Shown here piece by piece: positions 1 to 64,000 of a stretch of 64,000 nt of DNA (position 1 is the first letter of the stretch; each line of letters opens with the position of its first letter). Source of the DNA: Corynebacterium mastitidis DSM 44356 (GTDB lineage: Bacteria; Actinomycetota; Actinomycetes; Mycobacteriales; Mycobacteriaceae). The notes below the pieces were generated by a model that was not told the DNA's origin, ran no database searches, and worked only from the letters and a program-made list of their open reading frames with translations. The stretch spans positions 186,001 to 250,000 of the forward strand of contig NZ_AQXB01000001.1 of assembly GCF_000375365.1 (NCBI RefSeq), given 5' to 3'. Made by a program: the position numbers and the translations under genes.

Positions 1-398
1 CCGATGATCAGCGTGGACACCCCGGAGATGGTGGAGATCTGCACCTGGATGTTGGAGATCTCAAAGGCCAGGTAGGCGGGGGTCATGATCACGGCCCCGG
101 CGAACATCATCACCAGGCCCGCCCCGAAGGGGCGCTTCCTGCGCCACGCGGTGAAGCGCCTGTTCTTCTTCTCCAGGGACTCGCCCGTGCTCTCCCGGGG
201 CGCGGCCTTCTCCATGCCCTCCTCCCCGGCGGCGCGCGACGCGCCCGACTCCCCGGAAACAGACGCGGGCACGCCCGAGGCCGCCTCCCGGCCCCGCCCG
301 CGTTCCTCGCCGCCGAGGGGCTCGGAGGTACCAAGAACGGGCCCGAGGTCCCGGGTGACCTCGGCGGGCCCTTCCGCGTCCTCGCGCTTAGCAGGCAC
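1..398 (-). CDS. DUF6114 family membrane protein (partial, C-terminus outside window)
   Basis: The reading frame runs off the left edge, so only about the first 130 residues are visible. A GTG at 398 overlaps the stop of the upstream DUF6230 gene, which suggests translational coupling, and a GAGGA lies upstream. An internal ATG at 215 (MEKAAPRESTGE) is the alternative start. The first ~61 residues after the GTG are acidic and Gly/Ala-rich, probably disordered. A basic stretch (KKNRRFTAWRRKRPF) follows, then a hydrophobic segment (GAGLVMMFAGAVIMTPAYL) that looks like the first membrane helix. DUF6114 proteins typically lie beside DUF6230 proteins in actinobacteria. The function is unknown; the family call comes from recognised sequence features and context. 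Confidence 0.65.
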   Translation of the reverse strand, partial: MPAKREDAEGPAEVTRDLGPVLGTSEPLGGEERGRGREAASGVPASVSGESGASRAAGEEGMEKAAPRESTGESLEKKNRRFTAWRRKRPFGAGLVMMFAGAVIMTPAYLAFEISNIQVQISTISGVSTLII

Positions 399-957
399 CC
401 TTATCCCCGTCCTCGATCGTGATCTTGGCCCCCGCCGCGGTGAGCTTGTCCGCAGAGACGGAGGCCGCCTTGATCTTCTGCCCGTTGGCCACCAGGCCCT
501 GGGCCACGATGGCGCTGGCGCCGGGCTCCGCCTTGTCGGAGAGCTGCTGGGCGTCCACGCCGATCTGCGGCTTGATCATGGTGAGCGAGCCGTCGAGGTT
601 CTTGGCGCCGATGACCAGGTTGGACGCCGTGGTGCTGGGGCCGTTGGCCACCATCTGGAACTTGCGCTGCCCCAGGCCCGGCACGTTGACGGGCATGGAC
701 ATGCACATGTCGCTGATCGTGGCGTCGTCCAGGCGCAGGCGAGTCACGCCGATCTCGCCGTCCTTCATCTGCTCGTTGTCCACGAAGAGGCTCATGCCCT
801 GCGCGTCCAGGTTTCCCACCTGCATGGAAAAGATCGTGTTGGACAGGGCGAGGTTGGCGGAGAGCCCGCCCTGCGCCATCGCTACCCCCATGCCCGCCGT
901 CACGAGCGCGCTCCCAGCCATGATGGCCGCGAACCGAATCTTCCTGATGTGCCCCAT
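388..957 (-). CDS. DUF6230 family exported protein
   Basis: 189 residues. The ATG at 957 is preceded by AGGAGAAA, a strong ribosome site. Residues ~1-30 (MGHIRKIRFAAIMAGSALVT...) form a basic start plus a hydrophobic helix, i.e. a signal peptide or N-terminal anchor, ending near AMAQG. The remainder is a Gly/Ala/Ser-rich domain with two cysteines, in DMCMSMP and at the very C-terminus (DKGAC), as seen in the family. The gene overlaps the next gene (DUF6114) by a few bases, so the two are co-translated. The biochemical role is unknown. It is probably exported and acts in the cell envelope with its DUF6114 membrane partner; that is inference. Confidence 0.75.
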   Translation of the reverse strand: MGHIRKIRFAAIMAGSALVTAGMGVAMAQGGLSANLALSNTIFSMQVGNLDAQGMSLFVDNEQMKDGEIGVTRLRLDDATISDMCMSMPVNVPGLGQRKFQMVANGPSTTASNLVIGAKNLDGSLTMIKPQIGVDAQQLSDKAEPGASAIVAQGLVANGQKIKAASVSADKLTAAGAKITIEDGDKGAC

Positions 958-1116
958 GGCTTTCTCCTCACCGAGCATTAGTGACTCATAACCCCTAGAC
1001 CAAGCAAGGGTGACATGAATCATGGCATAGTTTCCTTTTACTATCAAACGGGATAGTAGCACCCCACCCCGCCCCCCACACAAGTTTCCCGGTAAAACAT
1101 ACCCGCCCGACAAGAG

Positions 1117-1146
1117 GGCCCGGCCACCACCCAAGGCGACCGGGCC
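1117..1146 (-). terminator. candidate terminator after gdhA
   Basis: GGCCCGG at 1117-1123 pairs with CCGGGCC at 1140-1146 just downstream of the gdhA stop codon. The loop is 16 nt and the downstream U-tract is poor, so this is a GC-rich hairpin terminator at best. Confidence 0.4.
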
Positions 1147-1172
1147 TTACATCCCTAAGGAAAAGCTATCGG

Positions 1173-3789
<2,617 letters not shown>

Positions 3790-4156
3790 CGCGCGGGGCG
3801 CTCGTGCGCGGCCTCGTTGGCCAGCAGCACCGGGTCCTGCGGCAGCTCCGCTGGCGGGGTGAGCATCCGCGACAGGCTCATGGTCAGCTCGTTGACGGAG
3901 CCCTCCAGCCCGTCCACATCCAGGATGTAGCGGCGCACGCAAGCACCCTCGAGGTCGCGGCCCTCGTGCTCCTCCCGGAAGATCTCCCGGAGCTGCTCCA
4001 CGACCTCCGCGGGCACCGCCGGGTCCGGGTCAAAGGACGCCTCGGCGCCGCGGGCACGCCCGGAGGAGCGCAGCTTGTCCGCCGCGGCGTCGAAGGCCGC
4101 GCGGAGGCGTTCGGCGCGGTCGTCGGGGATCAACACATCAAACTGAATCTGAGGCA

Positions 4157-4175
4157 TGAGGCAAGCCTAACTAGA
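4157..4175. promoter_or_regulatory. possible DtxR/IdeR-type operator
   Basis: On the minus strand the 19-mer starting TCTAGTTAGGCT matches the DtxR consensus (TTAGGTTAGSCTAACCTAA) at about 13 of 19 positions by eye, including an unbroken GTTAGGCT core. It covers the -10 and start codon of the hypothetical gene at 3759-4157 and lies ~65 bp upstream of the amidohydrolase. Speculative. Confidence 0.3.
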
Positions 4176-4193
4176 AAAACGAGCGAATGGTTC

Positions 4194-4199
4194 TATGAT
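4194..4199 (+). promoter_or_regulatory. candidate -10 box for the M20 amidohydrolase
   Basis: TATGAT on the plus strand, about 40 nt before the ATG at 4241. It is a good match to the corynebacterial TAnnnT -10. A GGTTC...GAACC inverted repeat surrounds it (about 4189-4209). No clear -35 was seen. Confidence 0.4.
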
Positions 4200-4240
4200 G
4201 GTGGGAACCCATATTTTTTCATAGGAGTGAAGCGACACCG

Positions 4241-5494
4241 ATGGGCACCATCGCTCAGTTCTTGCAGTCCAATTCCGTCGATCTCAGTTTCCAGCGCGCC
4301 TTCTACGAGGACCTCCACGAGCACCCCGAGCTCTCCGGGCTGGAACGCGCCACCGCGCAGCGCATCGAGGCCATGCTCGAGCGGTTCCGCTGCGAGGTCA
4401 TCACCCAGATCGGCGGCTTCGGCATCGTCGCCATCTTCCGCAACGGCGAGGGGCCCACCGCGCTCATGCGCGCGGACTTCGACGCCCTCCCCGTCAAGGA
4501 GGACACCGGCGTCCCCTACGCCTCCACCCGCGTGCAGGCCCGCCCCGACGGCTCCACCACCCCCGTGATGCACGCCTGCGGGCACGACATGCACACCACC
4601 GCCCTGATGGGCGTGTGCGCGCTCCTCGACGCCTCCCGCGAGCACTGGAAGGGCACCTTCATCGCCCTGTTCCAGCCCGCCGAGGAGACCGGCACCGGCG
4701 CGGACGCGATGGTGGCCGACGGCCTGGCCCGCCACATCCCCAAGCCCGACGTCTGCTTCGGCCAGCACGTCATGCCCGGCCGCGCCGGGGAGGTGCAGAC
4801 CATGCCCGGCCCCCAGCTCGCCGCCGCGAACTCCATCCGTATCACCGTCACCGGGCGCAGCGCCCACGGCTCCATGCCCCACCGCGCCATCGACCCCTCC
4901 TACCTGGCCGCCATGATCGTGGTGCGCCTCCAGGGCATCGTGGGCCGGGAAGTCGATCCCAACGAGTTCGCGGTGGTCACCGTGGGCTCCCTGCGCTCCG
5001 GCACCACCAACAACATCATCCCGGACACCGCCGAGATCGTGCTCAACTGCCGCTTTTACAACGAGGACGTCAAGCGGCACGTGCTGCGTGCCATCCGCCG
5101 CGTGGTCACCGCCGAGTGCGAGGCCTCCGGCTCCCCGGTGCCGCCGCAGTTCGAGTTCTTCTCCCACGGGGAACTCACGGACAACTCCCCCACCGTGTAC
5201 GAGCGGGTGCGGCCCGTGTTTGACGACGTCTTTGGGGCCGACTCCGTGGACTCCGCCCGCTCCACCGTGTCCGAGGACTTCTCCCACATCCCCCGAGCCC
5301 TCGGCGTGCCCTACCTCTTCTGGCTGGTGGGCTGCACCCCGCGCGGGGTGTGGGACACCGCCGTGGCCAACAACACCGTGGGGCAGGACGTGCCCGTCAA
5401 CCACATGCCCACCTTCCTGCCGGACTACGAGCCCACGGTGGCGGCCGCCACCCGGGCGGGCGCGGCGGCGGTGCTGTCCTACCTGGGGGCGTAG
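4241..5494 (+). CDS. M20 family amidohydrolase (N-acyl amino acid / hippurate hydrolase type)
   Basis: 417-residue cytoplasmic metallopeptidase-fold hydrolase. Metal-binding motifs are visible: HACGHDMHTT (111-120), PAEETGTGA (~145-153) and a late SEDFSHIP. A dimerisation domain (AANSIRITVTGRSAHGSMPH) lies in the middle. Such enzymes cleave N-acyl amino acids or related amides; the substrate cannot be fixed from sequence. AGGAGTGAAG precedes the ATG. It stands alone between a divergent small hypothetical gene and a structured intergenic region. Confidence 0.88.
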   Translation: MGTIAQFLQSNSVDLSFQRAFYEDLHEHPELSGLERATAQRIEAMLERFRCEVITQIGGFGIVAIFRNGEGPTALMRADFDALPVKEDTGVPYASTRVQARPDGSTTPVMHACGHDMHTTALMGVCALLDASREHWKGTFIALFQPAEETGTGADAMVADGLARHIPKPDVCFGQHVMPGRAGEVQTMPGPQLAAANSIRITVTGRSAHGSMPHRAIDPSYLAAMIVVRLQGIVGREVDPNEFAVVTVGSLRSGTTNNIIPDTAEIVLNCRFYNEDVKRHVLRAIRRVVTAECEASGSPVPPQFEFFSHGELTDNSPTVYERVRPVFDDVFGADSVDSARSTVSEDFSHIPRALGVPYLFWLVGCTPRGVWDTAVANNTVGQDVPVNHMPTFLPDYEPTVAAATRAGAAAVLSYLGA

Positions 5495-5690
5495 GACCGA
5501 AAAACCAGAAGGGGTTCGCCCATGCGTGCCATAAGGCAGAGGCAACGGAGCGAACCCCACCGCGTGACCAAAAGCCAGAGGCGGTACGTCCCGCAATGGT
5601 ACCATCTATCTATGTCACGGAAGATATCCTGGGTCTCACCTGCGCATTTCGAGCCTTTTTACCGTGTCATGACCCCACCTTCAATAAAAA
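5495..5690. other. structured intergenic region without a convincing gene
   Basis: Holds a 9-bp perfect inverted repeat GGGGTTCGC (5511-5519) / GCGAACCCC (5550-5558) enclosing a small TGCC-ATAA-GGCA hairpin, and a 10-bp palindrome ATGGTACCAT (5596-5605). A 60-residue open frame here has no coding character. A small RNA between the palindrome and the following terminator is possible but unproven. Confidence 0.35.
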
Positions 5691-5715
5691 AGACCCCCGC
5701 CTAGAGCGGGAGTCT
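5691..5715 (-). terminator. rho-independent terminator of pyk
   Basis: Minus-strand reading gives AGACTCCCGC, a 5-nt loop, GCGGGGGTCT and then a run of T residues. The stem is strong (10 bp with one G-T type mismatch) and lies 18 nt beyond the pyk stop codon. Confidence 0.85.
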
Positions 5716-5732
5716 TAAGAAAAGCGCGGAGC

Positions 5733-7181
5733 CTACTCGGCGCCCCGGGCGGACTGCGCCTCGGCCTTGCTGAAGCTATCGCCCAGCAGGTGCACGTGGA
5801 TCATGTTGGTGTTGCCCTGGATTCCGGGGGGCGTACCGGCCACGACCACCACCATGTCATCCCGGGAGTACTCCTTCATCTCCAGCAGCTCCGCGTTGAC
5901 CTCCTCCATCATGCGGTCCGTGGAGTCCACGTCGTCCACCAGGAATGTCTGCGCGCCCCAGGTGAGGGCGAGCTGGGAGCGCACGGACTCGTTGGGGGTG
6001 AACACCAGCAGCGGCAGGTGGGAGTGCAGGCGCGCCACGCGGCGGGCGGTATCGCCCGAGGTGGTGAAGGCCACGAGGGCCTTGGCGCTGAGCCGCTCCG
6101 CGATGTCGCGGGCGGAGTAGGAGATCACGCCGCGCTTGGTGCGCGGGATGTGGGAGAGCGGGGGCACCACGCCGTCGGACTCCGCCTGACGCACGATGCG
6201 CGCCATGGTGCGCACCACGTTGTGCGGGTCCACGCCCACGGAGGTCTCGCCGGAGAGCATGACGGCGTCCGCGCCGTCGAGCACCGCGTTGGCCACGTCG
6301 GAGGCCTCGGCGCGGGTGGGGCGAGAGTTCTGGATCATGGAGTCGAGCATCTGGGTGGCCACGATCACGGGCTTGGCGTTCTCGCGGGCGATCTGGATGG
6401 CGCGCTTCTGGAAGAGCGGCACCTGCTCCAGGGGGACCTCCACGCCGAGGTCGCCGCGGGCGATCATGATGCCGTCGAAGGCCAGGACGATGGACTCCAG
6501 GGCGTCCACGGCCTCGGGCTTCTCCAGCTTGGCCACCACCGGCACGCGGCGACCCACCTCGTCCATGACCTCGTGTACCAGGTCCACGTCGCCCGGGGAG
6601 CGGACGAAGGACAGGGCGATGATGTCCACGCCCAGCTCGAGGGCGAAGCGAAGGTCGCGGATGTCCTTCTCGGACAGGGCCGGGACGGAGACGTCCATGC
6701 CCGGCAGGGAGACGCCCTTGTGGTCGGAGACGGGACCGCCCTCGACCACCTCGCACACCACGTCGTTGCCGTCCACCTCCAGGCAGACCAGGCCCACCTT
6801 GCCGTCGTCCACCAGCAGGCGGTCGCCGGCCTTGGCGTCGTTGGCCAGGCCCTTGTAGGTGGTGGACACGCGGTCGTGGGTGCCCTCCACGTCCTCGGTG
6901 GTGATGCGGATAATCTCGCCGTTCTCCCAGCGGGTGGCGCCCTCGGCAAAGGTGCCCAGGCGGATCTTGGGGCCCTGGAGGTCGGCCAGGATGCCCACGG
7001 CCTTGCCGGTCTGCTTGGCGGCCTGGCGCACCCAGGCGTAGTTCTGCGCGTGATCCTCGTGGGAGCCGTGCGAGAAGTTCATGCGCGCCACGTTCATGCC
7101 GTCGTTGACAAGATCCAGGATGGCGGTCTCGCTCGCCACCGCCGGACCAAGGGTACAAACAATCTTTGTTCTTCTATCCAC
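5733..7181 (-). CDS. pyk: pyruvate kinase
   Basis: 482 residues. Converts phosphoenolpyruvate and ADP to pyruvate and ATP, the last step of glycolysis. The N-terminus RRTKIVCTLGPA, the substrate loop MNFSHGSHEDH, the catalytic-lysine region VPVVAKLEKPEAVD, MIARGDLGVE and MLDSMIQNSRPTRAEASDVANA are all canonical. The GTG at 7181 is 7 nt after TAGGGT (7189-7194), a leaderless arrangement, although GGTGGAA could also act as a weak ribosome site. A good terminator follows. It is adjacent to lgt, as in mycobacteria and other corynebacteria. Confidence 0.96.
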   Translation of the reverse strand: MDRRTKIVCTLGPAVASETAILDLVNDGMNVARMNFSHGSHEDHAQNYAWVRQAAKQTGKAVGILADLQGPKIRLGTFAEGATRWENGEIIRITTEDVEGTHDRVSTTYKGLANDAKAGDRLLVDDGKVGLVCLEVDGNDVVCEVVEGGPVSDHKGVSLPGMDVSVPALSEKDIRDLRFALELGVDIIALSFVRSPGDVDLVHEVMDEVGRRVPVVAKLEKPEAVDALESIVLAFDGIMIARGDLGVEVPLEQVPLFQKRAIQIARENAKPVIVATQMLDSMIQNSRPTRAEASDVANAVLDGADAVMLSGETSVGVDPHNVVRTMARIVRQAESDGVVPPLSHIPRTKRGVISYSARDIAERLSAKALVAFTTSGDTARRVARLHSHLPLLVFTPNESVRSQLALTWGAQTFLVDDVDSTDRMMEEVNAELLEMKEYSRDDMVVVVAGTPPGIQGNTNMIHVHLLGDSFSKAEAQSARGAE

Positions 7182-7346
7182 GTCTTCCACCCTACTGCTA
7201 ATCTCTTCCGATCTCCACGGATGTATGCCCGAATGTGCCCACTCGTGTGGGTTTCCTCGCGGCCCATTCCTCACGCCAATCTACCCGCAGCGCACCCATC
7301 GCGCCGCCCGATCGGGGCGAACGTGACCGTTCCCGCATCGCGGCGA

Positions 7347-8216
7347 TCACGCTGGCTCCCCCACGTCCCCGGCGGGCCTCGCCCCGGCGCGGCGCCGCAT
7401 GGCGAAAAATACCGCCACCGCGCCGAGGAACACCACGGTGGAGACGATGGTGTTCACGCGCAGGCCCAGGACCATCGTGGCGGCGTCGTCGCGCATGAGC
7501 TCCACGCCGAAGCGCCCCAGCGTGTACCCGGCCACGTAGAGGACAAAGAGCTGGCCCTCGCGCAGGCGGAACCTGCGATCCAGCCACAGCAGCAGGGCAA
7601 AGACCAGCAGGTTCCACAGCATCTCGTAGAGGAACGTCGGGTGCACCGAGGTCAGCACCTCGCCCGTGGAGGTGCCGGTGACCGGCGCGTAGTTACCCTG
7701 CTCGTCCACGCGGCGGTAGATGTCCAGCGCCCAGGGCAGGTCCGTGGGCCTGCCGTACAACTCCTGGTTGAACCAGTTGCCCAGGCGGCCGATGGCCTGC
7801 GCCAGGATCACCCCGGGCGCGGCGGCGTCCGCGAACGGCCCCAGCGGCACCCCCCGGTGGCGCAGGTAGAGCCACACGGCCAGCCCGCCGAGGGCCACCG
7901 CGCCCCAGATGCCCAGGCCGCCGTTGGTAATCTTGAGCGCGTCGAGGGGGTTGGCGCCGGGCCCAAAGTACTTGGGCCAGTCCGTGAGCACGTGGTACAG
8001 CCGCCCGCCCACGATCCCGGCGGGGATGGCCACGAGCGCCACGTCCCACACCAGGTCCGGGTCGCCCCCGCGCGCCGCGTAGCGGCGTCCGGTCAGCCAC
8101 AGCGCCACCACGATTCCGGCGATGATGCACAGCGCGTAGGCGCGCAGCGGCAGCGGGCCGAGGTGCCACACGCCTCGCGGCGGGGAGGGGATGTTCGCTA
8201 AGTAATCAACACGCAC
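7347..8216 (-). CDS. lgt: prolipoprotein diacylglyceryl transferase
   Basis: 289-residue integral membrane enzyme that transfers diacylglycerol from phosphatidylglycerol to the lipobox cysteine of prolipoproteins. The Lgt signature [16 protein letters not shown] is at about 143-158, and the early [11 protein letters not shown] and GGRLYHV segments are typical. Several hydrophobic helices span the protein. The start is a GTG at 8216 giving the family N-terminus ([17 protein letters not shown]); the ribosome site is weak. Its substrates in this window include the lipoproteins at 18739, 34715 and 37450; lspA, which acts next, is at 34139. Confidence 0.95.
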
Positions 8217-8269
8217 GCCTATCAGTCTGCCTCATCGCGCCGATCCACGCCGCCCCTCCATAGAGAGCG

Positions 8270-9082
8270 TCAGGTGGCCTTGCGGCCCGCGCAGGCCGGA
8301 TGCTGCCCCGCCGCCGTGAACGCGCGCAGGCTCTGGCGCGCGTCGGCGTGGGGGCTCAGGGCGCGCCCCACCACCACGGCGTCCGCGCCGTTGGCGGCGT
8401 AGGCCAGCAGGTCCACCGGGTCAAGCACCCCGGTCAGCCCCACGCACACGGCGGACTCCGGGAGCCCGGCGGCGATCTCCGCGAAGACCTCGGCGTCGGC
8501 CGCCCCGGTGGCGCGGTCGCGGGCGTCGATCCCCAGCACCCGGAGCCCGGCGTCCAGGGCTCGCCCGGCCTCCTCCGGGGTGCGCACCTCCGCCAGCGCG
8601 GTCATGCCCAGCGACTCCACGCGATCCGCCAGCGCCACCAGGCGGTGCTCGTCGAGGTAGCCCAGCCGCAGGGGGATGGCGTCCGCGCCGAAGAGCCGGG
8701 CCTCGTGGATCTGGTACGGATCGAAGAACAAGCCCCGGGCCATCACCGGGACGCCGACCGCCGCACGCACCTGCGACATGAGGGAGAGCGCGCCGAGGAA
8801 GCGCTGCGGCTCCGCGTGGCAGGCGATCAGGTGCGCGCCCTCCGCCTCGAAGGCCCGGGCGTACCGGGCGGCCGCGTCCCCGCCGTCGTGGCGCTGCGGT
8901 ATCCCCTTGATCTCCGGGATCACCCCGCAGCCGCGCCGCAGCAGGGCCGCCAGGGCGTCGCGCGCGGGCGCGGCCTCCCGGGAACGGGCCTTGACCTCGG
9001 AAAAGGGAAGGCGGGCCTCGCGCAGGGCCAGGTGGTGCCGGGCGAGGGCGGGGATGGGATCGACCGCCGTTGATAGGGTCAT
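8270..9082 (-). CDS. indole-3-glycerol-phosphate synthase-like protein (catalytic residues degenerate)
   Basis: 270 residues with a TrpC-type TIM barrel. GGGGAGGAGGAG precedes the ATG. Compared with true IGPS, E57 and K59 (PEIKG) and E165 (LAEVR) are kept. The general-acid lysine of the AKDF/RKDF motif is R116, the asparagine of GINxRDL is D186, and the ES of AESGI is LT (216-217). The SPS phosphate loop reads IPQRH. It therefore probably does not catalyse the normal reaction. The position, next to lgt and a Trp-associated membrane protein, matches trpC in the ancestral trp-his-lgt arrangement of mycobacteria, so this looks like a repurposed or decaying relic. Confidence 0.8.
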   Translation of the reverse strand: MTLSTAVDPIPALARHHLALREARLPFSEVKARSREAAPARDALAALLRRGCGVIPEIKGIPQRHDGGDAAARYARAFEAEGAHLIACHAEPQRFLGALSLMSQVRAAVGVPVMARGLFFDPYQIHEARLFGADAIPLRLGYLDEHRLVALADRVESLGMTALAEVRTPEEAGRALDAGLRVLGIDARDRATGAADAEVFAEIAAGLPESAVCVGLTGVLDPVDLLAYAANGADAVVVGRALSPHADARQSLRAFTAAGQHPACAGRKAT

Positions 9083-9191
9083 GGTCTCCTCCTCCCCTGG
9101 GCCCGAGCGTGACTCATACCACCAGTAGATTCCCTCCCGAGGGTAATGCCTGCCGCAAGAAAAGAGAAACGCACAGAGCACAGGGGTGTTT

Positions 9192-9899
9192 CTAGCTGGC
9201 GCCCCCGCCCGGGCGCCGCCCGTCGGCGTCCGGTTCACCCTCCTCGGTGGGGTCGATGTCCGCGTCCAGGGCGTCCCACAGCACCCGGCCGGAGTCCGGG
9301 GCCGCCTCGAGGTCGTGGCGCAGGCGCTGAGCCCGGCTCTCCTTGCGCTCGTAGCGGTTCATCGTCGCGGCGTCCGCCCCGGGCCGCAGCGCCAGCACCA
9401 GGCCCGCCACGAGGGCGAGGGCCGCCCCGGCGACGCTCAGGGCGGGGCCCGCGTAGTGGATGGTCACCGCGGAGATCTCCGCCCACTCGGACAGCCCCGC
9501 CGCCGCGCCGTGGCCGCCCGTGGCGGTGCCCGCCCCGCCCTCCGGGGTGCTGCTGAGCAGGCTGTGCACGCGCTGGGCGTCCACCCCCCGCACCAGGGCC
9601 TGCACCGGCACCCAGGCCAGGGCGGCGCCCGCCGCCGCGCACACCGCCCCCACCGCGCGCCGACCCACGCGCCGCAGCGCCAGGCCCGCCACGCACCCCG
9701 CGCACAGCAGCAGCGCCACGGCGGTCAGCTCCTTGGACCAGGTGCCGCCCGTCACGGAGGCGGTGGCGGCCCCGGACTTGTCGTCGAACGCCTCCACGCC
9801 GATCCACGTCATGCGCGAGGAGGCCCACTCCACCGCGCCCGCCAGCGCCAGGCCCAGGGCGGCGACGCGCCCGGGGCGCCGGGAGTCCGGGGCGCTCAC
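9192..9899 (-). CDS. tryptophan-biosynthesis-associated membrane protein (TIGR02234 type)
   Basis: 235 residues. Hydrophobic helices occur near 10-25, 55-75, 80-100 and 145-170, and the C-terminal tail is long and charged ([24 protein letters not shown]...[18 protein letters not shown]), which is typical of this actinobacterial family. The GTG at 9899 overlaps the hisI stop (GTGA), implying coupled translation. The family is named after its place next to trp genes; no enzymatic function is established. The retained neighbour is the TrpC-like relic. Confidence 0.8.
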
Positions 9900-10258
9900 C
9901 GCTCCTCCCCCAGCAGCACGTCGGCGTCGAAGCAGGTGCGATCCCCGGTGTGGCAGGCCCCGCCGCGCTGCTCCACCGCGAGCAGCACGGTATCGCCGTC
10001 GCAATCCAGGCGCACTTCCCGCACCCGCTGGGTGTGCCCGGAGGTGGCCCCCTTGATCCAGTAGTCTGCCCGCGAGCGGGACCAATACGTGCCCTGCCGC
10101 GTGGCCAGGGTGTGCGCGAGGGCCGGGGCGTCCATCCAGGCCAGCATGAGCACCGCCCCGGAGTCCGCGTCCTGGGCCACGGCGGGCACGAGGCCCTGCT
10201 CATTAAAGCGCACCCGGCGGGCGATCTCCGGGTCCAGCTCGCAGTCCCGCACGCTCAT
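9896..10258 (-). CDS. hisI: phosphoribosyl-AMP cyclohydrolase
   Basis: 120 residues, the single-domain cyclohydrolase form (no HisE fusion). It opens the adenine ring of phosphoribosyl-AMP, step 3 of histidine synthesis. [31 protein letters not shown], and the metal-binding cysteines within LDCDGDT and [12 protein letters not shown] are conserved. It overlaps hisF upstream by ATGA and the membrane-protein gene downstream by GTGA. Confidence 0.95.
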
Positions 10259-11019
10259 CGACGCACCTCCCGCCCGTCCCGGGCCAGGGCCTCCTTGACC
10301 TCCGGGATGGAGGTCACCCCGAAGTGGAAGATGGAGGCCGCCAGCACGGCGTCCGCGCCGGCGGCCACCGCCGGGGGAAAGTGCGCGGCAGCCCCGGCCC
10401 CGCCGGAGGCGATGACGGGGATGGTCACGGCGGCGCGCACGGCCTCGATGAGCTCCAGGTCGAAGCCGTCCCGGGTGCCGTCGGCGTCCATGGAGTTCAG
10501 CAGGATCTCCCCCACCCCGAGCTCCTGGGCGCGACGCGCCCACGCCACGGCGTCCACGCCCGCGCTGCGGCGTCCCCCGTGCGTGGTCACCTCGAACCCG
10601 GAGGGCTGCTCCCCGCTGCGGCGGGCGTCCACGGAGAGCACGATGCACTGGGCGCCGAACTGGGTGGACAGCTCCCGCAGCAGCTCCGGGCGGGCCAGCG
10701 CGGCGGTGTTCACCGAGACCTTGTCCGCCCCGGCGCGCAGCAGCTCCCGCACGTCCTCGGCGCTGCGCACCCCGCCGCCCACGGTCAGGGGGATAAAAAG
10801 CTCGTCCGCGGTGCGGCGGACCACCTCGATCATGGTGCCCCGCCCGGCGGCCGAGGCGCTGACGTCGAGGAAGGTGACCTCGTCCGCCCCCTCGCGCCCA
10901 TAGCGCGCGGCCAGCTCCACCGGGTCACCGGCGTCCTTGAGATCGGTGAAGTTCACGCCCTTCACCACGCGCCCCTCGTCCACGTCCAGGCAGGGGATCA
11001 CCCGCACCGCCAGCGCCAT
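10255..11019 (-). CDS. hisF: imidazole glycerol phosphate synthase, cyclase subunit
   Basis: 254-residue TIM barrel. With HisH it converts PRFAR and glutamine-derived ammonia to imidazole glycerol phosphate and AICAR. The catalytic aspartates are D12 ([13 protein letters not shown]) and D131 (LSVDARR). Phosphate-binding loops [12 protein letters not shown] and VIASGGAG are present. AAAGAGGTGAATC precedes the ATG. The hisI start overlaps its stop. Confidence 0.97.
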
Positions 11020-11057
11020 GATTCACCTCTTTTACGTATCGCCTCGTGCCGCGCTCG

Positions 11058-11840
11058 TTACCGCAGCGTCCTTATCGTACTCATCAGTATGGCGTGGGTG
11101 GCCGCGTCGCCCGCCACCAGCCCGGGGGCCTCCGGGGTCCAGGGGTTGCCCTCGGTGTCCGTGACCACGCCCCCGGCCTCGCGCACCAGCAGCGCCCCGG
11201 CGGCGTTGTCCCAGGCGTGGGGGGAAAAGGAGACGGCCCCGGCAAAGATCCCCTGGGCCGCAAAGGCCAGGTCCACGCCCACGGACCCGGTGACCCTGGG
11301 CCGCAGGTAGGTGTGGGACAGCGCGGCGAGCAGGTCGTGGCGCTGCCGGGTGGAGTATTCGCAGCGCGTCTGGGAGGACAGGGAGGAGAACCCCACCTGG
11401 GCGATGTCCTCGTCCTTGCCGCGCAGCGGCGCGGCCGGGCGGCCGTCCACGAACAGCCCGCCGCCCTCCCAGGCCGCGATGCGGCGGCCCAGCAGCGGCA
11501 TGGAGCACAGCGCCAGCACCGGACGCTTGCCCACCAGGAGGCTCAGCAGGATGGAACACAAGGGGTTGCCCACCGCGTAGTTGGCGGTGCCGTCGATGGG
11601 GTCGATCACCCACACCGGCTCCTGCTCGAGGCGCCCGCCGCGCTCCTCCCCGTACACGGGAATGCCGGTGAGCTGGATGAGCGTGGTGCGCAGGTACTCC
11701 TCGATGCGCAGGTCCACCGCCGTCACGTACTCCCCCGGGGCCTTCTCGTGGCGCTCCTCGGCGCCCACCCCGGCCACAAAGAGGCCCTCCGCCTCGTCCA
11801 TCGCCGCCTGGGCGATGGCCAGCAACTCCTGGGCGTCCAC
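11058..11840 (-). CDS. impA: inositol monophosphatase family protein (ImpA-like; possible histidinol-phosphatase relative)
   Basis: 260 residues of the metal-dependent sugar phosphatase fold: GEERGGR, WVIDPIDGTANY (D80 and D83 metal ligands) and a C-terminal AWDNAAGALLVREAGG. The GTG at 11840 has the strong site AAGGAGG. In many actinobacteria an impA gene lies between hisF and hisA. Some members hydrolyse inositol phosphate and others histidinol phosphate. The his context leaves both open, because no other histidinol-phosphatase gene is visible here. Confidence 0.85.
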   Translation of the reverse strand: MDAQELLAIAQAAMDEAEGLFVAGVGAEERHEKAPGEYVTAVDLRIEEYLRTTLIQLTGIPVYGEERGGRLEQEPVWVIDPIDGTANYAVGNPLCSILLSLLVGKRPVLALCSMPLLGRRIAAWEGGGLFVDGRPAAPLRGKDEDIAQVGFSSLSSQTRCEYSTRQRHDLLAALSHTYLRPRVTGSVGVDLAFAAQGIFAGAVSFSPHAWDNAAGALLVREAGGVVTDTEGNPWTPEAPGLVAGDAATHAILMSTIRTLR

Positions 11841-11919
11841 GGGTGCCTCCTTTTTATCCGGTCAGCCTATCCGGTCAGCGTGTATTGTCTCGGCGGCCTC
11901 GCGCCGCGTCAATCCGGGG

Positions 11920-12669
11920 TCAACCCCTCGCGCCGCGCAGCGCCCCAAGGGCGTCGCGCAGGCTAAACGCCCCCTCGTAGAGGGCCTTGCCCACGATGGC
12001 GGAGTCGATGCCCTCCTCCTGCCCGCCGAGCCGGGAGAGCGCCTCGATGTCCGCGAGACTGGCGATCCCCCCGGAGGCGGTCACCGCCGCGTCCGTGGCG
12101 GCGGCCACCTCCAGCAGCAGGTCCAGGTTCGGGCCGTCGAGGGTGCCGTCGCGGGAGACGTCGGTGACCACCAGGCGGCGGCACCCGGCGGCGTCCAGCC
12201 GCTCCAGGACCTCCCAGAGATCGCCCGCGTCGTGCGCCCAGCCGCGCGTCTTGGCCCGCCACTCCCCCTCGACCTCCTGGGCCGCGAGGTCCACCGCGAT
12301 GAGGTCCCCGTAACGCTCCACCACGCGGGCGATCCACTCCGGGTTCTCGATCGCCGCCGTGCCGATGTTGATCCTCGAGACCCCCGTGGCCACGGCGCGC
12401 TCCAGGGAGTCCTCGTCCCTGATCCCGCCCGCAAGGTCTACCCTGACGTCCAGGGTCCCGGCGATCTCCGCGAGCGCCTCGTGGTTGCTGCCGCGCCCGA
12501 AGGCGGCGTCGATGTCCACCAGGTGAATCCACTGCGCGCCCTGCTCCTGCCAGGCCAGCGCCGCCTCCAGGGGGCTGCCGTAGGACTTCTCCGTGCCGGC
12601 CTCCCCCCGATGCAGGCGCACGGCCTTGCCGTCGGAAATGTCTACTGCGGGCAGGAGTGTGAGCGTCAT
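11920..12669 (-). CDS. hisA: 1-(5-phosphoribosyl)-5-[(5-phosphoribosylamino)methylideneamino]imidazole-4-carboxamide isomerase
   Basis: 249-residue TIM barrel for the ProFAR isomerase step. [15 protein letters not shown] carries the first catalytic Asp (D10), [14 protein letters not shown] and INIGTAAI are standard, and [15 protein letters not shown] carries the second. In some actinobacteria HisA doubles as TrpF (PriA); corynebacteria usually keep a dedicated TrpF. TACACT (12678-12683) sits 8 nt before the ATG at 12669, so a leaderless start is more likely than the GTG three codons... upstream at 12675. Confidence 0.95.
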
Positions 12670-12726
12670 AGGCACACAGTGTAGCCGCGCCCGCGGCGCA
12701 ATAGCTATCGGCGGACTGAAAGCAAT

Positions 12727-13362
12727 CTACAGCCGCCGCACCCAGTTGCGCAGCAGGTGCAGCCCCGCCTCCCCGGACTTTTCCGGGTGGAACTGGGTGG
12801 CCCACAGCGGCCCGTTTTCCACGGCGGCCACGAAGCGGTCTCCCCCGTGGCTAGCCCAGGTCACCCGGGGCGGCTCGGTGAGGTCGTCCCCCTCGAACTC
12901 CCAGGCGCGCACGCCGAAGGAATGAACGAAGTAAAAGCGCTCCCGCGGGGACAGACCCTCGAACATCGCGGAGCCCTCGGGGGCCTCCACGGTGTTCCAC
13001 CCCACGTGGGGCAGCACGGGGGCCTGCAGCTCCTCGACCACCCCCGGCCACTGGCCGCAGCCGGGGGTGTCCACGCCGTGCTCCACGCCCCGATCGAAGA
13101 GGATCTGGTGCCCCACGCAGATCCCCAGCACCGGGCGGCCCCCGGCGAGGCGCTGGCCGATGATGCGCGGCCCGTAGATGGCGCGCAGCCCCTCCATGCA
13201 GTAGGAAAAGGCGCCCACGCCGGGCACCACCAGGCCGTCGGCCTGCGTGGCGATCTCCGCGTCCGAGGTCACGCTCACCCGCGCGCCCACGTGTTCGAGG
13301 GCGCGCTGCGCCGAGCGGAGGTTACCGGCGCCGTAATCCAAAAGAGCCACATGAGCACACAT
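12727..13362 (-). CDS. hisH: imidazole glycerol phosphate synthase, glutamine amidotransferase subunit
   Basis: 211 residues, class I glutamine amidotransferase that supplies ammonia to HisF. The triad is visible: C82 in LGICVGHQ, and H192 and E194 in QFHPEKSG. The start is taken at the ATG 13362 because TAGAAT (13370-13375) is exactly 7 nt upstream, so the further ATG at 13371 would overlap the -10 box. This gives an internal, leaderless promoter within the his region, after the MFS gene. Confidence 0.95.
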
Positions 13363-13393
13363 GCGGCCCATTCTAGCCCGCGCGCGGGCGCGC

Positions 13394-14761
13394 CTATCGA
13401 CGCCACCGCACCCAGCGCCACGCGCGGCGCGCCGCGGGTATCCGGCGCAGGCGGGCCCGTGTGTTGTGCAGCTCCGTGAGCCGGTGCCGGCCCGCCACGG
13501 CGTCCGCTGCGGTGACCGCAACGCCCACGGCGATGAGCGCGGCCGCCGTGGCGAAGGCCCCCGAGTAGGCGGCGCGCGCGGCCACCGCGCCCAGCAGGAA
13601 GGAGCCGAGCCCGGTGCCGGAATCGTAGGCGATGTTCCAGATCGCGGAGGCCTCCGAGACCCGCGAGCGCGGCAGGCGCAGGAACATGGACAGCAGCGCC
13701 TCGTTTTGCACCACGCCGAATCCCCCGCCGAAGGCGGCCGCGCCCAGCGCGAGCCACCACACGGAGCCCTCCGCGAACAGCGCGGCGGCGATCAGCGCCA
13801 CGCCCGCCCCCGCCAACACCTGGCCCGGGATCATGGTGGCCCCGGGGCGACCCCGGCGGTCCGCCACGGCCCCGGAGAGAAACCGAAAGACCATGGCGGC
13901 CCCGCCCGTGATCGAGAGCATGAAGCCCGCCAGGAGGGCGCCAAGCTCCGCGTCCAGGGCAGTGGAGGCCGCGGGGAGGAAGGAGGACACCGCCCCGAAG
14001 CTCATGGAGATGCTGGCCACCGCCAGCGCCGGGACCGTGACCAGCTTCCAGGTGGAGGCGCGGGGCACGGCGTGCTCGGCGGCGGTGCCGTCTGTGTCCC
14101 CGGAGCCGTCGGCGGCCTTAGTCCCCGCCCTACCCGCCGGGGCCGGGGAGGGCCGCAGGCGCGGGATGCGCAGGCACATCGCGCCCGCCAGCGCCCCCAC
14201 CGCCGCCGCGAGCGCGTACACGCCGGGGTACCCCAGGGGCGTGTGCGCCAGCGCCAGGCCCAGCGGCAGGAAGATCATCTGCGCCAGGCCCACGAACACC
14301 CCGAGCATGCCCGAGGCCTTGCCCAGGAAGCGCACGGGCACCAGCTCCGCGACCAGGGCCGACTCCGCCACCGTCAGGGCGCCAAAGCCCACGCCGCGAA
14401 TGGCGGAAAACAGCAGGGCCGGGGCGGCATCCATGCCCAGCAGGTACCCCAGGGAGGGAACGCCCAGGACCAGCGCGGCGGCCACCATCACCGGGTTATA
14501 GCCAAAGCGGCGCAGCAGCCCCGGCGTGCACACCTGGGTGACCACGGTGGCCGCCATGAAGATGCCGGTGGTGGCTCCCGCGAGCAGCTCCCCGCCGCCG
14601 CCGTCCAGGACCGCCGAAGGCACCACGGGGAGCAGCAGCGACCACGAGCCGAAGGCGCAGGCCACCGCCATCAGGGTGGGGATATACCCCGGGGCCTGCC
14701 ACATGCTGTCGATCCGACGCTGCTCGCGCCCTCCCGCGTGGGCCTGCCCCTGGGATGCCAC
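13394..14761 (-). CDS. MFS transporter (his-cluster exporter)
   Basis: 455 residues with about 12 predicted membrane helices split by a hydrophilic loop (about 200-235, Gly/Ala/Pro-rich). The MFS motif A region between helices 2 and 3 and its repeat [11 protein letters not shown] in the second half are visible. The C-terminus is strongly basic ([11 protein letters not shown]). GTG at 14761 follows directly on the preceding stop codon, with AGGAGG upstream. Corynebacteria carry an MFS gene at this place in the his cluster, sometimes described as a sugar-efflux-type SetA homologue; the substrate is unknown. Confidence 0.85.
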
Positions 14762-14959
14762 CTATCTCATTCCTCCTATCAGCCATAACACCGCGCCCGC
14801 AAGGGCGAGGGCAGCGAGAATACCACACAGGACGGTGAGTTTTCTTGCGCCGTTTTGATAGGCGGACCATGTGCCGCCCACCAGGATCCCCGCCACGGCG
14901 AACATGAGGTAGATGAACCAACTGGTCCCCGCCGCGTTCTGATCCGCCTGAGCCGCCAT
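14762..14959 (-). CDS. small membrane protein in the his cluster
   Basis: 65 residues with two hydrophobic helices (SWFIYLMFAVAGILVGG and LTVLCGILAALALAGAVLWLIGG). GGAG nine bases before the ATG at 14959 supports this start; an ATG at 14974 five residues earlier is also possible. Its stop abuts the MFS start codon and it follows hisB closely, so it is part of the operon. Function unknown. Confidence 0.75.
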   Translation of the reverse strand: MAAQADQNAAGTSWFIYLMFAVAGILVGGTWSAYQNGARKLTVLCGILAALALAGAVLWLIGGMR

Positions 14960-14978
14960 TGCTATCGTCTCCATGCTT

Positions 14979-15593
14979 TTACAGCGCCCCCTTGGTCGAG
15001 GGGATGTCCCGCACGCGGGGATCGGGCTCCCAGGCCTGGCGCAGCGCCCGGGCCACGGCCTTGTACTCGGCCTCCGTGATGTGATGGGGATCGCGGCCGT
15101 AGTGGCACACCAGGTGCAGGGTGACCTGCGCGTGGGTCGCCAGCGTCTCAAAGAAGTGCCGGTTGATCACCGTGGCGTAGTGCCCGCCGATGATCTGGTG
15201 CAGCATGTGATCCGGCTCCCCGCGCATCTCAAAGTAGGGGCGCCCGGAGATGTCCGCCACGGCCTCCACCAGGGCCTCGTCCATGGGAAGCTGCTGGGAG
15301 CCAAAGCGGCGGATACCCGCCTTGGTCCCCAGCGCCTGGGCGATGGCCCGCCCCAGCACGATGGCGGTGTCCTCCACCGTGTGGTGGGCGTCCACCTCCA
15401 CGTCCCCGTCCGCGCGCACCGCGAGGTCCACGCAGCCGTGGGTGGCAAAGGCGGTGAGCATGTGATCGAAGAAGGGCAGGCCCGTGCTAATCCGCGCGGC
15501 CCCGGTTCCGTCGAGGTCGATCTCCACGCAGATGCGGGATTCGCTGGTGGCGCGCTCGGCGCGCCCCTTTCGGTGCGTTGTCGGGTCGGTCAT
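14979..15593 (-). CDS. hisB: imidazoleglycerol-phosphate dehydratase
   Basis: 204 residues, the monofunctional dehydratase form without phosphatase domain. Manganese-binding motifs GLPFFDHML...[24 protein letters not shown] and [18 protein letters not shown] are complete, and the protein ends in the usual [14 protein letters not shown] precedes the ATG at 15593. An ATG at 15614 overlaps the hisC stop (ATGA) and would add seven residues not expected from homologues. Confidence 0.96.
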
Positions 15594-15610
15594 CTCGGCG
15601 TCGTCCTTTC

Positions 15611-18063
<2,453 letters not shown>

Positions 18064-18099
18064 GGGGCTGGCGCCGCCTTTCTGGATCGGAGTGCATCC

Positions 18100-18738
18100 T
18101 CAGAGCTGAGTTTCTGCTCCCCGATTGTAATCCCTGGGTGTGGCCGGGGCCTCAGCGCGACGCTCCTCCGCGTCCCCGGGCGCGACCACAAGGCAGCTCC
18201 AGTAGGCCAGCGCCGCCATGAACGCGGGAAACAGCAGGGACACCGGCGCCCCCAGCCCCACGGCGGCCAGCACCTCCACCGTGTCCCCCGGGCCCACCGC
18301 CTGCGGGTCCGGGATGGGGGTGCGCCAGCGCGCCAGCCCCACGCCGCACTCGTAGGCGATAAGGCCTCCCGCGCCGGAGACGAGGGCCAGCCACACCTGC
18401 ATGGTCACGCCCCGCGCCCGGCCCAGGCGCAGGAAGAAGCCGATCGCCAGCGCCGCCGCCAGCGCACCCGCGCCCAGCACGAGGGCGATCCACGAGGAGA
18501 ACTCCCCGCCCTGGGGCGCGGCGACGGAGACGGCCCCGCCGGTCAACAGCGTCCCCCGGTAGGTGGGATAGGCCATCCCCCACGCCGCGCCCAGCGCCAG
18601 AAAGAGCGGCACCGCCAGCGCCACCACGGCGCTGGCGGAACTCACCGCAGAGCGCACGCGCCCCGCCCGCCCCGGGGGTTGCCGGTTGCCGCGGCGAACG
18701 GCGCCCTCGGCACCTTCAGCGCCCTCAGTGCCCGCCAT
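18100..18738 (-). CDS. predicted four-helix membrane protein
   Basis: 212 residues. After an acidic [10 protein letters not shown] repeat and a basic stretch (RRGNRQPPGRAGRVR) come about four hydrophobic helices: ~33-55, 83-102, 112-130 and 156-185. The C-terminal tail is hydrophilic. The ATG begins immediately after the stop of the lipoprotein gene, so the two are made together. No recognised function; a two-gene envelope module with the lipoprotein is likely. Confidence 0.7.
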   Translation of the reverse strand: MAGTEGAEGAEGAVRRGNRQPPGRAGRVRSAVSSASAVVALAVPLFLALGAAWGMAYPTYRGTLLTGGAVSVAAPQGGEFSSWIALVLGAGALAAALAIGFFLRLGRARGVTMQVWLALVSGAGGLIAYECGVGLARWRTPIPDPQAVGPGDTVEVLAAVGLGAPVSLLFPAFMAALAYWSCLVVAPGDAEERRAEAPATPRDYNRGAETQL

Positions 18739-19467
18739 TTAGTTGCAGAACGTCCACTGGCCGTTTTCGCGGCTGAAGCGCTGCGTGGCCTCCGAGGGGC
18801 CGTTGTTGGTGGTGGCCACCACGGTGGCGGAGGCCTGATCGCCGTCCACCACGATGTCGCGCACCTCGGTCACCGTGGAGTCGTACTGCTCGCCGCCGGG
18901 CATCTCGTCCAGGTTCACGTCCGGGATGGCGGAGAAGTCGAAGGCCTCGGGCCCGCCGTTTTCCTGGATCACCCGCGAGCAGGTGTGCGCGGGGAGGTAC
19001 TCCATCTTGCGGCGCATCGACTTCTCGTTGTTGAAGCCCGTCACCAGGGTGCGGATGGCCTCGGAGTCCTGGCCGTTGGCGGGCTGGCCGCCCGGGATGG
19101 GGTCCACGGTGGCAATCGGCAGGCCGCTGTTATCGCCCTGCGGGGGCAGCGGCTGGCCCTGCTGGCCCTCCTTGTTCTGCTCCCCCTGCGCCTGCACGCC
19201 CGCAGGCGGCGCGGCCTGCGGGGCGGGCGCGGAGGAGGGCGCCTGCTGCGGGGCCGCCGGGGTGGCCGAGGCCGTGTTCGCGGGGGCGGGCTGCGGAGCG
19301 CTCGTCGGGGCGCCCGACGTCGGCGCCGCAGGGGCGGAGGCGGAGGTCGTGGCGGCACCGGAGCCGTCCGTGGACTCCCCCGAATCCTTGCTGCACCCGC
19401 TGAGGATGAGCGGGGTGGCCACGGTAGCGACGATCAAGGCCTTGGTGGAAGCGGAAAGGTTCACCAC
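18739..19467 (-). CDS. secreted lipoprotein with Ser/Ala/Pro-rich linker
   Basis: 242 residues. The signal peptide ends in the lipobox LILSGC, so the mature protein should be lipidated by Lgt and cleaved by LspA. Residues ~30-110 are a low-complexity Ser/Ala/Pro/Gln linker. The last ~100 residues (from about TVDPIPGGQ) form a small globular domain ending SRENGQWTFCN, resembling the NTF2-like or DUF-type C-termini of corynebacterial lipoproteins. AAGGAGAA precedes the GTG pair at 19467/19464. It shares the lipoprotein-plus-tail style of the gene at 37450. Confidence 0.8.
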   Translation of the reverse strand: MVNLSASTKALIVATVATPLILSGCSKDSGESTDGSGAATTSASAPAAPTSGAPTSAPQPAPANTASATPAAPQQAPSSAPAPQAAPPAGVQAQGEQNKEGQQGQPLPPQGDNSGLPIATVDPIPGGQPANGQDSEAIRTLVTGFNNEKSMRRKMEYLPAHTCSRVIQENGGPEAFDFSAIPDVNLDEMPGGEQYDSTVTEVRDIVVDGDQASATVVATTNNGPSEATQRFSRENGQWTFCN

Positions 19468-19608
19468 GGGGCATTCTCCTTATGTGGTTGCGTCGGTGCA
19501 TGCTGCCTGACTACGTCTCAACTCTATCAAGCACTATCGGCGCGCTCGGGCCCCGGCGTTACATGCTCTCGAGCGCGCCGCGCGGGGCGGGCGGGTGTAC
19601 CGCCCGGC

Positions 19609-19614
19609 TAGGCT
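19609..19614 (+). promoter_or_regulatory. -10 box of the TetR gene
   Basis: TAGGCT, 7 nt before the GTG at 19622. GC-rich inverted sequence around GGTGTACC (19594-19601) just upstream could be an operator but is not clean. Confidence 0.5.
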
Positions 19615-19621
19615 GGCACGG

Positions 19622-20230
19622 GTGCACCTTCACCGCAACGACATCGTGGCCGCCAGCCTGGAGATCGTGGACGCCTACGGCCTGGGCGACCTCTCCATGC
19701 GCCGCCTGGCCCGGCAGCTCGGCGTCACCCCCGGCGCGCTGTACTGGCACGTGGAGAGCAAGCAGCACCTCATCGAGATGCTCGCCCGCCGCATCCTGGC
19801 CCCCGCGCTCGAGCCCGAGGGGCCGCCCGCCGCGGGGCTGAGCGCCCCCGGCGCCCTGCGCCACGCCCGGCTGCTGCGCTCGTGCCTGCTGCGCCACCGC
19901 GACGGCGCGGAGATCATCATCGCCGGGCTGTCCATGCCCGCCCTGCACGGGGAGGTGGTGGCGTCCTGCCGCAGCGCGGCGGGCCTGGCCGAGGAGGACG
20001 CCGCCACGTTCCTGGCCTTCGTCCTCGGCACCGCCACCCTGGAGCAGGCGCGCAGGCAGCTCCGCGACCTCGCGGGCGGGCCCGCAGCCCCGCCCCCGGA
20101 GCCCGAGCCCGAATCCGCGCGCCGCTTCGAGCGGGGCGTGCGCGCGGTGCTCGCCGGGATCGAGGCCACCACGAGCGGGGCGAGCCCGGCGGACCCGCAC
20201 CGTCCGAGCGATCCGGGCGAGGGGGACTAG
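19622..20230 (+). CDS. TetR family transcriptional regulator
   Basis: 202 residues. The N-terminal helix-turn-helix is clear (DIVAASLEIVDAYGLGDLSMRRLARQLGVTPGALYWHV, ~6-44). The ligand-binding C-terminal half is helical, followed by a Pro/Glu-rich tail. The GTG at 19622 is favoured because TAGGCT is 7 nt upstream; an ATG at 19595 would overlap that promoter. It diverges from the lipoprotein operon, which may be its target. The ligand is unknown. Confidence 0.88.
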   Translation: MHLHRNDIVAASLEIVDAYGLGDLSMRRLARQLGVTPGALYWHVESKQHLIEMLARRILAPALEPEGPPAAGLSAPGALRHARLLRSCLLRHRDGAEIIIAGLSMPALHGEVVASCRSAAGLAEEDAATFLAFVLGTATLEQARRQLRDLAGGPAAPPPEPEPESARRFERGVRAVLAGIEATTSGASPADPHRPSDPGEGD

Positions 20231-20380
20231 GTCCCAGGGGCTGGCCCGCCCGGGCGGGGCGCAACCGGGGCCGCCGCCCGCACCGCCGGAGCCCCGGGGG
20301 CGGGGCCACGGGGGCCGGGTAGGCTATCCCGCGTGGGGCCACATCGGTCCCCTGGTCTGACGAGAGGATAGGGTTTCCAG

Positions 20381-21742
20381 GTGATTCCGGCGCATGGTGC
20401 ACAGGTGAGCGTCTCCCCTAACGAGGTACTTATTACGTATTCCGACCTCGCCGCGGCGCTCGCCGGAGCCCCCTCCCGCGCGGTGCCGATCGCGCAGGTC
20501 TCCGGCGTGGACCTCACCGCGCCCACCGCCTACCGCGAGGGCTGGGTGGAGCTGCAGGGGGTGCGTCCCCCGGCGCGCCTGCGCTTTGCCCCCAACCAGG
20601 AGGACGCCGCCCGGCGGTGCGCCCGCGCCGTGGAGGCCGCCCTGCGCGGCGAGGACCCGGGCGCGGCGAAGATCCCAGGACTGAGCTTCGTGGCGCTGGA
20701 CGTGGAGACCGCCAACGCGGACTGGGGCTCCATCTGCCAGGTCGGCGCGGTGCGCTTTATCGACGGCGCGGAGGCCGACTCCGCCTCGTGGCTGTGCCAG
20801 CCGCCGGTTCCGGGGTTTGACCCCCGCAACGTTGGCATTCACGGCATCGAGGAGCGGGACGTGGCGCAGGCCGCGCCCTTCGCGGACGTCCTGCCCGAAT
20901 TTACCGCTTTCCTCGGGGACCTCCCCGTGGTGGCGCACAACGCCCAGTTCGACGTCACCGCGCTGCACCGCGCGAGCGTCGCCGCGGGCGTCGAGCCCCC
21001 CGCGCTGCGGTTCGGCTGCTCACTGGCCCTGGCCCGGGCGCACTCGCTCGACGTGCGCAACCATCGCCTCCCCACCGTGGCCGAGGCCCTGGGGGTGGAC
21101 CTGGAGCGGCATCACGACGCCCTCGCGGACGCCCGCGCCTGCGGCGCGATCGTGGCCGCGCTGGCTGCGCGCGCGGGCTTCGACGGCGGCAAGGAAGGTT
21201 CGGTCATGGCCTTCTTTCATTCCCAGGGCTTTACCCTGGGGAGCCTGGGCGCCGGGGGCGTGTATCCGGTGCTCAAGGACCGGACCGGGGCGGGCATCGC
21301 CGCCCAGCGGCGCGAGCTCGGCGGCGGGCGCGCGGGCTCGGCGGCCGGGGCGGCGCGGGCCACCGAGGGCAAGGGCCGAGCGAAGCCCAAGGAGAAGCCC
21401 GCCCGGGCGCCGTGGCGCGCGGTTTCCACCCCCGAGGTGATCCCCGAGCCCAACCCCGACGCCGCCCCGGACCACCTGCTGTACGGCCACCACGTCACGC
21501 TCTCCGGGGACTTCGAGCCCTTTGACAAGGGCACCCTGTGGCAGCGGATCGCGGACCACGGGGCACACGTGGGCAAGAACGTGACCAAAAAGACCACGGT
21601 GCTGGTGACCGGGGCCTGGACCACCAAGACCTCCAAGCACAAGCGCGCGGAGGAGCTGCGCAGCCAGGGGCACCCCATCGAGATCTGGTCTCAGGAGGAG
21701 CTGCTCGCGGCCCTGGGGCTCGACGAGCAGCCGCCCTTCTAG
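20381..21742 (+). CDS. DEDDh exonuclease (DnaQ-like) with C-terminal BRCT domain
   Basis: 453 residues. Residues ~1-95 form an N-terminal domain, followed by an epsilon-type 3'-5' exonuclease. Exo I FVALDVETAN carries D107 and E109, Exo II is VVAHNAQFDV, and Exo III is HHDALADA. A basic Gly/Ala/Lys linker follows (~310-345). The C-terminal BRCT domain (~362-450) includes HVTLSGDFEPFDKGTLW and KKTTVLVTGAW. It probably acts in DNA repair or proofreading-like end trimming. TAGGGT lies 6 nt before the GTG at 20381 (leaderless). Such exonuclease-BRCT proteins are common in actinobacteria. Confidence 0.88.
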   Translation: MIPAHGAQVSVSPNEVLITYSDLAAALAGAPSRAVPIAQVSGVDLTAPTAYREGWVELQGVRPPARLRFAPNQEDAARRCARAVEAALRGEDPGAAKIPGLSFVALDVETANADWGSICQVGAVRFIDGAEADSASWLCQPPVPGFDPRNVGIHGIEERDVAQAAPFADVLPEFTAFLGDLPVVAHNAQFDVTALHRASVAAGVEPPALRFGCSLALARAHSLDVRNHRLPTVAEALGVDLERHHDALADARACGAIVAALAARAGFDGGKEGSVMAFFHSQGFTLGSLGAGGVYPVLKDRTGAGIAAQRRELGGGRAGSAAGAARATEGKGRAKPKEKPARAPWRAVSTPEVIPEPNPDAAPDHLLYGHHVTLSGDFEPFDKGTLWQRIADHGAHVGKNVTKKTTVLVTGAWTTKTSKHKRAEELRSQGHPIEIWSQEELLAALGLDEQPPF

Positions 21743-21780
21743 GCCCCTCTGAAAACGATCCCCCGCCTGCGGAACCGAGG

Positions 21781-21821
21781 CGGCGGGAGCGGAGTCTAAG
21801 TAGACGTCTCGCCTCCCGCCG
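21781..21821. repeat. perfect 9-bp inverted repeat with nested hairpin
   Basis: CGGCGGGAG (21781-21789) pairs with CTCCCGCCG (21813-21821). Inside the loop GTCTA-AG-TAGAC (21794-21805) forms a second hairpin. The upstream strand (CCGCCT near 21762-21767) can instead pair with AGGCGG at about 21778-21783, giving mutually exclusive folds. It lies between the exonuclease stop and the next start, so it may be a terminator or a leader structure. Confidence 0.5.
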
Positions 21822-21839
21822 CCGAGAGAAGGGTCCGCC

Positions 21840-22412
21840 ATGTCCGCACCGTGCGTCACCGCTCCTCCCCTGCTGCTGCCCGCGCTGATCACCCGCCGCC
21901 CGCAGCGCGACCCGCGCCTGGACGAGAGCTACCCGGACGCGCAGGCGGTGGTGCTGCTCTCTAGGGACTTCGCCGCCGGGCTGTGCCTGGACGGGGCCCC
22001 GCTCACCCACGACGCCATCGCGCGCCTGGGGTTGAGCCTGCACCAGGCGTGGGATAGAACCGCGGCGGAGCTGCTCACCGCCGCGCAGTCCGAGCGCGGC
22101 ACGCGGTTTCGCACGCGCGCGGCCACCGCCCTGCACCCGGGCTTTCGCGGCCAGCCGGTGTGGCAGGTGGATTGCCCCGGCGCCCCGGCGGCGTCGTGGC
22201 TGGCCCACCCCTATCCCTTCACCGTCCTGCATCGCCACCTGACCTCCCTGGGGCGCGGCCAGGAGCCCTGGTACTACGCCCCGCGCCCCGACCTGCTGCT
22301 GGCCGCCCCGCGCGGGTACAGGGCGGACGTTTCCTTCGTCCCCGCCCGGATCTCCTCGCTGCCCATCGCCTACCGGCACGGCTTTCCCACCCTCCTCGGG
22401 GCGCGGGTATGA
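21840..22412 (+). CDS. conserved hypothetical protein (190 aa)
   Basis: Soluble 190-residue protein starting MSAPCVTAPPLLLPALITRRP. No domain recognised. Several segments (QAVVLLSRDFAAGLCLDGAPLTHDAIARLGLS, GQPVWQVDCPG, WLAHPYPFTVLHRHLTSLG) look well folded. AGAAGGG lies upstream of the ATG. It ends 12 nt before the alarmone synthetase start, so the two are probably co-transcribed, although TATGAT overlapping its stop may give the second gene its own promoter. Confidence 0.72.
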   Translation: MSAPCVTAPPLLLPALITRRPQRDPRLDESYPDAQAVVLLSRDFAAGLCLDGAPLTHDAIARLGLSLHQAWDRTAAELLTAAQSERGTRFRTRAATALHPGFRGQPVWQVDCPGAPAASWLAHPYPFTVLHRHLTSLGRGQEPWYYAPRPDLLLAAPRGYRADVSFVPARISSLPIAYRHGFPTLLGARV

Positions 22413-22424
22413 TCGGGCACCACG

Positions 22425-23414
22425 ATGTCCGATGCCGTTATCGCCCGCCTGGGCACCACGTACCACGAGTGGGTCCGCTCCCACCCCGACGCCGCGGATC
22501 GCTTTATCGATACCATCGAGGAACTGCTTGCCGACGCCGGCGTGACCTACGACCGCGTGGTGGCCCGGGTCAAGGCCTGGCCCTCGCTCAAGGCCAAGGC
22601 CCGCAAGCGCACCGCCGACGGCAGCCCGCTGTACCCGGAGCCCTGGAAGAACATCCACGACCTCGTGGGGGTGCGGGTAACCACCTTCCATTCCACCGAG
22701 ATCCCGGTGGCGGTCAACGTGCTCGCGCAGTCCTTCCACGTCCTGCGCTCGGTGGACAAGGCCGCGGAGACCCGCGTGTCCGGGGACTTCGGCTACGGCT
22801 CCCACCACCTGGTGCTGCGGGTGGAGGACGATTCCGACGAGCTGGAGGACTACCGGGGCATGGTCTTTGAGGTGCAGGTACGCACCGTGTTGCAGCACGC
22901 CTGGGCGGAGTTTGAGCACGACATCCGGTACAAGAGGGGCACCGGCGCCCTCGACCCGCAGGTGGACCGGGCCTTTACCCTCGCGGCGGGGCTCATCGAG
23001 CTGGCCGACCAGCAGTTCGACCAGATCGCCGCGCTCAAGGGCAGCCGCCTGGAGGCGGGCGACGAGGCGGAGCTGACCCCGGAGACGCTGCCCGGCGTGC
23101 TCACGGTGCTGCTGGAATCGCGCTTCCCGCGCTCGCGCTCGGACCACTACCGCTGGCTGCAGGAGCTGCTGAGCGCGCACGGGATCGTGCGCGTGGCGGA
23201 GCTGCGGGACCTGCTTAACGAGGCGGACGTGCGGGCCGTGCGCGCGGCCATGCAGTACCGGTACCGCCCCAGCCAGGTGCGCATCATCGACGACCTGCTC
23301 CTGCGCCGCTATGGCCGGGAACACATCGCGCTGACGGGGCGTAGCGGCAACCGCGCGCAGCAGCGGCCGCAGCGCCTGGCCCGCAGGCTCAAGGCCATGC
23401 GCTCCGCGGGATAG
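22425..23414 (+). CDS. GTP pyrophosphokinase family protein (small alarmone synthetase, RelP/RelQ type)
   Basis: 329 residues. The (p)ppGpp synthetase domain covers ~1-200: SLKAKARKR (nucleotide-binding), DLVGVRVTTFHS (metal Asp), FGYGSHHLVLRV, and FEVQVRTVLQHAWAEFEHDIRYKRG (catalytic Glu and acceptor-site motif). No HD hydrolase, TGS or ACT domain is present. A ~110-residue helical C-terminal extension follows, ending in a basic RPQRLARRLKAMRS tail. Corynebacteria carry such a gene in this region (RelP*-like). It would transfer pyrophosphate from ATP to GDP/GTP; whether it is active cannot be judged here. Confidence 0.88.
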   Translation: MSDAVIARLGTTYHEWVRSHPDAADRFIDTIEELLADAGVTYDRVVARVKAWPSLKAKARKRTADGSPLYPEPWKNIHDLVGVRVTTFHSTEIPVAVNVLAQSFHVLRSVDKAAETRVSGDFGYGSHHLVLRVEDDSDELEDYRGMVFEVQVRTVLQHAWAEFEHDIRYKRGTGALDPQVDRAFTLAAGLIELADQQFDQIAALKGSRLEAGDEAELTPETLPGVLTVLLESRFPRSRSDHYRWLQELLSAHGIVRVAELRDLLNEADVRAVRAAMQYRYRPSQVRIIDDLLLRRYGREHIALTGRSGNRAQQRPQRLARRLKAMRSAG

Positions 23415-23480
23415 CGCGCGGGCGCGGTCTTGCCGTTAGTATGGTTCCTACCGCCCGTTCCCCTGCCGAAAGGTTCGATA

Positions 23481-23576
23481 ATGTCTTTTCTTTCCACTAC
23501 CTCGGAGCGCCTCTCGGACTTCGTCCACGTGTGGGGCCTGAGCCTGACGGAGCTGCTGCGCCAGTTCGGCCTCTAA
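23481..23576 (+). CDS. putative 31-residue microprotein
   Basis: Encodes 31 residues: MSFLSTTSERLSDFVHVW followed by GLSLTELLRQFGL. GAAAGG lies 7 nt before the ATG, and a TAGTAT box upstream (about 23436-23441) could be a -10. The second half can form an amphipathic helix, and the protein has no cysteine and no signal peptide. Corynebacterial porins such as PorA and PorH are likewise tiny, leaderless amphipathic peptides, but no direct match is recognised. The gene stands alone between relP and a convergent S4 gene, so a leader-peptide role is unlikely. Confidence 0.5.
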   Translation: MSFLSTTSERLSDFVHVWGLSLTELLRQFGL

Positions 23577-23601
23577 GCTCCCCTCGGCCCCCTCAGCGGC
23601 G

Positions 23602-23994
23602 TCAGCCCCGCCCGCGCAGGCGGTCGAGCTGGCGCCGCTCCTTCTTGGTGGGGCGCCCGGCGCCGCGTTCGCGCTGCGGGAGCCGCACGAAGGCCTCGCG
23701 CGGCGGGGGCGGCGGGGTGTGATCCACGTAGCACCGGGCGGCCACCGCCGCGCCCACCCGCTTGCGCACGGTGGCGGTGACCTCCACGTCCACCTCGCGG
23801 TGGTGCGCCCACACGCGCACCCGGTCCCCCGGCACCACCTGCTGGGAGGGCTTGACGCTCTCCCCGTTGATCTTCACGTGCCCGGCGCGGCAGGCGGTGG
23901 CGGCCTCGGAGCGGGTCTTGAGCAGGCGCACGGCCCACACCCAGGCGTCGATGCGCACCGGCCCGCCGGCGGGGGTGGTATCGGACTGCGCCAT
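23602..23994 (-). CDS. S4-domain RNA-binding protein (Hsp15-like)
   Basis: 130 residues. The S4 fold covers ~13-75: RIDAWVWAVRLLKTRSEAA, CRAGHVKINGESVKPSQQVVPGDRVRV. It has a basic tail (RPTKKERRQLDRLRGRG). Proteins of this type bind structured rRNA or stalled 50S subunits. Its ATG overlaps the stop of the upstream small membrane gene by one base (TGATG). Confidence 0.88.
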   Translation of the reverse strand: MAQSDTTPAGGPVRIDAWVWAVRLLKTRSEAATACRAGHVKINGESVKPSQQVVPGDRVRVWAHHREVDVEVTATVRKRVGAAVAARCYVDHTPPPPPREAFVRLPQRERGAGRPTKKERRQLDRLRGRG

Positions 23995-24230
23995 CAGTAC
24001 TCGTCCCGGTGGTTGAGGATCCGCTTCACCTGCCGCTGGTGGTAGAACGCGGCCACCAGCGCCACGAGCACGATGGGCAGAACCAGCCACCGCGCCTCGG
24101 CGGCGAAGAGGATAACCCCCAGCGCCGCGACGCCGCCACCGCAGGACCACAGGATCATGCTGCGCAGGTGCGCCCGCACGGCCTGCTTGCGGGCCTCGAT
24201 GGGGTTGGAGGGGCTCGGCTGCATAGTCAT
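23994..24230 (-). CDS. small two-helix membrane protein
   Basis: 78 residues with two hydrophobic helices (MILWSCGGGVAALGVILFAA and WLVLPIVLVALVAAFY) flanked by basic residues and a charged C-terminus (QVKRILNHRDEY). TACACT lies 7 nt before the ATG, a leaderless arrangement. Co-translated with the S4 gene. Function unknown. Confidence 0.75.
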   Translation of the reverse strand: MTMQPSPSNPIEARKQAVRAHLRSMILWSCGGGVAALGVILFAAEARWLVLPIVLVALVAAFYHQRQVKRILNHRDEY

Positions 24231-24254
24231 GCTGACCAGTGTACTTAGCTGTAC

Positions 24255-24881
24255 TCAGCCCTCCACCCACGTGGTTCCGGCCGCCCTCGGGGCGGCGGCG
24301 CCGGAGGTCACGGCGGCGATGGTCTGAGCCAGGTCCGCGCCGCGCCCGGGGTCCGCGGCCAGGGTGAGGGTGACCTGCGCCCCGTAGTCCACCTGGGTGA
24401 CCGCCACGCCCCGGGCGCGCAGCTCCGCCTCGTAGCGCCCGGCGTGGGCGTGGGGAAGATCCAGGCGCCACAGCTCCTTGCGGGCGCGGGTGGTGCGGGT
24501 GACCAGGGGCAGGGCCTCCCCCACGGAGTTGGAGTAGGCGTGCACCAGGCCCCCTGCGCCCAGCTTGATCCCGCCGAAGTAGCGCACCACCACGGCGGCG
24601 ACGTCGAGCATCCCGGAGCCGCGAAGCTGCTCCAGCATGGGGGTTCCGGCCGTGCCGGAGGGCTCGCCGTCGTCGGAGGAGCGCTCCACCGGGTTGGAGC
24701 CCTCCACGTGGTAGATGTAGGCGCTGCAGTGGTGCCGGGCGTCCGGGTAGGTGGCGCGCACGGAATCCACGAAGGCGCGCGCCGAGGGCTCGTCGGTCAC
24801 GCGGGTGAGGTGGGTGATAAAGCGCGAGCGCTTGATCTCCAGGGTGTGCGTGACGGTCTCTGCGGCGGGGCGGGTGTACAT
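24255..24881 (-). CDS. YigZ/IMPACT family protein
   Basis: 208 residues with the UPF0029 fold: SRFITHLTRV, HHCSAYIY, SSDDGEPSGTAGTPML and VVVRYFGGIKLGAGGLVHAYSNSV. The C-terminal ~80 residues are a ferredoxin-like DUF1949-type domain. The bacterial members bind nucleic acids or nucleotides; the role is not firmly known. The ATG starts one base after the ilvA stop, so it is an operon partner of ilvA. Confidence 0.92.
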   Translation of the reverse strand: MYTRPAAETVTHTLEIKRSRFITHLTRVTDEPSARAFVDSVRATYPDARHHCSAYIYHVEGSNPVERSSDDGEPSGTAGTPMLEQLRGSGMLDVAAVVVRYFGGIKLGAGGLVHAYSNSVGEALPLVTRTTRARKELWRLDLPHAHAGRYEAELRARGVAVTQVDYGAQVTLTLAADPGRGADLAQTIAAVTSGAAAPRAAGTTWVEG

Positions 24882-24882
24882 A

Positions 24883-26160
24883 TCAGATGAGGAACTCGTA
24901 CTCCGGGCTGCCCGGGTGCAACTGCCGGCAGTCCAGGCGCGACTTCTCCATGCGCCCCAGCAGGGGCTCGAGGTCCGCGGCGGCGCCCAGTTGCAGGCCC
25001 ACCAGCGCGGTACCGGTCTCCCGGTTGTTGCGCTTGAGGTACTCGAAGCGGGTGATGTCATCCCCCGGGCCCAGCACCTCCTCCAGGAAGTGCCGCAACT
25101 GCCCGGGCTCCTGGGGGAAGCTCACCAGGAAGTAGTGCTTGAGGCCCCGGTGCACCAGGGAGCGCTCCATGATCTCGTTGTAGCGCAGGACGTCGTTGTT
25201 CCCGCCGGAGATGATGCACACCACCACCTCGCCCGGCTTGAAGCGCAGCTCGCGCAGGGCCGCCACGGAGAGCGCTCCCGCGGGCTCCGCGATGATCCCC
25301 TCGTTTTGGTACAGGTCCAGCATCTCGGTGCACACGGCGCCCTCGGAGACGTCCATCGCGTGCAGGCGCCCCAGGTTGGCCTCCACGACCTCCCAGTTGG
25401 ACTGCCCCAGGCGCTTAACGGCGGCACCGTCCACGAAGGGGTCCACGCTGTCCAGCGTCACGGGGCCGTCGTTGCGGATGGCCGCCTGGAGGGAGGCCGC
25501 GCCCCGGGGCTCCACCCCGATCACGGCGGTGCGCGGGGCCATGTCCGCGACGTAGCTGAGCACCCCGGAGAGCAGGCCCGCCCCGCCCACGGGCACCACG
25601 ATGGTGTCCAGGGCCTTGCCCTCGACGGTGAGCTGGGAGAGCACCTCGGCGGCCACGGTGCCCTGCCCGACGATGGTGGAGCGGTTGTCGAAGGGCTCGA
25701 CCACCACGGCCCCCCGGGCGGCGGCGTCGGCGCGCGCGGCCTGGGCGGCCTCGTCGAAGCTATCGCCGGTGACCACCAGCTCCACGGCGTCGCCCCCGTG
25801 CACCCGGATGCGGTCCCGCTTCTGGGCGGGCGTTTGGCGGGGCACGAAGATCTTTCCCTGGATGCCCATCGTGCGGCAGGCGTAGGCCACGCCCTGGGCG
25901 TGGTTGCCCGCGGAGGCCGCCACGATGCCCGCCGCACGATCCTCCGCGCTGAGCTGGCTCACCGCGTTCATCGCCCCGCGGATCTTGTAGGAGCGCACGT
26001 CCTGAAGATCCTCGCGCTTGAGGTAGACCCGGGCGCCCGTCGCCTCGGAGAGGCGGGGGCAGTACTGCAGGGGGGTCTGGGCGATCGTCGAGGAGATCCT
26101 CGCCTGGGCGAGCTGGATGTCCGAGGCGTGGATGGGATCGGCGGACCGCGTGCTACTCAT
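24883..26160 (-). CDS. ilvA: threonine ammonia-lyase (biosynthetic threonine dehydratase)
   Basis: 425 residues. PLP enzyme deaminating threonine to 2-oxobutanoate, the first step of isoleucine synthesis. The PLP lysine is K59 (SYKIRGAMNA), the serine loop is ASAGNHAQG and the phosphate-binding glycines are VVPVGGAGLLSG. One short ACT-like regulatory domain (~335-425) replaces the two in enterobacterial IlvA, as in other corynebacterial enzymes, which are inhibited by isoleucine. TAGAAT lies 8 nt before the ATG (26169-26174). Confidence 0.95.
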   Translation of the reverse strand: MSSTRSADPIHASDIQLAQARISSTIAQTPLQYCPRLSEATGARVYLKREDLQDVRSYKIRGAMNAVSQLSAEDRAAGIVAASAGNHAQGVAYACRTMGIQGKIFVPRQTPAQKRDRIRVHGGDAVELVVTGDSFDEAAQAARADAAARGAVVVEPFDNRSTIVGQGTVAAEVLSQLTVEGKALDTIVVPVGGAGLLSGVLSYVADMAPRTAVIGVEPRGAASLQAAIRNDGPVTLDSVDPFVDGAAVKRLGQSNWEVVEANLGRLHAMDVSEGAVCTEMLDLYQNEGIIAEPAGALSVAALRELRFKPGEVVVCIISGGNNDVLRYNEIMERSLVHRGLKHYFLVSFPQEPGQLRHFLEEVLGPGDDITRFEYLKRNNRETGTALVGLQLGAAADLEPLLGRMEKSRLDCRQLHPGSPEYEFLI

Positions 26161-26280
26161 GCTCAGGGATTCTAACCCGTCGGCGCGATACCTCCATACG
26201 GGTGGTCACTTTGGTACTTTCCGCATTGCGTCATTTATATTCCTTTAGTCAATCTGTTATCAAGAAAGGTTATGGTTCGC

Positions 26281-27360
26281 ATGAAGCGCACAGCGCTAGG
26301 CATTACCCTCGCCACCTTCGCCGCAACCCTCGCCGCACCCGGCGTGGCCCACGCCGCCCCCTCCTCGAGCGACCTGCCCACCCCGGATCACAACATCACG
26401 CTGCCGGTTCCCGAGGACCTGGCGGCCCAGGGCAGCACCGGCGTGGTGGCCACGGCCCCCTACGACGAGCCCGCTGGCGCCATCCGCACCGCCTTCGGCC
26501 AGGTCGGCCCGCACCCCGTGGCCGCCACGGCGGAGACCCACGAGTGCACCGACCTCGTGTTCTCCACCTACAACCAGATCCTGCGCTTCCAGCACGGCGT
26601 CCCCGACGGCGCCCCCTGCTACGACACCTTCCCCGCCGGGGAGGAGTCCCCCATCGGCCACAAGTTCATCTACCCGGCGGACATCGCCTCGATGGACAAG
26701 GCCCCGCTGGTGATCTTAAGCCCCGGCATCGGCGCCGAGCCCGGCCTGGTCTCCCGCCAGGCCGAGCTGTACGCCTCCCACGGCTACGTGGTGGCCCTGG
26801 GTTACTCCTTTGTGAACTGGTTTGGCTACCAGGTGGAGCGCGCCGCCGCCGAGACCATCGCCGCCAACCAGGACGCCTCCTCTCCCCTGTTCGGCAAGGT
26901 GGACACCTCGCGGACCACCCTGGTGGGCCACTCCGCCGGCGGCGGCGCCGTGGTGCGCGTCTCCGAGACCCTGGAGCAGGGCGCACAGGCCGCCGGGGAT
27001 CCGAACTTCCGCGTCACCGGCGTGGTGGCCGTCAACCCCGGCCCCGCGGACTTCGGCCTGGCCTCCCCGGCCACCACCAAGCCGGTGCTCTTCGCCCTGG
27101 CCGAGAACGAGTCCCTGGTGCCCTACCCGCTGTCCCGGATGCTCTACGACCGCGCCACCGGGCCCAAGTGGTGGGGCGTGGTCAACGGCTCCTACCACGG
27201 CACCTTCACCGGGGACCCCAGCACCAACGTGCTCGGCGGCCTGGTGCTCTCCTTCGCGGAGTACACCACCACCCACAGCCCGCGCAGCACCGAGGTCTAC
27301 GAGGGCAACGGCCTGGCCTCCGACTCCGAGCTGCACGGCGTGGAGCGCGCGGGGGTCTAG
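26281..27360 (+). CDS. secreted alpha/beta hydrolase (lipase/esterase-like)
   Basis: 359 residues. A signal peptide (MKRTALGITLATFAATLAAPGVAHAA) ends at an AHA site. The nucleophile elbow GHSAGGGAV, preceded by an oxyanion region VILSPGIGAEPG, marks a serine hydrolase similar to PET-hydrolase-like or chlorophyllase-like secreted esterases; ENESLVPY and the NGSYHGTF segment likely bring the acid and His. AGAAAGG is 2 nt from the ATG at 26272 but 11 nt from the ATG at 26281, so the second is preferred. Two cysteines (ECTDLV, APCYDTF) could form a disulfide. A good terminator follows. Confidence 0.85.
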   Translation: MKRTALGITLATFAATLAAPGVAHAAPSSSDLPTPDHNITLPVPEDLAAQGSTGVVATAPYDEPAGAIRTAFGQVGPHPVAATAETHECTDLVFSTYNQILRFQHGVPDGAPCYDTFPAGEESPIGHKFIYPADIASMDKAPLVILSPGIGAEPGLVSRQAELYASHGYVVALGYSFVNWFGYQVERAAAETIAANQDASSPLFGKVDTSRTTLVGHSAGGGAVVRVSETLEQGAQAAGDPNFRVTGVVAVNPGPADFGLASPATTKPVLFALAENESLVPYPLSRMLYDRATGPKWWGVVNGSYHGTFTGDPSTNVLGGLVLSFAEYTTTHSPRSTEVYEGNGLASDSELHGVERAGV

Positions 27361-27386
27361 GCCCTCCCCCACCGCCCGCGCCACAC

Positions 27387-27431
27387 CCCGCCGGGGGATC
27401 ACCGACCACGGTGCCTCCTGGCGGGTTTTTT
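27387..27431 (+). terminator. rho-independent terminator of the secreted hydrolase
   Basis: CCCGCC (27387-27392) pairs with GGCGGG (27420-27425). The apical CACCG-ACCA-CGGTG extends the stem, and six T residues follow. Confidence 0.85.
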
Positions 27432-27459
27432 CTTGCAGGCGGCGGTAGGCTGCACACCG

Positions 27460-28067
27460 ATGCCCTTTACACCCGTACCGTTCAAGCATGCGCTCGCGGG
27501 GGCGCTCACCCTGGCGCCCCTCAATGGGCTGTGCACCCTCATCGCCGCCGGGATAATCGACCGGCTCTGCCCACGCCGCCGCCTCGCGCCACGGCAGCGC
27601 CGCCTGCTCGGCCTGGCCTCGGGAGTGGGCGGCTCCCTCCTCCTCGCGCTGCTCACCCGCCCGCTGGTGCATCTCCAAGGCAAGCACTCCCCGCACGGGG
27701 CGGCGTCCACGGCCGCCCACCTCCTCGGCCCCGCGGCGGCGGGCGGGACGGCCGGGCTGGCCATCGCGGGCCCTCCCGCCTGGGCCGGGGCGCGCTGTGT
27801 GCCCTGCTCGGATTCCTTCCCCAGGCCTGCCTCGTCGAGCCGTGGAAGGACACCAACGAAACGCCCGAGGAGTCCGCGCGCAGGAAGCAGGAGATCTCCG
27901 AGCTGACCAGGCAGACCGTGGCGGACATCGAGGAGCACAAGCGGCAGGCGCGCAGGGAGTACCGCCGCAGGCTCGCGGAGAGGGAACGGGAGCGCCAGCG
28001 GCGCTACCGGCCTAAGAACCGGCCCCGGGTGGATATTCGGCTCTCCGAGGAGTTCTTCGAGGACTAA
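27460..28067 (+). pseudogene. membrane protein with charged C-terminal tail, disrupted by an apparent -1 frameshift
   Basis: An ATG at 27460 (MPFTPVPFKHALAGALT...) opens a frame with hydrophobic helices up to about GTAGLAIAGPPAWAGA. The frame then loses sense (CVPCSDSFPRPASS). The next frame supplies a plausible continuation, ALCALLGFLPQACLVEPWKD, followed by a long highly charged helix (EESARRKQEISELTRQTVADIEEHKRQARREY...) to the stop at 28067. The join falls at a GGGG run (27787-27790); one extra G would give a single ~202-residue protein. It may be a real mutation, a sequencing error or programmed slippage. The downstream frame has no ATG/GTG of its own near the join. TAGGCT is 8 nt before the ATG. 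Confidence 0.6.
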
Positions 28068-28113
28068 GCCCGACGCTCGGGACCGCGCGATCAGCGGCCC
28101 CGCCCCGGGCCTC

Positions 28114-31100
28114 CTAGCCCAGGATCCCCGTGCCCATCGTGGCCTTGAGGTCCCCCATCAGAGAGGCGGAGCGCTCCACCCGCAGGTGCTCGCCCAGCAC
28201 CATGAGGGTGGACTCCTCCCCGTTGACCAGCTTGAGGTAAACGTCGGACTCGCCCCGGTTGGCCACCAGCACGTCCTTGAGCTTCTTGATGTTCATGGGC
28301 GTGCACTGGTCGGTGCGCATGGTCAGCCGCAGGGGCAGGCCGCTGCCGTTGCCCGCGCCCAGCTCCGGGACCTTGAGGTCGTCGCAGAACAGGCTCGTGC
28401 GCTCGTCCCGGATGGAGACGTGCGCCTTGGCCAGGATGATGTTGTCCTCCACGATCTGCGAGCTGACCAGGGCGTAGACTTTGTTGAACACCAGCAGGTC
28501 CGTCTGCGCGCCGTTGTGATCCTCCAGCGTGACGATGGCCCAGGGCGAGCCGTCCTTCTTGGAAAAGCGCCGGTCCACGCCGGAGATGATGCCGCCGATG
28601 GTCACCTCCTGGCCGTGGCGCAGCTCGCCGCCCAGGATGGTGGTGATCGCGGTGTCCGTCTGGGCCGCCAGGGCCTCCTCGAAGCCGTCCAGGGGGTGCC
28701 CGGAGACGTAGAGGCCCAGCATCTCGCGCTCCAGCGCGAGCTTGTGCTTGCGGTCCCACTCGGCGTCGGGAACCTCGATGGCAAAGACGTTGTCCATCGC
28801 CTCGTCCTGCCCGCCGAGGCCCGCGAAGAGGTCGAACTGCCCCTTGTCCGCCGCCTTCTTGGTGGCCGTCACGGCGTCCACGGCGTCCTCGTGGATCAGC
28901 GTCAGGCCCTTGCGCGGCAGGCCGAGGGAGTCGAAGGCCCCGGCCCGGATGAGGGACTCCGTGATGCGCTTGTTGCAGGGCAACAGCTCGATCTTTTCCA
29001 GGTAGTCCCCGAAGTCCTTGTACGCGCCCTTGCTCTCCCTGGTGCGCACGATGGAGTCCACCACGTCCTTGCCCACGTTGCGGATGGCCCCCAGGCCAAA
29101 GCGGATGTCCTCGCCCACGGCCATGAAGTCGTTGTGGGACTCGTTGACGTCCGGGGAGAGCACCCTGATACCCAGGTGGCGGCAATCCGCGAGGTAGATG
29201 GCGGACTTGTCCTTCTTGTCCGCCACCGAGGAGAGCAGGGCCGCCATATACTCCGGGGCGTAGTGGGCCTTGAGGTAGGCCGTCCAGAAGGACACCAACC
29301 CGTAGCCCGCGGCGTGGGACTTGTTGAAGGCGTAGGAGGCGAAGGGCTCGATGGTGCCCCACAGGGCGTCCACCGCGGCCTTGGAGTAGCCGTTGTCCTT
29401 CATGCCCCCGGCGAACTTCTCGTACTGCTTGGCCAGCACCTCCGGTTTCTTCTTGCCCATCGCCTTGCGGAAGTTATCGGCCTCGCCGGCGGTGTAGTTG
29501 GCCACCTTCTGCGAGATGCGCATGATCTGCTCCTGGTACACGATCAGGCCGTAGGTCTCGTCCAGGATCTCGCGCAGCGGCTCCTCCAGCTCCGGGTGGA
29601 TGGGGGTAATCGGCTTGCGCCCGTTCTTGCGGTCCGCGTAGTCCCAGTGGGCGTTCACGCCCATCGGGCCGGGGCGGTACAGCGCCAGGGAGGCCACGAT
29701 GTCCTTGAATCCGGTGGGCTGCATGCGCTTGAGCAGCTCCTGCATGCCGCCGCTATCGAGCTGGAACACGCCCAGGGTGTCGCCCCGGCTCAGCAGCTTG
29801 TAGACCTCCTCGTCCTCCGTCTCCAGGGACTCCAGCAGCACCTCCTCGCCCCGGTTGGCCTTGATGTTCTCGATGGCGTCCCCGATCACGGTGAGGTTGC
29901 GCAGGCCCAGGAAGTCCATCTTCAGCAGGCCGATGGCCTCGCAGGCGGGGTAGTCCCAGCCGGTGATCAGCGCGCCGTCGGCCGCGCGCTTCCACATGGG
30001 GATGTGATCCAGCAGGGGCACGGAGGCCATGATCACCGCGCAGGCGTGCACGCCCGCCTGGCGCACCACGCCCTCCAGGCCACGGGCCGTCTCGTAGATC
30101 TGCTTGATGTCCGGGTCCGTCTCGATGAGCGAGCGCACCTCGCCCGCCTCGTTGTAGCGCTCGTGCTCGGGGTCGGTGATGCCGGAGAGCGGGATGTCCT
30201 TGGCCATGATCGCCGGGGGCAGGGCCTTGGTGATGCGGTCTGCGATCTGGTAGCCGGGCTGGCCGAACTGCACGCGGGCCGAGTCCTTGATGGCCTGCTT
30301 GGTTTTGACCGTGCCGAAGGTAATCACCTGGGCGATCTTGTCCTCGCCCCAGCGGTCCGAGGCGTAGCGGATCATCTCGCCGCGCCTGCGATCGTCGAAG
30401 TCGATATCGATATCGGGGGCCGAGGGGCGCTCCGGGTTGAGGAATCGCTCGAAAAGGAGATCGTGCTCCATCGGGTCGATGTTGGTGATCGTCAGGGCGT
30501 AGGCCACCAGGGCCCCGGCGGCGGAGCCACGGCCCGGCCCCACGCGGATGCCCACCGAGCGGGCGTGCTTGATCAGCTCCGCCACGATGAGGAAGTACGA
30601 GGGGTAGCCCTTCATGTCGATCACGCTGATCTCGTACTTGGCGCGGTCAATGTACTCCTGGGGCACCTCCCCGCCGGAGAAGCGCTCCTTGAGGCCCTCC
30701 ATCACCTCGTGGGTCAGCCAGGAGGTCGGGGTCTCCCCCTCCGGCACGTCCGCAATCGGCATGCGGTCGTGGGGGTGGTCCTCCCACAGCTCGCCGTAGT
30801 CCCCCACGCGCTCCGCGATCCACAGGGTGTTATCGCAGCCGTCGGGCACCATCTCGTCCCACAGCTCGCGCATCTGCGCGGCGGACTTGATGTAGTAGCC
30901 GTCCCCGCCGAACTTGAAGCGATCGGGGTCGTGCAGGGTCTTGCCGGTTTGCACGCACAGCATGGCCTCGTGCGGCTGGGACTGGGATTGCAGCACGTAG
31001 TGGCAGTCGTTGGTCACCAGCGGGGGCAGGCCCAGCTTGCGCCCGATCTCCAGCAGCTCGGAGCGCACCCTGGTCTCGATGTCCAGGCCGTGGTCCATCA

Positions 31101-31674
31101 GCTCCAGGAAGTAGTTGTCCTTGCCGTAGATGTCCTGCCACATCGCGGCGGCCTCGAGGGCCTTGTCGAACTGCCCCAGGCGCAGGCGCGTCTGCACGTC
31201 CCCCGAGGGGCAGCCCGTGGTGGCGATGATGCCGTCGGCGTGCTCCGCGATGAGGTCGGCGTCCATGCGCGGCCACTTGCCCAACTGCCCCTCGTAGGAG
31301 GCCATCGAGGACAGATAGAAGAGGTTGCGCAGGCCGGTGGCGTTCTCCGCGAGCATGGTCTGGTGCAGGTACGCGCCGGAGGCGGAGACGTCGTCGGACT
31401 TCTGGTGCGGCTCGCCCCAGCGCACGCGGGTCTTGTTGAAGCGCGACTCCGGGGCCATGTACGCCTCGATGCCGATGATGGGCTTGATTCCTGTTTCCAC
31501 CATCTTGCGGTAAAAGGCGTTCGAGCCGAACATGTTGCCGTGGTCGGTGATCCCCACCGCCGGCATCCCCTGGCGCTTGACCTCGTCGGCCAGCATGTCC
31601 ACCTTGGCCATCCCGTCCAGCATGGAGTATTCCGTGTGATTATGCAGGTGCACGAAGGAGGAGTTCTTGGCCAT
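28114..31674 (-). CDS. dnaE: DNA polymerase III, alpha subunit
   Basis: 1186 residues, the replicative polymerase subunit. It has an N-terminal PHP domain ([15 protein letters not shown] at ~7-21). The palm carries [16 protein letters not shown] and the catalytic aspartates [13 protein letters not shown] (D421, D423, D425). Fingers follow, then a helix-hairpin-helix region and an OB fold ([21 protein letters not shown]), with a C-terminal domain ending GTGILG. TAGACT lies exactly 7 nt before the ATG (31682-31687), a leaderless start; it diverges from rarD. Confidence 0.97.
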
Positions 31675-31727
31675 GCCGCTCAGTCTATCGGCTAGGGCAA
31701 ATCTCCCCGCCCCGCCGCGGCAGGGGC

Positions 31728-31733
31728 TACAGT
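31728..31733 (+). promoter_or_regulatory. -10 box of rarD
   Basis: TACAGT, 6 nt before the ATG at 31740. Together with TAGACT for dnaE on the other strand (31682-31687) it makes a compact divergent promoter pair. Confidence 0.55.
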
Positions 31734-31739
31734 AACCGC

Positions 31740-32669
31740 ATGATCTACGGTATTTTGGCGTATCTCCTGTGGGGACTTTTCCCGGCCTTCTTCCCGCTGC
31801 TGGAGCCCGCCGGCGCCGTGGAGATCCTGGCCCACCGCATCCTCTGGGCGGCGCTGCTCATGGCGCTCGTGCTCACCGTCACGCGCGGCTGGGCGGAGCT
31901 GCGCGCGGCGCACCGGGCCACCTGGGCGCACATGGGCGGGGCCGGGCTGCTCATCGCCGCCAACTGGCTCATCTACATCGTGGCGGTCAACTCCGGGCAC
32001 GTGGCGGACGCCGCCCTGGGCTACTTCATCAACCCGCTGGTCAGCGTGCTGCTGGGGGTGCTCATCCTGGGGGAAAGGCTGCGCCGCCTCCAGCTCATGG
32101 CGGTGCTCCTGGCCGCCGCGGCCGTGGCGTGGCTCACACTCCTCGGCGGGCAACCCCCGGTGCTGGCCCTGGGCCTAGCGCTCTCCTTCGGCCTCTACGG
32201 GCTGCTCAAGAAGCAGATCCCCGTCTCCGGGCCCGCCGGGCTGGCCGCCGAGACCCTCGTCCTGGTGCCGCTGGCGCTGGGCTACCTCGCCTGGCTGGAG
32301 GCCACGGGGCGGGGCACGGCGCTGAGCATGGGGGCCGGGCACGCGGGGCTGCTCATGGCCTCCGGGGCGATCACGGTGGTCCCGCTGCTGCTGTTCGCCC
32401 GGGCCACCAAGGTCATCACGCTGTCCACCGTGGGCATGCTGCAGTACCTCACCCCCACCATGCAGATGCTCTGGGCGCTCTTCGTGGTCCACGAGCACGT
32501 CTCACCGCAGCGGTGGGTGGGCTTCCTACTCATCTGGGCGGCGGTGGCGCTCTTTATCCTCGACGCTACACGGCGCCGGGCTCGGCGGGCGCAGAGGGGG
32601 CAGAGGGGGCAGAGGGGGCAGAATCCTCGGCAGCCTCGGCGTCGGCCGCAGCGGCCTCGGGGAGCGTGA
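31740..32669 (+). CDS. rarD: EamA/RarD family transporter
   Basis: 309 residues, about ten membrane helices in two EamA repeats: [95 protein letters not shown]. Such proteins are drug/metabolite permeases of unknown substrate. The last ~30 residues are an unusual Arg/Gln/Gly tail ([10 protein letters not shown]...RPRGA) read through 9-bp repeats and overlapping the convergent gene by 104 bp; the normal family would end near ILDATRRRA. Confidence 0.9.
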
Positions 32670-33216
32670 GCCGTATCCCGAAACCCTCCCAGGGGGCGTC
32701 CGGGGGCAGCACCTCCACCGCCGCGAGGACGTCCTCCTGCTCGGCGGCCCAGGCCCGCAGACGCTCCCCGGTATCGCGCACGATCGCCCCGCTCAGCCTC
32801 GGCTGCAACCCGGAGGTGGCCGCCAGCTCGCGCTCCATCCCCGTGGCGAGCACCTCGCCGCGGGTGGAACCTGCCACCGGCTCCGGCAGCGGGCGTATCC
32901 GCACGGCGTCGATCAGCCCCGCGTCCACCCTAGACAAGGGTTCGAGCCACGGCCCCGCCTGCTCCGGGGTGGCCCAGTCGCGGAACACCACCAGCGCGTA
33001 GGCCTCCCGGTCCGCCGGGGCCTCGTCCAGGGTTTCCCGGGCGCGCCGCTGGTAGTCGGCGTAGGACTCCCCGGCCTCGATGCCCACGGTGTCCCCGTTG
33101 AGCGGCAGCCCCTCGCGGTCCCGCTCGCTGGCCCACGTGCCCAGCAAGAGCACCACCCCCAGCAGCAGCACCAGCGCCACGGAGGGCGCGACCATGCGCA
33201 CCACCCGGGCGGTCAT
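32566..33216 (-). CDS. membrane-anchored hypothetical protein
   Basis: 216 residues with one N-terminal membrane helix ([21 protein letters not shown]). A soluble domain of about 150 residues follows ([16 protein letters not shown]...[22 protein letters not shown]) and a low-complexity Ala/Glu then [12 protein letters not shown] tail. Its ATG overlaps the rluD stop (ATGA), so it is translationally coupled to rluD. The tail lies antisense to the rarD tail. Function unknown. Confidence 0.75.
32592..32618 (+). repeat. three tandem copies of a 9-bp unit in overlapping gene ends
   Basis: The unit is CAGAGGGGG, repeated three times without error (32592-32600, 32601-32609, 32610-32618). It codes for QRG repeats in rarD and SAP repeats on the other strand. 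The repeat keeps both frames open whatever its copy number. Confidence 0.9.
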
Positions 33217-34139
33217 GCCCGCACCCGTTCCAGGGCCGTCTCAAGGTCCTGCGGATAGGGGGCCTCGATCTCCATCCAGCGGCCGTCGGCGGGGTGGTGA
33301 AAGCCCAGCCGCACCGCGTGCAGCCACTGGCGGATCAGCCCCAGGCGGCGGGCCAGCTCCGGGTCCGAGCCGTACATCGGGTCCCCGCAGCAGGGGTGAT
33401 GGATGGCGGACATGTGCACCCGGATCTGGTGGGTGCGGCCCGTCTCCAGGTGCACCTCCAGCAGGGTGGCCTCGGGGAAGGCCTCGATCGTCTCGTAGTG
33501 CGTGACCGCCGGTTTGCCGTCGGTGGTCACCGCGAAGCGCCAGCCCGAGGACGGGTGCCGCCCGATGGGGGCGTCGATGGTGCCGGTGAAGGGATCCGGG
33601 TGGCCCTGCACGAGCGCGTGGTACGTCTTGGTCACGGTGCGCTCCTTGAACGCCCTTTTGAGCACGGAGTACCCCCGCTCCGAGGCGGCCACCACCATCA
33701 CCCCGGAGGTGCCCACGTCCAGGCGCTGGACGATGCCCTGGCGCTCGGGCGGGCCGGAGGTGGAGATGCGAAAGCCCGCCCCGGCCAGCCCGCCCACCAC
33801 CGTGGGCCCCTCCCAGCCCACGGTGGGATGCGCCGCCACGCCCACGGGCTTGTGCACGGCGATGAGGTCGGAATCGTAGTAGAGGATGTCCATGCCCTCG
33901 ACGTGCTCGGGCCGGGGCTCCGCGGAGGCCGGCGGCGCGGGGAGGGTGACCATGAGCAGGCCCCCCGCGTGCAGCCGCGCGGACTTGCCCACCGCCGCGC
34001 CGTCCACGAGCACGTCGCCGGACTCCGCGAGGTCCGCCACCGCGCTGCGGGAGAGCCCCAGCAGCTTGGACAGGGCGGCGTCCACGCGCATACCCACCAG
34101 GCCCTCCGGCACGGGGAGGGTGCGTACCTCGCGCGACAT
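33213..34139 (-). CDS. rluD: 23S rRNA pseudouridine synthase, RluA family
   Basis: 308 residues. An N-terminal S4 domain ([30 protein letters not shown], ~18-47) is followed by the RluA catalytic domain with [16 protein letters not shown], where the Asp attacks the uridine, then [23 protein letters not shown]. It probably modifies helix 69 or a similar site in 23S rRNA. It overlaps lspA upstream by TGATG, as in many actinobacteria where lspA-rluD are paired. Confidence 0.93.
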
Positions 34140-34660
34140 CAGCCCTCCTCCCCGGCGCGGGCGGCCGCGCGGTCGTCCAGGAGCATACCAATGATGAAGA
34201 TCACCACACCGACGCTAATACACGCGTCCGCGATATTAAATACCGCGAAGCCCCCCACGGAGATGTAGTCCACCACATGCCCCAGGAAGAACTGGGGGGC
34301 GCGAAACAGCCGGTCGATGAGGTTGCCCAGCGCTCCCCCGCCCACCAGGGCCAGGCCCAGGGCCGTCCACGGGTCGCGCACCCTGGGGGCCGCCACGGCC
34401 ACGCCCGCGATGAAGGCGATCTGGAAGCAGGTGAAAAGCCAGGTGGAGCCCTGCCCCATGGAGAAGGCCGCGCCGGGATTAAACAGCAGGAGGAAGCGGA
34501 ACCAGTCCCCCAGCACCGGCTGCGGCACCCCCGGCTCCAGCCAGGAGACCATGAGCGCCTTGACCGCCTGGTCCAGCGCGGCCACCGCCAGCACGATGGC
34601 CGCCATGAATGCCACGAAGGGGCGTTTTTTCTCCGTTGCGCGCTGCGTCACGGGCTCCAT
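34139..34660 (-). CDS. lspA: signal peptidase II (lipoprotein signal peptidase)
   Basis: 173 residues with four membrane helices. The catalytic aspartate pair is D131 (GHVVDYI) and D145 (FNIADA). [11 protein letters not shown] and [12 protein letters not shown] are family signatures. It cleaves the signal peptide in front of the lipidated cysteine after Lgt has acted. GAGGAACA precedes the ATG. Confidence 0.95.
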
Positions 34661-34714
34661 TGTTCCTCATCCCCCGCGCGGCTGTCATACCGCGCGGGCG
34701 GTAGATTGGAACCC

Positions 34715-35695
34715 GTGCGTGTATTTTCCCTCCCGCCCCGTCCCCGGCTCCTTGCGGCCAGCCTCCTGGGGGCCTGCGCGCTCGGCCTGGCCTCCTGCTC
34801 CGCCGAGGACTCCTCCCCCACCCAGGTGGAGGCGCCCGTGGATCTCAAGGTGGACCCGGCCCGCGTGCTGCTCCAGGACCCCGGCCAGGACCCCCACCGC
34901 ACCCTGCGCTACGCCGACCGGCAGGCCGAGCAGCGGGTGACCGTGGAGATCGGCAGCGGCTTTGACCAGCAGGTCATGCGCGCCGACGCCGTGCGGACCC
35001 AGGCCCCCGAGGCCACCGACAGCGTGGGCGAGGCCTCCACCCTCACCCTGCCGCTGCGGGCGTCGAGCAGCGCCACCGACCCGGACGGGGACTCCGCCGA
35101 CGAGCGCGAGGTCACCACCGTCCTCGGCCAGCCCACCGCCGAGCCCGCGCGCGCCGAGGACCTGGAGGGGACGCGGGACTTTAAGCTCGGGTGGAGCGGG
35201 GACCACAGCGGGCGCGTATCCTCCGTGAACCTCGCCGCCCCCGCCGAGGCCAGCGACGAGGGCCGCGCGCTGGTGGAGCAGGCCCTGATGAAGCTGCTCT
35301 CCCTGCCCGTGATCTTCCCCGAGGAGCCCGTGGGCGTGGGCGCCGTGTGGAGCGTGGACTCGCGGGTGACCGGCGAGGCCACCCTGCTGCAAACCGCCAC
35401 CTACACCCTCACCGCCCTCGACGGCGACGACGTGGAGCTGGCCGTGAGCGTGCAGCAGCGCCCGGCGCAGGGCGCGCTCACCCTCGACGCCCCCGAGGAG
35501 CAGGGCACCCAGACCCTGGACGTCATGAACGCCAACACCGCCAGCTCCGGGAGCCTGCGACTCAACCTCGGGGAGCCGCTGCCGCGCGCCGGGGAGGTGG
35601 CCCTGACCACCCGCGTGGTCTACGGGCAGGACGACTCCGAGGTGCGGGTGGTGCAGGACTCCTCCACCAGGGTGGGCTTTAGCGCCGCCTCCTAG
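34715..35695 (+). CDS. secreted lipoprotein, unknown function
   Basis: 326 residues. The signal peptide has the lipobox GLASC, then an acidic, soluble domain without a recognised family (EVTTVLGQPTAEPARAEDLEG, FKLGWSGDHSGRVSSVNLAAP, LEGTRDF). The GTG at 34715 is 7 nt after TAGATT (34702-34707), so it is leaderless; an upstream extension would enter the lspA promoter. It diverges from lspA, the enzyme expected to process it. Its stop overlaps that of the convergent ATPase gene by four bases. Confidence 0.8.
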   Translation: MRVFSLPPRPRLLAASLLGACALGLASCSAEDSSPTQVEAPVDLKVDPARVLLQDPGQDPHRTLRYADRQAEQRVTVEIGSGFDQQVMRADAVRTQAPEATDSVGEASTLTLPLRASSSATDPDGDSADEREVTTVLGQPTAEPARAEDLEGTRDFKLGWSGDHSGRVSSVNLAAPAEASDEGRALVEQALMKLLSLPVIFPEEPVGVGAVWSVDSRVTGEATLLQTATYTLTALDGDDVELAVSVQQRPAQGALTLDAPEEQGTQTLDVMNANTASSGSLRLNLGEPLPRAGEVALTTRVVYGQDDSEVRVVQDSSTRVGFSAAS

Positions 35696-37218
35696 AGGAG
35701 CGTGTAGGTGGTGCCGCGCACTCCCCAGCCACCGTTGCGCCGCACCAGCCCAGCACTCATAAGTTTTTCCACGGCGTAACGGACCTGCCCCTCGGTGAGA
35801 TTCGTGCTGGCAACAAGCTGATCGAGGTCTGTCTCGGAACCATGGGCGGTAAGCGCCTTCATGATGGCGTCGCCGTTCTTTGTTACGACGCGGGCGGAGT
35901 TGTTCCGAGCGCGGAGTGGCCGCTTCTGTGGCGCCTTCTCGGTGAGTGGTAACGCTGGGGAGGCGGGACCATTCTCCTCCCCCGCTGGGGTGCCATACAT
36001 GATCGCGGTGAACTGCACGCCAGTATCAATAAGAGTCGGCTTAGGCAGACCCGCTTCACGCGCCTGAGCAAAGACCTCCTGCACCCCAGCACCCTCCCCC
36101 TCGATCACACGGCTGCCGGAAACGGAGCGAACACGCTTAGCGATGTCGTATAACCGGGGATTCACGGCGTTTTTGGCAAGAGCGGCGCTTTCTAACTGCT
36201 GTGTAGAGACCCCACGCAGCCCACCCGGGTTAGTAATAATCAGCCGGTCTCCTTTAATGCGAATCTCCACCCACTTCCCCTCGGAGTTGGGGCTAAGATC
36301 CCGGTGTACCAAGGCATTAGCGATCAACTCACGCACCGCGCCAAGGGGATAAACGCACTCCTCCACCATGTTTCCGCTGCTCACATAGCGCCCGTACCTG
36401 GGGGCGTTTTCCCCTACCCAGGCGACGGCGTCCTCCAACAGGTCCGGCAGAGGGCCATCGAAGTCTCGCCGATTACGGTTGCGTATCCCTCTTCCGTTAT
36501 GATCCGTCTGCACCGCCGCCGTAATCCGGAGTTGTGGGGCCTTAGCCTGCGGATACATACCAAGCGCGTACAACCCGGAAAGCGTTACCTCGTCGTCCCC
36601 GGTGACGATATTGAGCATCTCCAATAACGCAGAGTCGCTACCGACCCGGGAAAGGCGCTGGCTCTGAGCACGGGCGCTGCTCAAAAACTTTCCTACGGCG
36701 TCGGAATCCAGATCCTGCCGCCCGGAGTTGAACACCGGGGCAACATCAAAGCGATAGTGCTCCGAGTGTGCCAATTTTTGGATCTCAATGAGCGCAAGAT
36801 CCGAGTCATTCATGACGTAATCGCCATCGGACTGCCGCAGATAAGCTCGGTTTTTATAACGAGCAGGGCGCACGGACAGCGGCACAGAAGCGACGTGAAC
36901 CACCACCACGTCCTTGCCGTTCAGGGTAAAAACTTTCGCCTCGAGCTGCGGTGCCGGTACCACACAGGTGCGGGTTTGACTGATAACCGCATCCAGCATT
37001 GCCGGGGCATCCTCGATCCCCTCCACGGAGAAGTTATCCTCTTCCGAAATACCGAGAATAACCGTTCCCCCATCAGGCATATTCGCAAAAGCGCATATGC
37101 TTTCGGGCAGATTCTCCGGGAGACGCGAGGCACGCTTTACCTCCACCTCGGTGGTATCGCGATTGAGGTGCCGAAGTTCCGTGAGCCGCCGCTCCAGTTC
37201 CTCCAGAGTCCAAGTCAC
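35692..37218 (-). CDS. AlbA_2/Schlafen-like ATP-binding protein with C-terminal winged helix
   Basis: 508 residues. N-terminal AlbA_2 domain (~20-145: TTEVEVKRASRLPENLPESI, CAFANMPDGGTVILGISEED), a central helical region, and a GHKL-type HATPase_c_4 domain (GAVRELIANALVHRDLSPNS...LIITNPGGLRGV, ~290-345). A basic linker leads to a C-terminal winged helix (~445-505: IMKALTAHGSETDLDQLVASTNLTEGQVRYAVEKLMSAGLV). Members are usually annotated as ATP-binding transcriptional regulators or RecG-like proteins, and are often mobile. The base composition is visibly less G+C-rich than the neighbours, which suggests transfer. It has its own leaderless promoter flanked by repeats. Confidence 0.85.
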   Translation of the reverse strand: MTWTLEELERRLTELRHLNRDTTEVEVKRASRLPENLPESICAFANMPDGGTVILGISEEDNFSVEGIEDAPAMLDAVISQTRTCVVPAPQLEAKVFTLNGKDVVVVHVASVPLSVRPARYKNRAYLRQSDGDYVMNDSDLALIEIQKLAHSEHYRFDVAPVFNSGRQDLDSDAVGKFLSSARAQSQRLSRVGSDSALLEMLNIVTGDDEVTLSGLYALGMYPQAKAPQLRITAAVQTDHNGRGIRNRNRRDFDGPLPDLLEDAVAWVGENAPRYGRYVSSGNMVEECVYPLGAVRELIANALVHRDLSPNSEGKWVEIRIKGDRLIITNPGGLRGVSTQQLESAALAKNAVNPRLYDIAKRVRSVSGSRVIEGEGAGVQEVFAQAREAGLPKPTLIDTGVQFTAIMYGTPAGEENGPASPALPLTEKAPQKRPLRARNNSARVVTKNGDAIMKALTAHGSETDLDQLVASTNLTEGQVRYAVEKLMSAGLVRRNGGWGVRGTTYTLL

Positions 37219-37225
37219 ACCTCAG

Positions 37226-37254
37226 AGTGTAAAAATCCCCCGCCCAGAGTGCAA
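37226..37254 (-). promoter_or_regulatory. promoter of the AlbA_2 ATPase gene
   Basis: -35 TTGCAC (37249-37254) and -10 TACACT (37226-37231) are separated by exactly 17 nt; the GTG start at 37218 lies 7 nt further, so the mRNA is leaderless. The -35 lies inside a repeat element (37246-37266), and CAGAGTGT, a partial copy, covers the -10. This layout suggests repression, perhaps by the gene's own winged-helix domain. Confidence 0.65.
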
Positions 37255-37266
37255 CAGTGCAACTTT
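37246..37266 (+). repeat. operator-like 21-bp direct repeat, copy 1
   Basis: Reads AGAGTGCAACAGTGCAACTT plus one T. It differs at two positions from copy 2 at 37356-37376 and includes a TGCAAC motif twice. It covers the -35 region of the ATPase promoter. Confidence 0.75.
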
Positions 37267-37354
37267 GTGCGCCCCACAGTTTCACACTCTTGAAAAACCG
37301 CGCCACCAGCGCCTCTCCCCAACAGTTAGGACAAAACCAAAGCGCAGTGCCTCA

Positions 37355-37410
37355 CAGAGTCCCACAGTGCAACTTTCTCCCCGTACCCGCTGTTGCACTG
37401 TGGGACTCTG
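37355..37410. repeat. perfect 19-bp inverted repeat containing operator-like copies 2 and 3
   Basis: Left arm CAGAGTCCCACAGTGCAAC (37355-37373) is the exact reverse complement of the right arm GTTGCACTGTGGGACTCTG (37392-37410), with an 18-nt loop. The left arm plus CTTT forms direct-repeat copy 2. There is no U-tract, so it does not look like an ordinary terminator, although it lies downstream of the minus-strand lipoprotein gene. Confidence 0.85.
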
Positions 37411-37423
37411 ACTGTCTCCCCCT

Positions 37424-37438
37424 CCCCCCCCCCCCCCC
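37424..37438. repeat. homopolymer tract of 15 C
   Basis: Uninterrupted C15 on the plus strand (G15 on the minus strand), 11 nt beyond the stop codon of the lipoprotein gene at 37450. TCTCC (37415-37419) and GGAGA (37439-37443) flank it and could pair. Homopolymer length may be variable or mis-sequenced. Confidence 0.85.
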
Positions 37439-37449
37439 GGAGAACGCCC

Positions 37450-38079
37450 CTAGGGCGCGGGCGCCTCGGCGGGTGCCTCCGGGGCCGCGGGAACCGGAGC
37501 CTCGGCCGGAGCGGGCGCCGGGGCCGGGGCGTCGGCGGGCGCGGGGTCGGGAACCGGGTTCGAGGGCACCTGATCCGCGCACATCGCGGGCGCCTGGTCC
37601 GGCACCACGCGGGTCACCAGCGTGCAGGCCCAGTCCTTGGAGAGCTTCCAGGAGCCGTTCTCATACACGAAGGTCACGTTGTCCGCCATCTGCTCGGGCT
37701 CGTTCGGGCGCAGGAACTGCACGCTGGTGAGCACCTCGTTGGCCGCGTACCCGGCGAGCACCGGGTCCACCACCTGGAAGTCCGCGCCGGACTCCTCCTT
37801 GGAGCGCGCCATCACGTCGAACAGCTCGGGCGCGGTCTCCCCGCCCTGCACCGTGGCGATCTTCTCCTCGATGGGCCGGTGGGCGTCGGTGGCCACGGCG
37901 AGGACCTGGTTGAGCTCGGCGGCGGTGGGCAGGGCGGGGGCCACCTCCTGGGCCGACGTCGAGGCCGGAGTCTTCGAGGTCACCTCCGCCTTCTCGTTCC
38001 CCTCATCGCTGGAACAGGCGACCACGCCGAGGCCGAGCCCCAGGGCGATCGTGGCGGCGGCGATCTTCTGCAACTTCAC
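37450..38079 (-). CDS. secreted lipoprotein with Pro/Ala-rich C-terminus
   Basis: 209 residues. The signal peptide ends in the lipobox GVVAC (C22). A short Ser/Thr/Glu-rich spacer leads to a ~120-residue globular domain (AAELNQVLAVATDAHRPIEE, VTFVYENGSWKLSKDWACTLV) of NTF2-like or low-molecular lipoprotein type. The tail is a long Pro/Ala/Glu repeat (PAPADAPAPAPAPAEAP...), probably spanning the cell wall. GGAGGAGACACC precedes the GTG at 38079. Two Cys in the domain (WACTLV, AMCADQ) may form a disulfide. Resembles the protein at 18739. Confidence 0.8.
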   Translation of the reverse strand: MKLQKIAAATIALGLGLGVVACSSDEGNEKAEVTSKTPASTSAQEVAPALPTAAELNQVLAVATDAHRPIEEKIATVQGGETAPELFDVMARSKEESGADFQVVDPVLAGYAANEVLTSVQFLRPNEPEQMADNVTFVYENGSWKLSKDWACTLVTRVVPDQAPAMCADQVPSNPVPDPAPADAPAPAPAPAEAPVPAAPEAPAEAPAP

Positions 38080-38217
38080 GGTGTCTCCTCCATAACGTCG
38101 GCGGCCCGCGCGGCATGGGAAGGCGCGCGAACGCCCAGCAGTTACTCTTGGGAAAGATGTTACACCTGTTGCTTTTGTGAGCATACCCGCCCCGCGCGCC
38201 CCGCCCCGGCGACCGCC

Positions 38218-38223
38218 TACAAT
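38218..38223 (+). promoter_or_regulatory. -10 box of the asparaginase gene
   Basis: TACAAT, 9 nt before the ATG at 38233, giving an untranslated leader of only two or three bases. Confidence 0.5.
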
Positions 38224-38232
38224 GACCCCATC

Positions 38233-39165
38233 ATGGATACCCCGCAGATCGTCTCCCTGCTCACCACCGGCGGCACCATCGCCTGCACCACCGACGCCGC
38301 CGGGGCGCTCGTCCCCACCCTGTCCGGGGAGGACCTCGCCGCCGGGCTGCGCCCGCGCCTGCACCCGGACCGCGTGCGTCTCCGGGTGCGCGAGCTGGGC
38401 CGCCTCGACTCCTCCTCCCTGCGCCCGCGCGACGTGGACGAGATCGTGGCCGCCGCGCACCGCGAGCTCGAGGATCCCGCCGTGGCCGGGGTGGTCATCA
38501 CCCACGGCACCGACTCCCTGGAGGAGACCGCGCTCGCCCTCGACGCCTTCCACGGCGACGACCGCCCGGTGATCCTCACCGGGGCCATGCGCCCCAGCGA
38601 CGCCGCCGCACCCGACGGCCCCGACAACCTCTTCGACGCCTGCACCATCGCGCTCGACCCCGCCGCCCGGGGCATGGGGGTGCTCGTGGTCCTCGGCCAT
38701 AAGGTCCTGCCCGCCCGGGGCACCGTCAAGGAGCACACCTCGGATCTCGCGGCCTTCGCCTACCGGGGCCCGCAGGAGCCCACCCGCCCCGCCGCCCTGC
38801 CGGTGGCACCCCTCGACGGGCACCGGGTGGACGTCATCGCCGCCTACCCCGGCGCGCCGCGCGACGCGATCGACGCCGCCCTGGACGCCGGGGCCCAGGG
38901 CATCGTGGTGGAGGCCCTGGGCGCGGGCAACATCGGCACGGACCTGGCGCGTGGCGTGGAGGAGGCCCTGCGCCGGGGCATTCCGGTGGTGGTGACCACC
39001 CGCGCGGCCCACGGTGAGGTGCGCTTTGACTACGGCGGCCCCGGCGGCGGGGCCAGCCTGGGCGCGCTCGGGGCCATCGGCTCGGGCCACCTGCGCGCGG
39101 GGCAGGCGCGCGCGGCCCTGCTGGTGGCGCTGGCCACGGGCACGGACCCGCGCGCGTTGTTCTAG
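38233..39165 (+). CDS. ansA: L-asparaginase
   Basis: 310 residues without signal peptide, so cytoplasmic. Both active-site threonine motifs are present: LLTTGGTIAC (T12-T15) and VVITHGTDSLEETA (HGTDS 91-95). A lysine is seen in the expected GHKVLPARGTVKEHTSD region. It hydrolyses asparagine to aspartate and ammonia. Its stop codon overlaps that of dinB (CTAG). Confidence 0.93.
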   Translation: MDTPQIVSLLTTGGTIACTTDAAGALVPTLSGEDLAAGLRPRLHPDRVRLRVRELGRLDSSSLRPRDVDEIVAAAHRELEDPAVAGVVITHGTDSLEETALALDAFHGDDRPVILTGAMRPSDAAAPDGPDNLFDACTIALDPAARGMGVLVVLGHKVLPARGTVKEHTSDLAAFAYRGPQEPTRPAALPVAPLDGHRVDVIAAYPGAPRDAIDAALDAGAQGIVVEALGAGNIGTDLARGVEEALRRGIPVVVTTRAAHGEVRFDYGGPGGGASLGALGAIGSGHLRAGQARAALLVALATGTDPRALF

Positions 39166-40553
39166 CCCTCGTCCTCCCGCCCCTCCAGCCAGTCTCCCCA
39201 GTCCAGGCTATCCACCGGGTCGGCGGGGCGCAGGGCGGGGTCGTCGTGGGCGAAGGTGCGGGTGCGCCCCGCCCGCGTGGTGCGCGTTTCAAAGCGCACC
39301 GTCACGATCCCGTGCCCGCTGCCCTGCACCCACCCGTGCCCGTAGTCGGGGTGGTAGACGTCCTCGGTGGCGCGCCACCCGGAGGGGGGCTCCTCGATCA
39401 GCACGCTCTGCGCCGCCCCCTCCTCCGTCGGGCCCGCCACCCCCACCTCGTAGTCGTTGTCCCCCTGGTCGGGCGGGGAGAGCCGCCGCTCCAGCTCGGG
39501 AAAGAGCACGTCCTGGCGAGCCGCCTCCAGCCCGGAGTAGCCCACGCCCACGAGGCGGATGGGGCCGACCTCCCCGGGATAGCGCGCCAGGCGACGCGCG
39601 GTGGACAGCAGCGTCTCCGGGTTATCGGTGGCGTACGGCAGCGTGGCGGAGCGGGACTCCACGTGAAAGTCCGCCATGCGCAGCTTCACGGTGACGGTGC
39701 GCGCGCCGCGGCCGTCGCGCAGCAGGCGCCGGTGCGCGCCCTGGGCGGCGCGCTCGATCGCGGCGTCCACCTCCGCCCTGGTGAGCAGGTCGCGGGGATA
39801 GGTGTGCTCGGCGGAGATCTGCTTGGCCTCCGCGCGCGGCTGCACCGGGCGGTCGTCGTGCCCGCGCGCGAGCTGCCACAACTGTATCCCCAGCGTGGAG
39901 CCCAGGGTGATCTCCACCTCGCGCTGGGTCATGGCGGCCAGGTCCCCGATGGTCTGCACGCCCACCGCCCGCAGCTTGCTCTGGGTCACGGGCCCGGCGC
40001 CCCACAGCTTGCCCACGTCCAGCGGGTGCAGCATGGCGATCTGCTTTTCCACGGGGATCACGCACATGCCGTCCGGCTTGGCCTCCCCGGAGCCGATCTT
40101 GGCGTACTGCTTGCCCGATCCCGCCCCGATCGAGGAGGGCAGGCCCGTCTCCCGGCGGATCGCCTCGCGCAACCGCTGCCCCCACTCCTCGACCTCGCCG
40201 GGGCTGGCCCCCGCCAGCTCCGGGGGCTCGAGGAAGGCCTCGTCCACGGAGAGCTGCTCGATCACCCCGGCGTGGCGCTGCACGATCTCAAAGACCCGGC
40301 GCGAGGCCGTGGCGTACACGGCGCGGCGCGGCTTGACCAGCACCGCGCGGTAGCCCACCAGCGCGGCGGCCCGATGGGTGGGCATGGCGGAGTGCGCCCC
40401 GTAGCGACGCGCCTCGTAGGAGGCCCCCGCCACCACCCCGCGGCCGTCCACGCCCGCCACCAGCACCGGGCGCCCCCGCAGCGTGGGGCGGGTGAGCTGC
40501 TCGCAGGAGGCGTAGAAGGCGTCCATGTCGATGTGAAGAACCCACCGCTGCAT
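39162..40553 (-). CDS. dinB: DNA polymerase IV (Y-family)
   Basis: 463 residues. Palm motifs HIDMDAFYASCEQ (7-19) and QLSVDEAFLEPPE carry the catalytic Asp/Glu residues. The HhH-type thumb LWGAGPVTQSKLRAVGVQTIGDLA and the little-finger domain follow. The C-terminal ~110 residues beyond the little finger (GPTEEGAAQSVLIEEPPSGW...DPVDSLDWGDWLEG) form a Trp-containing extension also found in other actinobacterial DinB proteins. It lacks a clear beta-clamp motif at the very C-terminus. TATCCT is 7 nt before the ATG. No SOS box was seen upstream. Confidence 0.93.
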   Translation of the reverse strand: MQRWVLHIDMDAFYASCEQLTRPTLRGRPVLVAGVDGRGVVAGASYEARRYGAHSAMPTHRAAALVGYRAVLVKPRRAVYATASRRVFEIVQRHAGVIEQLSVDEAFLEPPELAGASPGEVEEWGQRLREAIRRETGLPSSIGAGSGKQYAKIGSGEAKPDGMCVIPVEKQIAMLHPLDVGKLWGAGPVTQSKLRAVGVQTIGDLAAMTQREVEITLGSTLGIQLWQLARGHDDRPVQPRAEAKQISAEHTYPRDLLTRAEVDAAIERAAQGAHRRLLRDGRGARTVTVKLRMADFHVESRSATLPYATDNPETLLSTARRLARYPGEVGPIRLVGVGYSGLEAARQDVLFPELERRLSPPDQGDNDYEVGVAGPTEEGAAQSVLIEEPPSGWRATEDVYHPDYGHGWVQGSGHGIVTVRFETRTTRAGRTRTFAHDDPALRPADPVDSLDWGDWLEGREDEG

Positions 40554-40621
40554 GTCCTTAAGGATACGTCCCCGGCACCGCTTTGTCGATCAGGTGTGCG
40601 AATGATAGCGGGGCAGGGGCG

Positions 40622-42007
40622 CTACTCCCACCCCTCGGTGGCGTCGCGCAGCCGCGCGTAGCGCCGGACCACCTCGGCCTGGTATTCGCCCTCGTAGGTG
40701 CGGGACTCCACCCCACCCCACCGGGGCGGGGCCTCCCCGCCCGCCAGCGCCCACGCGGCCTGCCGGGCCGCGCCCAGGGCCACGTACTCCGCGGGCCGGG
40801 GCACCGCCACGGGCAGGCCAAAGATCGTGGGCGCCACGGCCCGGATCGCCTCGGAGCGCGCCGCGCCCCCGATGAGCAGCAGCCGCCGCGCGCGCTCGCC
40901 CGTGGCGCGCTCCAGGGCCAGCACCGCGTCGCGCAGCGAGCACAGCAGCCCCTCCACGGCGGCGCGGGCGATGTGGGCGCGGGTGGTCGCGGTGGTCAGG
41001 CCCCGGAACACGCCCGTGGCCCGGGGCCGGTTGGGGGTGCGCTCCCCGTCCAGGTACGGCAGCAGGCACGCGCCCCGCGCGCCCGGCTCCGACGAGAGCG
41101 CCAGCCGGGAAAGCTCGGCGTGATCCACGCCCATCGTGCTGGCCGCGAAGTCCAGCACCCGCACCCCGTTGAGCGTGCAGGCCAGGGGCAGGTAGCGGCC
41201 CGTGGCGTCGCAAAAGCCGGCCACCATCCCGGTGCCGTCGTGCACGGAGGCCTCCACCACGGCGCTGGCCACCCCGGAGGTTCCCAGAGATACGCACACG
41301 TCCCCCGGGTGTAGGTCCAGCCCCAGGGCGGCGGCCATGTTGTCCCCGGTGCCCGCCCCCACCAGGGCGCCACCGGGGGTGCGGCCCACCGCCTCCGCGG
41401 GCTCGGCCAGGCGGGGCAGCCGCACCGCGCGCCCCAGGTACAGCTCCGCCAGGTCGCCGCGCAGCTCCCGGCGCGCCGTGGAGTAGTACCCGGTGCCGGA
41501 GGCGTCCCCGTGATCCGTGACGTACTCCCCGGAGCCCCCGCGCAGCCGCCAGGTGAGGTAGTCGTGCGGCAGGAGCACCGCCGAGGTCGCCTCGGCGGTG
41601 CGGGGCTCCCGATCGCGCAGCCAGCGCAGCTTGGCCCCGGTGAAGGAGGCCACCATCACGCTGCCCACCTCGCGGGCGCAGGCCTGCGGCCCGCCCAGCT
41701 CCTCCACCAGCCGCTCCGCCTGGGGCGCGGCGGAGGTATCGTTCCACAGCATCGCGGGGCGCACGGGCTCGCCCCGCTCGTTCACGGCCACCATGCCGTG
41801 CTGCTGGCCCGCCACCGCCACCGCGTCGGCGCGCTCGATCAGCCCCGAGGCGGCACGCCCCAGCGCGCGCTCCCACTCCCGGGGGTCCACCTGGGTTCCG
41901 GCCGGGTGGTCGGCCCGGCCCTGATCCACCACGCGGCCCGTTTCCGCCTCCACCAGCAGGGCCTTGCAGGATTGGGTGGAGGAATCGATGCCCAGCACCA
42001 GGCTCAT
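40622..42007 (-). CDS. xylB: xylulokinase
   Basis: 461 residues of the FGGY sugar-kinase family. GIDSSTQSCKALLVE, VAVAGQQHGMVAVNE, AMLWNDTSAAPQAERL, GTGDNMAAALGL, and GGAARSEAIRAVAPTIFGLPV are standard. It phosphorylates D-xylulose, the product of arabitol oxidation, for entry into the pentose phosphate pathway. Its ATG overlaps the stop of the DeoR regulator (ATGA). The arrangement with atlR, rbtT and mtlD genes matches the arabitol cluster known from Corynebacterium glutamicum. Confidence 0.92.
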   Translation of the reverse strand: MSLVLGIDSSTQSCKALLVEAETGRVVDQGRADHPAGTQVDPREWERALGRAASGLIERADAVAVAGQQHGMVAVNERGEPVRPAMLWNDTSAAPQAERLVEELGGPQACAREVGSVMVASFTGAKLRWLRDREPRTAEATSAVLLPHDYLTWRLRGGSGEYVTDHGDASGTGYYSTARRELRGDLAELYLGRAVRLPRLAEPAEAVGRTPGGALVGAGTGDNMAAALGLDLHPGDVCVSLGTSGVASAVVEASVHDGTGMVAGFCDATGRYLPLACTLNGVRVLDFAASTMGVDHAELSRLALSSEPGARGACLLPYLDGERTPNRPRATGVFRGLTTATTRAHIARAAVEGLLCSLRDAVLALERATGERARRLLLIGGAARSEAIRAVAPTIFGLPVAVPRPAEYVALGAARQAAWALAGGEAPPRWGGVESRTYEGEYQAEVVRRYARLRDATEGWE

Positions 42008-42834
42008 GCGCGTTGTCCTTTCTCGTGTTCCGCCGGGGCTTCCGGCGCCGGGGCGTCCACCACGTGCACCCGGGCCCCGGTGGCCTCCATGAGCGCCAGC
42101 GTATCGCCGCTGACGTGGCAGTCCACCACGATCTCGTGGAACTCCTCTAAACCTGCCACGCGGTGCACCCCCGGCGCGCCGTCCTTGGAGGAGTCCCACA
42201 CCAGCACCCGGCGCTGCCCCAGGCGCGCGCACGCGGTCTTGGTGCGGGCGGCCTCCTCGTCCGGGTGGTAGAGCGCGCCCGAGCGCACGCTCGTGGTGGA
42301 CACGAGGGAGACGTCCGCGCTCAGCCCGGACATCTGGCGGCAGGTGGCCGCCCCCAGGAAGGAATCGGTGGTGGGCACGTAGCGCCCACCCAGGCCGATG
42401 AGCGGCGTGCCCGGCATGGCGCCGGAGAGCGCGCGCAGCAGCCCCAGAGAGTGGGTCATCACGGCCCCCGGGCTCAGCCCCGGAAGCAGGGGCGCCAGCG
42501 CCCCCACGGTGGTGGAGTCGTCGAGCGCCAGCACCTCCCCCTCTCCGAGCAGCTCCGCGACCCGGCGCGCCAGGGCCGCCTTGACCTCCGCGTTGGCGCA
42601 GCGGCGCACCGCCACGTCCCGCTCCACGAAGGGCCGCTCGATCAGGCGCACCCCGCCGCGCACCCGCTCCACCCGCCCCTGCCCGGCCAGGGCGTCGAGG
42701 TCGCGGTGCATGGTCATCGCGCTCACGGAGAAGCGCCGCGCGAGGTCGTCGAGCCGCGCGGTGCCCGCGCCCGCGGCGAGGCTGCTCAAGATGGCGGCGC
42801 GCCGGGCCTCGGGGCCGCCCACCGGTTGCTCCAT
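42004..42834 (-). CDS. atlR: DeoR-type transcriptional regulator of polyol use (AtlR-like)
   Basis: 276 residues. Winged helix-turn-helix at ~10-60 (ARRAAILSSLAAGAGTARLDDLARRFSVSAMTMHRDLDAL) and a DeoR sugar-phosphate sensor domain (VLALDDSTTVGALAPLLPGL, PTTDSFLGAATCRQMSGLSADVSLVSTTSV). AGGAGGT precedes the ATG at 42834. It is transcribed with xylB and divergently from the permease-dehydrogenase pair. The AtlR name is by context; the ligand is likely a polyol or pentulose phosphate. Confidence 0.85.
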   Translation of the reverse strand: MEQPVGGPEARRAAILSSLAAGAGTARLDDLARRFSVSAMTMHRDLDALAGQGRVERVRGGVRLIERPFVERDVAVRRCANAEVKAALARRVAELLGEGEVLALDDSTTVGALAPLLPGLSPGAVMTHSLGLLRALSGAMPGTPLIGLGGRYVPTTDSFLGAATCRQMSGLSADVSLVSTTSVRSGALYHPDEEAARTKTACARLGQRRVLVWDSSKDGAPGVHRVAGLEEFHEIVVDCHVSGDTLALMEATGARVHVVDAPAPEAPAEHEKGQRA

Positions 42835-42922
42835 CGCGGACCTCCTGTGTCCGTTGCGTGGGGCGGCGCGGGCGGAACCGGAGGAGACCGGCCCGCCGCG
42901 ACGCCGCAAAACACCACATTTC

Positions 42923-42961
42923 CTAACAACAAAATGTTGACTTTTGTGAGATTCATGTTAG
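42923..42961. promoter_or_regulatory. candidate operator/promoter region of the polyol genes
   Basis: CTAACA (42923-42928) and TGTTAG (42956-42961) form an inverted repeat. Nested inside is CAACA-AAA-TGTTG (42927-42939), and a -35-like TTGACT lies at 42937-42942. These sit between the divergent regulator and permease genes, the expected place for DeoR binding. Confidence 0.5.
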
Positions 42962-43019
42962 ATCATGGGCGCGCGGTCATCCACATCACGCGCCGCCCCG
43001 ACCCGGAAAGGTGACCGGA

Positions 43020-44348
43020 ATGACTCATTCCCCCGCAGGAGCCCGCCGCGGGCTCGTCGAGCGCCTCCAGATACCCCGCCCCCTGCTCTGGGGATTCGTG
43101 GGGCTGACCATCTTCATGATCGGCGACGGCGTGGAGACCAACATCCTGGAGCCCTTCCTCAGCGACGAGCACGGCTTCACCGTCAGCTCCGCGAGCAGGC
43201 TGGTCACCGTCTACGGCGTGGCCGTGGCCATCGCGGCCTTCTTCGCCGCCGCCCTGTCCGACCTGTGGGGACCCCGCAGGGTGATGATCCTCGGCGCGGC
43301 GGTCTGGGTGACGTTCCAGATCGGGTTCCTCTGCCTGGCGCTCACCACGGACAACACCGCGCTGATCTTCCTGTGCTACGGGCTGCGCGGCTTCGGCTAC
43401 CCCCTCTTCGCCTACGGCTTCCTGGTATGGATCACCGCCACCGCGCCCGCCCGCCAGCTCGCCAGCGGCGTGGGCTGGTTCTACGTGGCCTTCTCCGCCG
43501 GGCTGCCCACCCTGGGCGCGCTGACCGCCACGGTCTCCATGAGCCTGTTCGACCTCACCTACTACCAGACGCTCTGGGTCTCCCTCGTCCTCGTGGTGCT
43601 CGGCTCCCTCGTGGTGTTCCTCGGCGTCAAGGAGCGGCGCGGGCGCGGCCCCCTGGTGGCCAACGCCTCCGACGTCGGGGCCACCCTCGCCCGGGGCCTC
43701 CGCCTGCTGTGGACGGATCGCCGCGCGCGGTTCGTCACCTACATCCGCACCATCAACTCCATCCCCACCTACGCCATGGCGGTGTTCTTCCCCGCCTACT
43801 TCCACGAGGACCTGGACTGGCCCCGCTCCTGGTTCCTCCTGCTCACCGCCACCATCTACGCCGTCAACCTGCCCTTCAACCCCATCTACGGCCGCCTGGG
43901 AGATCGCTTCGGCTGGTGGCGCACCATGATCTGGGCGGGGCCGGTGTGCTGCACCATCACCCTGGGCCTGGTGTACTTCACCCCGCTGCTCGCCCTGGAC
44001 GCGGGGCTGAGCGACCGCACCGCCTTCGGCCTCACGCTGGTGGCGGGCGCGCTCTTCGGGGTGGCCCTGGCCGGGTACGTGCCGCTGTCCCCCATCGCCG
44101 TGGCGCTCGACCCCACCCACCCCGGCGCGGCCATGTCCGCCTACAACCTGGGCGTGGGCGGGGCCGTGGCCGCGGGGCCCGCCCTGGTGGCGCTGCTGTA
44201 CCCCCTCATCGGGGCCACCGGCCTAGTCCTGGTGATGATGGGCCTCTTCGTCCTCGCGGGCGCCATGTGCCTGGCCTTCAAGGGCCTGCAGCCGGGCTTC
44301 GACGGCGTGCCCGCCACCGCCACCCTTGCTTCTTCCTCCCCTTCCTAA
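43020..44348 (+). CDS. rbtT: polyol permease, MFS (RbtT-like)
   Basis: 442 residues, 12 predicted membrane helices. The first helix and following loop read FMIGDGVETNILEPFLSDEHGF, characteristic of ribitol/arabitol permeases, and ALSDLWGPRRVMI is the MFS motif A. It presumably imports arabitol, mannitol or ribitol. GAAAGG lies 8 nt before the ATG at 43020; a GTG at 43011 would have the site overlapping it and is less likely. mtlD follows 24 nt downstream. Confidence 0.87.
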   Translation: MTHSPAGARRGLVERLQIPRPLLWGFVGLTIFMIGDGVETNILEPFLSDEHGFTVSSASRLVTVYGVAVAIAAFFAAALSDLWGPRRVMILGAAVWVTFQIGFLCLALTTDNTALIFLCYGLRGFGYPLFAYGFLVWITATAPARQLASGVGWFYVAFSAGLPTLGALTATVSMSLFDLTYYQTLWVSLVLVVLGSLVVFLGVKERRGRGPLVANASDVGATLARGLRLLWTDRRARFVTYIRTINSIPTYAMAVFFPAYFHEDLDWPRSWFLLLTATIYAVNLPFNPIYGRLGDRFGWWRTMIWAGPVCCTITLGLVYFTPLLALDAGLSDRTAFGLTLVAGALFGVALAGYVPLSPIAVALDPTHPGAAMSAYNLGVGGAVAAGPALVALLYPLIGATGLVLVMMGLFVLAGAMCLAFKGLQPGFDGVPATATLASSSPS

Positions 44349-44372
44349 GCAATCTTTCCAAGGAGAATCATC

Positions 44373-45854
44373 ATGTCCCTCCCTCGTCTGGGTTCCTCCG
44401 TCCTCGACTCCCTGAACGGCACCGAGGTCGCCGTGCCCGCCTACGACCGCTCCCGCGTCACCCCCGGCATCGTGCACTTCGGCGTGGGCGGCTTCCACCG
44501 CGCGCACCAGGCCCGCTACCTCGACGACCTGATGAATCAGGGAAAGGCGATGGACTTCGGGATCGTGGGCATGGGTGTCATGCCCTCCGACGCCCGGATG
44601 CGCGACGCCCTCGCGGGCCAGGACCACCTCTACACCCTGGTGGAGAAGGCCCCCTCCGGCAGGCAACGCGCCCGCGTCATCGGCTCCCTCATCGACTACG
44701 TCTTTGCCCCCGACGACCCCCGCGCCGCCGTGGCCCGACTGGCGGACCCCGCCATCAAGATCGTGTCCCTCACCGTCACCGAGGGCGGCTACGCGCTGGA
44801 TGCCAACCCCCACGTCCCGGCGGACGTCGCCGCGCTGCGCGCGGGTCAGACGGGAGACCTGCGCACCTTCTTCGGTCTCATCACCGCAGCCCTGGCGCGG
44901 CGCCGCCGCGAGGAAACGCCGCCCTTTACCATCATGAGCTGCGATAACATCCAGGGCAACGGGGACATGGCGCGCGAGATGTTCCTCCGCTTTGCCCGCG
45001 AGGCGGACGCGGACCTGGCTGGCTGGGTGGAGGAGAAGGTGGCCTTCCCCAACTCCATGGTGGACCGCATCACCCCGGAGACCACGGACGCCGACCGCGC
45101 CGAGGTAGCCTCCCGCCACGGCTACGCCGACGCCTGGCCGGTGGTGTGTGAGGACTTCAGCCAGTGGGTGATCGAGGATCGCTTCCCCCTGGGCCGCCCG
45201 CCCTACGAGGACGCCGGGGCGCAGATGGTGCGCGACGTCATGCCCTACGAGCTGATGAAGCTGCGCCTGCTCAACGCCTCCCACCAGGGCCTGTGCTACT
45301 TCGGCTACCTCGCCGGGCACCGCCTGGTGCACGAGGTGGTGCGCGACGAGCGCTTCTCCCGCTTCCTGCTGGCCTACATGGAACAGGAGGCCACCCCCTC
45401 GCTGCGCCCCGTGCCCGGCATGGACCTGGACGCCTACCGCCATCGGCTCATCGCCCGCTTTGGCAACGAGGCCGTGCGGGACACCGTGGCGCGCCTGTGC
45501 GCGGAGTCCTCCGACCGCATCCCCACCTGGCTTATCCCCGTGATCCGGGAGAACATGGCGGCGGGCCGCCCCGTGCGGCTCAGCGCCGCCATCGTGGCCA
45601 GTTGGGCGCGCTACGCCGAGGGCACGGACGAGCAGGGCGAACCCATCGCGGTGGTGGACCGCCTCGCGGATTCCCTGCGCGAGCACGCCGCCGGGAACCG
45701 CGAGGACGCCCTGGCGTTCCTGCGCTACCGCGAGGTGTTCGGGGACCTCATCGACCACCCCGAGTTCACCGAGCCCTACGCGGAGGCGCTGCGCAGCCTG
45801 CACTCCCGGGGCGCGCTGGCCACCGTGGCCGCGCTGGCGGACTCCGCCCGCTAG
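44373..45854 (+). CDS. mtlD: long-chain polyol dehydrogenase (mannitol/D-arabitol 2-dehydrogenase)
   Basis: 493 residues. NAD(P)-binding N-terminal half (VHFGVGGFHRAHQARYLDDL), MSCDNIQGNGDMAR in the middle, and the C-terminal catalytic lysine motif YELMKLRLLNASHQGLCYFGYLAGH. It oxidises mannitol to fructose and, in corynebacteria, arabitol to xylulose, which xylB would then phosphorylate. AAGGAGAA precedes the ATG. It forms an operon with rbtT. Confidence 0.93.
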   Translation: MSLPRLGSSVLDSLNGTEVAVPAYDRSRVTPGIVHFGVGGFHRAHQARYLDDLMNQGKAMDFGIVGMGVMPSDARMRDALAGQDHLYTLVEKAPSGRQRARVIGSLIDYVFAPDDPRAAVARLADPAIKIVSLTVTEGGYALDANPHVPADVAALRAGQTGDLRTFFGLITAALARRRREETPPFTIMSCDNIQGNGDMAREMFLRFAREADADLAGWVEEKVAFPNSMVDRITPETTDADRAEVASRHGYADAWPVVCEDFSQWVIEDRFPLGRPPYEDAGAQMVRDVMPYELMKLRLLNASHQGLCYFGYLAGHRLVHEVVRDERFSRFLLAYMEQEATPSLRPVPGMDLDAYRHRLIARFGNEAVRDTVARLCAESSDRIPTWLIPVIRENMAAGRPVRLSAAIVASWARYAEGTDEQGEPIAVVDRLADSLREHAAGNREDALAFLRYREVFGDLIDHPEFTEPYAEALRSLHSRGALATVAALADSAR

Positions 45855-45877
45855 CGCAGCCTGGGTGAGCGAGGCCC

Positions 45878-47269
45878 CTAGCCCAGGAGCGCGTTAAACA
45901 CCTCGGAGCTGCTGGGGTGGGTGTAGATGCCCGCCCCCAGCTCCGAGGCGGGCACGCCGTGGCGCATCGCCACCGCCACGGTGTTAATCAGCTCCTGGGA
46001 GTCCACGCAGTACAGCGTGGCGCCCAGGATGCGGTCCTCCTCCTCGTCCACCAGGAACTTCGCCCGGCCCTGCGACTGCCCCAGGATCTTGGGCCGGGGC
46101 ATGATCGCGATGTCCGCGATGTCCTGGGCCCGCACCGCGAGGGTGTGCCCGCGCCGGGCCGCCTCCTCGCGGGCCTCCCGCTCCCCCATGCCGATCTGGG
46201 AGAGCGGCGGGTTGAGGAACGTGGTGGTGGGAAAGAGCCGCCCGGCGGCAGAGCGCGGCGCCGCGCCGGCGCCCCAGCGGTCCTCCAGGATGATCCGGTG
46301 GTCGTCGTAGGAGATGTAGGTGAACTGCGGGCCGCCCGCGACGTCCCCGGCGGCGTAGATCCCCGGCGCCGAGGTGCGCAAGTGCTCGTCCACCCGCACC
46401 GCGCCGCGCTCGGTCACCTCCACGCCCGCCGCCTGGAGGTTCAGGCCCTCGGTGTTCGGGCGCCGCCCGATCGCCAGCAGCGCGTAGTCCGCCTCCACCG
46501 TCTCCACCGGACCCGCCCCGCCGCCACCGCCGTAGCGCACGCTCACCCCGCCGCCCTCCATGGCCGCAAAACCCGTCACCCGCGCCCCGCCGACGATCTC
46601 CACGCCCTGGGCCTCCAGGTCCGCCCGCGCTACCCCGGCGATGTCCCGGTCGTAGCGGCCCAGGAAGGCCTCGGAGCCGTCGAGCACCGTGACGCGGCTG
46701 CCAAACTGGGCGAACATCGTGGCAAACTCCAGGCCGATGGGCCCGCCGCCCACCACCGCCAGGCGGTCGGGCAGCTCCGGCAGGCGCTGCACGGCGGTGG
46801 AGTCCACCACGCGGTCCAGATCCACCCCGGGGACGTCCGGGCGCACCGGCACGGCGCCGGTGTTGATGACGATGGTCGGCGCCGTGAGGGTGAGCGCCTC
46901 CGCTCCCCCGGTGACCTCCACGGTGTTCGGCCCGGTAAAGCGTCCGTGGCCGTCGATGACCCGCACGCCGCTGTCCACCGCCATCTCCTTGTTGGCGGCG
47001 TTGAGCCGGGCGACGAACTCGTCGCGGTGGCGCCGGGCCTCGGCGAAGGCCCCCGCGTGGTCCTCGCCGCCGCCGATCCGGTGCCGGTGGGCGGCGGTGA
47101 GCAGGGTCTTGGTGGGCACGCATCCCACGTTGATGCAGGTGCCGCCGTACATCTGCGGCGACTGCTCCACGATGGCCACGCGGTCTCCCGCGCGGCCCCG
47201 CTTCATGGCGATGGTCTTGCCGGCCTTGCCAAAGCCGAGAACGATCACGTCCAGCTCGATGTTCCTCAT
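45878..47269 (-). CDS. RclA-like FAD pyridine-nucleotide disulfide oxidoreductase
   Basis: 463 residues. FAD-binding DVIVLGFGKAGKT (the usual GxGxxG varied), redox cysteines C45 and C50 in GGTCINVGCVPTKTLL, NAD-binding VVGGGPIGLEFA, GIYAAGDVAGGPQFTYIS, and a C-terminal IYTHPSSSEVFNALLG of the RclA/YkgC type instead of HPTxxE of glutathione or mycothione reductases. RclA proteins respond to hypochlorous acid or copper; the natural substrate here is unknown. ATG at 47269 without a strong ribosome site. It lies convergent to mtlD and after ileS, at the edge of the polyol island. Confidence 0.85.
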   Translation of the reverse strand: MRNIELDVIVLGFGKAGKTIAMKRGRAGDRVAIVEQSPQMYGGTCINVGCVPTKTLLTAAHRHRIGGGEDHAGAFAEARRHRDEFVARLNAANKEMAVDSGVRVIDGHGRFTGPNTVEVTGGAEALTLTAPTIVINTGAVPVRPDVPGVDLDRVVDSTAVQRLPELPDRLAVVGGGPIGLEFATMFAQFGSRVTVLDGSEAFLGRYDRDIAGVARADLEAQGVEIVGGARVTGFAAMEGGGVSVRYGGGGGAGPVETVEADYALLAIGRRPNTEGLNLQAAGVEVTERGAVRVDEHLRTSAPGIYAAGDVAGGPQFTYISYDDHRIILEDRWGAGAAPRSAAGRLFPTTTFLNPPLSQIGMGEREAREEAARRGHTLAVRAQDIADIAIMPRPKILGQSQGRAKFLVDEEEDRILGATLYCVDSQELINTVAVAMRHGVPASELGAGIYTHPSSSEVFNALLG

Positions 47270-47372
47270 ACCCGGTACAAGGCCGCGGCGGCGGCTTCTA
47301 TTCCGCGCATGCCCCGCCACCGCTCCGCGCCACCCGAGGCCGCTCTCCACCGCTCGAGGCGGCTTGAGGCCG

Positions 47373-50300
47373 CTAGGCCCGGCGCACGGCGGCCCGCACG
47401 CCCTTGAGCACCTCGTGGGTCCGCTCCCCCTCCGGCAGCTCCCCGGTGGTGATCTCCATCGCGGTGGCCAGCACCTCGCCCGCGATGAGGTCGCGGTGGC
47501 GCCGGGCCCAGTCCTCCTTGTCCTGCGGCACCGCGAGCGCGACCTCGATGCGGTCCGAGACCTCGAAGTCCTCCGCCTTGCGGGCGTCCTGGAGCCCGCG
47601 GATCACGTCCGCCGCCCAGCCCTCGGCCTCGAGCTCCTCGGTGACCGTCATGTCCAGGGACACCAGGCCGCCCAGGCCCTCGATCCGGGCGGTGGACTCC
47701 GGGTTGGCGGCCACCAGGCGCTCGGTGAACTCCTCCGGGCCCAGCTCGATGCCGTCGGCCACCACGGTCTGCCCGGCGCGCTCGTAGTCGCCCGCCTTGA
47801 CCGCCTTGATGGCGCGCTGCACGTCGCGGCCCAGGCGGGGGCCCGCGACCTTGGCGTTGACCACCACCTCGAAGCGGCCCACGGCGTCCACGTCGTCGCT
47901 TAAGCGCACGTCCTTCACGTTGACCTCGTCGCGGATGATCGCGGCGAAGTCCGCCAGGGAATCCGAGCCCGGCATCGCCACGGTCAGCGCCGGGAGCGGC
48001 AGGCGGTTGCGCAGCTTGTGAGCCTTGCGCACCGAGGAGGCCGCCGAGCACACGCCGCGCACCGCGTCCATGGCGGCCACGAGGTCCGCGTCCGCCGGGA
48101 AGTCCTCGGCCCGCGGGTAGTCGGTGAGGTGCACCGAGCGCTCGCCGGTCAACCCGCGCCAGATCACCTCGCTGATGTAGGGCAGCAGCGGGGCCGCCAC
48201 GCGGGTCAGCGTCTCCAGCACGGTGTACAGGGTGTTGAAGGCCTCCGGGTGGGCCTCGTCGCCCGCCCAGAAGCGCTCGCGGGAGCGGCGCACGTACCAG
48301 TTGGTCAGGGCGTCGCAGAACCACCGCACCTGGTCGCAGGCGGCGGCGATGTCCGTGGCGTCCAGGCAGGCCTCCACCCCCGCCACGAGGTCGTGCAGCT
48401 TGGCCAGGATGTAGCGGTCCAGCACGTCCGTGGAGTCCACCGACCACCGGGCGGGCTTGGAGGAGTAGAGCTGGAGGAAGGAGTAGGCGTTCCACATCGG
48501 CAGCAGGGCCTGACGCACGCCCTCCCGGATGCCGCGCTCGGTGACGATGAGGTTGCCGCCGCGCAGGATCGGGGAGCTCATGAGGAACCAGCGCATGGCG
48601 TCCGAGCCGTCCCGGTCAAAGACCTCGTTGACGTCCGGGTAGTTGCCCTTGGACTTGGACATCTTCAGGCCGTCGTCGCCCAGCACGATGCCGTGGGCCA
48701 CCACCTTCTTGAAGGCCGGGCGGTCAAAGAGCCCGGTGGAGAGCACGTGCAGCAGGTAGAACCAGCCGCGCGTCTGCCCGATGTACTCCACGATGAAGTC
48801 CGCCGGGGCGTGGGACTCGAACCACTCCTTGTTCTCGAAGGGGTAGTGGAACTGCGCGAAGGGCATCGAGCCGGAGTCGAACCACACGTCCAGGACGTCG
48901 GGCACGCGGCGCATGGTGGACCTGCCCGTGGGGTCGTCCGGGTTGGGGCGGGTCAGCTCGTCGATGTCGGGGCGGTGCAGCGAGGCGGGCCGCACCCCGA
49001 AGTCCCGCTCGAGCTCGTCGAGCGAGCCGTAGACGTCCACGCGCGGGTACTCGTCGTCGTCGGACACCCACACGGGGATGGGCGAGCCCCAGTAGCGCGA
49101 GCGCGAGATGTTCCAGTCGCGCGCGCCCTCCAGCCACTTGCCAAACTGCCCGTCGCGCACGTGCTCCGGCATCCACTCGATGCCCTCGTGGTTGAGCTCC
49201 ACCATGCGGTCCCGGATCTTCGTCACGGAGACGAACCAGCTCGGCAGGGCCATGTAGATCAGCGGCTCCCCGGAGCGCCAGGAGTGCGGGTAGGAGTGCA
49301 CGATGGTCTGGTGGCGCAGCACCCGGCCCGTGGCCTTGAGGTCCTTGATGATGCTCTTGTTGGCGTCAAAGACGAGCTGCCCCTCGTACTCGGGCACCAG
49401 GGAGGTGAACTTACCGTCCATGTCCACCGGCAGCACCATCGGCACGCCCTCCGCCTGGCAGGTGTTCATGTCGTCCTCACCGAAGGCCGGGGCCTGGTGG
49501 ACGATGCCGGTGCCGTCCTCGGTGGTCACGTAGTCCGCGCCCAGGATGCGGAAGGCGCCCTCCTCGGCCTTGTCCGCAAAATGCGGGAAGATGGGCCGGT
49601 AGGTCAGGCCCACCAGGTCCGCGCCCCGGAAGGTGCCGAGGACCTCCGCGTCCTCGCCCAGCTCCTTGGCGTAGGCCCCGCGCAGGCCCTCGGCCAGCAG
49701 CAGCGTGGCGCCCGCGAAGCCCTCGGCGCCCTGTTGGCCCACCCGCACCAGCGCGTAATCCACCTCCGGGTTGACCGCCAGCGCCATGTTGGAGGGCAGC
49801 GTCCAGGGGGTGGTGGTCCAGGCGATCGCGGCGGCCTCGCCCAGCTCCGGGTGCTCCGCCAGCGTGGCCTGGGCCGGGGTGCCCTCCCGCGCGCCGGTGA
49901 GCGGCATGGTCACCGTCAGCGTGGGGTCCTGGCGCTCCTTGTAGGAATCGTCCAGGCGCGTCTCCTGATTGGACAGCGGCGTGTGCTCCGCCCAGGAGTA
50001 CGGCAGCACGCGGAAGCCCTGGTAGATCAGGCCCTTATCGTAGAGCTGCTTGAAGGCCCAGATCACGGACTCCATGTAGGAAAGGTCCATGGTCTTGTAG
50101 CCGTTGTCAAAGTCCACCCAGCGGGCCTGGCGGGTGACGTACTCCTTCCACTCCTCGGTGTAGCGCAGCACGGAGGAGGCGCAGTACTCGTTGAACTTGG
50201 CCAGGCCCATGGCCTCGATCTCGCCCTTGTCCTTGATGCCGAGCTGCTTCTCCGCCTCCAGCTCGGCGGGCAGGCCGTGGGTGTCCCAACCAAAGACGCG

Positions 50301-50582
50301 GGGCACGCGGTAGCCGCGCATCGTCTTGAAGCGCGGCACGATGTCCTTGACGTAGCCGGTGAGCAGGTGCCCGTAGTGCGGCAGGCCGTTGGCGAAGGGG
50401 GGGCCGTCGTAAAAGACGTACTCCGGGCACCCCTCGCGACGGCTCAGGGACTCCTGGAAGGTATCGTCCCGCTGCCAATAGGACAGCACCTGCCGCTCCA
50501 TGTCGGGAAACCTCGTCGATCCCCCGGTGAGGTCCACCCGGGGGTACACCGACCCCACGGAGGCGTTCTTCTGCTCGCTCAC
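47373..50582 (-). CDS. ileS: isoleucyl-tRNA synthetase (type 2, eukaryote-like)
   Basis: 1069 residues. Class I synthetase motifs: HYGH (69-72) and KMSKS (640-644), [14 protein letters not shown], and an editing domain in between. It has the longer, eukaryote-like architecture common in actinobacteria; enzymes of this type are often insensitive to pseudomonic acid. GTG at 50582 is preceded by GAAGGAG. Expression is probably controlled by the T-box leader just upstream, which senses uncharged tRNA-Ile. Confidence 0.96.
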
Positions 50583-50589
50583 TGCGCGT

Positions 50590-50804
50590 TACTCCTTCAC
50601 CGTCATCCAACACGACCGCAGGGACGCGGCGACGCCGCGCGGTACCACCCTGCTTGCCGCCCCGGCGGGATTCCCCGCCGCACGGGCGACCACTTCATTG
50701 GTGTAGTGAAGGCGATGACGAGCCTTAGCCGTTCGGTTCTACTAAGCGGTCCGCCCCGCCGTTCTTCCGAATGCTCCCCGGTGATGGCCGGATCGACGCA
50801 TATG
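50590..50804 (-). promoter_or_regulatory. T-box riboswitch in the ileS leader
   Basis: Minus strand carries the conserved T-box core AGGGTGGTACCGCG (plus 50638-50651), followed by a GC-rich helix and the ileS ribosome site GTGAAGGAG. No terminator with a T-run is seen, and in actinobacterial ileS leaders the T-box controls translation. A candidate AUC specifier is present in GGCCATCACC (plus ~50780-50789), in the stem I region. A leader CCTTCAC (plus 50706-50712) is complementary to GTGAAGG of the ribosome site and may sequester it. Confidence 0.88.
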
Positions 50805-50810
50805 CACCAC

Positions 50811-50816
50811 AGTATA
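50811..50816 (-). promoter_or_regulatory. -10 box of ileS
   Basis: TATACT on the minus strand, giving a transcript that starts near 50804 and a leader of ~220 nt that contains the T-box. It lies just past the stop of the upstream small gene. Confidence 0.6.
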
Positions 50817-50819
50817 GCG

Positions 50820-51029
50820 CTACCCGGTGGCCCCGCGCTCCACCGAATCCCCCGGCTCCGCGTGCCGCCCCGCCGGGTGCCGCTTGGCGCTGATGTCGAT
50901 CACCAGCAGCGCGGCCGCCACCGCCACGAGCAGGAACATCGCCACCAGCCCCACGGTGTACCCCGTCACGATGACAACGACGAAGCTGACCAGGGCCAGG
51001 GCGGTGCAGATCAAGGCGGCGACGAGCAT
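50820..51029 (-). CDS. small two-helix membrane protein between divIVA and ileS
   Basis: 69 residues, two hydrophobic helices (LVAALICTALALVSFVVVIV and GLVAMFLLVAVAAALLVIDI) and a hydrophilic, basic-to-acidic tail. TACACT lies 7 nt before the ATG (51037-51042), a leaderless start. A gene at this place is typical for corynebacteria. Function unknown. Confidence 0.75.
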   Translation of the reverse strand: MLVAALICTALALVSFVVVIVTGYTVGLVAMFLLVAVAAALLVIDISAKRHPAGRHAEPGDSVERGATG

Positions 51030-51132
51030 GGCCCCCAGTGTAGCCCCCGAGGCATAGCGACGCCCCCACCGCCAAAGGGTGTGGCGATGGGAGCGTGAGC
51101 CGGGAAACTACGCGAAGAAACCCGTGGCGTTC

Positions 51133-52032
51133 TTAGCTCTCGGTGGAGTTGGTCACGGTGGAACCGCGGGACTCCAGCTCCTCGAGCTGGCTCTGCAGCA
51201 TGGTCTTGAGGCGGGTGCGGTACTCGCGCTCGAAGGTGCGCAGCTCCGCGATGCGGGACTCCAGCGCCGTCTGCTGCTGCTTGACGGTGGACATGATCTC
51301 GGAGTGCTTGCGCTCCGCGTCCTGCTTGAGGGCCGTGGCCTTCTCCTCCGCCTGGCGCACCTGGGCCTCGGCGCGGCTGTGAGCGTCGGCAAGCGTGCGC
51401 TCGGACTTCTTCTCCGCGTCCGCCACCATCGTGCGGGCCTTCAGGTCCGCCTCGTTGATCTGCTTCTCGGCGGCCTGGCGGGCCTCGTCCAGCATGGACT
51501 TGGACTCCATCTGGGCCTCGGTGGTGAGGCGGTCGGCCATCTCCTGCGCCATGCCCAGGACCTTGGCGGCCTGGACGTGGGAGTCCGCCGTGGCGTCCAC
51601 GGTGGCGGCCTGCGCCGGCTGCGCGGGGGCGGACGCCGTGGTGGACTTGGCCTCGGCGGCCTCCTTGCGGGCCCGCTCGGCCTCCTCGCGCGCGGCCTTG
51701 ATGTCCGCCTCGGCCTTCTGCGTGGCCTTCTTGGCCTGGGTGAGCTGGGACTCGTACTCGGAACGCAGCTCCGCCTCGATCTCGCGTCGCAGCGCGGCCT
51801 CGTCCGTGGAGGAGGCGGCAGAAGAGGAGCGGGACGCGGTGGCGGCGCCGGAGGAGGAGCCCTTCAGCTCGTCCACGCGCTGGCGCAGGTCCTCGTTCTC
51901 GTCCTGCAACTGTGCGAGGGTGTCCTCCACCAAGTCGAGGAACTGATCCACCTCGTCCTCGTTGTAGCCACGCTTGCCGATCGGCGGCTTGCTAAAAGCT
52001 ACGTTGTGCACATCTGCTGGTGTCAGCGGCAT
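51133..52032 (-). CDS. divIVA: DivIVA/Wag31 polar scaffold protein
   Basis: 299 residues. The N-terminal DivIVA domain ([39 protein letters not shown]) binds curved membrane at the poles; the rest is coiled coil (e.g. [48 protein letters not shown]) interrupted by Ser/Ala-rich linkers. It directs polar growth in corynebacteria and mycobacteria and is essential there. Candidate -10 boxes TACACT (52132-52137) and TATACT lie in the upstream gap. Confidence 0.95.
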
Positions 52033-52281
52033 CGGAGATCCCTTCGAGTTTGTCGCCCCGATGGGGCTAGGCGCGAGGCACGGGGGCGCCTCACGGTTGC
52101 GTTCTTAAGTTACATGCGGTTCTTCGCAGCCAGTGTAGCTGATTCCACACTGTCACCGAGTATAGTACCTGACCTAATTCTTTAGTTGATCTTCCGTACT
52201 TCCGTCAATCAGGAGGCCAATCACAAGGCAAAACATCCACGCCTCTCCGGCCTGGTTATCGGGCTATTAGCGGCCCCGGAC

Positions 52282-52575
52282 TTACACGAAGAAGACCGCC
52301 CGAATGATGAGCTCCAGCACCAAGCAGAGGAGAAACAGCACGATCACCGAAAGGTCCAGCGCCACTCCGCCCATGTTCAGCGGGGGTATCGCCCGGCGCA
52401 GCGCCTTGATCGGCGGGTCCGTCACGCGGAAAAGAGGCTCCGCCACCAGATAAAAGGCGCGCGGGGGGCGAAAGCTGCGGGAAAACGATTGGATCATTTC
52501 CACCACGATTCTCACGATGAGCAAGAGCGTGAAAATGCGCAGCGCGATCAGGAGTATGTAGCCAACGTCAGTCAC
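52282..52575 (-). CDS. yggT: YggT family membrane protein
   Basis: 97 residues, two membrane helices (VGYILLIALRIFTLLLIVRIVVEMI and GVALDLSVIVLFLLCLVLELIIRAVFF), with FYLVAEPLFRVTDPPIKALRRAIPPLNMGG between them, the family signature. GTG at 52575, about 8 nt after TAAACT. It lies between sepF and divIVA as in most Gram-positive dcw clusters; the role may concern division or osmotic homeostasis. Confidence 0.92.
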   Translation of the reverse strand: MTDVGYILLIALRIFTLLLIVRIVVEMIQSFSRSFRPPRAFYLVAEPLFRVTDPPIKALRRAIPPLNMGGVALDLSVIVLFLLCLVLELIIRAVFFV

Positions 52576-52712
52576 GGTGCACCAGTTTAATGGAAACCGC
52601 GCACGCGGGCGGTTGCGGGCGGTCGCAGGCACGGCAGCCCCCACGGCATCACAGCACAGCGCCCCCGCCTCGGATCACCGGGCAGGGGCGCGGGCGCCGG
52701 GGGAAGGGCGGC

Positions 52713-53216
52713 CTAGCGCAGCCGGGCGGCCTCCTCCAGCTCCCGCGTGGAGATGGTGGCGCCGTCGGGGACGATGGCAAACACGCGCGGAACCAGCTTC
52801 TTCATCTGCCCGCGCAGCGCGAAGCACAGCCCGGAGGCAAAGTCCAGCACCCGCTTGGCCTCGTCGAGATCCATCCCGCTGAGGTCGAACACCACGGCGT
52901 CGCCGTCGCGGAAGGGCTCCCCCACCTCGGCGGACTGCGTGAAGGAGGTCAGACGCACGGGCACCACGGCCGGGGTGTAGGAATCCATCGCCGGGCGCGC
53001 CACCGCACCCCGGCTCACGGGCTCGTGGCGGCTGGGCGCGGGCGTGCGCTCCCGCCCGTAGTCCGCGCCGTACTCGTAGCCCTGCTCCCGGCGGGGCTGG
53101 TAGGCGGCGCTGCCCTGCGCCTCATAGTGAACGTCCTCGCCGTAGTAGGCGTCGTCGTGGTAGGCGTCCGCCGGCGCCAGGCCGAAGAACTCCTTGGCAT
53201 TCTTGATGATCGACAT
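52713..53216 (-). CDS. sepF: SepF cell-division protein
   Basis: 167 residues. N-terminal amphipathic membrane-binding helix (MSIIKNAKEFFGLAP), a Tyr/Asp-rich flexible linker, and the C-terminal SepF domain (~80-167: RLTSFTQSAEVGEPFRDGDAVVFDLSGMDLDEAKRVLDFASGL). It tethers FtsZ to the membrane; actinobacteria lack FtsA, so SepF takes that role. Confidence 0.94.
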   Translation of the reverse strand: MSIIKNAKEFFGLAPADAYHDDAYYGEDVHYEAQGSAAYQPRREQGYEYGADYGRERTPAPSRHEPVSRGAVARPAMDSYTPAVVPVRLTSFTQSAEVGEPFRDGDAVVFDLSGMDLDEAKRVLDFASGLCFALRGQMKKLVPRVFAIVPDGATISTRELEEAARLR

Positions 53217-53279
53217 CTCTCACGTCCCCTTCGCTCGCGTCGGCGTCTGTTCCGCCGCGATGGCCAACTTGAATGCTCA

Positions 53280-54002
53280 CTAGGCTAACGGGCGCGCGCC
53301 CATGATGCCCGTTCCGACACGCACAATATCCGTTCCCGCCGCGATGGCCTCGCTCATATCGGAGGACATCCCGGCGGACAGCCGCAGCCCGCGCCCCCAC
53401 CGCCGCTCCTGCTCGGCGCGGATCTCGTGGGCACGGGCAAAGACCTCCGCCGGATCGCCGCCCACGGGCGGGACGCACATGATCCCATCGAGGCGCAGGT
53501 GCTCCGCCTGGACGATCAGCTCGCACAGCGGGGCGACGTCGCCCGCACCTCCCCTGTGGGGGTCGCCGTCGGCGCTCCACTGAACAAAGCAGGGCAGCGG
53601 GCCGGGGCGCTCGCCGCGCTCGCGCGCCCGCCCGGCACCGCGATCCAGGGCCGCGACGAGCCTCGGGGAGTCCACCGAGTGCACGCTGGCCGCCCACCGC
53701 GCCACGGCGTTGGCCTTCTTCGTCTGCACCTGCCCGATCATGTGAAAGCGCACCCGCGGCAGCTCCTCGGCCTTGGCGCGCGCCTCCTGCTCCCGATTTT
53801 CCCCGACGTCGGTCACCCCCAGCTCGGCCAGCAGCGCCACGTCCGAGGCGGGGTGGAACTTGGTCACCGGCAGCAGGGCGATCCCCTCGGGGTCTCGCCC
53901 GGCGGCCCGGGCCGCGCGCGCTATCTCCCCGCGCACCCCGGCCAGGTTGGCCGCCAGCGCCTCTTTCCGCTCTTGCTGTTCCTGCTGTTCCTTTTGCATC
54001 AT
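53280..54002 (-). CDS. yggS: YggS/PLPBP family pyridoxal-phosphate-binding protein
   Basis: 240 residues. The PLP-binding lysine is in LLPVTKFHPASDV. GVTDVGENREQEARAKAE, FHMIGQVQTKKANAV, and LSAGMSSDMSEAIAAGTDIVRVGTGIMG are family signatures. It has no known enzyme activity and contributes to PLP homeostasis. GGAGGAAA precedes the ATG pair at 54002/53999, which overlaps the pgeF stop. An insert with DGDPHRGGAGDVAPLC interrupts the core. Confidence 0.92.
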   Translation of the reverse strand: MMQKEQQEQQERKEALAANLAGVRGEIARAARAAGRDPEGIALLPVTKFHPASDVALLAELGVTDVGENREQEARAKAEELPRVRFHMIGQVQTKKANAVARWAASVHSVDSPRLVAALDRGAGRARERGERPGPLPCFVQWSADGDPHRGGAGDVAPLCELIVQAEHLRLDGIMCVPPVGGDPAEVFARAHEIRAEQERRWGRGLRLSAGMSSDMSEAIAAGTDIVRVGTGIMGARPLA

Positions 54003-54736
54003 CGCGTTTCCTCCGGGTTCAGCCACACCAGGCCCGCCTGGCGCCCCGTGACGCCCTCGCGGCGGTGCGAGAAGAAGTCCCGGTCCGCGATGGTATCGCG
54101 GGGATCAACATCCACGGCCCGCACGCCCGCCTCGCGGAGCTGACGCTCCAGGCCCGCGCGCAGGTCCAGGCCCGGGGTGCCCGCCTGCGTGCGGGCGTAG
54201 GAGCCGGGCAGGCGCTTGTCCACGTCCCGGGCCATCTCCTCGGGAACCTCGTAGGACTCCCCCGACGCCGCGGGTCCTAAGAGGGCGTGGATGTTGCCCG
54301 GGGTGGCACCGCAGCGCCGCATGGCCTCCACGGTGCGCGCGAGGATGCCGTTGCGCGCACCGAGGCGGCCCGCATGGACCGCCGCCACCACCCCGGCCGT
54401 GGCGTCCGAGAGGAGCACAGGCACGCAGTCCGCCACCAGCACCGCCAGCACCAGGTTGGGGGTGGTGGTGACCAGGGCGTCCGTGGCCGCCACCGGCTCC
54501 CGCGCCGGCTCCGAGACCACGGTCACGGTGTTCGTGTGGAGCTGCTCCATCCACACGAACCGCTCGGCGGGCACCCCCACCACCCGAGCCAGGCGCCGCC
54601 TGTTCGCGCGGACGGACTGGGGATCATCTCCCACGTGCAGGCCAAGGTTGAAGGACTCGTAGGGGGCAGCGGAAACCCCGCCCGCACGGGTGGTAAACAC
54701 CTTGCGGACGGGGCGGGGGCTCTCGGTCAGGGGCAT
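53999..54736 (-). CDS. pgeF: peptidoglycan editing factor PgeF (multicopper-oxidase-like laccase domain, YfiH)
   Basis: 245 residues. RAGGVSAAPYESFNLGLHVGDD, WMEQLHTNTVTVV, VLVADCVPVLLSD and VHAGRLGARNGI are the family motifs, including the metal-binding His and Cys. E. coli PgeF removes L-Ser misincorporated in peptidoglycan stem peptides; members also act on purine nucleosides. It starts 11 nt after the ftsZ stop. Confidence 0.9.
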   Translation of the reverse strand: MPLTESPRPVRKVFTTRAGGVSAAPYESFNLGLHVGDDPQSVRANRRRLARVVGVPAERFVWMEQLHTNTVTVVSEPAREPVAATDALVTTTPNLVLAVLVADCVPVLLSDATAGVVAAVHAGRLGARNGILARTVEAMRRCGATPGNIHALLGPAASGESYEVPEEMARDVDKRLPGSYARTQAGTPGLDLRAGLERQLREAGVRAVDVDPRDTIADRDFFSHRREGVTGRQAGLVWLNPEETR

Positions 54737-54747
54737 GCCTTCGGAAT

Positions 54748-55995
54748 CTAGCGCAGGAAGTCCGGGACGTCGAGTTCGTCCCCGTCGTCCTCGCGGCGTC
54801 GCCAATCCCGGTCGCGGTCCTCCTGCCGGTGGGTGAACAGGCCGCTGCCGCCCTCGCGGCGGCGCGGGAAGTCCAGGCGGTGCCGCGCCTCGCGGGGCTC
54901 CGCCTCCTCCTCGCGGCGGTCGTAACGGTCGCGCTCGCCGCGATCCCGCTCCGCGAAGAGCGCGCCGCGCTCGCTCGGGGCCGGGGTGGGGTCCTCCGCC
55001 GGGGCGGCGGGGGCCTGCTGCTCGCGCTGCGGCTCCGCCACCGCGTTGGTGGCGGCGTCGAAGCCGGTGGCCACGATGGTCACGCGCACCTCGTCGCCCA
55101 GGTTGTCGTCGATGATCGTGCCCCAGATGAGGTTCACGTCCTCGTCCGCCTTGTCCTCCACCATGGAGTTGGCCTCGTAGACCTCGTGCAGGCCGAGGTC
55201 GGAGCCGCCCGCCACGGAGAGCAGCACGCCGGTGGCGCCCTCCATCGTGGACTCGAGCAGCGGGGAGTTGATGGCCTGCTCGGCGGCGTTCATCACCCTG
55301 TTATCGCCGCGCGCGGAGCCCACGCCCATGAGGGCGGAGCCCGCGTCCGCCATCACGGAGCGCACGTCGGCAAAGTCCACGTTGATCACGCCGGGGGTGG
55401 TGATGAGGTTGGTAATGCCCTGCACGCCGTTGTGCAGCACCTCGTCGGCCGCGCGGAAGGCCTCCATCATGGACAGCGTGGCGTCGCCCAGCTCCATGAG
55501 GCGGTCGTTGGGGATCACGATGACGGTGTCGCAGACCTCCTTGAGGGCGTCGATGCCCTCGAGCGCCTGGCGGGTGCGCCGCTTGCCCTCGAACTTGAAG
55601 GGGCGGGTGACCACGCCGATGGTCAGGGCGCCCATCTTCTTGGCGATGCCCGCCACCACCGGGGCCGCGCCGGTGCCGGTGCCACCGCCCTCGCCCGCGG
55701 TCACGAACACCATGTCCGCGCCCTTGAGGGACTCCTCGATCTCCGACTTATGATCCTCCGCGGAGGCGCGGCCCACCTCGGGGTTGGCGCCGGCGCCCAG
55801 GCCGCGGGTGGCCTCGCGTCCGATGTCGAGCTTGACGTCGGCGTCCGAGAACATTAACGCCTGCGAGTCGGTGTTCACCGCAATAAACTCGACGCCCTTG
55901 AGGCCCTCCTCGATCATGCGGTTGACGGCGTTAACGCCACCGCCGCCGACGCCGACGACCTTGATGACGGCGAGGTAGTTATTCGGAGAGGTCAT
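54748..55995 (-). CDS. ftsZ: cell-division GTPase FtsZ
   Basis: 415 residues. GTP-binding tubulin signature GGGTGTG (103-109) in [21 protein letters not shown]7 loop [11 protein letters not shown]. The conserved GTPase/polymerisation core spans ~1-320. The C-terminal linker is highly charged and Arg-rich ([25 protein letters not shown]), and ends in the partner-binding peptide [18 protein letters not shown] lies ~13 nt before the ATG at 55995, the conserved start [15 protein letters not shown]. Confidence 0.98.
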
Positions 55996-56103
55996 AGGAT
56001 GCGGCTCGCCTTTCAAAAGAGTTATTGAGGTCTATAAAAATCTTCTTGTCCATCATGAGTGAAAACCCCGCCGGAGTGGCGGACATTTTCGGCGGCGTGT
56101 CGG

Positions 56104-56128
56104 AACCCTCAAGTGCAACTAGAGGGTT
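56104..56128. other. hairpin in the ftsQ-ftsZ gap
   Basis: AACCCTC (56104-56110) pairs with GAGGGTT (56122-56128) across an 11-nt loop. A second GC-rich inverted sequence (CCGCCGGAGTGGCGG, near 56073-56087) lies next to it. There is no U-tract. The 157-bp gap probably also carries the ftsZ promoter. Weak processing or attenuation site at most. Confidence 0.4.
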
Positions 56129-56152
56129 GCGAACAGCGCCCGGTTCCCCAAC

Positions 56153-56848
56153 CTAGCGCACCGTCACGAGCCTCGGGTTGGAGACGTCCCAGTGCTCGCC
56201 CGCGCGGGTGAGCACGGTGCGCATGGCCAGGGCCTTGTCCCTGGCGTCCTCCAGGGAACCCCAGTACACCACGCGCCCGTCCGCGAGGCGGAACTCCACC
56301 TCCCACTGGTGCGGGACAGACACGGACGCCACCTGGGCGCGCACGCCGGGGTCGATCTCGTTGACCGCCCGCACCAGCTCGCCCATCACCGCGGGGTCGT
56401 TGGTGGCCTCGCCGGTGGCCTCCATCGTGCCCTCCGGGGGATCCCCGTAGGCGAAGGCCTCGCCGTGCTCGTCGATGAGCAGCGGCTGCCCGTCCTTCCG
56501 GGTAAAAAGCACCGGGGTGTGCTCGGTGACCCGGATACTCACCGTAGAGGGCAGGGACCGCGCCACGGTCACGCTTTCCACCCACTCGAGCTGGGCCACC
56601 GCCGTGGCGGCCGCGGCCTCGTTCACGCGCACCAGGTTCTGGCCCTCGCTGATCCCGCTGGCCTCGTGCACCTCGGCGGGCTGGAGATGGCTCGTCCCGG
56701 TGACCTCCACCGTGGCGACCTTGAGCACGGGCCGCGTCCACAGCACCGCCCCGGCCGCCACCACCAGCGCCAGGAACACCGCCAGGCCCACGAGCACGGC
56801 CTTGCGGCTTATCCTCGGCAGGCGTCGCGTCCAACTCAGGGTGGGCAT
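56153..56848 (-). CDS. ftsQ: cell-division protein FtsQ
   Basis: 231 residues: short basic cytoplasmic tail, one membrane helix (KAVLVGLAVFLALVVAAGAVLW), a POTRA domain (VATVEVTGTSHLQPAEVHEASGISEGQNL) and the FtsQ beta domain. It links FtsB/FtsL to the divisome. Its ATG lies seven bases beyond the murC stop. Confidence 0.92.
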   Translation of the reverse strand: MPTLSWTRRLPRISRKAVLVGLAVFLALVVAAGAVLWTRPVLKVATVEVTGTSHLQPAEVHEASGISEGQNLVRVNEAAAATAVAQLEWVESVTVARSLPSTVSIRVTEHTPVLFTRKDGQPLLIDEHGEAFAYGDPPEGTMEATGEATNDPAVMGELVRAVNEIDPGVRAQVASVSVPHQWEVEFRLADGRVVYWGSLEDARDKALAMRTVLTRAGEHWDVSNPRLVTVR

Positions 56849-56854
56849 GGCGGC

Positions 56855-58294
56855 TCAGCTCCCCAGCGCGTCGAGGATGCGCGGACCCAGGGTGGTCACG
56901 GACCCCGCGCCCATGGTCAGCACCATGTCCCCCGGCTCGGCCAGCCCCGCCACGCGGGCGGGCACGGCCCCCAGGTCCCCCTCGCGCGCGACCACGCCGG
57001 GGTCCAGGTGCCGGGCGATCAGCCCGGAGTCCACCCCCGGCACCGGCCGCTCCCGCGCGCCAAAGACCTCCAGGAGGATCACCGCGTCCGCGAGGCTCAG
57101 CGCGCGGGCGAACTCCTCCGCGAACTGCCGGGTGCGCGAGTACAGGTGCGGCTGGAACACCGCGATCACCCGGCCGCGCCGCCGCCCGTCTCCCCGCGCG
57201 TCCCGGTTGGACCGGGCCGCCCGCAGCACGGCCTCCACCTCGGTGGGATGGTGGGCGTAGTCGTCAAAGACCTCCACCCCCGCTGCGGTGCCCTTGTGCT
57301 CGAAGCGGCGCCGCACCCCGTCGAAGGTGGACACGCCCCGGGCCACCTCCTCGGCGCGGCCCCCGGCGAGCACGCCCGCGCACAGCGCCGCCGTGGCGTT
57401 GAGCATCATGTGCTTGCCGGGAATCGCCAGCTCGATGGTCACTGAGGCACCCTCGATCTCCACCTCGGCCCGCGTGCCCTCGGCGGTGGGCTCCATGCTT
57501 AACACGGTGGCCAGCATCGGCACCTCCGGGTGGCGGCGCGCGGCCTGCGCCGTGCCGTAGCCGCGCACGGTCACCCCGCGCTCCCTGGCCCGCAGCCCCA
57601 CCGATGCCGCGTGATCGTCGTCCACGCACACCACCAGGCAGCCCCCCGGAACGATCCGGGCGGCAAAGTCCTCGAACACCCGGAAATAGGCCTCGGCGCT
57701 GCCGAAGAAGTCCAGGTGATCCGGCTCCACGTTGGTGAGCACCGCGATCTCCGGGGAGTAGCGCAGCAGGGAGGCATCCGACTCGTCCGCCTCCGCCACG
57801 AACACCGCCCCGGCGCCGTGATGGGCGCCCAGGCCGTCACGGTTGAGCTGCCCGCCGATGGCGTAGCTGGGGTCCAGGCCCGCCTCCCGCATGGCCACCA
57901 CGGTCATCGAGGTGGTGGAGGTCTTGCCGTGCGTGCCCGCGATGAGCACCTGGCGGGAGCCCTCCATCAGCAGCGCCAACAGGTCGGAGCGCCGGATGAC
58001 CTCCACACCCCGGGAACGCGCGGCGATCAGCTCCGGGTTGTCCTTGGGGATGGCGGCAAAGGAGGTGACTACCACGTCCGGCAGGCCGCCGGCGAGGTCG
58101 AGGTTCTCGGCGGCGTGCCCCACCGCGATCCGGGCGCCCGCCTCCCGCAGCGCGGCCACCACGGCGGAGTCCGCCACGTCCGAGCCCGTGACCGTCACCC
58201 CGCGATCCAGCAGTATCCGCGCCAGGCCGGACATGCCGGCGCCGCCGATGCCCACCATGTGCACGCGCTCGGGGAAGGTGCTCGGGGAGGTCAT
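56855..58294 (-). CDS. murC: UDP-N-acetylmuramate--L-alanine ligase
   Basis: 479 residues. N-terminal UDP-binding [21 protein letters not shown] loop [27 protein letters not shown], and [14 protein letters not shown]. It adds L-Ala, the first residue of the peptidoglycan stem peptide. GAAAGGAA precedes the ATG at 58294. Confidence 0.96.
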
Positions 58295-58344
58295 GGAAGA
58301 GGATTCCTTTCTCGTGGGAAAAGCGGTGCGGCTGCGGGCCCGCA

Positions 58345-59424
58345 TCAGGCCAGGGCGGCGGCCACCCTATCGGCGATGATCTCCGCCGCGTTGTTGCTCG
58401 CGCGCGCCGCCGCGGCGCGGCGCATCTCCTGGTGCGTGTGCGGGTTGGAGAGGATGTCGAGCACCTCCCGCGCCAGGACCTCGCCGGTGAGATCGCCATC
58501 GGCGATGGTACGCGCCGCCCCGGCCGCGATCACGTCCTTGGCGTTGAGCCCCTGCTCGCCGTTGCCGTGCGGCAGCGGCACGTACACCGCGGGCAGCTCG
58601 GCGGCGGTCACCTCGGCCACCGTCATCGCCCCGGAGCGGCACACGATGAGGTCGGCCACCGCGTAGGCGGCCGCCATGTCCGTGATGAAGGGCAGGCTCA
58701 CGTAGCCCTCGTGGGGCTCGGGGGCGTCGTTCTTCTTGCCGTAGGCGTGGAGCACCTGGATGCCCTCCCCGGTGATCCGGTCCAGGGCCTGCGCCAGCGC
58801 CTTGTTGAGGCTCACCGCGCCCTGGGACCCTCCGGTGACCAGCACCGTGGAGCGGTCCACCTCGAGCCCCCAGGCGGCGCGCCCGCGCTCGGCGGCCTCG
58901 CCCTCGCGGTCCGCGGACAGGGAGGAGCGGATGGGGATGCCCACCACGTCGCCCTTCATGCCGGAGCCGGACACCGCGTTGAAGCCGGTGCCGCCCAGGC
59001 GCACGCCCAGCTTGTTGGCCAGGCCCGCCTTGGCGTTGGCCTCGTGCACGTAAAAGGGCAGCCCCAGGCTCGCGGCGGCCAGGTACGCGGGGGCGGCGAC
59101 GTATCCGCCGAAGCCCACCAGCGCCTCGGCGGAGACCTCCCGCAGCACCGCGCGGGTATCGCGCACCGCGCCGCGCACCCGCAGGGGCAGGCGCGCGAGG
59201 TCGAGATTGAGCTTGCGGGGCACCGGCACCGGGGGAATCATCTTGAGATCGAAGCCCCGCGCGGGAACCAGGTCCTTTTCCAGGCCGCGCTCGGTGCCCA
59301 GCGCCGTCACCCTGAACCCGTGGCGATCCCGCAGCGCCTCCGCCACCGCCAGGGCCGGCTCGATATGCCCCGCCGTGCCGCCACCGGCCACCACCACGGA
59401 TGGCCTCTCCGAATCATGCGCCAT
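58345..59424 (-). CDS. murG: undecaprenyl-PP-MurNAc-pentapeptide GlcNAc transferase
   Basis: 359 residues. GT-B fold with the glycine loop [64 protein letters not shown] and [24 protein letters not shown]. It makes lipid II from lipid I at the inner leaflet. It starts three bases after the ftsW stop. Confidence 0.96.
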
Positions 59425-59427
59425 GTC

Positions 59428-60972
59428 TTACTTGTTTCTCCTTGGTCGTGCCTGCCGTGGCGCCCTGGGGCCGCCACCAGAAGCAGATCCTCGCGGGCGA
59501 GGATCGCGCGTAGAAAAACCATCGTAATCCCGCGGCGCCCGCCCCGAACGCACAGGGGCACCCGATCCCCTCGCCCCCTCGGGCGCTGCGGCGGAGCGCC
59601 TGGGGCGGCCGGTCACCGGCGCGCCGAACCGCGCCTGCCGATCCTCCGGGGCCCGCCCCCTGCGCACCCCGTGGGGGCGCCGAACGGTACCCGAGGGCTC
59701 CTCCGCGTCCGGCTCCGCGATCATGAGGATGCGGTCGAACATCGGGCGGCCGTAGGACTTCACCGCCGAGACCGCCTCCGGCTCGTGCCGGGCCACGTTG
59801 GCCAGCAGGCCCATCGAGGTGAGCGTGATGATGGCCGAGGTGCCGCCCGCGGAGATCATGGGAAGCTGGATGCCCGTGACCGGCAGCACGCCCACCACGT
59901 AGCCGATGTTGATGAACGCCTGGGACACCACGCCGGCGGTCAGGGTGGCCGCCAGCAGGGACTGGTAGTTATCGCGGGCGCGCAGCGCCGTGCGGAAGCC
60001 AAAGAAGCCGAGGACGCCGAAGAGGAGGATCACCACGGTGCCGCCCCACAGGCCCAGCTCCTCTCCGATGATCGCAAAGATGAAGTCGTTGCGCGCCTCC
60101 GGCAGGTAGAACCACTTGGCGCGCGACTGACCCAGCCCCACGCCGCCCACGGAGCCATCCGCCAGCGAGAGGAAGCCCTGGTAGGACTGGAACGCCGTGC
60201 CGCGCGTGTCCTCGAAGTGCCCGAAGAGGGCGTCGAAGTACACGTGGAAGCGGTGCGAGCGGAAGCCGCCGAGCAGCAGCACCCCCAGCATGCCGAGGAA
60301 GCCAAAGATGAAGGCCGCCACGACCCAGCGGTGCGAGATGCCCGCGAAGATGAGCACGAAGAGCACCACGATGCCAAAGGACACCGCCATGCCGAGGTCG
60401 CCCTCCGCCATGATGAGGAAGGCCAGGAGGGTGGCCACGCCCACAAAGACCGTGTAGGGGCTGCGCAGCCCGGAGTTGTCCACCCGGCGGTTGGCCAGGA
60501 AGTGGGAGCCGAAGATGGCGATGGCCACCTTGGCGAACTCCGAGGGTTGCAGGCGCAGGGGGCCCACCACGATCCAGGACTGGGAGCCCACCTCCTCGCG
60601 CCCGGTGCCCACGCCGGGGATGAGCACCGCCACGAGCAGCAGCACCGCGATCCCCAGCACCCACCAGGAGCAGCGGCGCACCGTCTGCGGGGGGATCTTC
60701 AGGCACACCCAGAACATGATGAGGCCCGCCGCCACCATGCTGCCCTGGCGCAGCGCGGTGCTCCAGACCGTGGCGCCCTCGATGATGGACCACGTCATCG
60801 AGGAGGACATCACCATCACCAGGCCGATGCCCGTGAGGAGGAACACCGTGATGCGCAGCATCAGGTAGTCCAGCCCCGGCTGCGCGTCCATGGCCCGCGT
60901 GAGGCGACGGATCGCCTGCGCCACCCGCGAGGGCGGCTCCGTGGGTACGGTCGGTGCAGTGGTGGCGCTCAT
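59428..60972 (-). CDS. ftsW: SEDS-family peptidoglycan polymerase FtsW
   Basis: 514 residues, about ten membrane helices to ~410, then a long basic disordered tail (RRPHGVRRGRAPEDRQARFGAPVTGRPRRS...). SEDS signatures are present: SWIVVGPLRLQPSEFAKVAI, the DLGMAVSFGIVV region with the catalytic Asp, LADGSVGGVGLGQSRAKWFYLPEARNDFIFAIIGEELGL, and PVTGIQLPMISAGGTSAI. It polymerises septal glycan strands together with FtsI. Confidence 0.95.
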   Translation of the reverse strand: MSATTAPTVPTEPPSRVAQAIRRLTRAMDAQPGLDYLMLRITVFLLTGIGLVMVMSSSMTWSIIEGATVWSTALRQGSMVAAGLIMFWVCLKIPPQTVRRCSWWVLGIAVLLLVAVLIPGVGTGREEVGSQSWIVVGPLRLQPSEFAKVAIAIFGSHFLANRRVDNSGLRSPYTVFVGVATLLAFLIMAEGDLGMAVSFGIVVLFVLIFAGISHRWVVAAFIFGFLGMLGVLLLGGFRSHRFHVYFDALFGHFEDTRGTAFQSYQGFLSLADGSVGGVGLGQSRAKWFYLPEARNDFIFAIIGEELGLWGGTVVILLFGVLGFFGFRTALRARDNYQSLLAATLTAGVVSQAFINIGYVVGVLPVTGIQLPMISAGGTSAIITLTSMGLLANVARHEPEAVSAVKSYGRPMFDRILMIAEPDAEEPSGTVRRPHGVRRGRAPEDRQARFGAPVTGRPRRSAAAPEGARGSGAPVRSGRAPRDYDGFSTRDPRPRGSASGGGPRAPRQARPRRNK

Positions 60973-61014
60973 CGTAGTTCCTCCCTCATCCTGCCGTTGC
61001 CGCCTGGCGTCGGA

Positions 61015-62493
61015 TCATCGGCCCGCGCCCTCGGCGGAGTCGCGCGCCGCCACGCGCAGCGCGGCGGCGGCGAACATGTCTCCACGCTGCCCCATCCCCG
61101 CGTACATGTCGAGCGAGGCCGCCGCCGGGGCCAGCAGCACCGCATCGCCCGGCCGGGCGGCGTCCCCGGCCAGCTCGGCCACCCGCGTCATCGCGGCGCG
61201 CGGGTCCGCCTCCTCCACCAGGTGCACCGGCACCCGGGGGGCATGGCGCTCGAGCGCCCGCGCGATGATCGCGCGATCCTGGCCCAGCACGATCGCCGCG
61301 CGCATGCGGTGCCCGTGCTCCCGGACAAGGTCGCTCACGTCCGCGCCCTTGAGCTGCCCCCCAGCCACCCACACCACCGATTCCTCGGCGGCCAGCGCGG
61401 CCTCGGCGGCGTGCGGGTTGGTGGCCTTGGAGTTATCCACCCAGCGCACCCCGCCATGCTCGCTAACCACCTGGCCCCGGTGTCCGGCCACCTGGAAGTC
61501 GCCCAGCGCCTCCGCGATCGCCTCCGGGGAGACCCCCCGGCTGCGGGCGATCGCCGCGGCCGCCAGGGCGTCGAGCACCCCGGCCGGCCCGGGGGGCTGA
61601 ATCCCCCGCGCCGGGGCCAGCCGCACGGGCTCGCCCCCCGTGGCGTCCACGAGGTATCCGTCCGCCACGCCCAGGCCGCCCGCCTCCGGGGCCCCCAGGC
61701 TAAAGGGCACGACGGCCGCGCCCAGGCCCAGGTCGTGGACCAGGCGGCGCACCTCCGCGTCGTCCATCCCGGCCACGGCCACCTCGCCGCGCAGCGCCTT
61801 GGCCTTGGCCAAGGCGTAGGCCTCGTAGGAACCGTGCCAGTCCAGGTGGTCCTCGGCCAGGTTGAGCAGCACCCCGGCGTCGGGGGTCAGCCGCTGGGAC
61901 CAGTGGAGCTGGAAGCTGGAGAGCTCGGCCACCAACACGTCCACCCGGGGCTGGGCGTGCAGGGCGTCGCTGACGGCCGTGCCGATGTTGCCCACCGCCT
62001 CCGCCCGGTGCCCCCCGCGCCGCATCATCGCGGCCAGCATGGCGGTGGTGGTGGTCTTGCCGTTGGTGCCCGTGACCACCAGCCAGGTGCGGCGGGGGCC
62101 AAAGACCTCGGCCTCGTCCAGCCGCCAGGCCAGCTCCACGTCGCCCATCACGGGGATCCCGCGCCGCCGGGCCGCCGCCAGCAGCTCCGCCTCGGGGTTC
62201 CACCCCGGGGAGGTCACCACCAGCGCGTAGTGGTCCAGGCGAGAGATCGCGGTGGCCACGTCCAGAGCGTGCGGCGCCCGGTCGTCCACGAGGGTGTAGT
62301 CCACGCCGATGGCGTCCAGCATCCGGGCGGTGGCCATGCCGGACACCCCGGCCCCGGCCACCGCGATAGGCCCGGCCAGTTCCCCGGGCACGGGATTGGT
62401 GGGCACGGGGTTGGCGGGCGCGGCCCCCTCGGGGACCGCCGACGCCTCGGGGGTTCCCGACATTGCAGAAGCGGAGTTCCTCTCCCGGCTCAT
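61015..62493 (-). CDS. murD: UDP-N-acetylmuramoyl-L-alanine--D-glutamate ligase
   Basis: 492 residues. [17 protein letters not shown] (UDP binding), [16 protein letters not shown] (ATP loop), [38 protein letters not shown] and [19 protein letters not shown]. It adds D-Glu to UDP-MurNAc-L-Ala. The ATG at 62493 overlaps the mraY stop (ATGA); an ATG at 62463 with GAGAGGAA upstream is a possible second start. Confidence 0.95.
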
Positions 62494-63626
62494 CGCGCCA
62501 GCACCCCCTGCGCCACCACGGTGTATTCGTCGGAGACGGCGATCCACTCCCCGTAGAACAGCGCCATGCCCACGGCCACGGCCAGGGCGGCGATGATCCA
62601 GAAGCGGATGACCACGGTGGTCTCCGCCCATCCGCCGTTTTCAAAGTGGTGGTGGATGGGCGCCATGCGGAAGAACCGCTTGCCGGTGGACTTAAACACC
62701 GCCACCTGGATGACCACGGAGGAGACCTCCATGACAAAGAGCACGCCGAAGAGGATCATGAGCAGCTCGGTGTGGGACACCACGGACAGGCCCGCCACGA
62801 GCCCGCCGAGGGCCAGGGAGCCGGTATCGCCCATGAAGATCTTGGCCGGGGCGGCGTTCCACCACAGAAAGCCCAGGCACGCGCCCAGGGCAGCGGCGCA
62901 GATCACGGCGAGGTCCAGCGGATCGCGCACCGAGTAGCAGCCCGAGGCGACCTCCTGGGAGCAGGAGTTGCGGTACTGCCAGAAGGTCAGCACCATGTAG
63001 CCGCCCATCACCAGCGCGGTGGTGCCCGCGGCCAGGCCGTCCAGGCCATCGGTGAGGTTCACCGCGTTGGACCACGCGGAGATCAGCACCACCATGAAGA
63101 CCACGAAGAACAGCAGGCCGATGCCCCCGCCGAAGGCGAGGTCCACGGTGGAGATGTCGCGGATGAAGGAGAGGTTGGTGGAGCCCGGGGTGATCCCGTC
63201 CTCATTGGGGAAGCGCAGGATGAGCACGGCGAACAGGATGCCCAGGAGGAGCTGGCCCACGAGCTTGCCCGTCTTGTTCAGGCCCAGGTTGCGGGCCTTA
63301 AAGAGCTTGATGGCGTCGTCCGCGAAGCCCAGCCCGCCCAGGCCCAGGGTGAGGGCGAGGACCAGGAGGCCGGAGGCCGTAAAGCCCCGCGACCCCGTCT
63401 GGGTGACCATGCCGTAGAGCCCGGACGCCCCGTAGCCCACCAGGATGCCCAGGATGAGGGCGATGCCCCCCATCGTGGGGGTGCCGCGCTTGCGCAGGTG
63501 CGACTGCGGACCGTCCTCGCGGATCTCCTGCCCCAGCCCCTCGCTGCTGAAGCGCCTGATGAGGACGGGGGTAGTCACGACGGAGACGAGGAAGCTAACG
63601 ATTCCTGCGATGATGATGTGGGTCAC
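62490..63626 (-). CDS. mraY: phospho-N-acetylmuramoyl-pentapeptide transferase
   Basis: 378 residues, about ten membrane helices. [76 protein letters not shown] and APIHHHFE are all conserved, including the catalytic and metal-binding aspartates. It makes lipid I from undecaprenyl phosphate. GTG at 63626 is preceded by GAAGGA. Confidence 0.97.
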
Positions 63627-63671
63627 GGGGGTCCTTCGCCTTATGTCCTACTGATATTTAAGGGATGTTGT

Positions 63672-64000
63672 CTAAGAGTTGTCCTGCGCCACCAGGCGCT
63701 GCGCCACCGCCCAGAGGCCCTGGGAGTGGGAGGCCTTGACCAGCACGGCGTCGCCCCGGCCCAGGCGGGCCTGAAGCTGCGTCACCGCCTCCTCGATGCC
63801 GGGCACCACACTGGTGGATACCCCGCCGGCGGCGGCCTCCCGCGCCATCGCGCGGCACGAGGGGCTTTCCCCCACCACCAGCAGCGAGCCGATGTGGTAG
63901 CGGGCCACCTCCCGGCCCAGCTCGCCGTGGGCGGCCTCGCTCTCCGCGCCGAGTTCGCTCATCTCGCCCAGCACGGCAAAGGACGCGGCCTCGGGCCGCG
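63672..64000 (-). CDS. murF: UDP-N-acetylmuramoyl-tripeptide--D-alanyl-D-alanine ligase (partial, C-terminus only)
   Basis: The window cuts off the N-terminal part. The visible ~108 residues carry the MurF signature FAVLGEMSELGAESEAAHGELGREVA and the C-terminal domain SLLVVGESPSCRAMAREAAAG...DAVLVKASHSQGLWAVAQRL. It adds D-Ala-D-Ala to the UDP-MurNAc tripeptide. It lies 45 bp upstream of mraY, as in other dcw clusters. Confidence 0.93.
   Translation of the reverse strand, partial: RPEAASFAVLGEMSELGAESEAAHGELGREVARYHIGSLLVVGESPSCRAMAREAAAGGVSTSVVPGIEEAVTQLQARLGRGDAVLVKASHSQGLWAVAQRLVAQDNS

What the first reader, a model, noticed from the sequence alone, without database searches (positions are those of the whole stretch)
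35692..37266. Possibly self-regulated AlbA_2/GHKL ATPase with less G+C-rich DNA
The 508-residue protein joins an AlbA_2 nucleic-acid-associated domain, a GHKL-type ATPase and a winged helix. It has a textbook promoter (TTGCAC-17-TACACT) with a leaderless GTG. A 21-bp repeat covers the -35 and a partial copy the -10. The composition differs from neighbours, suggesting horizontal transfer. AlbA_2 proteins occur in defence-related and stress-related loci, so this solitary gene may be a regulator or a defence component with its own operator set.
Basis: partly seen in the sequence, partly recalled or inferred. Interest (0 to 1): 0.6.

Follow-up and report, generated by a model that had tools for sequence, protein, structure and literature searches.

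The report
Self-regulated bacterial Schlafen gene, horizontally acquired
A lone, acquired bacterial gene for a Schlafen-type (possibly antiviral) protein appears to carry its own on/off switch built into its promoter, and many of its relatives are bracketed by matching repeats, as if gene and switch move as one small unit.

Summary
The gene at 35692-37218(-) is real: 508 aa, SLFN/AlbA_2 + GHKL-type ATPase + C-terminal winged helix. That is the architecture a 2026 paper calls a Schlafen RNase fused to a minimal histidine kinase and wHTH. It is acquired: none of 19 assessable relatives has it at this conserved site, and its GC3 is 0.67 against 0.89-0.97 for seven neighbours. It looks autoregulated. 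Six TTRCACTST-type half-sites lie upstream; two coincide with the -35 and -10 hexamers of an apparently leaderless promoter. The paired arrangement has one exact hit in its genome, here, and recurs within one base of the same position in Arcanobacterium. Beyond the finding: 17 of 46 family genes are bracketed by direct repeats carrying such arrays, against 4 of 309 control ORFs and 0 of 18 other cargo ORFs. One occupied/empty pair shows a 7-bp flanking duplication. Two genomes with no family match hold a single repeat. The window copy has only its 5' arrays. Binding, repression and RNase or defence activity are inferred. The protein kind is known; I found no description of the operator-bracketed arrangement.

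The parts
35692..37218 (-). AlbA_2/GHKL/wHTH gene, 508 aa, GTG start; its TAG overlaps the TAG of the convergent lipoprotein gene (CTAG)
36811..37155 (-). SLFN_AlbA_2 domain (residues 22-136)
   Evidence: Pfam E 3.2e-16
35998..36279 (-). HATPase_c_4 / GHKL-type domain (residues 314-407)
   Evidence: Pfam E 9.5e-19
35734..35868 (-). winged helix (residues 451-495)
   Evidence: Pfam HTH_IclR E 7.4e-4, below cut-off; helices and hairpin in the model
37226..37231 (-). -10-like TACACT, inside half-site TTACACTCT 37224-37232
   Evidence: within one base of the same position in L031 and L032
37249..37254 (-). -35-like TTGCAC, inside half-site TTGCACTCT 37246-37254
   Evidence: within one base of the same position in L031 and L032
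37245..37263 (-). 19-mer operator copy 1 (half-sites TTGCACTGT and TTGCACTCT)
37282..37290 (+). half-site with one mismatch, inverted relative to the gene
37355..37373 (-). 19-mer operator copy 2, one arm of a perfect inverted repeat
37392..37410 (+). 19-mer operator copy 3, other arm of the inverted repeat
34721..35695 (+). conserved lipoprotein gene (lipo1), left flank of the insertion; start chosen by me
37450..38079 (-). conserved lipoprotein gene (lipo2), right flank of the insertion; start chosen by me

Best explanation
A horizontally acquired, solitary bacterial Schlafen-type gene that represses itself. Shown by sequence: the domain architecture; insertion between two conserved convergent genes; clustered half-sites that coincide with the -35 and -10 of an apparently leaderless promoter; their conserved placement in the closest homologues; one exact paired site in the genome, at this promoter. 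Inferred: the protein, through its winged helix (perhaps as an ATP-controlled dimer), binds the half-sites and occludes RNA polymerase. When infection- or damage-derived nucleotides or nucleic acids engage the GHKL and AlbA_2 parts, it releases the operator, its level rises, and the AlbA_2 domain acts as a Schlafen-like RNase that halts growth or phage replication. Many family members keep gene and operator arrays together as a DR-gene-DR unit; the window copy keeps only the 5' arrays.
For: Pfam domains. AF2 model, pLDDT 81, matches 3LMM DIP2311 (Foldseek E 1.9e-21) and weakly the SAMD9 tRNase domain 9o0d (rank 31, E 0.017). D21 nearly invariant; E26, K28 and E59 invariant in 14 of 14 sequences. 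Half-site counts reach the floor of the shuffle test (P 0.0033) in 7 of 23 loci, one of them the window itself, from which the motif was taken. Half-sites at -36/-14 in the window and -35/-13 in L031 and L032, hexamers 17 bp apart in both. Paired half-sites: 1 exact hit in G000. Gene absent at this site in 19 of 19 assessable relatives. Schlafen RNase-minimal histidine kinase-wHTH proteins closely linked to BREX-type loci in at least 1017 taxa (PMC12839542, passages). Homologues beside type I RM, TIR/type ISP, RhuM and Wadjet jetA genes. Purifying selection between two Arcanobacterium copies, dN 0.028 / dS 0.186.
Against: No binding, expression or activity data. 13 of 23 loci have P > 0.05 for this half-site; more distant homologues have other motifs. 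The promoter scan finds nothing, and a 150-bp self-repeat test was not significant for the window (P 0.39). A second paired-site hit at 3 mismatches lies elsewhere on the contig, as often as the reversed-pattern control. The AF2 pTM is only 0.52. Equivalence to SLFN13's catalytic residues rests on spacing, not on an alignment made here. The defence-neighbour tally has no matched control, and I identified no defence gene beside the window gene.
Confidence: 0.6

Rival explanations
1. Pure transcription regulator: AlbA_2 only senses or binds nucleic acid, and the protein controls other genes as well as itself; there is no RNase effector.
For: Wadjet jetA overlaps the stop of the homologue in L040, a regulator-like position; the neighbouring paralogue in G031 matches Pfam 'Transcriptional regulator DIP2311-like'.
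Against: In G000 the 19-mer has three exact copies, all here, and one further hit at 3 mismatches; the paired half-sites have one other hit outside this array, at 3 mismatches, equal to the reversed-pattern control. Acidic residues D21, E26 and E59 are conserved.
Confidence: 0.3
2. The operator arrays and direct repeats mark a one-gene mobile element: DR-gene-DR inserts between genes, and recombination between the DRs removes the gene leaving one DR. The window copy is an element that lost its 3' DR.
For: 17 of 46 genes bracketed vs 4 of 309 control ORFs and 0 of 18 other cargo ORFs; ACTTCGC on both sides in G016 and once in empty G002; single repeat in G011 at the G016 site and a single array of the G000-contig-3 type in G006; neither genome has a family match at E <= 0.001.
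Against: No recombinase identified; one flanking duplication seen, 7 bp; 29 of 46 genes lack long DRs, the window's included; class-wide 4 of 30; the close pair G020/G021 shows a deletion that keeps part of the gene; it is not known that G006's array ever flanked a gene.
Confidence: 0.35
3. Chance repeats or terminator palindromes left by the insertion, without regulatory meaning.
For: The gene lies between convergent genes, where terminators are expected; a terminator-like hairpin at 37312-37300, though such sites are as frequent in shuffles (2 found, 1.7 expected).
Against: Shuffle controls; matching promoter-relative positions in another genus.
Confidence: 0.05

Closest known systems
Bacterial Schlafen RNase - minimal histidine kinase - wHTH proteins (PMC12839542, passages seen; it cites the preprint Taboada et al. 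[quoted passage not shown]
   Same: Same three-part architecture; defence context in several relatives
   Different: I identified no defence locus beside the window gene; the passages I saw do not mention self-operators or flanking repeats (I did not read the whole text)
DIP2311 of C. diphtheriae (PDB 3LMM; Pfam DIP2311-like_C)
   Same: Best structural match over most of the protein
   Different: 16-19% identity; the DIP2311-like_C and DUF5635 domains match the G031 paralogue but not the window protein
WYL-type regulators of defence islands such as BrxR/CapW (recalled; PMC9122601 seen as a listing with the start of its abstract)
   Same: wHTH self-regulator associated with defence (recalled)
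   Different: Sensor here is GHKL + AlbA_2, not WYL
RAYT/REP genes and solo LTRs (recalled analogies)
   Same: Single gene flanked by its own repeats; single repeats left behind
   Different: No transposase or reverse transcriptase domain in the protein; repeats differ by subfamily, and the window's 19-mer is not dispersed in its genome

Membership tests
Bacterial Schlafen-minimal histidine kinase-wHTH | SLFN/AlbA_2 domain | tested here: met
   PF04326 60.4 bits, cut-off 25.3
Bacterial Schlafen-minimal histidine kinase-wHTH | GHKL-type ATPase domain after it | tested here: met
   PF13749 67.6 bits, cut-off 26; N301, H305, R306 and PGGL 331-334 invariant in 14 sequences
Bacterial Schlafen-minimal histidine kinase-wHTH | C-terminal winged helix | tested here: met
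   Below the Pfam cut-off by sequence; present in the AF2 model, and Foldseek matches include wHTH chains at E about 0.01
Bacterial Schlafen-minimal histidine kinase-wHTH | Catalytic carboxylate triad as in SLFN13 (E205, E210, D248; passages of PMC5862951) | tested here: inconclusive
   D21/E26 have the same 5-residue spacing and E59 follows; conserved, but no residue-level superposition was made
Bacterial Schlafen-minimal histidine kinase-wHTH | RNase activity and anti-phage effect | not testable with these tools
   Needs protein and phage assays
Autoregulated repressor | Conserved operator-like sites overlapping its own promoter | tested here: met
Autoregulated repressor | Binding and repression | not testable with these tools
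   Gel shift and reporter needed
DR-bracketed single-gene element | Matching direct repeats on both sides | tested here: not met
   Met in 17 of 46 genes, but not in the window copy (score 24, control mean 22.8)
DR-bracketed single-gene element | Empty site in relatives | tested here: met
   Window site: 9 of the 18 relatives with both flanks have a lipo1-lipo2 gap under 500 bp, 9 carry other cargo

The most novel reading that the evidence does not exclude
Bacterial Schlafen-type genes form single-gene mobile elements whose terminal repeats serve both as the protein's operator and as its recombination or integration site, so that the AlbA_2-GHKL-wHTH protein itself controls or promotes its own excision and insertion.
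Probability: 0.2. Interest if true: 0.85.

Novelty: new variant of a known kind. Interest (0 to 1): 0.56.

Why it matters
Bacterial Schlafens are just being recognised as likely phage-defence proteins. A conserved operator built into the promoter would give a direct assay for what switches them on. If gene plus operator arrays also move as one repeat-bounded unit, that would explain how lone defence genes spread without an integrase.

Tried and rejected
Plasmids: 6 records matched, phages: 16, all below 60% identity; viral contigs: none by close-relative search, so no sign of plasmid or phage carriage of close homologues in those collections. PADLOC's pAgo hit spans the AlbA_2 and ATPase region (residues 23-407); I do not take it as an Argonaute. 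G020/G021 proposed as an empty-site pair: G020 keeps about 500 bp of the gene, a deletion, so not used. G004/G005: no match beyond the flank. L020's flank was not found in G021 or G004. Palindromes at tgt-yhhQ in G032 first looked like a single DR; not significantly similar to the two family DRs tried (P 0.24 and 0.10), and the self-palindrome score (43) was within the shuffles (max 46), so dropped. First self-repeat test on 150 bp: the window was not significant (P 0.39). 'A partner gene under the 3' array' was not supported for L069 and L033, where the ORF lists show no co-directional ORF of 100 aa or more before convergent genes; it is open for L031 and L032, where a small ORF follows. Rows left out: one search used 23 loci (L006 and L042 as near-duplicates, and L012 for its unclear start, were left out); one search used 46 genes, those at hand with flanks, not every hit (for instance the G012 gene of L100 was not counted). 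In one search three of 30 ORFs (L129, L138, L139) were read by my script on the strand opposite to the listed match, so that sample is effectively 27. The defence-neighbour scan has no matched control.

Full report
What is there. The gene at 35692-37218(-) encodes 508 aa with SLFN_AlbA_2, HATPase_c_4 and a weak C-terminal winged helix. An AF2 model from the window protein plus 13 homologues has mean pLDDT 81 and pTM 0.52. Its best solved relative is DIP2311 of Corynebacterium diphtheriae (3LMM, four chains, best Foldseek E 1.9e-21), then 2KYY over the N-terminal domain; the SAMD9 tRNase domain is at rank 31 with a weak E of 0.017. Across the 14 sequences E26, K28 and E59 are invariant and D21 nearly so. 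SLFN13's catalytic residues are E205, E210 and D248 (PMC5862951, passages). The matching 5-residue spacing is my inference; no superposition was made.

Acquisition. The order rluD-lspA-lipoprotein 1-[site]-lipoprotein 2-asparaginase-dinB is conserved. Of 20 relatives fetched at rluD, none has the gene there; one (L053) ends at a contig end before the site, so 19 are assessable, and one (L064) lacks a lipoprotein 2 hit. Of the 18 with both flanks, 9 have gaps of 33-462 bp and 9 carry other cargo of 1 kb or more, five of them an ABC-F-like gene by my reading of the sequence. GC3 of the gene is 0.668 against 0.89-0.97 in seven neighbours. Homologues are scattered: 31 of 60 relatives have a match at E <= 0.001, 11 of them at E below 1e-89.

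Own operator. GTTGCACTGTNGSACTCTG occurs three times upstream and nowhere else in the window, with up to 3 mismatches allowed. In the looser form searched genome-wide (GTTGCACTGTNGNACTCTG) the genome holds the same three exact copies and one copy with 3 mismatches. It decomposes into TTRCACTST half-sites: six within 200 bp of the start, five exact. Two contain the -35-like TTGCAC and the -10-like TACACT, 17 bp apart, with the GTG 7 nt further. In two Arcanobacterium species the same half-sites sit at -35 and -13, the same hexamers 17 bp apart, with ATG 6 nt further; the Trueperella and G031 homologues have half-sites close to the start too, but not this exact promoter. Of 23 loci tested, 7 (the window included) reach the floor of the shuffle test (P 0.0033), three more have P < 0.05 and 13 do not; more distant homologues have their own motifs. 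In 738 control windows of the same loci, 8 had three or more hits; some of these are probably the 3' arrays seen. The paired arrangement has one exact hit in the genome, at this promoter, one at 2 mismatches in the same array, and one elsewhere at 3 mismatches (window 12654-12684); the reversed-pattern control gives one. The hexamers match the sigma-70 consensus poorly and a promoter scan finds nothing. Autoregulation is therefore well supported by sequence but not shown.

In many relatives sequence of the 5' array reappears at the 3' end of the gene. Local alignment of the 5' and 3' flanks gives a direct repeat of score 40 or more in 17 of 46 genes, against 4 of 309 control ORFs, all four in locus L038 (Fisher 1.7e-13). 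Thirteen score 60 or more: 49-335 bp, 81-100% identical. Other genes inserted at the same hotspots show none: 0 of 18 ORFs (Fisher 0.0015). The 46 include near-duplicates (L072/L073, L031/L032, L041/L042), so the P values are optimistic. Within what I take as Corynebacterium the count is 14 of 32 of those 46; in a class-wide sample of 30 loci from 394 genomes it is 4, one of them the window genome's own paralogue, with three of the 30 read on the wrong strand by my script. The window copy has none: its stop codon overlaps that of lipoprotein 1, and its best flank alignment is at control level.

Movement. At rmlCD-rmlA, G002 is empty (TAG CTAG ACTTCGC ATTCA ATG) while G016, with 95% identical RmlA, carries the gene with ACTTCGC on both sides. 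G011 has no family match but a single repeat at the same place that aligns with the G016 5' repeat over 66 columns (score 53; 500 shuffles at most 21). G006, also without a family match, holds a single array resembling that of G000 contig 3 (E 3e-4); whether it ever flanked a gene is unknown. Against this: one flanking duplication only, no recombinase, and a close pair (G020/G021) differing by a deletion that keeps part of the gene. In G000 contig 3 the repeat includes the end of the upstream host gene, which fits recombination between repeats as well as insertion.

Function. [quoted passage not shown] Neighbours of homologues include a type I restriction subunit (G031), TIR and type ISP proteins (A. 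pluranimalium), RhuM (Trueperella), Wadjet JetA overlapping the homologue's stop (Granulicoccus), a mad3-like protein in L035 and a PDC-S62 match in L036. These are 6 of 20 loci, those whose hits I traced to a locus; 123 of 124 listed neighbour ORFs were scanned in bulk, without a matched control. Phage homologues (Eviarto gp38, Squirty gp31) lie near the integrase and repressor genes, Squirty's close to a RelA/SpoT-like gene; an inverted repeat (16-nt arms) overlaps Squirty's start codon, and neither phage gene has long flanking direct repeats.

Literature. Searches for AlbA_2, COG2865, HATPase_c_4, GHKL, Schlafen, AAA-4, autoregulation and direct repeats listed no paper that, by title or start of abstract, describes self-operators or flanking repeats for this family. 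Most listings were capped (for instance 20 of 747), and most subscription papers and preprints are not in that library.

Verdict. A new member of a known protein kind with a testable regulatory anatomy, in a family whose genes are often single and repeat-bracketed.

Noticed in passing
37424-37438: A run of 15 C on the + strand between the operator arrays and the lipoprotein 2 stop codon, the only run of 8 or more C or G in the window; a slippage-prone tract or an assembly artefact.
   Followed up: no
L081 7531-7667 and 9215-9351 (G000 contig 3): The same genome has a second AlbA_2/GHKL gene flanked by a 137-bp direct repeat (98% identical) that includes the 3' end of the upstream host gene.
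   Followed up: partly
L040 3962-7164: In Granulicoccus the AlbA_2 gene overlaps Wadjet jetA, suggesting a regulator in a defence operon.
   Followed up: partly
L069 656-11245 (G031 contig 9): Type I restriction genes followed by two different AlbA_2/GHKL genes in a row.
   Followed up: partly
L049, L051, L052, L060, L068 between lipoprotein 1 and 2: The window's insertion site is a hotspot: five relatives carry an ABC-F-like gene there and four others other cargo.
   Followed up: partly
L108 645-962 (G032 tgt-yhhQ): Two copies of CCTATACATTGCCCAATGTATAGG in an otherwise empty hotspot; not significantly similar to the family repeats tried.
   Followed up: yes
G000:C8:110224-110568: A truncated AlbA_2/GHKL frame of 213 aa, possibly a decayed third copy.
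   Followed up: no
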